Shown here one piece after another: positions 1 to 47,455 of a stretch of DNA of 47,455 bases. The notes below the pieces were generated by a model. That model saw nothing but the letters and a program-made list of their open reading frames with translations. It did no database searches and had not been told where the DNA came from. Both the position numbers and the translations under genes were made by a program. This stretch comes from an uncultured Paraprevotella sp. Its GTDB lineage: Bacteria > Bacteroidota > Bacteroidia > Bacteroidales > Bacteroidaceae. The stretch lies in the NCBI GenBank assembly GCA_944321565.1, contig CALULT010000019.1, positions 1-47,455 on the forward strand, written 5' to 3'. The stretch's first letter is position 1; each line of letters begins with the position of its first letter.

Positions 1-82
1 CATTGTTTCATGGCACAAAAATATAATTTTTATGGGATTATAGGAAGGAACGCAACCGGATTTTCGGACTGACCCGTCGAAG

Positions 83-117
83 TTGGTGCTTCCTCTGTTT
101 ACCAAAGGAAGCACCAA
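83..117. terminator. 12-bp hairpin after the Spy-like gene
   Basis: TTGGTGCTTCCT at 83-94 and AGGAAGCACCAA at 106-117 form a perfect 12-bp stem with an 11-nt loop, about 30 nt past the stop codon of the leftward gene. No long U tract follows on either strand, so it may be a weak or bidirectional terminator or an mRNA-stabilising end. Confidence 0.45.
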
Positions 118-146
118 GCATTTAAAACATGCCCTTACGACTTGTT

Positions 147-593
147 TCAAGGCCTTTTCGTGAATGGTGCCTTAGGGCGTGAAGCTTGCGGGCGCATGTT
201 CCTCACCGCATTCGGCCGGTCGAAGATTTGCTTGACCTGGCGCATCGTCAGGACTTCCTTGAACTTGTCGTAATAGTCCTTCTGCACCTCTAAACGCTTT
301 TCTTGGGCGGCAAAACGCGCCTTAATCTGCTCGTCTATGGCAGCATCGGTCTGTTCGCCTTTTGGCTCCCCGGGCTTTTGCTGCACCCGGCATTCCGCCA
401 ACTTCTGCATATATTCCTGATAAAGCGGAATGAATTTGGCCGACACTTCGTCATCCAACATCAGTCTTCCCGCCATCCGCTTGGCCATCATTTCCGGATT
501 CCATCTTCCACGCGGTGCATTTCCGGCATTCTGCGCCGACAAAGAGCCTCCGGCCAACAAGGCAAAACAAACGGCCATCACTAATTTTTTCAT
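147..593 (-). CDS. Small secreted Spy/CpxP-like helical protein
   Basis: A 148-residue protein beginning MKKLVMAVCFALLAGGSLSAQ, a clear Sec signal peptide, so it acts in the periplasm. An upstream TTG at 599 is in frame, but the ATG at 593 starts the signal peptide directly and sits behind an A-rich leader. The mature part is charged and helical, with two segments (LMLDDEVSAKFIPLYQEY near residue 45 and a VLTMRQVKQIFD segment near 115) resembling the Spy/CpxP type of periplasmic chaperone and metal-stress proteins common in Bacteroidales. The C-terminus is basic and proline-rich. In this order such genes often follow an ECF sigma or anti-sigma gene; whatever lies further left is outside the window, so this cannot be tested here. 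The family assignment rests on pattern only. Confidence 0.7.
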   Translation of the reverse strand: MKKLVMAVCFALLAGGSLSAQNAGNAPRGRWNPEMMAKRMAGRLMLDDEVSAKFIPLYQEYMQKLAECRVQQKPGEPKGEQTDAAIDEQIKARFAAQEKRLEVQKDYYDKFKEVLTMRQVKQIFDRPNAVRNMRPQASRPKAPFTKRP

Positions 594-791
594 AATCAAA
601 TCTTTTTAATTGAACTGTCTTTTATCGTTTCACTGAAAATAAGACCTTTCATGTCGCAAAAGGTTTACCGTGCCGATTACGCAGGCAGCTGAATATAACA
701 TTCTTTAAGGACTGGCTTCGTTCTAAAGCGGGACATGGATGACCGTAATCTGACATTCTGGTGCACACTTCGTTTCAGTATTACGATGAAA

Positions 792-874
792 GTTTCAGGC
801 TCTGAAACTGGGTGTTCCAAGGCTTGGAACTGGGTGTTTCAGGCTCTGAAACTGGGTGTTCCAGGCTCTGAAAC
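792..874 (-). repeat. Tandem 22-bp hairpin repeat array, 4 units
   Basis: Four units of 17 bp (6-bp arm, 5-nt loop, 6-bp arm) are separated by the fixed 5-nt linker TGGGT (ACCCA on the minus strand). Read on the minus strand the arms are GTTTCA/TGGAAC, GTTTCA/TGAAAC, GTTCCA/TGGAAC and GTTTCA/TGAAAC. Every pair can form in RNA of that strand (one by a G-U wobble), and the third unit carries a double, compensatory change. The same repeat family recurs at 34163-34377 in the opposite orientation. Function unknown. Confidence 0.85.
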
Positions 875-987
875 TTTTCACCACAGGGACAGTATGCAAA
901 TTGCAGCATAAATACAAGCATGACACGCCACTACCGCACTTGGGCAGCTGACGGATAATGAGAAGCTGGAGGATTACGCGCGGACAT

Positions 988-1026
988 AAAAAACAAAAAT
1001 GAGGCCGGAGAAAAGAATCCCTGGCC
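988..1026 (-). terminator. Probable rho-independent terminator of the beta-helix gene
   Basis: On the minus strand GGCC arms (1003-1006 and 1023-1026) with inner GGA/TCC pairing form an imperfect stem, followed by a U-rich tract at 988-1000. It lies about 30 nt past the stop of the leftward gene. Confidence 0.5.
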
Positions 1027-1052
1027 CCACTTCCTGCTTTTCGCTATAACCT

Positions 1053-3686
1053 CTACTTCAGTATTTTCTCAGACGCGACTCCGTTCCGCCCTTTTACTTT
1101 CACGACATAAAGCCCGTCCGGATAGTTCCTCATGTCCAATGTGCTGTGACCTCCGGCTTTCCCGACATACATCAGCATGCCATTGCCCGAATAAACAGCC
1201 ACCTCGTATGCATCATCATCGCAAACCACTTGCAACCATCCAGATTGGTCAAGATGAATGTCGCAAGAAAGTCGCCCAAAGACTGGCTTGACAGACGTTT
1301 CCGGGCCTGTTCCTTCCGGAACCAAATTGCTGTTGGTAAACAACATGCGGTCGAGTTTCGCCCCATCCTCACGGTAACCGACGGTGAACGTATGCTCGCC
1401 TGCCTCAAGCTGGTAGGTCTGTCCGCTCTTGTTCCACTGCCATGTCGAAGTGTTGGGAATACTGTTCCATTGCGAGAAATCCCCGTCGTCCATCTTGAAC
1501 CAGAACGAGTCATCGTTCGGGGTCGGGCACAGTGCCCGTATCCAAAAACTGTATTCACCGCTTTCGGCCACGGTAAAGGTATAGACGGCCAATCCTGTCT
1601 TGTCCGGCGCAGAGTTACTGCTGTTCAACCCGCTTCTCGCTGTAATGTACTTGCTACCGGAAGCACGGCTGTCCGTCAGGACATTCCACGACGAGCCAAG
1701 TTCTCCTTCTTCGGCCTCAAGCCAAACCTCGGAGCGTGCGATGAGAGTGACATTCAAACCATCCGCATACGTGTTTCCATCCACATCCGTCAACACCAAA
1801 GACACCCAATGGCTGCCCTACGAAAGTTCCGCCTCGGCCGTTTGCCCTTCTGCGATGGTATCACCGTCTTCTATCCATACATAGCGCACAATCTTTTCTT
1901 CCGGGTCGCAGCTTGCCGTGGCATCAAAGGTCACCAAACCATAACCGGATGCCGCGTCAACATAGGCTTCCATATCCGGTCCCGCGTCCGCAGTTTTCCC
2001 TATCTGGAACACTTGGAAAGCGCACAACGCGCCAGCCGCGTCAGACTGCGGCACGAGCCGCAAGGCTACAAGTTCGTCATAGGCCGACATACCCTTGAAA
2101 TCCACCGGCACACGTTTTTCCGTTTCCCCAGGATTGAACACGATTTCGCCAAGTCCCGTTTCAAAGTCTTCCCCCTCGCGGGAATCGCCTGCCGTTGCTG
2201 TCAATCGGAAAGACAACGGCGCATCCCATGCTTTCGTAAGGCGGATGACGACTTCAGCCTGTCCGTCACGTCTCACCCGTGCCATATAGGCATCAAAATA
2301 TGCCTGTACGCATTGGCTTGCCTCATCCATCTCCGCCCCTGCCGGCGAGGGGCCATATACGGCATAGGCACCCAGGTCCACCCCGCCATAACCATATGCT
2401 TTGGCCACGCTGTTGTCACGGAGCGTGAAATCCTCCTGCCCGATAGTCAGGCTCGTAAAATCAGGAGAGTCGGACAAATTGCCCTCCCCGCCCAAAAGTT
2501 CCTCAAAGTCCGCCAATGAAAGATTGGAATACCCTTGGCGGATGGGGCGACGGTTGCCACGGCTATAAACGATGTTGTCGAGGAACACGTGCGGTCCCGA
2601 AGCCTTCGCACTGTCCGAGAAATTTATGGCATAGCCATCACACTCATAAACAATGTTGTTGCGCAACTGGTCGCGATGGGATTTGTGAATCAGGAAACCT
2701 GTCGTGCACCGATAGGCAATGTTGTTAATCCATTAGGCGTCGAAGGTCCATCCCGTTCCTTCATACTGCGCCGTCTGGAAGGCAATGCCGTCCACGTTCG
2801 CCCCGATGTTCTCCATCACGATATTTCCCGCGCAGCGCGATTCGTTGAAGATGAAATCTCTGCTGTTTTCGGCAAAGTTCCTCAACAGGACATTCCGGCT
2901 CCCGTCGCGGTCCATCCAAATGCAAGTCCGTGTTCCGGTGAAATAATTGGATGCGATGACATTGTTTCCGTCTGACATGTCCTGCACGTCGATGCAGCGC
3001 GAATGGAGATATTCCCCTCCCCATGAGCGTTTCTTCCCCGAAAAGCGTTCAAACGTGTTATTTGCTAATAGATTATACTCGCAATCTTGGCTGTTGAGCG
3101 CAATGCCATCCCCCACGATGTCGGCAAAATAATTGTTCACCACCGCATTCACCTGCGCGTTTCCCATCCAAATCACCGCATTCCCGTTCCATTGCGGTGC
3201 CACGTCTGCGTTGCCCAATTGTTCGAAACGGCAATTCGTCACCACGCAATGGGTCGCCCTGTCCAGATTCACCGCACACAGGCTGTACTTGAAATCACGA
3301 AACGAGAAGCCGTCAAGCCAAATATAGCTCTTCCCTGAGAAATTCAGCACGGAAGTGAAACTACCCGGAGCAGTATCCGGATGCCGCAATACGACTTCCC
3401 CCGTGCCCGGCTCGGGCATAAACACCAAATACCTTCCTTCCGCTCCTGAGTTCCTGAGTTGCAAGTCCGACACCATATAAGTCCCGCCTGCCACATAAAC
3501 CGTGTCGCCCGCTCCGGCAACATTTGCTGCGGATTGCAAGGAACCGAAAGGAGACTCTTCGCTGCCATTTCCGCTTCCGTCCGTCCCTGCCGACACATGA
3601 TATACCTTCCCATCCGCTATTTGTGGCAAACAAACGGCCATTATAATCCATAACCACCGCCCATACACTTTACTGATGTTTTTCAT
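1053..3686 (-). pseudogene. Secreted parallel beta-helix / Calx-beta / PKD / CBM-like protein, two in-frame stops
   Basis: One uninterrupted reading frame of 878 codons is cut by TAA at 2733-2735 and TAG at 1818-1820, with no frameshift. Residues 1-26 are a signal peptide. Residues 28-370 are a right-handed parallel beta-helix of the pectate-lyase-like type (start YHVSAGTDGSGNG, then many N-x-I/V-x-N coils). Next come a Calx-beta-like domain (about 450-540), a PKD-like domain (about 555-640), a CBM6/35-like beta-sandwich (about 645-780) and a T9SS-type A tail ending DGLYVVKVKGRNGVASEKIL. The sequence after each stop continues the expected domain without a gap: WINNIAYR follows the first stop, and GSHWVSLVLTDVDGN completes the PKD fold after the second. 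The promoter at 3716-3748 is intact. Decay by two point mutations is the simplest reading; sequencing error or stop readthrough are alternatives. The polysaccharide substrate is unknown. Confidence 0.82.
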
Positions 3687-3715
3687 TTTTACGTCATCTT
3701 TTGATGTGAACTTGG

Positions 3716-3748
3716 CAAAGGTAGAAAAAAAATGTTTGCCCGCACAAA
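3716..3748 (-). promoter_or_regulatory. Promoter of the beta-helix gene
   Basis: On the minus strand TTTG (3745-3748) and TACCTTTG (3716-3723) are separated by 21 nt, an exact match to the Bacteroidetes housekeeping promoter. The -33 box abuts the mscL stop codon. The start codon is about 30 nt downstream of the -7 box. Confidence 0.75.
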
Positions 3749-4186
3749 CTATTCAGATACATTTTTCCTTTCCTTTTTCAGCAAATCGCGGATTTCCGTA
3801 AGCAACTGTATGTCGGCAGGAGGAGCCGGCGGTGTTTTAGGCTCTTCTTTCTTTTTCCGGTTCAACGCATTCACGCCCTTCACCAACAAAAAGACAGCCG
3901 CGGCGATGATGATAAAATCCAACGTGACTTGGAGGAAATTCCCGTAGTTCAATGTCACGGCCGGAACCACTTCTACCCCGCCCTCCATCACTGCATCTTT
4001 CAACGTGAGTTTCAAATCCGAGAAATTCACTCCTCCGACGATTAACCCGATGGGCGGCATGATGATGTCAGCCACGACGGAGGACACAATTTTGCCAAAC
4101 GCGCCGCCGATGATGACACCCACTGCCATGTCCACTACATTGCCACGCATGGCAAACTGCCTGAATTCTTGCAATACCTTCTTCAT
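3749..4186 (-). CDS. mscL: Large-conductance mechanosensitive channel MscL
   Basis: A 145-residue inner-membrane channel that opens under membrane tension to release solutes during hypo-osmotic shock. The N-terminus [19 protein letters not shown] is the family signature, with the amphipathic first helix and then TM1 (about 17-45, including [20 protein letters not shown]). A periplasmic loop (about 50-80) follows, then TM2 (about 85-105) and the charged cytoplasmic C-terminal helix ([10 protein letters not shown]). The length is usual for the family. A proline-rich linker (TPPAPPAD, about 118-125) separates TM2 from the C-terminal bundle. It is a single-gene unit: the beta-helix gene downstream has its own promoter. 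Confidence 0.97.
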
Positions 4187-4218
4187 AACGCTCTTTTCAT
4201 TTGATTACCCATGAAAAG

Positions 4219-4250
4219 GCAAGTTAGGAAAAAAACGCTTAACGGGCAAA
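4219..4250 (-). promoter_or_regulatory. Candidate mscL promoter
   Basis: TTTG (4247-4250) is 20 nt from TAACTTGC (4219-4226) on the minus strand. The spacing is ideal, but the -7 box is one base short of TAnnTTTG, so this is a weaker match than the other promoters in the window. Confidence 0.4.
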
Positions 4251-4375
4251 TTCCAAAGACAAAAACTCATGCTTTTCAAAAGAAGATACCCTTTTTCCTT
4301 ATGCATCATCGGCCCAACCACCCATTGCGGATATGCACATTATGAAAAATCCGCTTTCCCAACCGCAACAACCCA

Positions 4376-5200
4376 TCAATATTCCAACAATTCCATTTTC
4401 ACCTTTCCATTATACCCCACACAAATGCCTACCATATAACAGCTGGCATCATCGGGTATGCACACCGTGGCTTTGAAATGGCATCCGGCTTTGTCGGCAT
4501 GTTCGAACTCCATGTTCGACAAGATTGCCTGGCTGAGGAAACCCGCAGGCACAATGCCAGCAAAACTCTTCTTGTTGTAATCATGCGAGAACAAGCAACT
4601 TTTTCCCTTATAGACACAAATGTGGATGACGTTGTCATAATACACATTCTCCACGGCTATGCCTTCGTCCGTGTAGTTCGTCTTACGGACTTTCAGACGC
4701 GACGGGTTGACATACACATAGCAATGGTAACGGTCTCCGCCATGGTACACCACCGTGTCCTTTTTCACCACTTCGTTATATGTCAGCGTGGCAGTTTGCT
4801 TATGGGTGAAATAAAGGGTGTCCGCAGGATTCTCCGAACGCACAAGTTCCACGATGTCCCCCGTGACGGAATGGAACTTAAAGAAATGCGCCCCTATCTT
4901 GTCTATAGGATAAGCCACCGTGTCCCCTCCGGCCATATAAAGCGTGTCTTGGCAAACAAAGAAACGCAAAGGGACATTGGTCGTGTCGGGATAGAAAATG
5001 CTGTCGCCTTTGGCATAAAACAACACCGTTTCGGTTTCTTTGTCTATCCAAATCCCTTGTAAGGAGCGTTTCGCTTCCTTATCTTCAGGAGGCAAACCGC
5101 CTTTCCTTTCCCCCGTGTGGTTTCCGCTTGACGTGCATCCATTGAACAAGGAAACCGCCGACAAGAAACTTACACTTATCAATATGGAGCCAAGTTTCAT
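4376..5200 (-). CDS. Outer-membrane-type lipoprotein, DUF4738-like
   Basis: From the ATG at 5200 the product has 274 residues and starts MKLGSILISVSFLSAVSLF, followed by NGCTSSG, a type II signal peptide with Cys as the lipidation site. That ATG overlaps the ugd stop codon (TGATG), indicating translational coupling; an earlier in-frame ATG at 5215 would only add five residues before the signal. The mature protein is rich in short beta strands with repeated D-T-V/L-Y/W patterns. Its C-terminal half (about 150-274) resembles the DUF4738 lipoproteins of Bacteroidales; I recall this family only by pattern. No catalytic motif is visible. Being cotranscribed with UDP-glucose dehydrogenase hints at an envelope-polysaccharide role, but this is inference. 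Function unknown. Confidence 0.75.
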   Translation of the reverse strand: MKLGSILISVSFLSAVSLFNGCTSSGNHTGERKGGLPPEDKEAKRSLQGIWIDKETETVLFYAKGDSIFYPDTTNVPLRFFVCQDTLYMAGGDTVAYPIDKIGAHFFKFHSVTGDIVELVRSENPADTLYFTHKQTATLTYNEVVKKDTVVYHGGDRYHCYVYVNPSRLKVRKTNYTDEGIAVENVYYDNVIHICVYKGKSCLFSHDYNKKSFAGIVPAGFLSQAILSNMEFEHADKAGCHFKATVCIPDDASCYMVGICVGYNGKVKMELLEY

Positions 5201-6513
5201 CACCGTCCGATGCAATGGTATTCAAATCCGGCCTCGCCAACCTCGCGCGCATCATACAAATTCCGCCCGTCAATAAGCAACGGATGGCGCATGGTCTTTT
5301 TCAACACGCCCCATGCCGGCATCCGGAATTCCTTCCATTCTGTCACAAGCAGCAAGGCATCGGCTTCCAACACCGCGTCATACATGTCACGGGCATAAGC
5401 CACAACGTCGCCCAACCGCCTGCGGCATTCTGCCATTGCTTCGGGGTCATAAACACGAATCGTACAGCCTGCCTTGAGCAGTTTGTCAATCAACACCAAA
5501 GCCGGTGCTTCGCGCATATCGTCGGTCTCCGGCTTGAAGGCCAAGCCCCACAGCGCGACTGTCTTTCCTGCCAATTCGCCTTTCCAAGCCCGGGACAATT
5601 TCTCAAACAGGATGGACTTCTGCCGTTCGTTCACGGCTTCCACCGCTTTCAGCACGGCCATGTCGTAACCATTCTGCTCCGCCGTCTTGATAAGGGCTTT
5701 TACGTCTTTCGGGAAACATGAACCTCCATATCCACAGCCAGCATAGAGGAACTTGCGCCCGATGCGGGTATCCGCGCCAATGCCGTTGCGCACCATGTTC
5801 ACGTCCGCGCCCACCCGTTCGCACAAATTGGCAATATCGTTCATGAACGAAATGCGCGTGGCCAACATGGAGTTGGCCGCATATTTTGTCATCTCGGCCG
5901 AAGGGATATCCATGAAGATGACCCTGAAGTTATTAATAAGGAAAGGCTTGTAGAGTTTGGTCATTAAATCTTTCGCTTTCTCGGACTCCACACCCACCAC
6001 GACGCGGTCGGGGCTCATGAAATCGTTGATGGCATTGCCCTCTTTCAGGAATTCCGGATTGGAAGCCACGTCGAAGTCCACGTCAAGCCCACGCTTGTCC
6101 AGCTCCTCCTGGATGGCAGAGCGCACTTTGCGCGCTGTCCCCACAGGCACCGTGCTTTTTGTAACAACCAATTTGTATTCAGACATGTTACGTCCAATTG
6201 TCCGAGCTACTTGCAGGACATACTTCAGGTCTGCGCTTCCATCTTCATCCGGCGGAGTCCCCACGGCGCTGAAGACGACTTCCACATCGCCCAATACGCT
6301 TTCCAGCGACGTAGTGAAATTCAACCGTCCCGCTTTTTGGTTCTTCAGCACCAATTCTTTCAAGCCTGGTTCATAGATGGGAATCTCCCCTCTTTTGAGC
6401 ATCTCTATCTTTTTCTCATCCACATCCACACAGGCCACATTCACTCCTATCTCGGCAAAGCACGCACCTGTCACTAACCCTACGTAACCACTACCTACAA
6501 TTGCTATGTTCAT
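5200..6513 (-). CDS. ugd: UDP-glucose 6-dehydrogenase
   Basis: This 437-residue cytoplasmic enzyme oxidises UDP-glucose to UDP-glucuronate with two NAD+, supplying uronic acid for capsule and other surface glycans. The start MNIAIVGSGYVG (ATG at 6513) places the Rossmann GxGxxG at residues 7-12; in-frame codons up to 6534 only add a non-conserved stretch. The catalytic Cys is C266 in GYGGSCFPKD, with the usual TKSTVPVGT (119-126) and NPEFLKEG (152-159) motifs. The C-terminal half carries the UDP-binding domain (WGLAFKPETDDMREAP). It is the first gene of a two-gene unit with the lipoprotein, transcribed from a near-perfect promoter at 6537-6569 that diverges from the HU/SPOR gene. Confidence 0.97.
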   Translation of the reverse strand: MNIAIVGSGYVGLVTGACFAEIGVNVACVDVDEKKIEMLKRGEIPIYEPGLKELVLKNQKAGRLNFTTSLESVLGDVEVVFSAVGTPPDEDGSADLKYVLQVARTIGRNMSEYKLVVTKSTVPVGTARKVRSAIQEELDKRGLDVDFDVASNPEFLKEGNAINDFMSPDRVVVGVESEKAKDLMTKLYKPFLINNFRVIFMDIPSAEMTKYAANSMLATRISFMNDIANLCERVGADVNMVRNGIGADTRIGRKFLYAGCGYGGSCFPKDVKALIKTAEQNGYDMAVLKAVEAVNERQKSILFEKLSRAWKGELAGKTVALWGLAFKPETDDMREAPALVLIDKLLKAGCTIRVYDPEAMAECRRRLGDVVAYARDMYDAVLEADALLLVTEWKEFRMPAWGVLKKTMRHPLLIDGRNLYDAREVGEAGFEYHCIGR

Positions 6514-6536
6514 ACATTCTTCGGTTATAAACACGG

Positions 6537-6569
6537 CAAAGGTAATAGAAAATTTGCACTTTTAACAAA
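6537..6569 (-). promoter_or_regulatory. ugd promoter
   Basis: On the minus strand TTTG (6566-6569), 21 nt, then TACCTTTG (6537-6544): an exact Bacteroidetes promoter with the start codon about 24 nt downstream. Confidence 0.8.
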
Positions 6570-6630
6570 ATGCGGGGAAATAGTTGAAAACTTTTTCTGC
6601 AAACATGAACCTTGTCCGATGGAAAAAGCT

Positions 6631-6638
6631 TAATTTTG
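6631..6638 (+). promoter_or_regulatory. -7 box TAATTTTG immediately before a GTG start
   Basis: TAATTTTG matches TAnnTTTG and ends only 4 nt before the GTG start codon at 6643. Transcription would then begin at or next to the start codon, giving a leaderless message. No well-spaced TTTG is seen (a TTG lies 16 nt upstream), so the -33 part is weak. Confidence 0.5.
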
Positions 6639-6642
6639 TAGT

Positions 6643-7689
6643 GTGAAAGAATTGGTAAAACATATCGAAATATTGCTGCTGGATAACGACTGTGTCGTTG
6701 TTCCGCAAATTGGGGGATTTGTAACGCGTAATGCTCCAGCCAAATACGTGGAAGAAGAAGGGCTTTTCCTCCCTCCCATCCGCACTGTGGGGTTCAACGA
6801 GCAGCTGAAAGCCGACGACGGACTGCTTACAGGATCCTACGTGACGGCATACCGGTGTAGCGAAGAGAAAGCCCGCAAAATGTTGGGCGAACAGATTCGC
6901 GACCTGCAACAGGAATTGTGGGAAAACGGGTCGTATGACTTGGGGAGCATTGGGATTTTGTCACTAGACGAAAACAACAATTTGGAATTTTCGCCTTGCC
7001 AGGCAGGAACCGTGTGTCCCGCTTATTACGGATTGGATGCACTTGAATTCCTTCCGTTGGAATGCCATGTGGCTGAAAGCGAAGAAGGAACAACCGATAC
7101 GACCGTAGGAAAACAGGTCGTGCAGACGGAAGTTGAGCCAACTCCGCCTTCGGACAGTGAAATCACCATACGGGTGAAGAAATCATGGATTCAGAACGTG
7201 GCCGCCGTAGCCGCAGTCATCCTGTTGTTCTTCCTCGTCACTCCCGATGCGCAAAACACAGCACAGACGGAGGGCTTGAAGGCAGAATTTGCACAGCTGG
7301 TTTGGATGCCCGGAGTGCAAGAGACCTCTCCTCTTCCCATAATAAAAGAAGAGAATCCGAAAGTTCGCGCTTTGAATACTGCGGAAAAAACAGCCACAGG
7401 CAAAAAGACAGGCGACAAACCGGAGGAGCCAGAAAGCGGCATAAAAGAGCCTTCCGGTTTGTCGGGCTATTGCGTAGTCGTGGCCAGTGCCATATCCGAA
7501 AAAAATGCGGAAAGCTATGTGGAACGTCTACACAAAGAAGGATACAAAGAAGCGAGGGTTTATAAAAAAGGCCACATGGTCCGTGTCGTATTTGCCGGTT
7601 ATGCAAGCAAAAAAGAAGCTCATGACAAATTGAGGGTCTTGAGCGACCAAGAGGAATTTGCCTCTGCCTGGGTTTACCACATCAAATAA
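6643..7689 (+). CDS. Membrane-anchored HU-CCDC81 domain protein with SPOR domain
   Basis: This is a 348-residue protein. Residues 1-140 are a HU/IHF-type domain of the CCDC81 clade (start MKELVKHIEILLLDNDCVVV, then PQIGGFVTRNAPA). Residues 184-200 are one membrane helix (VAAVAAVILLFFLVT), preceded by basic residues, so the HU part should be cytoplasmic. A low-complexity linker leads to a SPOR domain at about 273-345 (YCVVVASAISEKNAESYVERL), a fold that binds denuded peptidoglycan glycan strands. Comparative work has proposed that such HU-CCDC81-SPOR proteins of Bacteroidetes tether the chromosome to the cell wall; that is prediction, not proof. The GTG start is fixed by the conserved N-terminus. 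It heads a tight operon with the FHA protein, tex and a HAD phosphatase (gaps of 11, 10 and 0 nt). Confidence 0.9.
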   Translation: MKELVKHIEILLLDNDCVVVPQIGGFVTRNAPAKYVEEEGLFLPPIRTVGFNEQLKADDGLLTGSYVTAYRCSEEKARKMLGEQIRDLQQELWENGSYDLGSIGILSLDENNNLEFSPCQAGTVCPAYYGLDALEFLPLECHVAESEEGTTDTTVGKQVVQTEVEPTPPSDSEITIRVKKSWIQNVAAVAAVILLFFLVTPDAQNTAQTEGLKAEFAQLVWMPGVQETSPLPIIKEENPKVRALNTAEKTATGKKTGDKPEEPESGIKEPSGLSGYCVVVASAISEKNAESYVERLHKEGYKEARVYKKGHMVRVVFAGYASKKEAHDKLRVLSDQEEFASAWVYHIK

Positions 7690-7700
7690 TCGCGAATGCA

Positions 7701-8228
7701 ATGAAAAGAGTACGATGCCCCAAATGTGACCATTACATCACTTTCGATGAGACACGCTACACCGAAGGCCAATCCTTGGTGTTCGAATGCGATGAATGCC
7801 ACAAACAATTTGCCATCCGGATTGGTACCTCCAAACTGAAAGCCACCCGCAAGGAAGAAGTGCTGGACGAAAATGAACATAAAGACGAATACGGAAGCAT
7901 CGTGGTGGTGGAAAACGTGTTCCATTACAAACAAGTGCTGCCGTTGCGTTTGGGCGACAACGTGATAGGCCGCTATGTGAAAGGCACGTCCATCTCCCTG
8001 CCCATCGAAACCGTGGATCCCAGCGTGGACACCAAACATTGCACGATTAACGTCAAACGGGATAAAAAAGGCAAGTTGGTTTACACGCTTTGGGATGCCC
8101 CCAGCAACACCGGCACATTTTATATGAACAACATATTGTCCGACAACGACCGCATACGCCTTGAAGACGGAGCCATCATCACCATCGGGGCCACGACGTT
8201 GATTCTGCGGGCTGCACACGAAAGTTAA
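7701..8228 (+). CDS. Zinc-ribbon / FHA domain protein
   Basis: A 175-residue cytoplasmic protein. Residues 6-33 form a zinc ribbon (C6-x2-C9 and C30-x2-C33) of the MJ0042 or zinc-ribbon_5 type often seen at the start of bacterial signalling proteins. Residues 80-172 form a forkhead-associated domain (LRLGDNVIGR, then SVDTKHCTINVKRD and the C-terminal GTFYMNN...DRIRLEDGAIITIGATTLIL), which binds phosphothreonine peptides. The core residues G-x-IGR and the S/T-x-x-H element are present, so binding is plausible. No kinase is encoded nearby. It sits 11 nt after the HU/SPOR gene and 10 nt before tex, so a shared role in chromosome or envelope physiology is possible, but its partner is unknown. Confidence 0.88.
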   Translation: MKRVRCPKCDHYITFDETRYTEGQSLVFECDECHKQFAIRIGTSKLKATRKEEVLDENEHKDEYGSIVVVENVFHYKQVLPLRLGDNVIGRYVKGTSISLPIETVDPSVDTKHCTINVKRDKKGKLVYTLWDAPSNTGTFYMNNILSDNDRIRLEDGAIITIGATTLILRAAHES

Positions 8229-8238
8229 ATTCTTTTTT

Positions 8239-10362
8239 ATGCATACTGAATTCAGCAAGATGATCGCCTCTGCCCTTTCCGTTGCCGAAAGCCAGGTGGC
8301 GCATACGTTGGATTTGCTGGAAGATGGGGCCACCATCCCCTTCATCAGCCGCTATCGGAAAGAACGAACCGGCGGGCTGGATGAAGTGCAAATCGGCGAA
8401 ATCAAGCAAAGATTTGACAAGCTTTCCGAAATGGGAAAACGGAAAGCCACGATTATCTCCACCATAGAATCACAAGGCAAACTGAGCACTGAGCTGAAAC
8501 AGCGCATCGAGACGTGTTGGGATGCTACGGAGCTGGAGGACATCTATCTACCCTATAAGCCCAAAAGGCGCACACGGGCGGAAATAGCCCGCCAAAAAGG
8601 GTTGGAACCGCTCGCGCAAATCATCGCCCAACAAAAGGAAAACCGCATCCGGGAGGTTGCTGCCCGCTACGTGAACGGTCAAGTGAAAGACGCGGACGAA
8701 GCTTTGGCTGGGGCAACCGACATCCTTGCTGAGCGCATCAGCGAAGACGAACGGTCGCGGAATGCCGTCCGCCGTCAGTTCCGGCGTGATGCAGTCATCT
8801 CGGCCAAAGTGAACAAAGGCAAGGAGGAAGAAGGAGCCAAATATCGTGACTATTTCGGTTTCAGCGAACCTTTGAAGCGATGTTCTTCCCACCGCCTGTT
8901 GGCCATCAGGCGTGGCGAAGCCGAAGGCATATTGAAAGTAAGCATTTCGCCGGACGACGAAGCATGCCTTGCGGAGCTCTCACGTATTTGGATAAAGGGC
9001 AAAAACGATTGCGGAAGAATAATATCCGAGTCTGTTTCTGACGGTTACAAGAGGTTAATGAAACCATCCATCGAAACGGAATTCGCGGCATCTTCCAAAG
9101 AGAAAGCCGACGAAGAAGCTATCCGCGTGTTTGCCCGCAACCTCCACCAGTTGTTGCTGGCTCCGCCGTTGGGGCAAAAACGAGTGCTATCCATAGACCC
9201 CGGTTTCCGCACGGGATGCAAAGTCGTATGTTTGGACGCACAAGGAAACTTGTTGCATAACGAAACCATATTCCCACACCCTCCGCGCAACGAATATGCC
9301 CAAGCACAACGCAAACTGCAAAAACTGGTAGAACAATATGCCATACAAGCTATCGCCATTGGGAACGGCACTGCAGGAAGGGAAACGGAAAACCTGGTGC
9401 GCTCAATCCGTTTCGACCGCGCGGTGGACGCCTTTGTCGTGAGCGAAGACGGGGCTTCGGTTTACTCTGCTTCCAAAATCGCCCGCGAGGAGTTTCCGGA
9501 TTACGATGTTACCGTGCGTGGAGCTGTGTCTATCGGACGAAGGTTGATGGATCCTTTGGCAGAATTGGTAAAAATCGACCCTAAATCAATCGGCGTAGGG
9601 CAATACCAGCACGATGTGGACCAAACCAAACTGAAAGGCACGCTGGACCGCACGGTGGAATCATGCGTGAACGCCGTGGGAGTAAACTTGAACACAGCCA
9701 GCCGGCAACTGCTGACATATGTGTCCGGGCTAGGCCCGCAATTGGCACAAAACATTGTGGACTATCGCGCGGAGAACGGCCCTTTTGCCACACGGAAAGA
9801 TTTGATGAAAGTACATCGCATGGGTGCAAAAGCATTCGAACAATGTGCCGGATTCCTGCGCATTCCAAACGGGAAATACCCGTTGGACAACACCGCGGTG
9901 CATCCGGAACGCTACGCGCTGGTAGAACAAATGGCGCGGGATGCAGGAGTTTCCGTGGAAGGGCTGATTTGCGACAAATCCTTGCGGCAGCAAATCAAGT
10001 TGGACAACTACGTCACAGATGAGTGCGGGCTCCCTACCCTGACCGACATCATGGCGGAACTGGACAAGCCGGGACGTGACCCCCGCGATAAAATAGAAGT
10101 ATTCTCCTTTGACCCGAATGTGCGCGACTTGAACGACGTACATGAGGGCATGGTGTTGCCGGGCATAGTCTCCAACATCACGAATTTCGGCTGTTTCGTG
10201 GATATTGGCGTACATGAAAAGGGACTGGTGCACATCTCCCAACTGGCAGACCGCTACGTGAGTGACCCGAACGAAATCGTCTCGCTCCACCAACAGGTAA
10301 AAGTCCGTGTGTTGCAGGTGGATTACGAACGCAAACGGATTTCACTGACTCTTAAAATCTGA
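8239..10362 (+). CDS. tex: Tex-family RNA-binding transcription accessory protein
   Basis: A 707-residue nucleic-acid-binding protein of the Tex/YhgF family, linked in other bacteria to transcription, toxin expression and stress survival. Visible domains are a helical N-terminal part with YLPYKPKRRTRAEIARQKGL near 110-130, a YqgF-like RNase H fold from about 314 (RVLSIDPGFRTGCKVVCLD), helix-hairpin-helix motifs (VNLNTASRQLLTYVSGLGP to about 540), and a C-terminal S1 domain from about 634 (GIVSNITNFGCFVDIGVHEK). The length fits the family, which is usually 700-780. It is in the middle of the HU/SPOR-FHA-tex-HAD operon; its stop is directly followed by the next ATG, indicating coupled translation. 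Confidence 0.97.
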   Translation: MHTEFSKMIASALSVAESQVAHTLDLLEDGATIPFISRYRKERTGGLDEVQIGEIKQRFDKLSEMGKRKATIISTIESQGKLSTELKQRIETCWDATELEDIYLPYKPKRRTRAEIARQKGLEPLAQIIAQQKENRIREVAARYVNGQVKDADEALAGATDILAERISEDERSRNAVRRQFRRDAVISAKVNKGKEEEGAKYRDYFGFSEPLKRCSSHRLLAIRRGEAEGILKVSISPDDEACLAELSRIWIKGKNDCGRIISESVSDGYKRLMKPSIETEFAASSKEKADEEAIRVFARNLHQLLLAPPLGQKRVLSIDPGFRTGCKVVCLDAQGNLLHNETIFPHPPRNEYAQAQRKLQKLVEQYAIQAIAIGNGTAGRETENLVRSIRFDRAVDAFVVSEDGASVYSASKIAREEFPDYDVTVRGAVSIGRRLMDPLAELVKIDPKSIGVGQYQHDVDQTKLKGTLDRTVESCVNAVGVNLNTASRQLLTYVSGLGPQLAQNIVDYRAENGPFATRKDLMKVHRMGAKAFEQCAGFLRIPNGKYPLDNTAVHPERYALVEQMARDAGVSVEGLICDKSLRQQIKLDNYVTDECGLPTLTDIMAELDKPGRDPRDKIEVFSFDPNVRDLNDVHEGMVLPGIVSNITNFGCFVDIGVHEKGLVHISQLADRYVSDPNEIVSLHQQVKVRVLQVDYERKRISLTLKI

Positions 10363-11181
10363 ATGACCATGAAATATAAACTTCTAGTATTGGATTTGGA
10401 CGGGACACTGACCAACCAAAAGAAAGAAATCACGCCCCACACCCGCGACACGTTGTTGCGCGCACAAACCGAAGGGCTGAAAATCGTGCTGGCCTCAGGC
10501 CGTCCCACGTATGGCATTGCCCCTTTGGCCGAAGAATTGGAACTGGGGACACACGAAGGGTTCATCCTGTCCTACAACGGCGGGCAGATTATCGACTGGA
10601 AAACGCGGGAAATGATGTACGAGAACGTGCTCGACCCGCAAGTCTATCCTTATCTGCACGATTGTGCCCGAAAAAACGGTTTCATCATCCTGAGCTATAA
10701 AGGAGAATACATCGTGTCGGAAGACGCGGGCGACCCATATGTGCAACATGAAGCCTTCCTCAACAAGATGCCGAGCGTCACCGTGCCGAATTTCCTGGAT
10801 GTCATCAATTTCCCCGTCCCCAAATGCCTCATTGTAGGCAACCCGGAACCGCTCGCCGCCTTGGAAAAGAAAATGAAAAAAGACTTGGAAGGAAAGATGA
10901 ACGTGTTTCGTTCGGAACCATTCTTTTTGGAATTAGTGCCCAATGGCATAGACAAAGCCCGGAGCCTGTCTGTCTTGTTAGAGGAGTTGGGCATGACAAG
11001 GGAAGAGATGATTGCCGTGGGCGACGGATTCAACGATTTGTCCATGATTCAGTATGCGGGACTTGGAGTGGCCATGGCCAATGCCCAGGAAGTGGTTCGC
11101 CAAGCCGCCGACTACATCACGCTGTCTAACGAAGAAGACGGTGTGGCCGCCGTAGTGGACAAATTCTTCTTCAACGCATGA
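10363..11181 (+). CDS. Cof-type HAD-family sugar phosphatase
   Basis: A 272-residue cytoplasmic hydrolase of the Cof (HAD-IIB) group, which removes phosphate from sugar phosphates and similar metabolites. Motif I is LVLDLDGTLTN, with the nucleophile and acid/base Asp pair at residues 11 and 13. Motif II is the Ser in LASGRPTYG, and motif IV is GDGFNDLSM near 225. The large C2 cap lies between motifs II and IV. The first ATG touches the tex stop (TGAATG); a second ATG two codons on at 10369 is equally plausible. Substrate cannot be read from the sequence. Last gene of its operon; no obvious hairpin terminator follows, but a short tandem-repeat tract does. Confidence 0.93.
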   Translation: MTMKYKLLVLDLDGTLTNQKKEITPHTRDTLLRAQTEGLKIVLASGRPTYGIAPLAEELELGTHEGFILSYNGGQIIDWKTREMMYENVLDPQVYPYLHDCARKNGFIILSYKGEYIVSEDAGDPYVQHEAFLNKMPSVTVPNFLDVINFPVPKCLIVGNPEPLAALEKKMKKDLEGKMNVFRSEPFFLELVPNGIDKARSLSVLLEELGMTREEMIAVGDGFNDLSMIQYAGLGVAMANAQEVVRQAADYITLSNEEDGVAAVVDKFFFNA

Positions 11182-11258
11182 CCTATCATCGGAAAAGGAA
11201 CTGCCCAAGGAAAGACACTTCCCCGCTTGGGAACTCATCCACGAATGTTTCATCGGAA

Positions 11259-11371
11259 AAGTTAGTACTACTGACATGGCCAAGTCAGTTATCTTACTTG
11301 CCCAAGTCAGTTATCTTACTTTGCCAAGTCAGTATATCTTCTTTTTGGGAAGTTAGTATCTTTTGGTAACT
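11259..11371 (+). repeat. Degenerate 22-24-bp tandem repeats (AAGTCAGTTATCTTACTT)
   Basis: Five imperfect units start at 11259, 11282, 11304, 11326 and 11350. The core, AAGTCAGTTATCTTACTT, is exact in units 2 and 3 and degenerate in the others. In the core units CAAGT and ACTTG can pair around a 10-nt loop. A related sequence, TATCTTACTTCACCAAGTAAGATA, lies at the 3' end of ogt (24908-24931). The rest of the gap 11182-11454 holds no gene that I can support. Confidence 0.65.
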
Positions 11372-11454
11372 AACAAAAGAGATTCCATGTCCACATCATT
11401 CCGGAAACATGGTTTCATAACAAAACTAAAAGAGGAAAACAAAACGGGAGAAAA

Positions 11455-11487
11455 TTGGGAGGATTTTCTTTTTTTGTGCTATTTTTG
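11455..11487 (+). promoter_or_regulatory. Promoter of the FeoB-associated peptide
   Basis: TATTTTTG at 11480-11487 matches the -7 consensus; TTGG at 11455-11458 is 21 nt upstream. The start codon is 30 nt downstream. Confidence 0.55.
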
Positions 11488-11517
11488 CTTGCATCAACCA
11501 TAGACAAGTTAAAAAAA

Positions 11518-11724
11518 ATGTGGCATGACTACCTCGCATATCTTATCATCGCAGCGGCAGTATTCTATCTCGTACGCCAAGGCTACCTTGTGTTGCGGCA
11601 TCCCGAAAAGCATTCGTCGTGCGCATCTTGCACGGCCGATTGCAAACTGAAGGGCATGAAACGCCCTTCCCAAGCGGAGAAACGGCAAAACTGCACGAAA
11701 AAAGTCGAAAAATCGCGCAAATAG
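11518..11724 (+). CDS. FeoB-associated Cys-rich membrane peptide
   Basis: A 68-residue membrane peptide with one hydrophobic helix (YLAYLIIAAAVFYLVRQGYLVL), then a Cys cluster C-x2-C-x3-C (CASCTADCKLK) and a basic tail. This is the pattern of the FeoB-associated Cys-rich family, normally encoded next to feoAB and thought to assist ferrous iron uptake. Here no feo gene is adjacent. The ATG at 11518 starts right before the helix, behind an A8 tract; an earlier in-frame start at 11455 would place hydrophobic residues upstream and precede the promoter -7 box, so I reject it. The stop overlaps the tRNA-Cys promoter region. Confidence 0.75.
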   Translation: MWHDYLAYLIIAAAVFYLVRQGYLVLRHPEKHSSCASCTADCKLKGMKRPSQAEKRQNCTKKVEKSRK

Positions 11725-11754
11725 TTTGTATCTTGAAAAAAAGTTGTACCTTTG
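11725..11754 (+). promoter_or_regulatory. tRNA-Cys promoter
   Basis: TTTG (11725-11728), 18 nt, TACCTTTG (11747-11754). It lies right after the FeoB-associated stop codon and about 18 nt before the first tRNA. Confidence 0.75.
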
Positions 11755-11772
11755 CAGTCACAAAACGGAAAT

Positions 11773-11843
11773 GGTTCCCTGACCGAGTGGCTAGGTAACG
11801 GTCTGCAAAACCGTCTACAGCAGTTCGAATCTGCTGGGAACCT
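11773..11843 (+). tRNA. tRNA-Cys (GCA), copy 1
   Basis: A 71-nt cloverleaf. The acceptor arm is GGTTCCC/GGGAACC, the anticodon stem ACGGT/ACCGT with loop CTGCAAA (anticodon GCA), and the T-arm GCAG-TTCGAAT-CTGC. The discriminator base is T, the identity base of tRNA-Cys. CCA is not encoded. Confidence 0.97.
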
Positions 11844-11868
11844 CTTCCGCGATGATAAAGACAACAAT

Positions 11869-11939
11869 GGTTCCCTGACCGAGTGGCTAGGTAACGGTCT
11901 GCAAAACCGTCTACAGCAGTTCGAATCTGCTGGGAACCT
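11869..11939 (+). tRNA. tRNA-Cys (GCA), copy 2
   Basis: Identical in all 71 bases to the first copy and 25 nt downstream of it. The two are evidently processed from one transcript that ends at the hairpin at 11945-11986. A recent tandem duplication is likely, since the spacer is different from the flanks. Confidence 0.97.
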
Positions 11940-11944
11940 CTACG

Positions 11945-11986
11945 GCGGAAGGATGGCATCAAAACGGCAGCATCCTTCCGCTTTTT
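11945..11986 (+). terminator. Terminator of the tRNA-Cys transcript
   Basis: GCGGAAGGATG (11945-11955) pairs perfectly with CATCCTTCCGC (11971-11981), followed by TTTTT. The araC-type gene ends convergently at 11994, and the A-run is absent on its side, so it mainly serves the rightward transcript. Confidence 0.85.
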
Positions 11987-11993
11987 CATCCTG

Positions 11994-12896
11994 TCAATGC
12001 ACCACCTTCGAGCCTTTCCGGTATTCGTTAGGCGTAAGCCCTGTGGTTTTCTTGAATACCCGGCTAAAATAGGAGAAATCTTCAAAGCCCACAAGGTATG
12101 CAATTTCCTTCACCGGCAATTCACCGGCGATAAGCAACAATTGCGCCTTTTCGATTTTGCGCCGGATGATGAAGTTCACGGGCGTAACTCCCATTTCCTT
12201 CTTGAAAAGCCGGATGAAATAATTCTTCGAGACACAAAGCTCCTCGGCAATCTTGTCGATGTTGGCTTCGTCCGACAAGTGGTTCCTAATGAGCGCAACG
12301 GCTTTTTGAATCCGGTCGTCCGTAATAGTGACCCTCGGATGCGCATTTTTGAAGAAAGGCGCAAGCAATTGGTAAACAATGCCACGCGACATGATTTTGT
12401 TATACAGTGGACGTTGCTTGTTTTTAAGCAGGTTGGAAGCCAACGTCGGACTGTTGTCATACGTCGAAGGGTCCGAACCCGGCAGTTTCATGGTGGGGTT
12501 CAACGCATACAACTTCCTGAAAAGCGCCAAGCTCAAGTCGTCCCCTTCGATTTCCTCGGGCAAATCCCAATCTTCCAAAAATGAATGTTTCGTTTGGGGG
12601 TCTTCATAAATGTGCGCGTAATAATGGCTGAAGAGAGAGTCGCAGGCATAACTGTGCCTTGTAAATGCGGGGATGAAATACATGTTTCCTGCATGGAGTT
12701 CCACGACATGGCCGGGCAGGACGACCTGCGCCTCGCCTTCCACCACATAATAAAGGCGCGAAAAAGGGCTGCTGACATTCTTCCAGTTCCAATCCGCATT
12801 GTGCTGAGCCAGTCCCACATTGAGAACAAAGGGGTGAAACGAGTCTATATCTAATTCCATATTCGTCATTTTGAGTCCAATGATAGCAAATTCCAT
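11994..12896 (-). CDS. AraC-family regulator, divergent to the L-galactose operon
   Basis: A transcription factor of about 300 residues. The N-terminal half is a cupin-like ligand-binding domain (RLYYVVEGEAQVVLPGHVVEL, then MYFIPAFTRHSY). The C-terminal 100 residues are the double helix-turn-helix DNA-binding domain, with IDKIAEELCVSKNYFIRLFKK as the first unit and IAYLVGFEDFSYFSRVFKK plus the TGLTPNEYR motif as the second. The start is uncertain: ATGs at 12896, 12869 and 12860 are possible, and the last begins closest to the conserved domain. It is transcribed away from the L-galactose dehydrogenase gene with a 166-bp shared control region, the usual layout for a local activator. The inducer is probably L-galactose or a pathway intermediate (inference). 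Confidence 0.9.
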   Translation of the reverse strand: MEFAIIGLKMTNMELDIDSFHPFVLNVGLAQHNADWNWKNVSSPFSRLYYVVEGEAQVVLPGHVVELHAGNMYFIPAFTRHSYACDSLFSHYYAHIYEDPQTKHSFLEDWDLPEEIEGDDLSLALFRKLYALNPTMKLPGSDPSTYDNSPTLASNLLKNKQRPLYNKIMSRGIVYQLLAPFFKNAHPRVTITDDRIQKAVALIRNHLSDEANIDKIAEELCVSKNYFIRLFKKEMGVTPVNFIIRRKIEKAQLLLIAGELPVKEIAYLVGFEDFSYFSRVFKKTTGLTPNEYRKGSKVVH

Positions 12897-12988
12897 ACTT
12901 ACATCCAAACATTGGCAATTTAAATAGTCCTAAAAAGTATCGGAATGCTGACTTTTGCAGATATTGTTCTTGGATATGACAATAAAAT

Positions 12989-13021
12989 CCTATAATTTTA
13001 GGCCACGTTTTCCTACTTTTG
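12989..13021 (+). promoter_or_regulatory. Control region of the L-galactose operon
   Basis: A -7 box TACTTTTG lies at 13014-13021 with no TTTG at the right distance, as expected of a promoter that needs an activator. A near-perfect 14-bp palindrome CCTATAATTTTAGG (one mismatched pair) at 12989-13002 occupies the place of the missing -33 box. It is a candidate AraC-type or other operator; no direct repeats are obvious. Confidence 0.5.
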
Positions 13022-13062
13022 CGATGAAAACATAAAATTACTCATCTGTAAAAAGCAAAACT

Positions 13063-13995
13063 ATGCGGTATTCGTATTTAGGAAAAACCGGGTTGAAACT
13101 TCCGGTGCTAAGTTTCGGGGCATCCTCGCTGGGAGGCGTTTTCCATTCCATCCGTGAAGCGGACGGCATGCGGGCTGCGCTGACCGCAGTGGAAAACGGG
13201 ATGAACTTCATCGACGTGTCTCCCTATTACGGGCATTACAAAGCCGAAACCGTGCTGGGCAAGGTGTTGAAAGACCTGCCGCGCAGCTCTTTCATCTTGT
13301 CCACGAAAGTGGGACGTTACGGAAAAGACGGGGTAAACACGTGGGATTATTCCGCAAAAAAGGCGCAAGAAAGCGTGTATGAGAGCATGGAACGCCTGCA
13401 TGTGGACTACATCGACCTCATCAACGTGCACGACATAGAATTTGCCGACTTGCCGCAAGTGGCCAACGAAACCCTCCCGGCATTGGTGGAGCTGCGGGAA
13501 AAAGGCGTCGTGGGACACGTGGGCATCACCGACCTGCAGCTGGAAAACCTGCAATGGGTCATCGACCACGTGCCGGAAGGCACGGTGGAAAGCGTGCTCA
13601 ACTTCTGCCACTACACATTGAACGACGACAAACTGGCGGACTACCTGGACTATTTCGAAAGCAAAGGCATCGGCATCATCAACGCCTCGCCTTTCTCCAT
13701 GGGATTGCTGTCCGGGCGCGGGGCACCCGACTGGCATCCGGCTCCCGCCCCCTTGGCGGAAGCTTGCCGCAAGGCCGCCGAGTATTGCCAATCCCAAGGT
13801 TATCCCATTGAGAAGCTGGCCATCCAATACGCTGTCAGCGAGCCGCGCATCTGCACCACGCTGTTCAGTTCTGCCAACCCGGACAACGTACTGAAAAACC
13901 TGCGCTACATTGAAGAACCCATCGACTGGGAGCTGGTCAAGAAAGTAAAGGAGATCATCGGCGACCAGCAACGCGTGTCGTGGAAAAACACATAA
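13063..13995 (+). CDS. Aldo/keto reductase, probable L-galactose dehydrogenase
   Basis: A 310-residue cytoplasmic NAD(P)-dependent enzyme of the aldo/keto reductase superfamily. The catalytic tetrad is visible: D51 and Y56 in DVSPYYGHYKAE, K82 in STKVGRYG, and H123 in INVHDIEF. The order dehydrogenase, lactonase, Zn-alcohol dehydrogenase matches the L-galactose pathway worked out in Phocaeicola (Bacteroides) vulgatus (Bvu0219, Bvu0220, Bvu0222), in which this first enzyme oxidises L-galactose to the 1,5-lactone. The plant L-galactose dehydrogenase is of the same family. L-fucose is a plausible alternative substrate because it differs only at C6, but the downstream tagaturonate and altronate genes favour L-galactose. 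First gene of a six-gene operon; 18 nt separate it from the next gene. Confidence 0.88.
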   Translation: MRYSYLGKTGLKLPVLSFGASSLGGVFHSIREADGMRAALTAVENGMNFIDVSPYYGHYKAETVLGKVLKDLPRSSFILSTKVGRYGKDGVNTWDYSAKKAQESVYESMERLHVDYIDLINVHDIEFADLPQVANETLPALVELREKGVVGHVGITDLQLENLQWVIDHVPEGTVESVLNFCHYTLNDDKLADYLDYFESKGIGIINASPFSMGLLSGRGAPDWHPAPAPLAEACRKAAEYCQSQGYPIEKLAIQYAVSEPRICTTLFSSANPDNVLKNLRYIEEPIDWELVKKVKEIIGDQQRVSWKNT

Positions 13996-14013
13996 GAGGA
14001 AGGACGCCAACCA

Positions 14014-14937
14014 ATGGAATATACAATTATAGACGCACACTCCCATTTGTGGCTTTGGCAAGACACCGAAGTTGACGGGTTGCCCATCCGCACCCTTGAC
14101 GGCGGGCGGTCGCTCTTCATGGGCGAAATCCGGCAGATGGTTCCACCTTTCATGACAGATGGAAGAAACACCGCCGAGATTTTCCTCTCAAACATGAACT
14201 ATGCCCAAGTGGGCGCGGCCGTGGTGACACAGGAATATATCGACGGCATCCAGAATGACTACTTGAAACAAGTGCAGGAAAAATATCCCGGCCGGTTCCT
14301 GGTATGCGGTTTATGCGAATTTCGCCGTCCCGGCTTCCTCTCGCAGGCGCGTGAGCTTATCCGCGACGGCTTCCGCGCCATCAAGATTCCGGCCAACCGC
14401 CTGGATTTGCGTGAAGGGCGTGTGCCGCTCAACAGCGAGGAAATGATGGAGATGTTCCACCTCATGGAAGACCATCATATCATCTTGTCCATCGACATGC
14501 TGGAAGGCGACACCCAAACGGGCGAGATGAAAGAAGTCATTGCAGAGTGCCCGAAGCTGAAAATCGCCATCGGGCACTTCGGCATGGTCACGCGCCCTAA
14601 ATGGGAAGAACAAATCAAGTTGGCTTTGGCCGAAAACGTGTTCATCGAGTCGGGCGGCATCACGTGGCTGTTCAACGACGAATTTTATCCTTTCAAAGGC
14701 GCAGTGCGGGCCATCCGCGAAGCCGCCGGCCATGTGGGCATGCACAAACTGATGTGGGGCTCCGACTATCCGCGCACCATCACGGCCATCACCTACCGCA
14801 TGTCGTATGACTTCATCCTTAAGAGCGACGAACTCGCGGAAGAAGAAAAAGCCCTCTTCCTGGGCGAAAACGCCAAGACGTTCTACGGCTTCCACGATTT
14901 GCCCCGGTTGCCCTATATCAAAAACATGTCGGAATAA
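14014..14937 (+). CDS. Amidohydrolase, probable L-galactono-1,5-lactonase
   Basis: A 307-residue TIM-barrel hydrolase of the amidohydrolase superfamily, COG3618 group. The HxH pair after strand 1 is H9/H11 (IDAHSHLWLW). Other likely active-site residues are K124 (FRAIKIPANR), H188 (IAIGHFGM) and D251 (MWGSDYPRT). COG3618 includes characterised sugar lactonases (L-fuconolactonase, L-rhamnonolactonase, L-galactonolactonase). Here it would open L-galactono-1,5-lactone to L-galactonate between the dehydrogenases encoded on either side. Cytoplasmic; no signal peptide. The 29-nt gap to the next gene supports one transcript. Confidence 0.88.
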   Translation: MEYTIIDAHSHLWLWQDTEVDGLPIRTLDGGRSLFMGEIRQMVPPFMTDGRNTAEIFLSNMNYAQVGAAVVTQEYIDGIQNDYLKQVQEKYPGRFLVCGLCEFRRPGFLSQARELIRDGFRAIKIPANRLDLREGRVPLNSEEMMEMFHLMEDHHIILSIDMLEGDTQTGEMKEVIAECPKLKIAIGHFGMVTRPKWEEQIKLALAENVFIESGGITWLFNDEFYPFKGAVRAIREAAGHVGMHKLMWGSDYPRTITAITYRMSYDFILKSDELAEEEKALFLGENAKTFYGFHDLPRLPYIKNMSE

Positions 14938-14966
14938 ACATTAAAAGAAAAAAACAAAAACCAGAA

Positions 14967-15989
14967 ATGAAAGCATTACAGATAACATCCCCCCGCCATA
15001 CGACCCTGACGGAAATCGAAAAACCGACGTGTGCGGCCAATGAAGTGTTGCTGCGCATCAAATACGTGGGATTTTGCGGTTCAGACCTTAACACCTATCT
15101 CGGCAAAAACCCGATGGTCAAGCTTCCGGTCATCCCCGGGCACGAGGTCGGTGCCGTGATTGAAGCCACCGGGACGGACGTTCCGGCCAACCTGAAAGCC
15201 GGCATGAACGTCACGGTCAATCCTTACACCAGTTGCGGAAAATGCGCCTCCTGCCGAAACGGGCGCGTGAATGCCTGCGAGCACAACGAAACTTTCGGTG
15301 TGCAACGCAACGGCACAATGACAGAACTGGTGGCCGTTCCCTGGCAGAAAGTGATTGTAGCCGACGGGCTTTCCGCCCGCGACTGCGCACTGGTGGAACC
15401 GCTAAGCGTGGGATTCCATGCCGTGTCGCGCGCCGGGGTGACCGATACAGACACGGTCATGGTCATCGGGTGCGGCATGGTGGGGCTGGGAGCCATCGCG
15501 CGGTCTGCCATGCGCGGCGCACGGGTCATCGCAGTAGATATTGACAACGGGAAACTGAACGTGGCCCGCGCCATGGGGGCAACCTACACGCTCAACTCCC
15601 AAACGGAAAACGTCCATGCCGCCCTCCAGGATTACACAGGCGGTTTCGGCCCCGATGTGGTCATCGAAGCCGTAGGTTCTCCCGCCACTTACGTCACCGC
15701 TGTGGAAGAAGTCTCGTTCACTGGCCGTGTCGTATATATCGGCTATGCAAAAAGCGACGTGTCGTTCCAAACCAAGTTGTTCGTACAAAAGGAACTGGAC
15801 ATTCGCGGTTCACGAAACGCGCTACCCTCGGATTTCCGTGCGGCCATCCGTTTCCTGCAACAGGGAACATGCCCCATCGACGACCTCATCTCGGCCATTG
15901 CCCCGATTGAAGAAGGCGGAGACATGTTGGCCCAATGGGCGGAAGCACCGTCCAAGGTGTTCCGCATCTTGATAAAACTTGAAAAATAG
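14967..15989 (+). CDS. Zn alcohol dehydrogenase, probable L-galactonate 5-dehydrogenase
   Basis: A 340-residue medium-chain dehydrogenase. Catalytic zinc ligands are C37 (VGFCGSDLNTY), H59/E60 (PGHEVGAV) and E144 (LVEPLSVGFH). Structural zinc is held by C90, C93, C96 and C104 (CGKCASCRNGRVNAC). The NAD-binding GxGxxG motif is at VIGCGMVGLGAIA (about 167-179). The family includes E. coli LgoD (YjjN) and B. vulgatus Bvu0222, both of which oxidise L-galactonate to D-tagaturonate. The next gene uses D-tagaturonate, so the assignment is strongly supported by context. Related polyol or gulonate dehydrogenases cannot be excluded from sequence alone. Confidence 0.88.
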   Translation: MKALQITSPRHTTLTEIEKPTCAANEVLLRIKYVGFCGSDLNTYLGKNPMVKLPVIPGHEVGAVIEATGTDVPANLKAGMNVTVNPYTSCGKCASCRNGRVNACEHNETFGVQRNGTMTELVAVPWQKVIVADGLSARDCALVEPLSVGFHAVSRAGVTDTDTVMVIGCGMVGLGAIARSAMRGARVIAVDIDNGKLNVARAMGATYTLNSQTENVHAALQDYTGGFGPDVVIEAVGSPATYVTAVEEVSFTGRVVYIGYAKSDVSFQTKLFVQKELDIRGSRNALPSDFRAAIRFLQQGTCPIDDLISAIAPIEEGGDMLAQWAEAPSKVFRILIKLEK

Positions 15990-16018
15990 TATGGTTCATT
16001 CTTAAAAAAACGACAAAC

Positions 16019-17464
16019 ATGTTGCCATTGAACAGCAAGACAGCCCGCAAACCTGCAAGGCCGGAAAGAATCATCCAGTTCGGCGAAGGCAATTTCCTGC
16101 GCGCCTTTGCCGATTGGATTGTATCCATCATGAACGAACACGCCGGGTTCAACGGGAGTGTCGTGGTGGTCAAACCTACCCCCCGGGGCAATCTTGACGT
16201 GTTCCAACGTCAAGACTGCCTTTACCACGTGAACCTGCAAGGCATCGAAAAAGGACAAGCCAGGGATTCATACCGCCTCGTCGATGTCATCAGCCGTGCT
16301 GTCAACCCATACGTCCAATTCGACGAATACATGAAGCTGGCCGAACTCCCGGACGTGCGTTTCGTCATATCCAACACCACGGAAGCCGGCATCGTTTTCG
16401 ACCCGTCTTGCCGCTTCGAGGACAGGCCGGCTGTCTCTTATCCGGGAAAACTGACCCAATTGCTTTTTCACCGTTTCCAACATTTCCGCGGTGACAAGGA
16501 CAAGGGTGTCATCATCCTTCCCTGCGAACTGGTGTTCCAAAACGGGCACAGATTGAAAGAAGCCATCGAACAGTATATCGAATTGTGGCAGCTTGGCAAC
16601 GACTTCGACGAATGGTTCCACTCCGCATGCCGGATCTGCGCCACGCTCGTGGACCGCATCGTCCCCGGCTTCCCGGCCAAGACGATAGACAGCATCAAGG
16701 AAAAGCTGCAATACGATGACAACCTCGTCGTGCAAGGGGAAGTTTACCACCTGTGGGTCATTGAAGCCCCGGAAAGCGTGGCACGTGAATTTCCAGCCCA
16801 GGCATGCGGGCTGAACGTGCAGTTTGTGGCAGACGAAGCTCCCTACCACCAGCGCAAAGTGACGTTGCTCAACGGCCCCCACACCTTGCTTTCGCCCGTG
16901 GCCTATTTGTCGGGAATCGACATCGTGCGGGACGCATGCCAAGACGAAACGGTCGGTGCGTATGTCCGCAAGGTGATGTACGACGAACTTCTCGAAACCC
17001 TCGACCTGCCCAAAGGGGAATTACGGCAATTTGCAGACGATGTGCTGGAACGTTTTACCAACCCGTTTATCGACCACCAAGTCACGTCCATCATGTTGAA
17101 CGCATTCCCCAAATTTGCCACACGCGACCTTCCGGGCCTGAAAGAATACCTCAGGAGAAAAGGGAAGCTGCCCGCGGGCATCGTGTTTGGCCTGGCCGCC
17201 CTCATAACCTATTATAAAGGAGGCGACCGAGAGGACGGGAAACCCATCGCACCGAACGACGCACCGGGAATCATGCAGTTGCTCGCGGAAGCCTGGCAAT
17301 GCGGCAACGAACAGGAAGTGGCCGGAAAAGTATTGGGAAGCCGCATGCTGTGGCAAGAAGACCTGACCCGTATTCCGGGTTTGCAGGATTTACTGGCACT
17401 GTACCTGAAAGCCATCAGGCAATCGGGAATGAGGGCGGCGGTCAAACAAATGCTGAACCAATAA
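16019..17464 (+). CDS. uxaB: Tagaturonate reductase (altronate oxidoreductase)
   Basis: A 481-residue cytoplasmic enzyme of the long-chain mannitol dehydrogenase family that reduces D-tagaturonate to D-altronate with NADH. The cofactor loop is IIQFGEGNFLRAFADW (residues 18-33). The family signature K-x4-N-x2-H is K280, N285, H288 in RKVTLLNGPHTLLSP. The length and the C-terminal helical domain fit UxaB; mannonate oxidoreductase (UxuB) is the nearest alternative, but the neighbouring altronate dehydratase decides in favour of tagaturonate. In galacturonate users this step follows UxaC isomerase. Here no isomerase is present, and the substrate would be delivered instead by the L-galactonate dehydrogenase encoded upstream. 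Confidence 0.93.
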   Translation: MLPLNSKTARKPARPERIIQFGEGNFLRAFADWIVSIMNEHAGFNGSVVVVKPTPRGNLDVFQRQDCLYHVNLQGIEKGQARDSYRLVDVISRAVNPYVQFDEYMKLAELPDVRFVISNTTEAGIVFDPSCRFEDRPAVSYPGKLTQLLFHRFQHFRGDKDKGVIILPCELVFQNGHRLKEAIEQYIELWQLGNDFDEWFHSACRICATLVDRIVPGFPAKTIDSIKEKLQYDDNLVVQGEVYHLWVIEAPESVAREFPAQACGLNVQFVADEAPYHQRKVTLLNGPHTLLSPVAYLSGIDIVRDACQDETVGAYVRKVMYDELLETLDLPKGELRQFADDVLERFTNPFIDHQVTSIMLNAFPKFATRDLPGLKEYLRRKGKLPAGIVFGLAALITYYKGGDREDGKPIAPNDAPGIMQLLAEAWQCGNEQEVAGKVLGSRMLWQEDLTRIPGLQDLLALYLKAIRQSGMRAAVKQMLNQ

Positions 17465-17480
17465 AGCAGACGACAAAACC

Positions 17481-18965
17481 ATGAAATATATCCTCATCCA
17501 TCCGGACGACAACGTCGCGGTAGCATTGCAGCCGCTCCCAAAAGGTGAAGGCATCACCTGCGGCGGCCATGAAATCAGGATTTTGGAAGACATCCCGGCA
17601 GGACACAAGGTGGCGGTAAAGACTATCCTGCAAGGGGAAAATGTCATCAAATACGGCTTCCCTATCGGCCATGTCACACAAGAGGCAATGCCCGGGCAAT
17701 GGATAAATGAACATGTCCTGAAGACGAACCTGCAAGGCATCACGGACTACCGATACCAACCGGTTGCCATACCTGGCACAGATGCCGGCAAGCCGCACAC
17801 CTTCAAAGGATATGTGCGGAAGAATGACGATGTGGGCATACGCAACGAACTGTGGATTATTCCCACCGTGGGATGCGTCAACGGCGTGGCGCAGGAACTG
17901 GCCCGCAGGATGAACGAGGAAACCTGCGCCAAGGATATTGACGGCATCACGGCCTACACCCACAACTACGGCTGTTCACAATTGGGAGAAGACCACGAAA
18001 ACACGCGCCGCATCTTGCGCGACATGGCCTTGCACCCCAATGCAGGCGGTGTGCTCATCGTCGGGTTGGGATGCGAAAACAACCAGCCGGAAGATTTCAT
18101 GGCCTCGTTGGGTGATTATGACAAACAACGGATCCGCCTGTTGGTCTGCCAAAAAGAAGAAGACGAAATCGCGCGGGGAATGGAGATATTGCGGGATTTG
18201 CATGCCTCCATGGCTAACGACATACGTACGGACGTGCCTGCAAGCAAACTGAAAGTGGGACTGAAATGCGGGGGGTCGGACGGGCTGTCCGGCATCACGG
18301 CCAACCCGCTCCTGGGACGTTTCTCTGATTATCTCGTGGCACAAGGCGGAACCACCGTGCTCACCGAGGTGCCCGAAATGTTCGGGGCGGAAACACTCCT
18401 GATGAACCGGTGCAAGGACGAAGCCACTTTCCAAAAGACAGTTTCCCTCATCAACGATTTCAAGCAATATTTTCTTGAACACAAGCAACCTGTCTCTGAA
18501 AACCCGTCTCCGGGGAACAAAGCGGGAGGCATCTCCACGTTGGAAGAAAAATCGTTGGGGTGCGTTCAAAAGTCCGGCACGTCAGCCGTGTGCGACGTGC
18601 TGAAATACGGTGGCCGGCTTACGTCCTGCGGGCTGAACCTGCTCAGCGCACCGGGAAACGACCTTGTCGCCTCCACGGCATTGGCCGCCTCGGGCTGCCA
18701 CCTCGTGCTTTTCACCACCGGACGCGGCACACCCTTCGGCACATTTGTCCCCACCCTGAAAGTTTCGTCCAACACCACCCTGTTCAAAAAGAAACCGGAA
18801 TGGATTGATTTCAATGCCGGCACACTGGCCGAAGGGGAAAGCATGAACCGACTCCTTGCCCGCTTCACGGACTTTGTACTGGATGTGGCCAGCGGCAGGC
18901 AAACGCTCAACGAGCAACACGCCTACCACGAGATAGCCATCTTCAAATCGGGCATCACATTGTAA
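17481..18965 (+). CDS. uxaA: Altronate dehydratase
   Basis: A 494-residue cytoplasmic enzyme that converts D-altronate to 2-keto-3-deoxy-D-gluconate, a metal-dependent member of the UxaA/GarD family. The N-terminal SAF-type domain is at about 1-90 (ILIHPDDNVAVALQPLPKGE). The catalytic part has the family motifs GYVRKNDDVGIRNELWIIPTV, HNYGCSQLGEDHENTRRIL, LIVGLGCENNQPED and GLKCGGSDGLSGITANP, with conserved Cys and His for metal binding. The length matches full UxaA. No 2-keto-3-deoxygluconate kinase or aldolase is encoded in the window, so the last steps must be supplied from elsewhere, presumably shared with pectin galacturonate breakdown. Confidence 0.95.
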   Translation: MKYILIHPDDNVAVALQPLPKGEGITCGGHEIRILEDIPAGHKVAVKTILQGENVIKYGFPIGHVTQEAMPGQWINEHVLKTNLQGITDYRYQPVAIPGTDAGKPHTFKGYVRKNDDVGIRNELWIIPTVGCVNGVAQELARRMNEETCAKDIDGITAYTHNYGCSQLGEDHENTRRILRDMALHPNAGGVLIVGLGCENNQPEDFMASLGDYDKQRIRLLVCQKEEDEIARGMEILRDLHASMANDIRTDVPASKLKVGLKCGGSDGLSGITANPLLGRFSDYLVAQGGTTVLTEVPEMFGAETLLMNRCKDEATFQKTVSLINDFKQYFLEHKQPVSENPSPGNKAGGISTLEEKSLGCVQKSGTSAVCDVLKYGGRLTSCGLNLLSAPGNDLVASTALAASGCHLVLFTTGRGTPFGTFVPTLKVSSNTTLFKKKPEWIDFNAGTLAEGESMNRLLARFTDFVLDVASGRQTLNEQHAYHEIAIFKSGITL

Positions 18966-19010
18966 CTCAAAAAACCTTATATCTAAAACTAACCATATGT
19001 CTAACTTAAA

Positions 19011-21350
19011 ATGTTTAGTATGAAAAAGTTTACATTATTAGCGGTTTCACTGGCCACATGTATATGTAGCTGGGGAACACAAATCGAGAATGGGCATTCC
19101 GCCTATGCCAACGGAATGACACGGGACATCCTTGAGCTGGTTGAGGACGAAGTTCTCCCGGAAACCTCTCCCAAAGCGGAGAGCGGTGAACTCATCGAAA
19201 TTCCGCAGGATCAGGGTAAAGACTTAGATACTTTTACCCGGACGGAGTTCGAAGCCGGTGACGAGTACAACACTTACACCGCGAACGGCGATTTGCAGAT
19301 TGCCTTCAAGATGATGAATATCGATGTGAAGGGCTGCGATTACGTCGTGGTGAAATTTACAGAACCTGTGGCGGCAGGATGGCAACTGGCTTTTTGGGAA
19401 AACCAAGATCTGGTTCCCGTTCCGGAAGGAGCCACGGAATATAAATTCGAGCTTGAGCCGCAGATGCTCAGCAGCGGGGTACTTCCCCAAATCTGCATGA
19501 TGACGTTCTTTGGCGGCTATACGGCACCGCTCGTTGCTAAAGTGGAAGGGGTGTATAAACACATGGGTGAATCAGAACCGACCACTCCAACCAAAGTTGA
19601 AAAAGAAGTTTCCCTCAATGTAAATGGAGTGACACGGACGTACCTGTTGTATGTTCCGGAACAGGTTGCTGAAAATCCGGCTTTGGTGTTCTCTTTGCAT
19701 GGTGCTAGCGGTCATTCAACCGATCGTTCGCCGTTCAGGACTTCGGTAGCCGATGAAAAAGGTTGTATTGTGGTATATCCCCAAGGGGTAAATCAATATT
19801 TCCCTGTGTTTGGCGGTAGCGTAACCGGATGGAACGCCACAGGCGCGGCCAATGAAGACTTGGATTTCTTCAAGCAAATCATCGAAGACGTCGCAGCAGA
19901 CTATGCCATAGACCGTTCGCGCATCTATTGCTGTGGGTTCTCCAATGGCGGCATGATGACCTATTCCAACGCAAGTGCCGCTGCCGATATTTTCGCGGCC
20001 TTTGCATCCATCAGCGGTTTCCAGCTCAACGAGTTCCACCACCGCCCAACGGGTGCCCGCCCAGTTCCGTTCCTGCACATCCATGGTATGTCGGATGATT
20101 TCGTGAAATACTCTTGCATGCCAGTCATCCGCGACAATATGGTGGCTCGCAATGGTTGCAACCCGGTTCCTGAAGTTTCAGAAGTTGCCGGCAAATACCG
20201 TTGCAGCGTCTATGAAGCCGGCGAAGGCGGATTCCCATATATATATTATGAAATCGAAGGGATGGGGCACAACGACTACACCGACAAGACCCCAGAAGGC
20301 AATTCGGCATTGACGATGTGGAACTTCCTGAGCCAGTACACGCTTGAGGACGAATGCGACCCGACATTGAAATGGCGGCTCAATATCGACACGGAAGGAT
20401 TTGTTCCGACGGAACACTATTGGACGGTCAGCGCCGACAAGACACGCTTTACGTATGGCACCGCCAAGAAGGCCAACAACGCCGACAACAATGTGTATCC
20501 GTCCTTGCAGTTCGAGGCCGGAAACTACATGCTGACCTTCGAATCCACCGGAACAGAAGGGAACAAAATGTATATCCAGCTCGAAGCACTTGACGGCAGT
20601 TCCGTGCTTTTCTGCAAATCCGGAAAGGTCGGTGAAAAAGTCGTGATGCCTTTCTCCGTCGATGCTTATTCCGAATATAAGATTACCATCGTGAAGACTT
20701 CACCTGATGACAAGTTCACCTCTTTTGCCATCCATTCCTGCGCCGAACCTGCTTCTGCGGAAAACAGCGAGGATGACGTGCTTCCAGAGGATTCTCCTGA
20801 ACCTGAGGGCGGCTATCTCATCGAGATTCCGCAAGCCCAGGAAGAGTTGGAAGGTTTCTCCACAACGGGCTCCGAAGCCGGTGACGAGTACAACACTTAC
20901 ACCGCGACAGGCGATTTACAAATTGCCTTCAAGATGGTGGATATCGATGTGAAGGACTGCGATTACGTTGTGGTGAAATTTGCAGAGCCTGTAGCGGCAG
21001 GATGGAAAGTGGCATTTTGGGAAGGACAGACCCTGGTTGACGTTCCGGAAGGAGCCACGGAGTACAAGTTCGAGCTTGAGCCTCAGATGGTCAGCAGCGG
21101 GCTGCTTCCCCAAATCTGCATGATGACATTCTTTGGCGGCTATACGGCACCGCTCATTGCTAAAGTAGAAGGGGTATATAAGCATTGCACCCTTGAAGAC
21201 CCCACAGGCATAGAACGTGTAAGCAATGATAGCGAGGTAATCCCTGAGGCTTATTTTTCTCTTTCCGGCGCGAGACTTTCTTCTTTGCAAAAAGGAATCA
21301 ATATTGTCCGGACAAGTGATGGGCAAACGAAGAAAGTATTGATGAAATAA
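19011..21350 (+). CDS. Secreted CE1/PHB-depolymerase-like esterase with duplicated module and T9SS-like tail
   Basis: A 779-residue exported protein; the signal peptide is MKKFTLLAVSLATCICSWG (starts at 19011 and 19020 are both possible). Residues about 45-184 and 587-725 are two copies of one module (shared runs such as GDEYNTYTA, KFELEPQM, PQICMMTFFGGYTAPL), probably a carbohydrate-binding or adhesive beta-sandwich. Between them, residues 197-445 form an alpha/beta-hydrolase of the feruloyl/acetyl esterase and PHB-depolymerase-like group, with S311 in GFSNGG, D362 or D363 in HGMSDDFV and H420 in EGMGHNDY as the triad. Residues 450-580 are another beta-rich module. The C-terminus (IERVSNDSEV to KVLMK) is a sorting-like tail common in Bacteroidales secreted proteins. 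It is 45 nt after uxaA and before the operon terminator, so an ester-bearing, L-galactose-containing glycan is the likely target (inference). Confidence 0.88.
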   Translation: MFSMKKFTLLAVSLATCICSWGTQIENGHSAYANGMTRDILELVEDEVLPETSPKAESGELIEIPQDQGKDLDTFTRTEFEAGDEYNTYTANGDLQIAFKMMNIDVKGCDYVVVKFTEPVAAGWQLAFWENQDLVPVPEGATEYKFELEPQMLSSGVLPQICMMTFFGGYTAPLVAKVEGVYKHMGESEPTTPTKVEKEVSLNVNGVTRTYLLYVPEQVAENPALVFSLHGASGHSTDRSPFRTSVADEKGCIVVYPQGVNQYFPVFGGSVTGWNATGAANEDLDFFKQIIEDVAADYAIDRSRIYCCGFSNGGMMTYSNASAAADIFAAFASISGFQLNEFHHRPTGARPVPFLHIHGMSDDFVKYSCMPVIRDNMVARNGCNPVPEVSEVAGKYRCSVYEAGEGGFPYIYYEIEGMGHNDYTDKTPEGNSALTMWNFLSQYTLEDECDPTLKWRLNIDTEGFVPTEHYWTVSADKTRFTYGTAKKANNADNNVYPSLQFEAGNYMLTFESTGTEGNKMYIQLEALDGSSVLFCKSGKVGEKVVMPFSVDAYSEYKITIVKTSPDDKFTSFAIHSCAEPASAENSEDDVLPEDSPEPEGGYLIEIPQAQEELEGFSTTGSEAGDEYNTYTATGDLQIAFKMVDIDVKDCDYVVVKFAEPVAAGWKVAFWEGQTLVDVPEGATEYKFELEPQMVSSGLLPQICMMTFFGGYTAPLIAKVEGVYKHCTLEDPTGIERVSNDSEVIPEAYFSLSGARLSSLQKGINIVRTSDGQTKKVLMK

Positions 21351-21375
21351 ACGGCTGCGGGAAATCCGAAACGGG

Positions 21376-21438
21376 AAAACTATTGTCTCTTCCTATGATT
21401 AAGCCTCTTTAACCATGGAAAGACAATAGTTTTTTGTT
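21376..21438 (+). terminator. Terminator of the L-galactose operon
   Basis: AAAACTATTGTCT (21376-21388) pairs perfectly with AGACAATAGTTTT (21421-21433), with a further TTCC/GGAA pairing inside, followed by a T-rich tract. It lies 26 nt after the esterase stop. Confidence 0.8.
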
Positions 21439-21504
21439 TTGGAGCGTTTCATGTGGCGGCTACAGTAGGATGTCATTGATTTACAGAAAAACATATAAGT
21501 TGAT

Positions 21505-22059
21505 ATGGAAAAGACAGACAACAGACAATGGGAAGTGTTGGAAAGCGAATACCTCATCCAAAGGCCGTGGCTGACGGCACGACGCGACAAGGTGAAACTG
21601 CCCAACGGAGTGGTCAACGACGAATACTACGTGTTGGAATATCCCGACTGGGTCAACGTGATTGCCATCACGGAAGACGGACGCTTCGTCATGGAACGGC
21701 AATACCGCCACGGGCTGCAATGGACCGGATATGAAATCTGCGCCGGTGTGTGTGAAGATGGGGAAACACCCTTGGAGTCCGCCCAAAGGGAACTGTGGGA
21801 AGAAACAGGGTTCGGCGGCGGCACATGGGAGTTGCAAATGACGATTGCCCCCAACGCCTCGGCCATGAACAACCTGTGCCACTGTTACATCGCGCGCGGT
21901 GTGCGGCAAATAGCCCCACCCCACCAGGAAGCCACGGAAGACATCAGCGTGTGCCTCCTGCCCGCCGAAGAAGTGCACCGGTTGCTGGCCAATGGAGGAA
22001 TCAAACAAGCGGCCATGCTAGCGCCGCTTTGGCGGTATTTTGCAGAAAACGGGATTTGA
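21505..22059 (+). CDS. Nudix hydrolase, ADP-ribose pyrophosphatase type
   Basis: A 184-residue cytoplasmic hydrolase. The Nudix box G-x5-E-x7-REUxEExGU is complete in GVCEDGETPLESAQRELWEE followed by TGF (residues about 81-103). An upstream beta-rich part (VMERQYRHGLQWTGYEICAG) resembles ADP-ribose pyrophosphatases such as NudF, which split ADP-ribose to AMP and ribose-5-phosphate; other nucleotide sugars are possible. A lone gene between the esterase terminator and the convergent Fur-family gene, with only 12 nt between the two stops and no consensus promoter that I can point to. Confidence 0.9.
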   Translation: MEKTDNRQWEVLESEYLIQRPWLTARRDKVKLPNGVVNDEYYVLEYPDWVNVIAITEDGRFVMERQYRHGLQWTGYEICAGVCEDGETPLESAQRELWEETGFGGGTWELQMTIAPNASAMNNLCHCYIARGVRQIAPPHQEATEDISVCLLPAEEVHRLLANGGIKQAAMLAPLWRYFAENGI

Positions 22060-22071
22060 AAAAAAACTGCT

Positions 22072-22503
22072 TCACCTCTCCGTTTTCTTTGCCGCGCAGG
22101 CCGGACACAAGCCTTTAAGCACGTAGTTCACACCATGCAAGACGAAGCCTTCCGGGGCTTCTACCACAGGAACGGCCTGTTGACGGAAACAAAACGCGCG
22201 ATGGCAACCCTCGCAATAGAAGTGCACGTGCTGGTCGCTCACCGAACAGGTACAGTCGTCGCTGCACACGGCATACTTCAACGCCCCGGATCCGTCATCG
22301 ACGGCATGCACCAGGTGGTGTTCCATGAACAACATGACGGTGCGGAATATCGTGGATTTGTCCACCGTCTGCAAGGTTTCTTCCAAATCATGCTGCGACA
22401 CGGCGCGGTTAGTGTCCAGCATGGTGCGCAAGATGAGCAGGCGCATGGCCGTGGGCTTGATGCCGCGCAGATGCAACTTATGCAAGTAAATGTCTTCTTC
22501 CAT
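22072..22503 (-). CDS. Fur-family metal-responsive repressor
   Basis: A 143-residue Fur-superfamily regulator: winged helix at about 8-75 (GIKPTAMRLLILRTML, then DKSTIFRTVMLFMEHHLVHAV) and a metal-binding dimerisation domain. The structural zinc site is C97-x2-C100 (FYCEGC) and C133-x2-C136 (LCPAC). H92/H94 and the neighbouring acidic residues are candidate sensing ligands. Extra Cys at 80, 84 and 86 (VCSDDCTCS) are unusual and could add a sensing site. The family includes Fur, Zur and PerR; being encoded after a Zn/Cd-type ATPase suggests zinc or related metal sensing (inference). It lies 76 nt downstream of the ATPase, so it may be read from that promoter and also have its own. Confidence 0.9.
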   Translation of the reverse strand: MEEDIYLHKLHLRGIKPTAMRLLILRTMLDTNRAVSQHDLEETLQTVDKSTIFRTVMLFMEHHLVHAVDDGSGALKYAVCSDDCTCSVSDQHVHFYCEGCHRAFCFRQQAVPVVEAPEGFVLHGVNYVLKGLCPACAAKKTER

Positions 22504-22527
22504 TTCCTATATATATAAGGTATATGT

Positions 22528-22570
22528 CCCGGTTTCCGGGTAAAGGTACGATTTTATCCGGAAACCCGGG
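22528..22570 (-). promoter_or_regulatory. Inverted repeat around a -7-like box before the Fur-family gene
   Basis: CCCGGTTTCCGG (22528-22539) and CCGGAAACCCGGG (22558-22570) are inverted copies about 18 nt apart. The spacer contains TACCTTTA on the minus strand, one base off the -7 consensus. The layout fits an operator overlapping the promoter (autoregulation), but the element could also fold as an intercistronic RNA hairpin. Confidence 0.45.
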
Positions 22571-22579
22571 GCAGACATC

Positions 22580-24523
22580 TCAATCTTTTTTATCATACAA
22601 AAGCCTCATGGCATTCAGGATGGCCAGCAGGGCCACGCCCACATCGGCAAAGACAGCCGCCCACATCGTGGCCGCGCCAACGGCTCCCAGAACCAACACC
22701 AACACTTTCACGCCAATGGCTCCCACGATATTTTGGCACACGATGCCGCGTGTGCGTCTGGCGATACCGATGGCCACGGCTATCTTGGAAGGTTGGTCAG
22801 TCTGCAAGATTATGTCGGCCGCCTCAATGGCCACGTCGCTCCCTAGGCCGCCCATGGCAATGCCCACCCGGCTCACGGCCAGCACGGGCGCGTCGTTCAA
22901 CCCGTCGCCTACGAAAGCCACCCGATGCCTGCCGTCTTCCTGCGCTTCTTCGATGTGGCGCACCTTGTCCTCTGGCATCAAGTCGCCAAAATAACGGGCT
23001 ATGCCCAACCTTGCGGCCAACTTCTCCACCAAGGCCGACTTGTCGCCCGACAGGATGCAAAGCCGGCTGATGCCCAACCCTTTCAGCAAACGGACTGCCT
23101 CTCCGGCATCTCCTTTCGGCTCGTCGGCCAGCAAAAGATAGCCTGCGTAACGGCCATCCACCGCCACGGCCACAATCGTGTCGGGTATTTCGTCCAAGGT
23201 GGACGGACATTCCACTCCGTTCCGGCGGAGCAAGTCCGGCTTCCCGGCCAAGACTGTCTTTCCGTCCGCCACGGCGCGGATGCCCATGCCCGCCTGTTCC
23301 CGCACTTCCTGCATTTGCAGGACGGCAATGTCCTTTCCCGCGGCATATTCTTCCACGGCACGTGCAATGGGATGGGTGCTGCCCGACTCGGCGGCTGCGG
23401 CGCATGCCAGCAATTCCTCTTGCGTGATTCCTTCCGCTGGGCACACCTCCTGTACACGGAACACTCCGCGCGTCAAGGTGCCGGTCTTGTCAAACATGAT
23501 AGTGTCAATATGGGTTATGGCATCCAAATAGTTGCTCCCTTTGAAGAGGATGCCTTTCCGCGAGGCTGCGCCGATGCCGCCGAAATAACCCAAAGGAATG
23601 CTGACCACCAACGCACAGGGACAGGAAATGACCAGGAACACCAATGCCCGGTAGAGCCACGTGTGGAAATCATATACAAAAGCCGGATGGAAAAAGGCCC
23701 ATGCCCAAGGTGCCAGTACCAAGAGCACAGCCAAAACGGTCACCGCAGGCGTATAGACACGGGCAAACTTGCGGATAAACTGTTCGGCCGGTGCTTTCCG
23801 CGAAGCGGCATGCTGCACCATGTCGAGAATGCGCGAAAGCGCACTGTCCGTGAACCGACGCACCGTGCGGACACGCACGACCCGGTCCGCAGGTATCATC
23901 CCGGCCAGCACTTCCTCGCCCGCCCCGATGCTGCGGGGGACACTTTCACCCGTCAAGGCCGCCGTGTTGAACGAAGCCGCGCCCTCCAACATCGTCCCGT
24001 CCAGCGGCACACGTTCGCCGGCTTTCACTTCGATTTCCTCCCCGATGGCTACTTCGTCCGGCGACACGGTCTCCCATGTCCCGTTCCTCAAGACAGTGGC
24101 CACCTGCGGGCGCACGTCCAGCAACGCCTTGATGTGGTGGCGGGCCTTGTCCACGGCCTTGTCCTGAAACCATTCCCCCACAGAATAAAAGAGCATGACC
24201 GCAAGGGCTTCCGGATATTCCCCAATATAGAAAGCCCCCAAGGAAGCCACGAGCATCAGCGTGAACTCGTTGAACACGTCACGCTTGCGGATGGTTTCCC
24301 ACGCCTCCCTCATCACCGGCACCGCCACCGGCAACCAGCCGGCCAGAAACCAGCACAAGGCCACCCATTCCGCGCGGAAAAAAGCCGAATCCGTCCATTG
24401 AAAAACCAATCCGCTAAACAACAATAACGTGGAAGACAAAAGACGTGCATACGTCTTCTTGTCACCCTGCCCTTCGTCACCACAATGTGCGACACACCCA
24501 CAAACATGTTCATGTATCTCCAT
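22580..24523 (-). CDS. P1B-type ATPase, Zn/Cd/Pb exporter type
   Basis: A 647-residue inner-membrane pump. The metal site CPC is C301-P-C303 (VISCPCALVV). The phosphorylated Asp is D345 in DKTGTL, the HP dipeptide is at STHP (382-385), and the hinge GDGLND is at 539-544. In the last two helices K606 (GVKVLVL) and D628 (FADVGVAL) give the P1B-2 signature associated with Zn2+, Cd2+ and Pb2+ rather than Cu+. A classical N-terminal HMA domain is missing; instead the first 15 residues are rich in His and Cys (MEIHEHVCGCVAHCG). It is under a -7 box with a perfect palindrome just upstream and is followed by the Fur-family gene, suggesting metal-controlled export. Confidence 0.94.
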   Translation of the reverse strand: MEIHEHVCGCVAHCGDEGQGDKKTYARLLSSTLLLFSGLVFQWTDSAFFRAEWVALCWFLAGWLPVAVPVMREAWETIRKRDVFNEFTLMLVASLGAFYIGEYPEALAVMLFYSVGEWFQDKAVDKARHHIKALLDVRPQVATVLRNGTWETVSPDEVAIGEEIEVKAGERVPLDGTMLEGAASFNTAALTGESVPRSIGAGEEVLAGMIPADRVVRVRTVRRFTDSALSRILDMVQHAASRKAPAEQFIRKFARVYTPAVTVLAVLLVLAPWAWAFFHPAFVYDFHTWLYRALVFLVISCPCALVVSIPLGYFGGIGAASRKGILFKGSNYLDAITHIDTIMFDKTGTLTRGVFRVQEVCPAEGITQEELLACAAAAESGSTHPIARAVEEYAAGKDIAVLQMQEVREQAGMGIRAVADGKTVLAGKPDLLRRNGVECPSTLDEIPDTIVAVAVDGRYAGYLLLADEPKGDAGEAVRLLKGLGISRLCILSGDKSALVEKLAARLGIARYFGDLMPEDKVRHIEEAQEDGRHRVAFVGDGLNDAPVLAVSRVGIAMGGLGSDVAIEAADIILQTDQPSKIAVAIGIARRTRGIVCQNIVGAIGVKVLVLVLGAVGAATMWAAVFADVGVALLAILNAMRLLYDKKD

Positions 24524-24549
24524 CTCGCTTTGTTCTCAATTTCTGAGAG

Positions 24550-24557
24550 CAAAATTA
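24550..24557 (-). promoter_or_regulatory. -7 box of the metal ATPase gene
   Basis: TAATTTTG on the minus strand, 26 nt before the start codon. No TTTG at 19-21 nt upstream; the palindrome at 24569-24585 occupies that region. Confidence 0.6.
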
Positions 24558-24568
24558 GTCCCTTTTTC

Positions 24569-24585
24569 GTGCAACTTGGTTGCAC
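24569..24585. promoter_or_regulatory. Perfect 17-bp palindrome, candidate metal-regulator operator
   Basis: GTGCAACTTGGTTGCAC has perfect 7-bp arms with a 3-nt centre. It begins 11 bp upstream of the -7 box of the P-type ATPase, between the two promoter elements, where a bound repressor would block polymerase. The Fur-family protein encoded downstream is the obvious candidate to bind it, although no second copy is present before its own gene. Confidence 0.6.
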
Positions 24586-24907
24586 ATTCAATAGTTTTGC
24601 CACAAATGACGAACATGCCCCATTGGGAAAAGGCCCAAATTATCCTCGCAAGAATCTATTATTTGCGGGGGAATGGGCGCGATGTCAAAGATGCGCGATT
24701 CTCACGCGATATGCGTTTGGCAAATTGCCGCCTTTTACATCCGAATGCTATCCTTTTGACTTACGTGGAGCCATTCTGGCGCAAAATACAAGAATTGGAG
24801 AAAGCAAAACCTGCATTCTGTGAACATCCTGTCAAACAAAACCTGCGCAGAAAACACCGGCAAATAGCTCGAATGCATCTCCGAAAGAACCTCTTGCCCA
24901 TTTAAGA
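24586..24907. other. Intergenic region without recognisable features
   Basis: About 320 bp between the ATPase control region and the ogt 3' end. I see no credible coding sequence, tRNA, consensus promoter or strong hairpin in it. Confidence 0.5.
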
Positions 24908-24931
24908 TATCTTACTTCACCAAGTAAGATA
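24908..24931 (+). terminator. Hairpin at the ogt 3' end
   Basis: TATCTTACTT (24908-24917) and AAGTAAGATA (24922-24931) form a perfect 10-bp stem with loop CACC, overlapping the last codons of ogt. A T6 run follows on the plus strand, so as a rho-independent terminator it would act on rightward transcription; on the ogt strand it is a hairpin without a U tract. The stem sequence resembles the repeats at 11259-11371. Confidence 0.5.
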
Positions 24932-25436
24932 ACCTTTTTTCCAAATCCAACAAAAATTTCTTGGCCTCGATGCCGCCGCCGTAGCCCGTCAGCGAACCAT
25001 CGCTGCCAACAACGCGATGGCAAGGGGCGAAAATGGAAATGGCATTGGCCCCGTTTGCGTTGGCCACGGCACGCACGGCCTTGGGCATGCCCAACCGCTC
25101 CGCCAACTCGCCGTAAGAAACCGTATGGCCATAAGGTATTTCCAGCAACCCACGCCACACGGTTTCCTGAAACGCCGTGCCCGCAAAACGCAACGGGATG
25201 TCAAACACCCTGCGCCGGCCTTGGAAATATTCATCCAACTGGCGGGCCGCCTCCCGGGTAATGTCCGAACCACCCACCCTCATCTCGGCATCCAGCAAAA
25301 TCCGCAGCCTGTAATTCACCCGCAATGGATGCTTTTCTTCCACCCAGTTGCACAAACACAACGCTTCCCCGAAGGAACCAAGCACCAAATCCCCGCAGGG
25401 CGACGAATAAAGCTCTGTCAAAATCAAATTTTTCAT
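24912..25436 (-). CDS. ogt: Methylated-DNA-protein-cysteine methyltransferase
   Basis: A 174-residue suicide DNA-repair protein that transfers the alkyl group from O6-alkylguanine to its own Cys. The active site is C139 in FAPCHRVVGSDGSLTGYGGG. The helix-turn-helix DNA-binding part precedes it (VSYGELAERLGMPKAVRAVA), and an N-terminal RNase H-like domain is at about 1-75. The ATG at 25436 gives the usual family start; in-frame sequence up to 25487 lies inside the upstream gene. Only 4 nt separate it from the MFS gene, so both are expressed from the promoter at 26715-26746. Confidence 0.95.
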   Translation of the reverse strand: MKNLILTELYSSPCGDLVLGSFGEALCLCNWVEEKHPLRVNYRLRILLDAEMRVGGSDITREAARQLDEYFQGRRRVFDIPLRFAGTAFQETVWRGLLEIPYGHTVSYGELAERLGMPKAVRAVANANGANAISIFAPCHRVVGSDGSLTGYGGGIEAKKFLLDLEKRLSYLVK

Positions 25437-25440
25437 AGTC

Positions 25441-26658
25441 CTATTTCTTTTGTGGCCGCACATCGGGAAGGGACACAGCCACGACACCTAGCAATGGCAG
25501 CCACGTGCTGACTCGGAAAATGAACTCTATGCTCGTCAAATCTGCCAGCCAACCAAAGAAGGCCGAGCCGATGCCGCCCAATCCGAACATCAGCCCGAAG
25601 AACACGCCGGCCACCATCCCCACCTTGTCCGGCTTCAAGTCGGTGGCAAAGACCACGATGGCGGAAAAGGCCGAAGCGATGACAAGCCCCGTGATGATGG
25701 ACATGACGATTGTCCAAAACAGGTTCAGATAGGGCATGGCCAACGTAAAGGGTGCCGCCCCGAGAATGGAAAACAGGATGACGTACTTGCGCCCGTAACG
25801 GTCGCCAAGGAAACCGCCCAACAACGTCCCGGCGGCAAAGGCCGCCAAGTAAGCAAAAAGACAGAACTGCGACTGTTGCACTGACAGGCCGAACTTCTCT
25901 ATCAGGAAAAAGGTGAAGTAATTCGTCATGCAGGCATTGAAAAAGTATTTCGAAAATATCATCAATACCAAAATGACGAATGCATTCCGCACAGTCTTCG
26001 CCGGAAGCGTACAAACGGCAACGACTGTCTTGCGGTGGAATGTCTTTATCTCTGCCAGCATCAGGCTGTACCAATAGCCTACCCGCGTCAACAGGAAAGA
26101 GGCCGCCAAAGCCGCCACCGCAAACCATCCCACGGCATGCTGCCCGTAGGGAATCACAATCAAGGCGGCCAACAGGGGGCCGATGGCACTCCCACCGTTC
26201 CCGCCTACCTGGAAAATGGATTGCGCCAGGCTCTTGCGCCCTCCGGAAGCCAACTGCGCCACCCGTGAAGCCTCCGGATGGAACACCGACGAACCGCAAC
26301 CAATCAATGCCACGGAAAAAAGGAGCAACAGGAAATCCGGGGCAAAAGCCAAGGACAGCAGCCCAACCAGCGTGAAACACATGCCCAAAGCCAGCGAATA
26401 AGGTTGCGGATGGCGGTCGGCATACTGGCCGACAAAAGGCTGGAGCACGGATGAAGTCAGCTGGAACACCAACGTGATGACGCCGATTTGCGCGAACGTG
26501 AAGCCGAACTTGTCCTTCAGCAACGGATACAAAGCCGGAATGACCGACTGAATCATGTCGTTCAGCAAATGGCAAGTGCCCATCGTGAACAATATCGCAT
26601 AGGCCGTCCCCTCCACCATACGGGGATGCCCTTTTATCTTACTTAAAACCTTGTTCAT
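25441..26658 (-). CDS. MFS exporter, fosmidomycin-resistance (Fsr) type
   Basis: A 405-residue inner-membrane transporter with 12 predicted helices. The N-terminal helix has the Fsr-like sequence YAILFTMGTCHLLNDMIQSV, and the MFS loop 2-3 motif is VGQYADRHPQPYS; the repeat in the second half is LGGFLGDRYGRKYV. The Fsr group exports fosmidomycin in E. coli, but the natural substrate is unknown. The pattern GCGSSVFHPEASRVAQLASGG and the QVGGNGGSAIGPLL stretch are typical of the group. It starts behind a strong purine-rich site (TAAGGAGA) and a consensus promoter, and is followed after 4 nt by ogt. Confidence 0.92.
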   Translation of the reverse strand: MNKVLSKIKGHPRMVEGTAYAILFTMGTCHLLNDMIQSVIPALYPLLKDKFGFTFAQIGVITLVFQLTSSVLQPFVGQYADRHPQPYSLALGMCFTLVGLLSLAFAPDFLLLLFSVALIGCGSSVFHPEASRVAQLASGGRKSLAQSIFQVGGNGGSAIGPLLAALIVIPYGQHAVGWFAVAALAASFLLTRVGYWYSLMLAEIKTFHRKTVVAVCTLPAKTVRNAFVILVLMIFSKYFFNACMTNYFTFFLIEKFGLSVQQSQFCLFAYLAAFAAGTLLGGFLGDRYGRKYVILFSILGAAPFTLAMPYLNLFWTIVMSIITGLVIASAFSAIVVFATDLKPDKVGMVAGVFFGLMFGLGGIGSAFFGWLADLTSIEFIFRVSTWLPLLGVVAVSLPDVRPQKK

Positions 26659-26714
26659 ATCTTCTCCTTAAACAATACGCGGCGAATCACAGCCCGTCAG
26701 TCCAAAACCGAATG

Positions 26715-26746
26715 CAAAAGTAATCCTTATTCTAATAATACCCAAA
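26715..26746 (-). promoter_or_regulatory. Promoter of the MFS-ogt unit
   Basis: TTTG (26743-26746), 20 nt, TACTTTTG (26715-26722) on the minus strand: a perfect Bacteroidetes promoter about 57 nt before the start codon. Confidence 0.8.
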
Positions 26747-26791
26747 CGCCCCGCCGGCTTTTAACGGCAATAAGCCGCAGGCCACCGCCCC

Positions 26792-27592
26792 CTACTCCGC
26801 AAGCCTCCCGTCCAACCATGCGTCAATCAGCATGCGGGCCATGGACTCCTTGCCGGGGATGGCGGGCAGGCCAGCGCGGCTGAACCATCCGCCACGGGCT
26901 ATCTCGCTGCGCTGCAAGCGGACTTCGCCTTCCACGTAATCGGCATAGAACCCCACCATCAGGCCGCAGGGATAGGGCCATGGTTGGCTGGCGAAGTAAC
27001 GGATGTTCGCCACCCTCACTCCCGTCTCTTCCATCAACTCCCGACGGACGCATTCTTCCAACGTCTCGCCCGTCTCCACGAAACCGGCCACCAGCCCGTA
27101 ATAGTCTCCTTTCAGGTTGTGGGGATGCACCATCAGGATGCTGTCGCCACGCCGCACCAGCACGATGATGGCCGTGGCCAGTTGCGGCCACACTTCCTTC
27201 CCGCAGTTCGTGCAACGCTTGCTGATGTCCGTGTGTTTCCGCATCGGGGCACCGCAAACGCCGCAGAACTTCGTGCATTGGTCCCAATACAGTATTTCGG
27301 CGGCCTTGCCCGCTTTCAGATAAAACGGCCTTGCCAACAAATGGAACGAAGCCCGCAAGCCCGACATCATGAACTTGCCGTTACCCGTCACCGGCACATC
27401 AATCCGCACCGTACGGCATTCCCGTCCGTCAAGCGGTGTAATCCGGTGTACGGTGTGCCATTCCGCCAACCTGACCGGCGGCTCCTTCGAAAAAGGCACG
27501 GCATACCCGCCGCCTTCCGTCTTCTCTAAAAGCAATTCGTCCTTGCAAAAGACAAACCAATAAACAAACTCGTCCGACTTTAATTCTTCCAT
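26792..27592 (-). CDS. nudC: NAD+ diphosphatase / RNA decapping Nudix hydrolase
   Basis: A 266-residue enzyme that splits NAD(H) into AMP and NMN(H) and, in other bacteria, removes NAD caps from RNA 5' ends. The zinc ribbon is C110-x2-C113 and C127-x2-C130 (FCGVCGAP, RCTNCGKE). The Nudix box runs from G170 (GFVETGETLEECVRRELMEE then TGV). The motif SQPWPYP (202-208) is diagnostic for NudC. The ATG at 27592 is chosen over an in-frame TTG at 27601. It is downstream of pgm, whose terminator hairpin lies at 27606-27632, leaving little room for a separate promoter; read-through from pgm is likely. Confidence 0.95.
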   Translation of the reverse strand: MEELKSDEFVYWFVFCKDELLLEKTEGGGYAVPFSKEPPVRLAEWHTVHRITPLDGRECRTVRIDVPVTGNGKFMMSGLRASFHLLARPFYLKAGKAAEILYWDQCTKFCGVCGAPMRKHTDISKRCTNCGKEVWPQLATAIIVLVRRGDSILMVHPHNLKGDYYGLVAGFVETGETLEECVRRELMEETGVRVANIRYFASQPWPYPCGLMVGFYADYVEGEVRLQRSEIARGGWFSRAGLPAIPGKESMARMLIDAWLDGRLAE

Positions 27593-27605
27593 ACACTCCA
27601 AACGC

Positions 27606-27632
27606 GAAAGAAAGCCCCGCCCAATCCGGGGC
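27606..27632 (-). terminator. Rho-independent terminator after pgm
   Basis: On the minus strand GCCCCG (27627-27632) and CGGGGC (27614-27619) form a GC-rich stem, followed by TTTCTTTC. It lies about 35 nt after the pgm stop and only 14 nt before the nudC start, so it may also act as an attenuator for nudC. Confidence 0.65.
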
Positions 27633-27668
27633 GAGGCTTCTCCACCATATTAATTAGCGAATAAGGAA

Positions 27669-29426
27669 TTACAATCCCAATGATTTCTTCACGCCTTCCA
27701 CGGTCTTCAAAGCCTTTGCCTCGGCATCCGCGTAGCATTTCGGGCATTTCATTTCGCCCGTCACTTCCACGTAGAACTTGATCTTAGGCTCCGTACCGGA
27801 AGGACGCACACTCACTTTCGTGCCCCCGGCCGTGTACCATTGCAACACGTTGGACGGTTCCGGCTGGTCAATGTCGCTCACGTTGCCCTTGTTGTCCGTA
27901 GCCTTCAGCGTCTGGTAATCCTTCACCAAGACGACTTCCTCGCCGGCCAGTTCCTTGGGCGGGTTGGCGCGGAAATCCACCATCATCTGCTTGATTTCGT
28001 CCGCGCCCGTCTTGCCCGGCTTCACCACGTTGATGGTCTGGTTGAGGGCGAAGCCATACTCCACATAGATGTCCATCAGCACGTCGAACAACGTCTTGCC
28101 CTGGTCCTTTGCCCAAGCGCAGATTTCGGCCAGCAACGAACAAGCCGACACGGCATCCTTGTCGCGCACGAAGTCCTCGGCCAAGAAGCCGTAGGATTCC
28201 TCTCCGCCGCCGATATACTGTTTCTTGCCTTCGTTCAGGCGAATCTGGCGGGCAATCCACTTGAATCCCGTGTAACAGTCATACATTTCCACATTATTCT
28301 TGTCCGCAATGGCCTTGATGAGCTCCGTGGTCACGATGGTCTTCACCACGAACTCGTTTCCTTTCATCTTGCCCATCGCGATGCGGTTCTTGATGATGTA
28401 GTACAAGAAAATCATGCACGTCTGGTTGCCGTTCACCAGCACCCATTCGCCGTCGCTGTTCTTGCAGGCCATGCCCACGCGGTCGGCATCCGGGTCGGAA
28501 GCCATCACGATGTCGGCGTCAATCTTCTTGGCCAACGCGATGGCCATGGAAAGTGCCTCGGCGTTTTCGGGATTCGGCGACTGCACGGTGGGGAAGTTGC
28601 CGTCCTTCACCATCTGCTCGGGCACCGTGTTGACATTTTCAAAGCCCCACATCTTCAACGAGCGCGGGATGAGCATCATACCCGTGCCATGGATGGGCGT
28701 ATAAACGATTTTCATGTCCTTCTGCCGCTGGATGACTTCCGGGTCGATGGAAATGGTCTTGATTTGCTCCAGGTACAGCTTGTCGATTTCCTCGCCGATA
28801 ATCTCAATCAGCGGGTTGGCGGTGTCCAGGGCCGTGTTCAAGCCCTTGATGTCCTCGGCCGTCACTTTGTTCACCTCTTCGATGATGCCCTTGTCGTGCG
28901 GGGCGAGCACCTGCGCACCGTCGTCCCAGTAAGCCTTGTAACCGTTGTATTCCTTCGGGTTGTGCGAAGCCGTCAAGATGATGCCGCTTTGGCACCCCAA
29001 TTGGCGGATGGCGAAAGACATTTCCGGCGTGGGGCGCATGTCGTCGAACAAATACACCTTGATGCCGTTGGCGGCAAATATGTTGGCCGACACCTCGGCA
29101 AAAAGGCGGCTGTTGTTGCGGCAGTCGTGCCCGATGACCACGGAAATCTGCTCCAAGTCCTTGAAATTCTTGTTCAGGTAGTTGGACAAGCCTTGCGTGG
29201 CCGCTCCCACCGTGTAAATGTTCATGCGGTTGGTGCCCACGCCCATGATGCCGCGCAGCCCGCCCGTGCCAAATTCCAAGTTCTGGTAGAACGCCTCTAC
29301 CAAATCCGTCTTGTCCTCACATTCAAGCATCCTGCGTACCTCTGCCTGGGTCGCAGCGTCATACACCGTGGAAGACAGCCAGGCCTGCGCCTTGGCTTCA
29401 CATACCTTAATCAATTCGTTGTCCAT
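27669..29426 (-). CDS. pgm: Phosphoglucomutase / phosphomannomutase
   Basis: A 585-residue cytoplasmic alpha-D-phosphohexomutase that interconverts glucose-1-phosphate and glucose-6-phosphate. The phosphoserine is S154 in LTASHNPKEYNGYK. The metal loop is ASDPDADRVG (about 270-279) and the sugar-specificity loop GGEESYGF (about 402-409). The C-terminal phosphate-binding loop is SVRPSGTEPKIKFYVEV. The length and the N-terminal TGGLRGIMGVGTNRMN motif fit the PGM2-like group. Its product glucose-1-phosphate feeds UDP-glucose, the substrate of Ugd encoded elsewhere in the window. Expressed alone or with nudC from the promoter at 29484-29515. Confidence 0.96.
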   Translation of the reverse strand: MDNELIKVCEAKAQAWLSSTVYDAATQAEVRRMLECEDKTDLVEAFYQNLEFGTGGLRGIMGVGTNRMNIYTVGAATQGLSNYLNKNFKDLEQISVVIGHDCRNNSRLFAEVSANIFAANGIKVYLFDDMRPTPEMSFAIRQLGCQSGIILTASHNPKEYNGYKAYWDDGAQVLAPHDKGIIEEVNKVTAEDIKGLNTALDTANPLIEIIGEEIDKLYLEQIKTISIDPEVIQRQKDMKIVYTPIHGTGMMLIPRSLKMWGFENVNTVPEQMVKDGNFPTVQSPNPENAEALSMAIALAKKIDADIVMASDPDADRVGMACKNSDGEWVLVNGNQTCMIFLYYIIKNRIAMGKMKGNEFVVKTIVTTELIKAIADKNNVEMYDCYTGFKWIARQIRLNEGKKQYIGGGEESYGFLAEDFVRDKDAVSACSLLAEICAWAKDQGKTLFDVLMDIYVEYGFALNQTINVVKPGKTGADEIKQMMVDFRANPPKELAGEEVVLVKDYQTLKATDNKGNVSDIDQPEPSNVLQWYTAGGTKVSVRPSGTEPKIKFYVEVTGEMKCPKCYADAEAKALKTVEGVKKSLGL

Positions 29427-29483
29427 AGTAGATTGTGTTTACGAAATTATTAATAGATTCTGTTTTCCATACTTAATATATGG

Positions 29484-29515
29484 CAAATATAGCGAAAGGT
29501 GAGAGACGAGACAAG
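29484..29515 (-). promoter_or_regulatory. pgm promoter
   Basis: TATATTTG (29484-29491) with CTTG (29512-29515) 20 nt upstream on the minus strand. A second TATATTTG at 29569-29576 has no partner box. Confidence 0.65.
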
Positions 29516-29636
29516 GAAAAGCCCGATTTTCCGTCGGCTCGCCCGAACCGCATCCTATCTTCGCATGGCAAATATACCAAATTCACTGCACACCGCCTAC
29601 GATTCAATGCGAAAAATGCACCATTCACCATGATTT

Positions 29637-31292
29637 TTATTTCACTTCAAAACGGTTTCCGGTGGCCTTCACGATTTCGCGCCGGTAACGTTCCGGATAG
29701 CCCGGACGCTCCACGGGAACACCCAGGCCGCCGGGAGTGCGGACATAACGGCCGTCTTCCTCAGGACGTACGCCTCCGTCAAGGTATTTCACCATCAGCC
29801 GCTTGCCCAGTTCCATCCAAGCATACAGCATACCGCCCGCCGCACGGTTGGTGTAATCGGTCAGGTAGTCACGCGCCACGGCCTCTCCCGAGTCACGCGC
29901 CAATTCCTGCGCCTTGCGTTCCGTGTCCTGCTGCAAGCCGGCGTAGTCGGCTTCCAAACGGTCGCGCACGGCTTTCACTTCACCGAACAACTGGCAATAG
30001 CGTGGATAAACGAAACTGCTCACCCAATTGCACACCCAAAACGCGCTCTTAAAGGAGAAGTTCAACCCGTCGGCCACCTTGTCGCTGTAACATTCCGGCA
30101 CGATGTCCGTGCAACAATACACCGGCGTGAAAGCCATCATGTTGGCATCATCGCAGCCAAACCACAACACCCCACCCACATAGTCGGGCAACCAGCCACG
30201 CATCTGCGCCACCATGACGAAAGCCGACTGTTGGGTGGAAATGGGACGCTCGTTGAAATAAGTTTTGCCATCCACTTTCCATGTCAACGGCGTGGGGCGG
30301 TAAGGTGCCTCGAAAGGCCCCATGCCGGGGTCGTTGTCCAACGCCAAAGGCGTGCCTTCGTAATGGTCGCGCATCATGTCCTTCACGTCCTGTACGGAAA
30401 GCAAGCGGTCGGGCTTTACGAACAAAGGCATCGGTTCGGCCTGCAAATCCTCGCCCGAAGCATAGGGCAAATACTTCTCCATCCCATCCGCATAACGGTT
30501 GAAAAAGCTCCACACACGGGCTTCGCAAAAACGCAACGCACTGAAATCCGCCGGGGCGTAGGCCTCACAAAACGAAAAATCCGCATCCTCCTTGCCTTGA
30601 TAATATCCTTTCTCGCGGGCAAAACTGATCACGTCCTTCGCATACAGGCAGTTGTCCGGGTCGTCGAGCGGAAACTGCCGGATGCGGCTTTGGTTGGCAT
30701 GGGCGCAGATGCAATCGTCCGGCACCCGCATGGCCACCCACACGGCACCTTTCCGTCCCGGGCCTTTCCCGATAAGGTCCATCACCCAAGCTTCTTCCTT
30801 GTCGGCAATCGTGAAACTTTCCCCCGTACTGCAATAACCGTAACGCTCAATCAAGCCGGTAATCACGCCTATGGCTTCCCGGGCTGTCTTCGCCCGCTGC
30901 AAAGCGATATACATCAGGCTGCCGTAATCTAGCAGCCCCGTAGTGTCCACCAGTTCAGGCCGTCCGCCGAATGTAGTCTCGGTCACCGTCAGCTGATGCT
31001 CGTTCATGTTGCCGATGACATTGTATGTTTCCCTGGCTTCCGCGATCTCGCCCAAATAGTTGTTTGTCTCCCAGTCATAAATGAAACGGGTAGCCCCCTT
31101 GGCGTGTTCCGCAGCCGGGAAATGGCGCAAATAACCGAAACTGCCGAAATCATCCGCACTGTAGGACACCATGACCGACCCGTCGGCCGAAGCTTTCTTG
31201 CCCACAATCAAATTCGTGCAAGCCTCACCATATAAGGCAAAGGCGGCCGCAAATGCTACCGCCATCCCTCTCAAAACTATTGTATTCCTCAT
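29637..31292 (-). CDS. Secreted C69-family dipeptidase
   Basis: A 551-residue exported Ntn-hydrolase (peptidase family C69, PepD type). The signal peptide is removed to expose C25 (in ACTNLIVGKKASADGSV) as the N-terminal nucleophile, so the pre-sequence of 24 residues is both leader and propeptide. The conserved GSVMVSYSAD and NEHQLTVTETTFGGR motifs follow. Such enzymes cleave dipeptides in the periplasm or gut lumen. It starts 2 nt after the M23 peptidase stop and is the last gene of the nadC-M23-C69 unit; the pairing with a cell-wall peptidase suggests handling of peptidoglycan or nutrient peptides (inference). Confidence 0.93.
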   Translation of the reverse strand: MRNTIVLRGMAVAFAAAFALYGEACTNLIVGKKASADGSVMVSYSADDFGSFGYLRHFPAAEHAKGATRFIYDWETNNYLGEIAEARETYNVIGNMNEHQLTVTETTFGGRPELVDTTGLLDYGSLMYIALQRAKTAREAIGVITGLIERYGYCSTGESFTIADKEEAWVMDLIGKGPGRKGAVWVAMRVPDDCICAHANQSRIRQFPLDDPDNCLYAKDVISFAREKGYYQGKEDADFSFCEAYAPADFSALRFCEARVWSFFNRYADGMEKYLPYASGEDLQAEPMPLFVKPDRLLSVQDVKDMMRDHYEGTPLALDNDPGMGPFEAPYRPTPLTWKVDGKTYFNERPISTQQSAFVMVAQMRGWLPDYVGGVLWFGCDDANMMAFTPVYCCTDIVPECYSDKVADGLNFSFKSAFWVCNWVSSFVYPRYCQLFGEVKAVRDRLEADYAGLQQDTERKAQELARDSGEAVARDYLTDYTNRAAGGMLYAWMELGKRLMVKYLDGGVRPEEDGRYVRTPGGLGVPVERPGYPERYRREIVKATGNRFEVK

Positions 31293-31294
31293 AT

Positions 31295-32974
31295 TTAATA
31301 AATAAACTCATATTCTTCTATTGTTTCATTGCCACAGCGGTCGGCCACCTTCACGACTAACCGGCGGACTTTCCCGTTCGGGCGCACCGGCGTGTCCGAC
31401 AAACGGCAAGCCCGCACACCGTCATCGGCAGTGAACAACACGAACTGCCCGTCCACGTATGCCTTGAACGAACGGATTCCGGAACCTTTGTCGGAAACGG
31501 AAAAACGGATTCTTGACACTTTCTTTCCCTTTAACGAAGAAAGCAACTTGCATTCCGGAGCCACCGTATCCACGGCCAAAGCATAGCGTTCGCCCAAATC
31601 CCGGATTCGCGCCGAATACCAGCCGTCGGCATACGTGCCGCCCACATATCCCCGCGAAGATTCAATGTAACACTGCTCCGGACGCGCCACCGGTTCGCGC
31701 GGAGCCAGCATCAGCGTAGCCCTTTTGGCCAACGGGAAAAAATCATCATGCAACGTGTATCGGTTGGAAACGCCGTCTTCCTGAGCCTCTATCCGCACCC
31801 TGAGCACATCGTCCTTCATCAACGCGCCCGTGGGAATGCGCAATTCCATTCCCGGCCCCTGCACCACGTTCGGACGGTCGTACATCAACCGTGCGCCGGA
31901 TGCCATACGCGCCCGTTCCCGTTCGGCCTCTTCGGCCAAAAGCCCGTCATTTCGCGCCCCGCGCACCGTAAACCGATATGTGCGCTGATTCCCTTTCAGG
32001 TCTTCCAAGACATATTCAAACACATAGTCCCGTTCTTCACAGATGTCCACCCATCCCCGGTTTTCATCCGTGTGAAGCATGCTCAGCGTATTGCCCGGAT
32101 CCACAAAAGCCTTCAGATACCAATGCTTCGTCCGGCAGTAGTGCCCGTAATCTCCCCACGCATTCACCAGCGGATTCTCGTCCGGCATAAACTCGTCCAT
32201 CAGGCTTTGGAACACCTGCCTCCCGTCCACCCGCAACGTGATGCGCCGGATGCCGAACTTGTTCTGCGTCCCGTTCATGTAATCGTCCGCCCACACGGCG
32301 GCACCCACTTTCCCCCAAGCCCTCAGCACACGGGCGGAAGCATCAGCCGTCGCGGTGAACGTCACGGGTTCCCCCGCCCCGTTCACCACACCCTGCCCGG
32401 GACAAGGATAAAGTTTCAGCCCATGGGCCACGGGCGGCATGTCGTCCTTGGGCAACCTTATGAAGTAAGGCAACGGGTCAATCCGCGCCCCGTCCGCCGC
32501 GCGGTGGAGCTCCAGGTGCAGATGAGGGGCCAGCGAAGCCCCCGTATTGCCGCTATAAGCTATCAAATCGCCCGCTTTCACAGGAAAATCCTCCGGCGAA
32601 AGCCGCACGTCCACCCGTTCGGACTCTTCCGCATACTGTTGCCTCAGCACCCGTTCCTGCAACTCCGAAACGAAAGCATTCAGATGGCAATACACCGAGA
32701 TGTTGCCGTCCGTATGCGTGACGTACGCCGCATTGCCGAATCCGTCATATCCCACCGTGAGCCGCGACACGTAACCATCGCTTACCGCCAACACCCGTTT
32801 CCCAATCACCCCCTGGGTCTTTACGTCAATGCCACAATGAAAGTGATTGGGGCGCGGCTCGCCGAAACTGCCGGACATCAGGAAAGGAATATCCACGGGC
32901 GAATGATATTCCGCCACCTGTGCCGCAAGCGGCAAGGCCAGCATGGCGGAACAAGCCACGATGAAACCTTTCAT
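31295..32974 (-). CDS. Secreted M23-family (LytM) peptidase
   Basis: A 559-residue exported protein. The signal peptide MKGFIVACSAMLALPLAAQ starts at the ATG at 32974, 5 nt after the nadC stop. The LytM zinc site is complete: H46 and D50 in NHFHCGIDV, H97 in VYCHLNAF, and H151/H153 in APHLHLELHR, so an active metallo-endopeptidase acting on peptidoglycan crosslinks is expected. The catalytic domain is N-terminal (about 25-180), followed by some 380 residues of beta-rich sequence with no motif that I recognise (includes DRPNVVQGPGMELRIPTGAL and a C-terminal segment DTVAPECKLLSSLKGKKVSR). This is a common Bacteroidales architecture of unknown role. Confidence 0.92.
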   Translation of the reverse strand: MKGFIVACSAMLALPLAAQVAEYHSPVDIPFLMSGSFGEPRPNHFHCGIDVKTQGVIGKRVLAVSDGYVSRLTVGYDGFGNAAYVTHTDGNISVYCHLNAFVSELQERVLRQQYAEESERVDVRLSPEDFPVKAGDLIAYSGNTGASLAPHLHLELHRAADGARIDPLPYFIRLPKDDMPPVAHGLKLYPCPGQGVVNGAGEPVTFTATADASARVLRAWGKVGAAVWADDYMNGTQNKFGIRRITLRVDGRQVFQSLMDEFMPDENPLVNAWGDYGHYCRTKHWYLKAFVDPGNTLSMLHTDENRGWVDICEERDYVFEYVLEDLKGNQRTYRFTVRGARNDGLLAEEAERERARMASGARLMYDRPNVVQGPGMELRIPTGALMKDDVLRVRIEAQEDGVSNRYTLHDDFFPLAKRATLMLAPREPVARPEQCYIESSRGYVGGTYADGWYSARIRDLGERYALAVDTVAPECKLLSSLKGKKVSRIRFSVSDKGSGIRSFKAYVDGQFVLFTADDGVRACRLSDTPVRPNGKVRRLVVKVADRCGNETIEEYEFIY

Positions 32975-32979
32975 TGCTT

Positions 32980-33828
32980 TCAACAAGCCTTAAAACTCAT
33001 GTCCAACCCCTTGACCGAATGGGTCAATGCGCCGACGGAAATGAAATCCACGCCGCATTCGGCATAGTCGCGCAAGGTATCGAACGTGATGCCTCCGCTT
33101 GACTCCGTTTCATAACGCCCGCCGACCATTTCCACGCCTTTGCGCGTGTCGGCCAACGAGAAATTGTCGAACATGATGCGGTCCACGCCGCCGATGTCCA
33201 ACACCTGCTGCAACTCGTCCAGGTTGCGAACCTCGATTTCTATTTTCAAGTCCTTGCCCTTTTCTCTCAAATAAGCATGGCAACGGTTGATGGCATTGGC
33301 AATGCCCCCGGCAAAATCCACATGATTGTCTTTCAACAGAATCATGTCAAACAAACCGATGCGGTGGTTCACCCCGCCACCGATTTTCACGGCCGCCTTT
33401 TCCAGCATGCGCATGCCCGGCGTGGTCTTGCGGGTATCCAGGACACGGGTCTTCGTGCCTTCCAACCGTTCCACGTATTTGTGCGTCATGGTGGCGATGC
33501 CGCTCATGCGCTGCATGATGTTCAACATCAGGCGTTCCGTCTGCAACAGGCTCTGCACCCGCCCAGTCACCACCATGGCCACGTCGCCAGGCTTCACGTG
33601 CGCCCCGTCTTGCATGAGCACCTCCACCTGCATTTCCGGGTCGAAGCGGCGAAACACTTCCTTCGCGATTTCCACACCGGCCAATATGCCTTCTTCCTTA
33701 ATCAAGAGTTTGGACTTTCCCATTGCTTCCTTGGGGATGCAACACAACGTAGTATGGTCACCATCACCGATGTCTTCCGCGAAAGCCAAATCAATCAAGC
33801 GGTCATTCAATTCTTCTACAGACAACAT
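32980..33828 (-). CDS. nadC: Nicotinate-nucleotide diphosphorylase (carboxylating)
   Basis: A 282-residue cytoplasmic enzyme that turns quinolinate and PRPP into nicotinate mononucleotide in de novo NAD synthesis. Family motifs are EDIGDGDHTTL (18-28), LLQTERLMLNIMQRMSGIAT, the PRPP/quinolinate-binding TRKTTPGMRMLEKAAVKIGG, and the HRIGLFDMILLKDNH and SGGITFDTLRDYAECGVDF stretches. The length is typical. First gene of the nadC-M23-C69 unit. The 5' leader between the promoter and the ATG is almost wholly occupied by a nested dyad at 33832-33875, which may control expression. Confidence 0.97.
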   Translation of the reverse strand: MLSVEELNDRLIDLAFAEDIGDGDHTTLCCIPKEAMGKSKLLIKEEGILAGVEIAKEVFRRFDPEMQVEVLMQDGAHVKPGDVAMVVTGRVQSLLQTERLMLNIMQRMSGIATMTHKYVERLEGTKTRVLDTRKTTPGMRMLEKAAVKIGGGVNHRIGLFDMILLKDNHVDFAGGIANAINRCHAYLREKGKDLKIEIEVRNLDELQQVLDIGGVDRIMFDNFSLADTRKGVEMVGGRYETESSGGITFDTLRDYAECGVDFISVGALTHSVKGLDMSFKAC

Positions 33829-33831
33829 AAT

Positions 33832-33875
33832 CTTTCAAATTTGCAATATTATACGTATAATATATGATTTGAAAG
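33832..33875 (-). promoter_or_regulatory. Nested dyad filling the nadC leader
   Basis: The outer arms CTTTCAAAT (33832-33840) and ATTTGAAAG (33867-33875) are perfect inverted copies. Inside them, ATATTATACGTATAATAT (33846-33863, with one base of freedom at the edges) is a perfect 18-bp palindrome. The element runs from the likely transcription start to 3 nt before the ATG. It could be a repressor operator or an RNA hairpin that hides the ribosome-binding region. Confidence 0.65.
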
Positions 33876-33876
33876 A

Positions 33877-33907
33877 CAAAGATAATGCAAACCGAGCGCA
33901 GAACAAA
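33877..33907 (-). promoter_or_regulatory. nadC promoter
   Basis: TTTG (33904-33907), 19 nt, TATCTTTG (33877-33884) on the minus strand, an exact match to the Bacteroidetes promoter. Confidence 0.8.
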
Positions 33908-34162
33908 ACAAACTCGTTTGTTTTTTATGCCGAGGTGAAGCCTATCTAAAAATAATACAAAACAGTGAGGCACTGAGCAAATCACGGGAATATGATTGAA
34001 AGTTAATGATTTACGATGTGCCAAGTTTCATTCTGCCTCAAGCGCAACACGCCGAAAAAGAACGGACAGATACCGGCCATGTGCCGTATTGCATTCGTCA
34101 AGAATCGCTATTTTCCAACGCGTTTTGGCCTAAGAGCTTGTTCAAAATTCCAAACGTCGAAA
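33908..34162. other. Intergenic stretch between nadC and the repeat array
   Basis: No coding sequence that I can support; it separates the nadC promoter from the hairpin array. Confidence 0.5.
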
Positions 34163-34377
34163 ATTTCAAAGCCTGAAACACCCAGTTTCAAGGCCTGAAA
34201 CACCCAGTTTCAAAGCCTGGAACACCCAGTTTCAAGGCCTGGAACACCCAGTTTCAAAGCCTGAAACACCCAGTTTCAAAGCCTGGAACACCCAGTTTCA
34301 AGGCCTGGAACACCTAGTTTCAAGGCCTGGAACACCCAGTTTCAAGGCCTGAAACACCCAGTTTCAAGGCCTGGAAC
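34163..34377 (+). repeat. Tandem 22-bp hairpin repeat array, 10 units
   Basis: Ten units begin at 34163 and every 22 nt after. Each is GTTTCA (ATTTCA in unit 1), a 5-nt loop (AGGCC or AAGCC), and TGAAAC or TGGAAC, joined by ACCCA or ACCTA. The 3' arm is TGAAAC in units 1, 2, 5 and 9 and TGGAAC in the other six; both pair with GTTTCA in plus-strand RNA, the second through a G-U wobble. On the minus strand the same changes would give C-A mismatches. Same family as 792-874. Confidence 0.9.
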
Positions 34378-34431
34378 ACCTAGACTGCAAAAGACTAAAG
34401 ATTACGCCGACCCAAACACACTTCCTGCGAG

Positions 34432-35430
34432 CTATTCCAAAGTTGGCACTACCGGCCAACCCTCTTCGTCCCACGTCATTTCCACGAGAAACAGCTTGCT
34501 GGCTCCATCCATCCGGCTGTAACCGTGCGCCATGAAGTAGTCTTTCCCATCGAAATGATAAGCCGCACTGTGGCCAATGGCCACGAACTCTGCATTGCTG
34601 CCAACGACCGGACTTCCTCCGCCATGAGCCATATCGCGCCCCTCCTTATCCAAATATGGGCCACAGACATTTTTCGCCCGTCCCACCACGACGTTATAAT
34701 CGCTCTTTTTCCCCCGGCAACAGAAATCGAAGGACACAAACAAATAGTAGTAACCACCATGCTTGAAAATGAATGGTGCTTCAACGGCATTCGCCTTGGC
34801 ACCAGGGCTAGGATGCATTTCGTCCGTCCGGCGTGAACAAATCGTGTAAAGCTTCTCCGGTTTCTGCGTCGAAACCATGTCCTTCGACAATTGCACCAAC
34901 TGGATGCCGCCCCAGAAAGAACCAAACGCCATCCAGGGATTGCCGGCTTCATCGATGACCACATTGGGGTCAATGGCATTGTAATTGCTGCTTTCATGGG
35001 AGATAATGACTGCCCCCGTGTCCGTCCATGGTTCGGCACTGTCCGGACTCAACGTGCTACGGTAAGCATGTCCGATGGCAGAAGTGTTCTTTCCGAATGT
35101 GGAACACGAATAGAAAATGTGATACTTTCCATCGGCATAAAGGATGTCCGGTGCCCAAGTATGTCCTTTATAGCCCGGCACACTGTCCTTGGCCCACTGA
35201 GGAGCAACGGGGAAAACCTCCTGTCCGAAAGTCCAGTCTTGCAAATTCTTTGTGGTCATGGAGGAAATGCCCCATCCTGTAAAATACAAATAATAGGTGT
35301 CGCCCTCTTTGGCCATGACGGGGTCGTGCACCAAAGGTTCACGTACCGTTTTTGCCTTTTCTTCCTGCGCAAAAACAAAAATTCCTGTGAGCATCAAAGC
35401 CACACAAAACATGCAATATCTCTTCTTCAT
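34432..35430 (-). CDS. GH43 endo-arabinanase-like glycosidase
   Basis: A 332-residue secreted glycoside hydrolase with a five-bladed beta-propeller. The signal peptide MKKRYCMFCVALMLTGIFVFA begins at the ATG at 35430; in-frame sequence up to 35550 is non-conserved. The GH43 residues are D36 (VHDPVMA), D154 (AIDPNVVIDE) and E217 (NAVEAPFIF). GHTWAPDILYADGKYH and YYYLFVSFDFCCRGKKSDYN are close to endo-1,5-alpha-L-arabinanases, so the likely substrate is pectic arabinan; an arabinofuranosidase is the alternative. No SusC/SusD pair is adjacent. It follows the dus gene by only 25 nt and may be read from the gyrA transcript. Confidence 0.9.
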   Translation of the reverse strand: MKKRYCMFCVALMLTGIFVFAQEEKAKTVREPLVHDPVMAKEGDTYYLYFTGWGISSMTTKNLQDWTFGQEVFPVAPQWAKDSVPGYKGHTWAPDILYADGKYHIFYSCSTFGKNTSAIGHAYRSTLSPDSAEPWTDTGAVIISHESSNYNAIDPNVVIDEAGNPWMAFGSFWGGIQLVQLSKDMVSTQKPEKLYTICSRRTDEMHPSPGAKANAVEAPFIFKHGGYYYLFVSFDFCCRGKKSDYNVVVGRAKNVCGPYLDKEGRDMAHGGGSPVVGSNAEFVAIGHSAAYHFDGKDYFMAHGYSRMDGASKLFLVEMTWDEEGWPVVPTLE

Positions 35431-35455
35431 TTCTTTATCAATTAAAACACGTATT

Positions 35456-36403
35456 TCATTCTTCCCCGGATAACAGGCGGGACACGGCATCGGTGTAATC
35501 GGCCGTTTTCTGCGCCTTATGGATTTTTTTGTGCAGTTTGCGGTCGGCATCCGGGAGCAGATACTCCCAAAAAGCCTTCATCTTCATCAGCAACTGTTTC
35601 TCGCCTCCTTCGAGCGTCTGTGCATAATGGTCGAACAAGTCTGCATGGAACAGACGCATACGGGCATAACGCTCAGCCCCGCCCCACGTTTTTCCAGCAC
35701 GATATTCCGCTGCCAACCAAGGAGCCGCCAGCAACCCGCGCCCAATCATGACACCATGCAATTCCGGCATACACCCAGCCAACCTTTCGCAATCTTCCAG
35801 TGTCGCAATATCTCCATTATACACCACCGGATGTCCGCAAGCATCGGCAAAACGGCGGAAAGCATCGCGGTCGCATTCTCCTTTATACTGCTGCTTACCC
35901 GTGCGGGCATGCACAGTCACACACGCCAGTTTCACCCCGTTCAACAAGGGCAGCAAAGACATGCACTCATTGGTTTCTTCATATCCCAACCGCATCTTGA
36001 CGGAAAAGGATACTTCAGGATGGCATTCCACAACCTGCAACACCTCTCCTACCCGTTCCGGAAAAGGCAGAATGCCACATCCCTTCATCTTCTTGGCTAC
36101 AGCCGGAAAAGCACAGCCCATGTTCAAGTCAATCCGACGATATCCCAAAGGAAGTATCTGGGCCAATAACAGTTCAGCTTCTTCCAATGAACCGGCCAAT
36201 ATCTGTGGCACAAGCATCCCCACGCGATTGTTTTCCGGTAACAGCTCACGCAAATCTTTCCTGCGCATCCCATCATGTTCCCACCGCACAAACGGTGTGT
36301 AGTAAGCCTCCACGCCACCGAAATGCTTGTCAAACAAGTTCCTGAAAGGAGCCTCTGTGACGCCTTGCATCGGAGCCATATAAACTTTCAAGCGATGTTC
36401 CAT
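35456..36403 (-). CDS. tRNA-dihydrouridine synthase
   Basis: A 315-residue flavoenzyme that reduces uridines in the tRNA D-loop. The FMN-barrel starts at YMAPMQGVTEAPFR (8-21). The catalytic Cys is C97 in IDLNMGCAFP. Further motifs are SVKMRLGYE, VTVHARTGKQQYKG and VVYNGDIATLEDCERL, with GVMIGRGLLAAPWL at the phosphate site. The C-terminal helical domain recognises tRNA. It belongs to the DusB-like group but which uridine it modifies is not readable. The ATG is 1 nt after the stop of the TPR gene, implying translational coupling. Confidence 0.93.
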   Translation of the reverse strand: MEHRLKVYMAPMQGVTEAPFRNLFDKHFGGVEAYYTPFVRWEHDGMRRKDLRELLPENNRVGMLVPQILAGSLEEAELLLAQILPLGYRRIDLNMGCAFPAVAKKMKGCGILPFPERVGEVLQVVECHPEVSFSVKMRLGYEETNECMSLLPLLNGVKLACVTVHARTGKQQYKGECDRDAFRRFADACGHPVVYNGDIATLEDCERLAGCMPELHGVMIGRGLLAAPWLAAEYRAGKTWGGAERYARMRLFHADLFDHYAQTLEGGEKQLLMKMKAFWEYLLPDADRKLHKKIHKAQKTADYTDAVSRLLSGEE

Positions 36404-36404
36404 T

Positions 36405-37694
36405 TCATTGTTTCCCTTTCTCCCCCTTATTCAGGGATTGCATAACGCGTTCCATTTCTTCAAACTTTTCTCCCTCGTTCAAATACAGATAAACCTGATA
36501 CAAAAGCGGTGCCCACCGGTCGGCTTTGTCCGGCGACAGGCTACGCAAGCGTTCCAATGGCTTTCGGGCATTAGAATAACATTCCAACATGTCCATCCTT
36601 AGCGTCTGATAGTTCGCACTCCGCAAGTCTATACCTTCCATTTTTTCAGAAATCTCTTTCGCCATGCAGCTATAAGCGAGTCCTTTGAAATAATTTGCTT
36701 CCACGTTCAGGCTGTCCAGCGTCAAGACTACATCACAATTGTCCACACAAGCCGGATAATCCTCCTTACGCATGCAAGCCACAGCTTTCGCGTACCAAAA
36801 CAAATAATTCTTTGGGTCGTATTGTATCATTCGGTCGGCAAAAAGTATGGCTTCGTCATACCGCCTGTTTCGGTTCAAATATTCCACAAGGCTCATAAAA
36901 AAATATGTGTGGTCTGGGAAGTTCAGGATACCCTTCTTCAAAGCTTGCAGCCACTGCAACGTATCACCTTGCGCCAAATAAGACCGACACAAATATTCCT
37001 GCACGAATTGGCGCTGTCCATGATAACGCAACGCCACCGGCACACAACGCACCACCTTTTCGTAATCTCCCACACTGTAGGCTGCAGAGACCATCCAATA
37101 AGCGGCACGGAAATAAGTGGAGTCTGTCTGGTCCAAAAAATCCGGCCTCAACATGGGGTAGTAGGCAGAAGACAAATATAAATCCAGGAAGCGACAAGCT
37201 TCGGCGTAATTCTTCTTGCGCAAATAAAAACGCGCGCCATTCAACAAATTGGGACGATAATCCAATAGGCATTTGCGGGCCGGAGCACGGAACTTATATT
37301 TCACCTTCCCTCCCGCAGCCGACTCCACGGAATCGCATTGGCGCATATATTGATACACCTTATATATACTATTATAATATAAGGTGGTGTCGTATGCCCG
37401 CCCCAAATAGATTTTTTCATTCTCTATGTCGTTGAAACGGCATTGCACACGGGCGGCAGTGAAATAGAGCGCGGCCTTCCTACGGACATTCGTTTCGGAC
37501 GGAACTGCGTCCAACAGACTTTTCTCTGCGGCAGTCAAACGGTCGGCCACTTTCTTGGCTTCGTTTCCGTCCTCCTCATAACGGGCGTCCTTAATGGTTT
37601 TCCGCACTTCGCGAACCACATTTTTACCGTTTGCCGCCACTGCAACGGCAAACATACCCATCATCAGCCAAAGCCACAATCCGTTCTTTCTCAT
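36405..37694 (-). CDS. Secreted TPR-repeat protein, second copy
   Basis: A 429-residue exported protein. The signal peptide MRKNGLWLWLMMGMFAVAVAA begins at the ATG at 37694; in-frame sequence up to 37766 is an upstream extension with no conserved content. The rest is all-helical with tetratricopeptide-like repeats (FYLRKKNYAEACRFLDLYL, YWMVSAAYSVGDYEKVVRC, LNRNRRYDEAILFADRMIQYD, ACMRKEDYPACVDNCDVVL). TPR proteins serve as scaffolds in complexes. Together with the next TPR protein it forms a conserved pair between gyrA and dus. Function unknown. Confidence 0.85.
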   Translation of the reverse strand: MRKNGLWLWLMMGMFAVAVAANGKNVVREVRKTIKDARYEEDGNEAKKVADRLTAAEKSLLDAVPSETNVRRKAALYFTAARVQCRFNDIENEKIYLGRAYDTTLYYNSIYKVYQYMRQCDSVESAAGGKVKYKFRAPARKCLLDYRPNLLNGARFYLRKKNYAEACRFLDLYLSSAYYPMLRPDFLDQTDSTYFRAAYWMVSAAYSVGDYEKVVRCVPVALRYHGQRQFVQEYLCRSYLAQGDTLQWLQALKKGILNFPDHTYFFMSLVEYLNRNRRYDEAILFADRMIQYDPKNYLFWYAKAVACMRKEDYPACVDNCDVVLTLDSLNVEANYFKGLAYSCMAKEISEKMEGIDLRSANYQTLRMDMLECYSNARKPLERLRSLSPDKADRWAPLLYQVYLYLNEGEKFEEMERVMQSLNKGEKGKQ

Positions 37695-37769
37695 TTTCGT
37701 CAACCATAAAGGGGTGATGCCCGCATGAAACGCACACCACCCCTGTCCATTAATCAAACGGCCCACCGT

Positions 37770-38963
37770 TTATTGTCCGCCGAGATAAGCGTCCATTTCT
37801 TTTTCCTTTTCCTTGTCGCCAAGGATATAATAAATCGTTCTCAGACGTGAAGCCCATCTCTCCGGATTGTCAGGCTCAAGCTCCTTGACCTTAAGGAAAT
37901 ATGGCTCACCCTTCTTGTACAGATCCTTCACCTTGACGATTTCCGCATCGTATGCTTTCTGCGTCAACTTCTTCTTTCCGATTTCTTCATTGACGGCATA
38001 TCCCTCGTTACAGCAGCAAACACCGGCATTGTAATAAGCGTCCGAGAACGTCGGGTCTATTTCCGCGCTCTTTTCGAAGAAAGGCAATGCCTCGTTGTAT
38101 TTCTCCTGGCCGAACAACACGACGCCCTTGGAATAGTTTGCAATCTTATTGTTCGGATCGGCCGCCAAAAGCTCGTCTGCAAAAGCCAAAGCCTCATCGT
38201 TCAGCTTCTTTTCTGCATAATAAGCCAACAGGTTCTGTGCGATGGCTTCGTCAGCCTTGGCATATTGCTTGGAAGCACTAATCCACTGGGTCGTGTCGCC
38301 TTGTTCCAGCAACATCATCAGGTGCAACTGGCGCACGGTCTTAGCTTCCTTGTCATATTGAAGCGCTTCTTCGATGTGCGTGGCCACCTTGTCATATTCC
38401 TTTCCTTGGTATGCGGCAAGACAAGCATAATAAGCCACTTGGCGCTTGTCAAACACCGTGTCGTTCAACACCGCCGGTTCGCTGGCCACCATCTTCTGCG
38501 TTTTGGGGAAGTTCAGCCATGCGTCATACGCCTTGTAAGCTTCCGAGAAATTGTGGTTTTGGAAATTGAACTGGCCTGCATACATCAAGAATGTGCGGAA
38601 CTTCATCACATTAGCCTTATTCTTCTCCACATATTCCTTATCCTCATCCACTTCATTGCATTTCTCGTATGCGTCAAGGCAGGCATACAAGTTCTTTACG
38701 AACTTCGCCGTGTCCATCGGCTGGTGTGCAGCGGCCTTGTTCAGTTCCTCGGCGAAAATACGCTGATAGAGGTCACCTTGCGTGTTCCACGCCATGGCCA
38801 TGTCCTTCGTCTCCCCGCTGGTCAGGGCTTGTGTCAGAAGTGACTGGGCTTCCGTGTAATTGTTTTCTTCCATGAAGCCCTGTGCCTTCTTCACCAACCT
38901 GTTCTGTGCGAACGCACCGGTCGCGGCCACCAGCAACGCGATTGATAATACATACTTTTTCAT
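37770..38963 (-). CDS. Secreted TPR-repeat protein following gyrA
   Basis: A 397-residue exported protein; the signal peptide MKKYVLSIALLVAATGAFA ends before QNRLVKKAQ. At least five TPR units are visible (QGFMEENNYTEAQSLLTQAL, NFQNHNFSEAYKAYDAWLNF, AAYQGKEYDKVATHIEEALQ, and VVLFGQEKYNEALPFFEKSA with EIDPTFSDAYYNAGVCC). TPR-only periplasmic proteins often bridge envelope complexes in Bacteroidales. The pairing with gyrA is, to my recollection, conserved in Bacteroides. It starts 26 nt after the gyrA stop. No enzymatic motif. Confidence 0.88.
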   Translation of the reverse strand: MKKYVLSIALLVAATGAFAQNRLVKKAQGFMEENNYTEAQSLLTQALTSGETKDMAMAWNTQGDLYQRIFAEELNKAAAHQPMDTAKFVKNLYACLDAYEKCNEVDEDKEYVEKNKANVMKFRTFLMYAGQFNFQNHNFSEAYKAYDAWLNFPKTQKMVASEPAVLNDTVFDKRQVAYYACLAAYQGKEYDKVATHIEEALQYDKEAKTVRQLHLMMLLEQGDTTQWISASKQYAKADEAIAQNLLAYYAEKKLNDEALAFADELLAADPNNKIANYSKGVVLFGQEKYNEALPFFEKSAEIDPTFSDAYYNAGVCCCNEGYAVNEEIGKKKLTQKAYDAEIVKVKDLYKKGEPYFLKVKELEPDNPERWASRLRTIYYILGDKEKEKEMDAYLGGQ

Positions 38964-38989
38964 AACTTTAAAAAATTAAAAGTTCCATA

Positions 38990-41542
38990 TTATTCTGTTG
39001 TCTCCTCTTCCTGGTTCTCGCTTTCGGGAGCTTCATTGTTCTCTGCTCCTTCCACGAAGTCAATCATCACTTGCTCATCGTCCTCCTCTTCATCGGCCTG
39101 CGTTTGCACCTTGCATACACTGCTGATGTGGTCGTTACGCTTTTCAAGGTTAATCAGGCGGACACCTTGTGTGGCACGTCCCATGATGCGCACGGCAGCC
39201 ACTTTCAAACGGATGGTAATGCCGCTCTTGTTGATAATCATCAGGTCGTTTTCGTCCGTCACAGCCTTGATGGCCACCAACTTTCCGGTTTTTTCCGTGA
39301 TGTTCAGCGTCTTCACGCCCTTAGCACCACGGTTTGTCACGCGGTAGTCATCAATGTCCGAACGTTTGCCATAACCCTGTTCGCTGACCACCATGATGGT
39401 TTCCTTCTGCGGGTCGTTCACACAAACCATTCCGATTACTTCATCTTCCCCGTCTTCGTCAATCGTCATACCTCTCACGCCGGTTGCCGTACGTCCCATC
39501 GGACGGACTTTGCTCTCGTGGAAACGGATGGCCCGCCCATTGCGGTTGGCAATGACAATCTCATTCTCACCGTTGGTCAGCCGGACACCTATCACCCGGT
39601 CATCCTCGCGAATCGTAATGGCATTCACGCCATTTGCGCGTGGACGGGAATATTCCTGCAAGCATGTTTTCTTGATAATGCCGTTCTTGGTACAGAACAC
39701 CACATAGTGTGACTTGCAGAACTCAGGGTCATTCAGGTTCTTGATGCGCAGGCACACGTTGATGGCGTCATCGGAATCAATATTCAGCATGTTTTGAATG
39801 GCACGCCCCTTGGAATTTTTCGCCCCCTCGGGAATTTCATAAACCTTCAACCAGAAGCAACGGCCTTTCTGCGTGAAGAACAGCATCGTGTTGTGCATCG
39901 TGGCCGGATAGATATATTCCACGAAATCCGCATCGCGCGTACTAGTTCCTTTGCTTCCAACGCCGCCACGCGCCTGAGCGTGGAATTCAGCCAACGGTGT
40001 ACGCTTGATATAGCCCAAATGGCTGATGGTAATAACCATCTCGTCGTCGGCATAAAAGTCTTCCGGATTGAACTCTTCGCTGGAATAAACAATTTCCGAA
40101 CGACGGGCATCACCGAATTGTTCCTTCACTTCCACCAGCTCATCCTTGATGACCTTTTTGCAAAGGCTCTCATCACTCAAGATTTGCTTGAAATATTCGA
40201 TTTGCTTCAACAGCTCGTCATACTCGTTCCGCAACTGTTCCTGCATCAGGTTCGTCAACTGGCGGAGGCGCATCTCCACAATGGCTTTAGCCTGCACTTC
40301 GTCCAGTTCGAAACGTGCCATCAATCCTTCTACGGCAGCCTGCGGATTCTGTGCCTGGCGGATGATGTGTACCACCTCGTCAATGTTATCGCTTGCGATA
40401 ATCAGCCCATCCAATATATGCGCCCGTTCCTCGGCTTTCCGCAGGTCATATTTTGTGCGGCGCACCACAACATCGTGGCGATGAGCCACGAAATTGGAGA
40501 TGCAGTCTTTCAGCGAAAGTAATTTGGGACGCCCTTTCACCAATGCAATGCAGTTCACACTGAAACTGGTCTGCAAAGGAGTCATCTTGAACAGCTTGTT
40601 CAACACCACATTGGCATTGGCATCGCGCTTTACGTCCACCACGATACGCATGCCTTCGCGATCCGACTCATCATTCACATTACTGATGCCTTCAATCTTC
40701 TTTTCGTTGACCAAGTCGGCAATCTGCTTAATGAGTTCCGCTTTGTTCACGCCATATGGGATTTCCGTCACCACGATTTTGTCGTGGTTCTCGCCCGGCT
40801 CAATCTCAGCCCGCGCACGCATCACCACACGGCCACGGCCTGTCTCGTATGCATCACGCACACCTTGCATGCCATAGATGAATCCGCCGGTCGGAAAATC
40901 GGGAGCCTTGACGTATTGCATCAGGCCTTCCACGTCAATTTCAGGATTGTCAATATAAGCCACACAGGCATCTATGACCTCGCCTAAATTATGTGTTGGG
41001 ATGTTGGTTGCCATACCTACGGCGATGCCGCTGGCGCCATTCACCAACAAATTCGGTATTTTGGAAGGAAGCACCGTCGGCTCGTCCAACGTCCCGTCGA
41101 AGTTCTTCGTCATATCGACGGTTTCCTTTTCCAAATCTTCCATCATGGCCTCGCCCATCAATTGCAAGCGGGCTTCCGTGTAACGCATGGCGGCCGCGCT
41201 GTCGCCATCCACCGAACCAAAGTTTCCCTGTCCGTCCACCAATGTATAACGCATGCTCCATTCCTGTGCCATGCGCACCAACGCCCCGTAAACCGAAGAG
41301 TCACCGTGCGGATGGTATTTTCCCAGCACTTCACCCACGATACGGGCACATTTCTTATAAGGTTTGTCATGGGTGTTCCCCAATTCCCTCATACCATATA
41401 ATATCCGCCTGTGTACAGGCTTGAAGCCGTCGCGCACATCGGGCAACGCACGAGATACAATAACAGACATTGAGTAATCGATATACGCCTTGCGCATCTC
41501 GGTCTCAATGTTCACTTTCATTATTCTGTCTTGGTCCAACAT
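38990..41542 (-). CDS. gyrA: DNA gyrase subunit A
   Basis: An 850-residue type IIA topoisomerase subunit that introduces negative supercoils together with GyrB. The winged-helix/tower region starts at SYIDYSMSV-like [20 protein letters not shown]; the catalytic Tyr is Y121 in [10 protein letters not shown]. The quinolone region reads [17 protein letters not shown], with S82 at the key Ser position and G86 where E. coli has D87. The GyrA-box [10 protein letters not shown]-type motif and six beta-pinwheel blades follow, and the C-terminus is an acidic tail (ENQEEETTE). Candidate promoter TTTG-N18-TAATTTTA at 41593-41622. First gene of gyrA-TPR-TPR-dus(-GH43). Confidence 0.97.
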
Positions 41543-41592
41543 TACTTTTATTTATACTTATATATAAATTCTCTCATTCGCTAAAACGCACG

Positions 41593-41622
41593 TAAAATTA
41601 CTACTTTTTGAGAGAATACAAA
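41593..41622 (-). promoter_or_regulatory. Candidate gyrA promoter
   Basis: TTTG (41619-41622), 18 nt, TAATTTTA (41593-41600) on the minus strand. The last base of the -7 box deviates from the consensus (A for G). Confidence 0.35.
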
Positions 41623-41966
41623 AGAAAACAACCAAAAATTAACGATTTGGCCTCGCCCGTCAGGATTCAAAAGGACAAGGAATAGTCGTTTGGAGTTCCC
41701 CACCTTATCTCGCCTGAACGACTTGGCAACCGCAAGCGGCCAATGGCCATGCCGAACCCGGGCAAAGCACTGCCAATTTGACACGGCAGATTGCCGTCCT
41801 TTTCTCCTTAAAATCACCATCCACAACAGTTTACACTTCGCGCACCAACTGTTTTTCGCCTTCACCAAGCGAACACGAAATGCCCCGGCGAACGAAATAT
41901 TTCGAAAAAAACCGTAAACTGACATTTTTTGGCATGTGTTTTGTATCCTACTTCACATAATATAAT
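41623..41966. other. Divergent intergenic region gyrA/clpC
   Basis: About 340 bp that hold no coding sequence I can support, upstream of the clpC -7 box. A leftward reading frame is discussed among the rejected items. Confidence 0.5.
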
Positions 41967-41974
41967 TAATTTTG
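41967..41974 (+). promoter_or_regulatory. -7 box of clpC
   Basis: TAATTTTG, 36 nt before the ATG. A TTTG at 41940-41943 is 23 nt upstream, slightly beyond the usual spacing. Confidence 0.55.
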
Positions 41975-42010
41975 CGAGTGAACTAATCTTCTCTATTTAT
42001 CAGGCACAGC

Positions 42011-44545
<2,535 letters not shown>

Positions 44546-44578
44546 AAATCATCCCCGCAAAGGGGCTGAATATATGTT

Positions 44579-44616
44579 AAAATGCCGGACAGGGATACTG
44601 TTTGGCATTTTTTTTG
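44579..44616 (+). terminator. Terminator between clpC and htpG
   Basis: AAAATGCC (44579-44586) and GGCATTTT (44604-44611) with an inner ACAG/CTGT pairing, followed by a T tract. Confidence 0.8.
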
Positions 44617-44681
44617 TATAATTGGTGGTAGCCTCCCAATTATTATAAGAGGAACAAAACATATAAAAAAACAAACATATC

Positions 44682-46736
44682 ATGCAAAAAGGTAATATTG
44701 GGGTAACCACAGAGAACATCTTCCCCGTCATCAAAAAGTTCTTGTACAGCGACCACGAGATTTTCATCCGCGAAATGGTGTCCAACGCCGTAGATGCCAC
44801 GCAAAAGCTGAAGACACTGGCCAATAAAGGCGAGTTCAAAGGTGAATTGGGCGAACTGAAAGTCAGCGTAAAAGTGGACAAGGACAACGGCACCATCACC
44901 GTGAGCGACCGTGGTCTCGGCATGACGGAGGAAGAAATCGACAAATACATCAACCAAATCGCCTTCTCGGGTGCCAACGACTTCTTGGACAAATACAAAG
45001 ACGATGCCAACGCCATCATCGGCCATTTCGGCCTCGGGTTCTACTCATCCTTCATGGTGAGCAAGAAAGTGGAAATCGTCACGAAGAGCTACCAAGAAGG
45101 CGCGAAGGCCGTGAAATGGAGTTGCGACGGAAGCCCGTCGTATGAAATCGAAGAAGCGGAAAAGGCCGACCGCGGCACAGATGTCATCATGTACATTGAC
45201 GATGACTGCAAAGAGTTTCTGGAGAAAAACAAAATCGACGAGTTGCTCCACAAATACTGCCGCTTCCTCCCCGTGCCTGTCGTGCTGGGTAAGAAAACAG
45301 AATGGAAGGACGGCAAACAAGTGGAAACAGACGAAGACAACGTCATCAACGACACGACGCCGATCTGGACGAAGAAACCGTCTGACCTGAAGGACGAGGA
45401 CTACAAGAAGTTCTACCGCGACCTCTACCCCATGAGCGACGAGCCTCTGTTCTGGATTCACCTGAACGTGGACTATCCGTTCAACCTGACGGGTGTGCTC
45501 TACTTCCCGAAAATCCACAGCAACATCGAATTGCAGCGCAACAAGATACAGCTCTACTGCAATCAGGTGTTTGTCACCGACAGCGTGGAAGGCATCGTGC
45601 CGGACTTCCTCACCTTGCTCCATGGGGTCATTGACTCGCCGGACATCCCGTTGAACGTCAGCCGCAGCTACCTGCAGAGCGACAGCAACGTGAAGAAGAT
45701 TTCGGGCTACATCACCAAGAAAGTGGCCGACCGCCTGCAAAGCCTCTTCAAGAACGACCGCAAGGACTTCGAACAGAAGTGGGACGACATCAAGATTTTC
45801 ATCAACTACGGCATGCTCACCGAAGAGGACTTCTATGAGAAAGCCAAGAACTTCGCCCTCTTTAAGGACTGCGACGGCAAGTATTTCACCTTCGAGGAAT
45901 ACCAGACGCTCATCAAGGACAACCAGACGGACAAGGACGGCAATGTGGTTTACCTCTACGCGCAGAACAAGGAAACGCAATACAGCTACATTGAGGCTGC
46001 CAAGAACAAAGGCTACAGCGTGTTGCTGCTCGATGGCCAACTGGACACGCCCATTGTCTCCATGCTGGAACGCAAGTTTGAAAAGAGCCGCTTCACCCGC
46101 GTGGATGCCGACACCATCGACCGCCTCATCGTGAAAGAAGATGCCAACAAGACAGAACTGGAAGCCGGACGAAGCGCCAACCTCTCGGCCATCTTCAATT
46201 ACCAGATGCCGAAGCTGGACAAGACGGAATTCCACGTGGAGGCACAGGCCATGGGTGAAAACGCCATGCCGGTCATGATTACCCAAAGCGAATACATGCG
46301 CCGCATGAAGGACATGGCACACATCCAGGCCGGCATGTCGTTCTATGGCGAAATGCCGGACATGTACAACTTGGTGCTGAACACCGACCACCGGCTGATC
46401 AAGGAGGTGCTGGAAGCCAGCGAGAAAGACACGGCCGAACAACTCACTCCCATCGAAGCCGAACTGAAGGGCCTGCATGCGCGTGAAGCCGTGCTCCACC
46501 AACAGCAGGACGGCAAGAAACCGGAAGAAATCGACCAGGCACAGAAGGACGAACTCTCGAAATGCCATGCCGACATCGAGGCCGAGGAGAAAAAGAAAAA
46601 CGACGTACTGGCCGCATACGGAAAGGATAACAAGAAGGTGCACCAGCTCATCGACTTGGCCTTGCTACAGAACGGCATGCTGAAAGGTGAAGCGTTGAAC
46701 AACTTCGTCAAGCGCAGCCTTGATTTGATTCAATAA
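44682..46736 (+). CDS. htpG: Hsp90-family chaperone HtpG
   Basis: A 684-residue cytoplasmic ATP-dependent chaperone that stabilises client proteins under stress. The N-terminal GHKL ATPase fold has NAVDATQK (N box), the DRGLGMTEEEID motif, SGANDF, and GHFGLGFYSSFMVS. The middle domain contains YLQSDSNVKKISGYI-like elements with the catalytic-loop Arg in VSRSYLQ, and the C-terminal dimerisation part is charged and helical (HADIEAEEKKKNDVLAAYGK). The length is somewhat above E. coli HtpG and usual for Bacteroidales. Its own promoter must lie in 44612-44681, where no good consensus is seen; a heat-shock-type sigma factor is possible. Confidence 0.96.
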   Translation: MQKGNIGVTTENIFPVIKKFLYSDHEIFIREMVSNAVDATQKLKTLANKGEFKGELGELKVSVKVDKDNGTITVSDRGLGMTEEEIDKYINQIAFSGANDFLDKYKDDANAIIGHFGLGFYSSFMVSKKVEIVTKSYQEGAKAVKWSCDGSPSYEIEEAEKADRGTDVIMYIDDDCKEFLEKNKIDELLHKYCRFLPVPVVLGKKTEWKDGKQVETDEDNVINDTTPIWTKKPSDLKDEDYKKFYRDLYPMSDEPLFWIHLNVDYPFNLTGVLYFPKIHSNIELQRNKIQLYCNQVFVTDSVEGIVPDFLTLLHGVIDSPDIPLNVSRSYLQSDSNVKKISGYITKKVADRLQSLFKNDRKDFEQKWDDIKIFINYGMLTEEDFYEKAKNFALFKDCDGKYFTFEEYQTLIKDNQTDKDGNVVYLYAQNKETQYSYIEAAKNKGYSVLLLDGQLDTPIVSMLERKFEKSRFTRVDADTIDRLIVKEDANKTELEAGRSANLSAIFNYQMPKLDKTEFHVEAQAMGENAMPVMITQSEYMRRMKDMAHIQAGMSFYGEMPDMYNLVLNTDHRLIKEVLEASEKDTAEQLTPIEAELKGLHAREAVLHQQQDGKKPEEIDQAQKDELSKCHADIEAEEKKKNDVLAAYGKDNKKVHQLIDLALLQNGMLKGEALNNFVKRSLDLIQ

Positions 46737-46763
46737 GAAATCTCAATACGGCGAAGTCCTGCC

Positions 46764-46806
46764 AAAAGCGGACGTACTCTATAAAAGAAGTACGTCCGCT
46801 TTTTTG
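46764..46806 (+). terminator. Terminator after htpG
   Basis: AAAAGCGGACGTACT (46764-46778) pairs perfectly with AGTACGTCCGCTTTT (46789-46803), a 15-bp stem with a T6 tract. Confidence 0.9.
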
Positions 46807-46993
46807 GTTGTTCGCCCAGCATGAACCTCGAATCAGTCTGGAAAGCCGGCTGCGGGAAACGAGGCAATAGTCTTATGCCGGAACAGCCCGCATTCTTGGG
46901 GATTTAACACCATCTAGAAAAACGAATTGAGTAATACAGAGTTCCTGCTTTTACAAACTTCAGAATGTCGGCAGTCAAAGCCGCCAGGAATGA
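46807..46993. other. Intergenic start of the repeat-rich right end
   Basis: No gene; contains one copy of the GGGGATTTAACA motif (46894-46909). Further right, 46994-47455 also lacks any coding sequence that I can support. Confidence 0.55.
46894..46909 (-). repeat. Dispersed motif TGTTAAATCCCCAAGA, inverted copy
   Basis: On the minus strand this is TGTTAAATCCCCAAGA, identical over 16 nt to 47307-47322, so the two copies are inverted repeats that bracket the MITE-like element. Confidence 0.7.
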
Positions 46994-46999
46994 ACTGTC

Positions 47000-47237
47000 C
47001 CGCCTTGCAGGGGGACGAGCCCCGAAGGGGCGGAGGGGGTCTCACACCCACGGGGCGTAACGCCCCTTCTGTTCGCCGTGCGGCGGCCATAATGCCCTTT
47101 TGTTTCCCTCGCGGCGGCCATAATGGCCGTTTTGTTCGCCATGCGGAGGGGCGTAACGACCCTTTTGTTTCCCTCGCGGAATGATACGTGGGCGGGAAAC
47201 CCCTCCGGCTCTTCGAGCCACCTCCCCTGCAAGGCGG
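47000..47237. mobile_element. MITE-like extragenic element
   Basis: A 238-bp GC-rich block bounded by the perfect 14-bp inverted repeats CCGCCTTGCAGGGG (47000-47013) and CCCCTGCAAGGCGG (47224-47237). Subterminal GGGGCGGAGGGGGT and ACCCCTCCGGCTCTTCGAG stretches resemble the palindromic ends of extragenic repeats known in many bacteria. The centre (47071-47199) carries four 31-33-bp units that alternate between GTTCGCC(G/A)TGCGG and GTTTCCCTCGCGG. No transposase gene is present, so it would move only in trans, if at all. Confidence 0.6.
47071..47199 (+). repeat. Alternating 31-33-bp repeats inside the MITE-like element
   Basis: Units start at 47071, 47102, 47134 and 47167. Units 1 and 3 begin GTTCGCC, units 2 and 4 begin GTTTCCCTCGCGG; the CATAATG or CGTAACG core recurs in units 1-3, so the repeat is in effect a 63-65-bp two-part unit. 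The cores GGCCATAATGGCC and GGGGCGTAACGCCCC are palindromic. Confidence 0.65.
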
Positions 47238-47305
47238 AGGAGTTTTTCTCCGCACGGGCAAGTGACGGGAAGCAGGGCACTTGATTACAAATGAATATTC
47301 GTCAG

Positions 47306-47372
47306 TTGTTAAATCCCCAAGATTAGGAACAGTTCCCTTTTATCCTTTTGTTAAATCCCCAAGTTTAGGAAC
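47306..47372 (+). repeat. Two direct copies of TTGTTAAATCCCCAAG(A/T)TTAGGAAC
   Basis: 25-nt copies at 47306-47330 and 47348-47372 differ at one base and are offset by 42 nt. Together with the inverted copy at 46894 they form a small dispersed family and may mark the internal end repeats of a mobile element that begins to the right of the window. Confidence 0.7.
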
Positions 47373-47408
47373 TGTGTCGAAATAATTGCATAAAAAAGGC
47401 TTTGAGTA

Positions 47409-47427
47409 TTTCCGCGTATCGCGGAAA
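47409..47427. repeat. Palindrome TTTCCGCG-TAT-CGCGGAAA at the window edge
   Basis: Perfect 8-bp arms with a 3-nt loop, followed by an A-rich stretch at the window end. It may be a terminator-like hairpin or part of a larger element that is cut off by the border. Confidence 0.5.
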
Positions 47428-47455
47428 ATGAGTAAATTAGATGTAGCAAAAAAAA

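Follow-up and report, generated by a model that had tools for sequence, protein, structure and literature searches.

An L-galactose operon in an uncultured Paraprevotella, with a lower half that probably also serves galacturonate use

Results

Five enzyme genes for the predicted breakdown of L-galactose
The stretch of 47,455 nucleotides analysed here (hereafter the window) contains an operon of consecutive enzyme genes for which L-galactose is, by homology, a well supported substrate, and whose UxaB and UxaA probably serve galacturonate use too. We consider it reasonably likely that this operon, sharing its lower half with galacturonate use, is fed mainly by the glucuronoarabinoxylan of cereals and grasses. 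An earlier note on this DNA had proposed an operon running from L-galactose to 2-keto-3-deoxygluconate (KDG) under its own AraC-type regulator; that proposal is supported, although the joined pathway is not new, being already present in relatives and in Luteolibacter (PMC12632266).

Table 1. Features of the operon region in the window (uncultured Paraprevotella sp., GCA_944321565.1, contig CALULT010000019.1, positions 1 to 47,455 of the forward strand).
Feature	Position	Strand	Basis or remark
AraC-type regulator (cupin sensor domain and AraC HTH), divergent	11994..12908	-	Pfam HTH_AraC/HTH_18/Cupin_2
TACTTTTG, candidate -7 element	13014..13021	+	matches TANNTTTG; weak
L-galactose 1-dehydrogenase (aldo/keto reductase), predicted	13063..13995	+	PDB matches, active-site tetrad
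L-galactono-lactonase (presumed COG3618-type amidohydrolase)	14014..14937	+	Amidohydro_2, E 3.2e-33
Zn-dependent L-galactonate 5-dehydrogenase, putatively yielding D-tagaturonate	14967..15989	+	ADH_N/ADH_zinc_N
UxaB, tagaturonate reductase	16019..17464	+	NCBIfam NF002969, 626.4 bits vs cut-off 359
UxaA, altronate dehydratase	17481..18965	+	GD_AH_second/GD_AH_C
Secreted-type esterase, probable feruloyl esterase (predicted)	19011..21350	+	PDB matches, motifs
Module copy A	19143..19561	+	before catalytic domain; unnamed in Pfam at threshold used
Module copy B	20769..21184	+	behind catalytic domain, then C-terminal tail
NUDIX gene	21505-22059		read by eye; next gene after esterase

The ORF listing gives, beside the divergent AraC gene, the order aldo/keto reductase (AKR), lactonase, Zn-alcohol dehydrogenase, UxaB, UxaA and esterase, with intergenic gaps of 18 (akr-lac), 29 (lac-adh), 29 (adh-uxaB), 16 (uxaB-uxaA) and 45 nt (uxaA-esterase). 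Pfam places the products in Aldo_ket_red, Amidohydro_2, ADH_N/ADH_zinc_N, Mannitol_dh, GD_AH, alpha/beta-hydrolase and AraC/cupin, and we take the lactonase to belong to COG3618, as the earlier note did. The layout read from the letters, five enzymes at gaps of 16-29 nt with an esterase 45 nt on and a divergent AraC-type gene, was recovered in full; the single terminator claimed along with it was not, our scan having detected nothing terminator-like from the esterase stop at 21350 to the next gene at 21505.

The first five PDB sequences retrieved with the AKR all carry the name L-galactose dehydrogenase (for 7lh6, residues 1-309 align at E 8.1e-169) and score 266-564 bits, against 87 bits for the next AKR. 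The catalytic tetrad of Asp, Tyr, Lys and His is present, each of the four residues named beforehand (D51, Y56, K82 and H123) being found in the translation. The lactonase has an HSH motif at residue 9, and in most of 80 relatives' loci its homolog adjoins that of the AKR. GHE and CGKCASC motifs occur in the Zn-dehydrogenase, whose nearest solved match is RspB (135.6 bits); its context points to L-galactonate as the exact substrate.

A pathway from L-galactose to D-tagaturonate in Phocaeicola vulgatus (BVU_0219, 0220 and 0222) was reportedly described by Hobbs in 2014. The window has the same AKR, amidohydrolase lactonase and Zn-dehydrogenase in one run, presumably in the same order, going by the locus numbers, but differs in having UxaB and UxaA directly after them, plus the esterase, and no FucP-like permease. 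The P. vulgatus pathway is cited in a 2025 report on the lguR/lguABCDEF cluster of Luteolibacter LG18, which rests on enzyme assays and on mutants that grow poorly on L-galactose (PMC12632266). The lgu cluster shares with the window a divergent activator, an AKR, an altronate dehydratase, a tagaturonate reductase and an L-galactonate dehydrogenase, whereas it also has aldolase and fructokinase genes, follows another gene order and has no lactonase or esterase named. Its authors state there that they found no organism with all orthologs except the C-4 epimerase LguG; five-gene operons like ours look like functional counterparts of an L-galactose-only set of this kind.

The operon in relatives
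Homologs of akr, lac and adh lie on one fetched stretch and the same strand in 72 of the 80 relatives' loci that formed our comparison set, more than chance would give, and all five enzyme genes are together in 16. These 16 and the Luteolibacter cluster rule out a categorically new pathway. In 44 of the 80 a FucP-like permease (a homolog of that in locus L009) separates lac from adh or adjoins the operon; the run in the window has none, two homologs (34% and 29% identical) lying elsewhere in the genome. The earlier note was right that the run is without transporter, kinase or aldolase, and such genes are encoded on other contigs: FucP on C42, and a KDG-kinase-like PfkB gene with eda on C48, which holds the genome's sole match to KDPG aldolase.

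A secreted family of about 540 aa, with no family name, stands beside the operon in 11 of the 80 loci and may be a new L-galactose-releasing enzyme. Its fold model is poor (pLDDT 53), a profile search against PDB gave nothing of worth, and Foldseek returned several GH43 enzymes and levanases at TM-scores of 0.1-0.3, which carry little weight.

The AraC-type gene has a TTG start as listed, with internal ATGs possible, and a homolog 73-88% identical is divergent and adjacent in loci L003-L006. Before akr there is a match to TANNTTTG, which we take to be the Bacteroidales -7 consensus; the candidate is weak, since it does not extend to the complete two-box pattern. The two-box scan found no site in the operon, including the uxaA-esterase gap, and six sites elsewhere in the window, while the 13 terminator-like sites in the region are no excess over the shuffle mean of 15.3. 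Neither scan speaks for or against the esterase belonging to the operon transcript.

UxaB and UxaA as a probable shared lower half
UxaB and UxaA are the sole PF01232 and PF04295 matches in the window's genome. The only UxaC match lies away from the operon, in a run with an MFS gene, uxuA and an SDR mannonate oxidoreductase but neither uxaB nor uxaA; in all probability short of proof, galacturonate use therefore relies on the operon for its lower half as well. The earlier claim that the operon avoids UxaC thus holds for the L-galactose branch and fails as a general statement. A single UxaA match occurs in 26 of the 27 genomes of relatives compared, including 14 of the 15 with a five-gene operon, and UxaC is present in 25. 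A role for UxaA as galactarate dehydratase was ruled out, its score for TIGR03248 (317.8) being far below the cut-off of 730.85. In a UxaB tree the operon-linked rows cluster (2 changes vs 13 in shuffles), a grouping that relatedness alone could cause.

A probable feruloyl esterase behind uxaA
An N-terminal hydrophobic stretch, judged by eye, suggests that the esterase is exported. It has motifs expected of a Ser-Asp-His type alpha/beta-hydrolase, GFSNGG at 309, HGMSDD at 358 and GMGHND at 417, and feruloyl esterases make up three of its seven PDB matches, at ranks first to third (8jh8, E 5.2e-21, then 8iy8 and 9j07); an acetylxylan esterase and an esterase of the PHB-depolymerase type are among the other four. 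Its score for the curated model NF050058 is 134.7 bits (cut-off of 150), and its fold model (pLDDT 35) is unusable. The two module copies are 83% identical in DNA over 419 bases and 77% over 147 aa, and the C-terminal tail is common to other proteins of related genomes, with many matches (e.g. G000:C2:34529-34696, in the window's own genome).

A search for this esterase next to the same enzymes in other genomes, as the earlier note had suggested, found it in only one of the 80 fetched loci, that of a near-identical relative, which rules it out as a conserved operon member. The closest other esterase (77%, in genome G033) is on a different contig from that genome's operon. We propose that the operon gained the esterase recently, so far in this species group only.

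This near-species-specific placement would also follow if an ordinary L-galactose operon had received, by chance behind uxaA, an esterase with its own substrate and regulation, and in Paraprevotella clara and P. xylaniphila (L005 and L006) a homolog of the NUDIX gene follows uxaA with no esterase between. We hold such an insertion to be rather unlikely, however: the esterase is on the same strand across a short gap with no two-box promoter match, other polysaccharide enzymes occur in the same run of other relatives, and GH95 is immediately preceded by a homologous esterase in eight distinct genomes and carries one as a fusion in a single genome.

GH95 and the source of the L-galactose
The only GH95 of the window's genome is similar from end to end to the xylan alpha-L-galactosidase 4UFC, with 1295.7 bits for residues 8-806. 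From corn xylan the 4UFC enzyme set free L-Gal and nothing else, and a fucosidase has His in place of its Thr370; at this position our GH95 has YTININ and FucOB YHNNIN, though the Thr does not discriminate among close relatives, as all 31 of the 31 loci looked at carry it. GH95 passed a threshold of at least 55% identity over at least 700 residues, chosen after the table was seen, in 18 of 27 operon genomes vs 4 of 45 others, the genomes being related and the 45 not sorted by operon status. Other L-galactose sources must exist, since in 9 of the 27 operon genomes no GH95 reaches this threshold.

The gene lies on contig C2 in a locus with an HTCS, five GH43 genes, GH97, GH115, GH2 and GH127; immediately ahead of GH95 come two homologous esterases. 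Of the 30 GH95 loci fetched, 13 have such an esterase in this position, and these represent 8 of the 10 distinct genomes of the same genus in the set; an esterase of this kind is fused to GH95 in the related genome G061, and the same-genus G028 and G042 have GH95 with no esterase match. The Bacteroides ovatus locus PUL-XylL has the GH95 alpha-L-galactosidase BACOVA_03438 (PMC4491172). The C2 locus, like the xylan loci described there, has GH95, GH97, GH43 and GH115, but differs from PUL-XylL in the two esterases before GH95, in the lack of GH31 and GH98 among the C2 proteins scanned and in being unlinked to catabolic genes. The feruloylated side chain alpha-L-Gal-(1->2)-beta-D-Xyl-(1->2)-5-O-feruloyl-L-Ara was found in 12 of 12 cereals screened (PMC4712305).

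That the esterase acts outside the cell on an esterified glycan containing L-galactose, as the earlier note supposed, is plausible, but the note's candidates, rhamnogalacturonan-II (RG-II), mucilage and algal galactans, fit worse. Sequence comparison hints that feruloylated cereal or grass arabinoxylan is the better fit than RG-II or algal galactan, because the three best solved matches of the esterase are feruloyl esterases, because the GH95 is 4UFC-like and sits directly behind two homologous esterases in a GH43/GH97/GH115 locus, and because a related genome fuses such an esterase domain to GH95. That RG-II supplies the sugar, from its chain A, with the esterase taking acetyl or methyl groups off pectin, seems to us quite unlikely. 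BT1010, a GH95, does act on chain A, and UxaB and UxaA common to galacturonate use would suit a pectin eater; the sole GH95 here (the only RG-II enzyme family sought), its locus and the esterase ranking all argue against it. Highly improbable is a primary role in D-galacturonate use, with the L-galactose enzymes as passengers or with L-fucose or D-arabinose as their substrate. Although this is the genome's sole UxaB/UxaA pair and GH29 (fucosidase family) homologs accompany the operon in 9 of the 80 loci, the top AKR matches are L-galactose dehydrogenases and Luteolibacter LguA had no activity on L-fucose or D-arabinose (PMC12632266).

Discussion

Under the arabinoxylan reading, enzyme families, gene neighbours and the published side-chain structure suggest that the C2 locus would trim the polymer, with GH97 and GH95 stripping a capping hexose and then alpha-L-galactose, and feruloyl esterases, the operon's one included, removing ferulate. 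L-galactose would enter by a FucP-type permease encoded elsewhere. The AKR, lactonase and Zn-dehydrogenase would then yield D-tagaturonate, and UxaB and UxaA KDG, steps for which the homology is strong; the KDG kinase and eda, encoded elsewhere, would complete the breakdown. Going by copy number, D-galacturonate would enter the same UxaB and UxaA via UxaC. The regulator might sense an early sugar or lactone, which is a guess.

It is possible, if doubtful, that across the Bacteroidales the operon forms the cytoplasmic part of the machinery for feruloylated, L-galactose-bearing side chains of grass arabinoxylan, with a variable slot for secreted enzymes that all act on this side chain: a feruloyl esterase here, and GH2, GH31, GH97, GH29/GH95 or a GDSL esterase elsewhere. 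If so, GH31 and GH97 would take the alpha-xylose and alpha-galactose caps off FAXGX and FAXGG. Our literature search found no account of gut bacteria or genes that finish the L-galactose of cereal xylan.

Galacturonate use would depend here on genes of an L-galactose operon, and the same would hold, by copy number, in 14 of the 15 five-gene genomes, which matters when pectin use is predicted from genomes. If the arabinoxylan reading is right, an already described catabolic operon is linked with the recalcitrant side chains of a dietary fibre, cereal bran, and candidate enzymes for their removal can be named.

The L-galactose operon

The window forms contig C19 of a 3.04-Mb genome (105 contigs, 99.4% complete). 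ORF coordinates and family matches confirmed every gene position in the earlier note, with intergenic gaps from the aldo-keto reductase (AKR) through the esterase of, in order, 18, 29, 29, 16 and 45 nt. The terminator it had also proposed was not recovered by a terminator scan. Behind the AraC gene lies an 82-base direct repeat (11770-11851 and 11866-11947, 97.6% identical); the window also has a 22-base tandem repeat (11279-11344) and dispersed repeats (34159-34383, 792-877, 46898-47245) that it shares with parts of the genome's contigs C2, C42 and C48.

Coordinates of the operon genes (window) and of members of a ~540-aa family (fetched loci of relatives, L-numbers)
Feature	Position	Strand
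AraC-type regulator	11994-12908	(-)
AKR	13063-13995	
Lactonase	14014-14937	
Zn-dehydrogenase	14967-15989	
UxaB	16019-17464	
UxaA	17481-18965	
Esterase	19011-21350	
~540-aa family	L008:13288-14904	
~540-aa family	L045:13257-14873	
~540-aa family	L047:11982-13631	
~540-aa family	L048:11998-13650	
~540-aa family	L049:10129-11778	
~540-aa family	L059:7334-8971	
~540-aa family	L062:5510-7162	
~540-aa family	L066:12243-13895	
~540-aa family	L070:3844-5460	

In a PDB sequence search the best match to the AKR was 7lh6, an entry named L-galactose dehydrogenase by its depositors, aligned over residues 1-309 (E 8.1e-169); ranks 2-5 were likewise named, after which the score dropped from 266 to 87 bits. 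The search gave no close solved relative of the lactonase or the Zn-dehydrogenase. Their roles are assigned from the Phocaeicola vulgatus L-galactose pathway (cited in PMC12632266) and from their conserved neighbourhood.

We compared 80 loci, the best of 404 lactonase relatives found, so that locus counts are skewed to near kin. The closest relative fetched by name was L003, from an uncultured Paraprevotella MAG, with a 99% identical lactonase. AKR, lactonase and dehydrogenase homologues lay on one strand of the fetched stretch in 72/80 loci, and all five enzymes were present in 16/80, in Bacteroidales records named Paraprevotella, Phocaeicola, Bacteroides, Parabacteroides and Alistipes. Homologues of one FucP-like permease (that of locus L009) occurred in 44/80, mostly between lactonase and dehydrogenase; this permease is missing from the window, and two homologues lie elsewhere in the genome, one of them FucP at 636 bits. 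The 18 operon-linked rows of a 39-row UxaB tree fell almost together (2 label changes versus 13 in shuffles). A Luteolibacter LG18 cluster, which enzyme assays and mutants showed to serve L-galactose and L-glucose, is similar in having a divergent activator, AKR, UxaA, UxaB and L-galactonate dehydrogenase (PMC12632266, available text). The joining of L-galactose steps to UxaB/UxaA is not new. The operon is real, of assignable function and known in kind; its activity, its cotranscription and the esterase substrate are what we infer.

The esterase and the xylan locus

The top three of seven PDB matches to the esterase were feruloyl esterases (8jh8, 8iy8, 9j07), the remainder including an acetylxylan esterase and a PHB-depolymerase-type esterase; NCBIfam NF050058 scored 134.7, just below its cut-off of 150. 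Two copies of an unnamed module (19143-19561 and 20769-21184; 77% identical in protein, 83% in DNA) surround the catalytic domain. This module is also present in other open frames of two relatives' genomes, G058 and G061. Because the esterase adjoined the operon only in L003 among the 80 loci, its position is weak evidence on its own; genome G044, where the arrangement was also seen, is probably the same genome as L003. The next closest esterase (G033, 77% identical) lies on a different contig from that genome's operon.

The sole GH95 of the window's genome aligned with the Bacteroides ovatus xylan alpha-L-galactosidase 4UFC (BACOVA_03438) over residues 8-806 (1295.7 bits). In the available text of PMC4491172, L-galactose was the exclusive product that this enzyme released from corn xylan, and its Thr370, His in a fucosidase, contacts O6 of L-galactose. 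The genome's GH95 has Thr at this position and the fucosidase FucOB has His. Since all 31 GH95 loci examined (31/31) have Thr, the residue supports an alpha-L-galactosidase reading but does not prove it.

On contig C2 the GH95 gene falls within 40 kb that also encode a hybrid two-component regulator, five GH43, CBM6, esterases, GH97, GH115, GH2 and GH127. Directly before it are two homologues of the window esterase (35% identical), and for the nearer one the top two PDB matches were again feruloyl esterases. Of 30 fetched GH95 loci, 13 had an esterase homologue directly upstream of GH95 on the same strand and 17 had none there; counted by genome, the arrangement was present in 8 of the 10 distinct genomes of the window's genus that these loci represent. 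G028 and G042 belong to this genus and have GH95, and gave no match in the esterase search. In G061, of the same family, GH95 and an esterase domain behind it (47% identical) share one 1913-aa frame (L120:287-6028), and G058 has esterases, GH115 and GH95 in a common contig stretch.

The side chain alpha-L-Gal-(1->2)-beta-D-Xyl-(1->2)-5-O-feruloyl-L-Ara was present in 12/12 cereals screened, and maize also has forms capped by alpha-D-Gal or alpha-D-Xyl (PMC4712305, available text). Corn-fibre oligosaccharides of this type have been treated with GH95 and GH31, and with feruloyl esterase (available parts of PMC7176698 and PMC8165983). A single substrate bearing both ferulate and L-galactose would explain why esterase and GH95 are neighbours. 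GH95 with 55% identity or more across 700 or more residues (a threshold set after the data were seen) occurred in 18/27 operon genomes versus 4/45 others, the 45 being unsorted by operon status and kinship uncorrected; the comparison drew on 80 genomes, leaving out the window's own, six duplicates and G035. Among titles and abstract openings of the top literature matches listed, mostly outside subscription papers, none connected GH95 or feruloyl esterase with the L-galactose operon.

Accessory genes running with the operon

We defined a run as genes on the same strand with gaps below 200 nt under simple ORF calling. At least one glycoside hydrolase homologue was in the operon run in 22/80 loci as a raw count (GH29 in 9, GH97 in 7, GH31 in 5, GH2 and GH3 in 2 each, GH127 and GH95 in 1 each), and a GDSL esterase in 3/80. 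Pfam scans of 29 of the 71 accessory ORFs of at least 480 aa found a glycoside hydrolase domain in 19, a GDSL esterase in 1 and neither in 9 (two DPP-IV peptidases, CotH, TPR, TonB receptor, SusD, one CARDB, two without family). Removal of the capping sugars would suit GH31 and GH97, families that occur in other systems too. In P. xylaniphila a GH2 gene (L006:11969-14587) sits inside the operon between dehydrogenase and uxaB; its product and the GH2 from the xylan locus of the window's genome are 56% identical.

A secreted-looking ~540-aa family adjoined the operon in 11/80 loci, 9 within the run. Of two members scanned with Pfam, one had no family and one a CARDB domain; an NCBIfam scan of two members gave no family. 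A poor structural model hints at a propeller hydrolase, and the family is a candidate new L-galactosidase.

A probable trunk shared with galacturonate

The UxaB, UxaA and UxaC families gave one match each in the window's genome, whose assembly is not closed, so that a missed copy is possible. UxaC is encoded on contig C50, where its run also includes an MFS gene, UxuA and an SDR D-mannonate oxidoreductase and looks like a full glucuronate branch. On contig C48 a KDG-kinase-like PfkB gene adjoins a KDPG aldolase gene. The galacturonate branch requires UxaB and UxaA, found here only within the L-galactose operon. The proposal that the operon avoids UxaC holds for the L-galactose branch and probably not for the operon as a whole.

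Across 27 genomes containing 28 of the 80 loci, UxaA was single in 26 (three matches in G005), including 14 of the 15 with the five-gene operon. UxaC was found in 25/27; no match came from G002 and G012, whose fetched loci are from MAGs and hold the five-gene operon. Because the sole UxaB and UxaA matches lie in the operon and UxaA is single in most relatives, the operon probably carries galacturonate besides L-galactose; this shared trunk and the link to xylan are the new parts.
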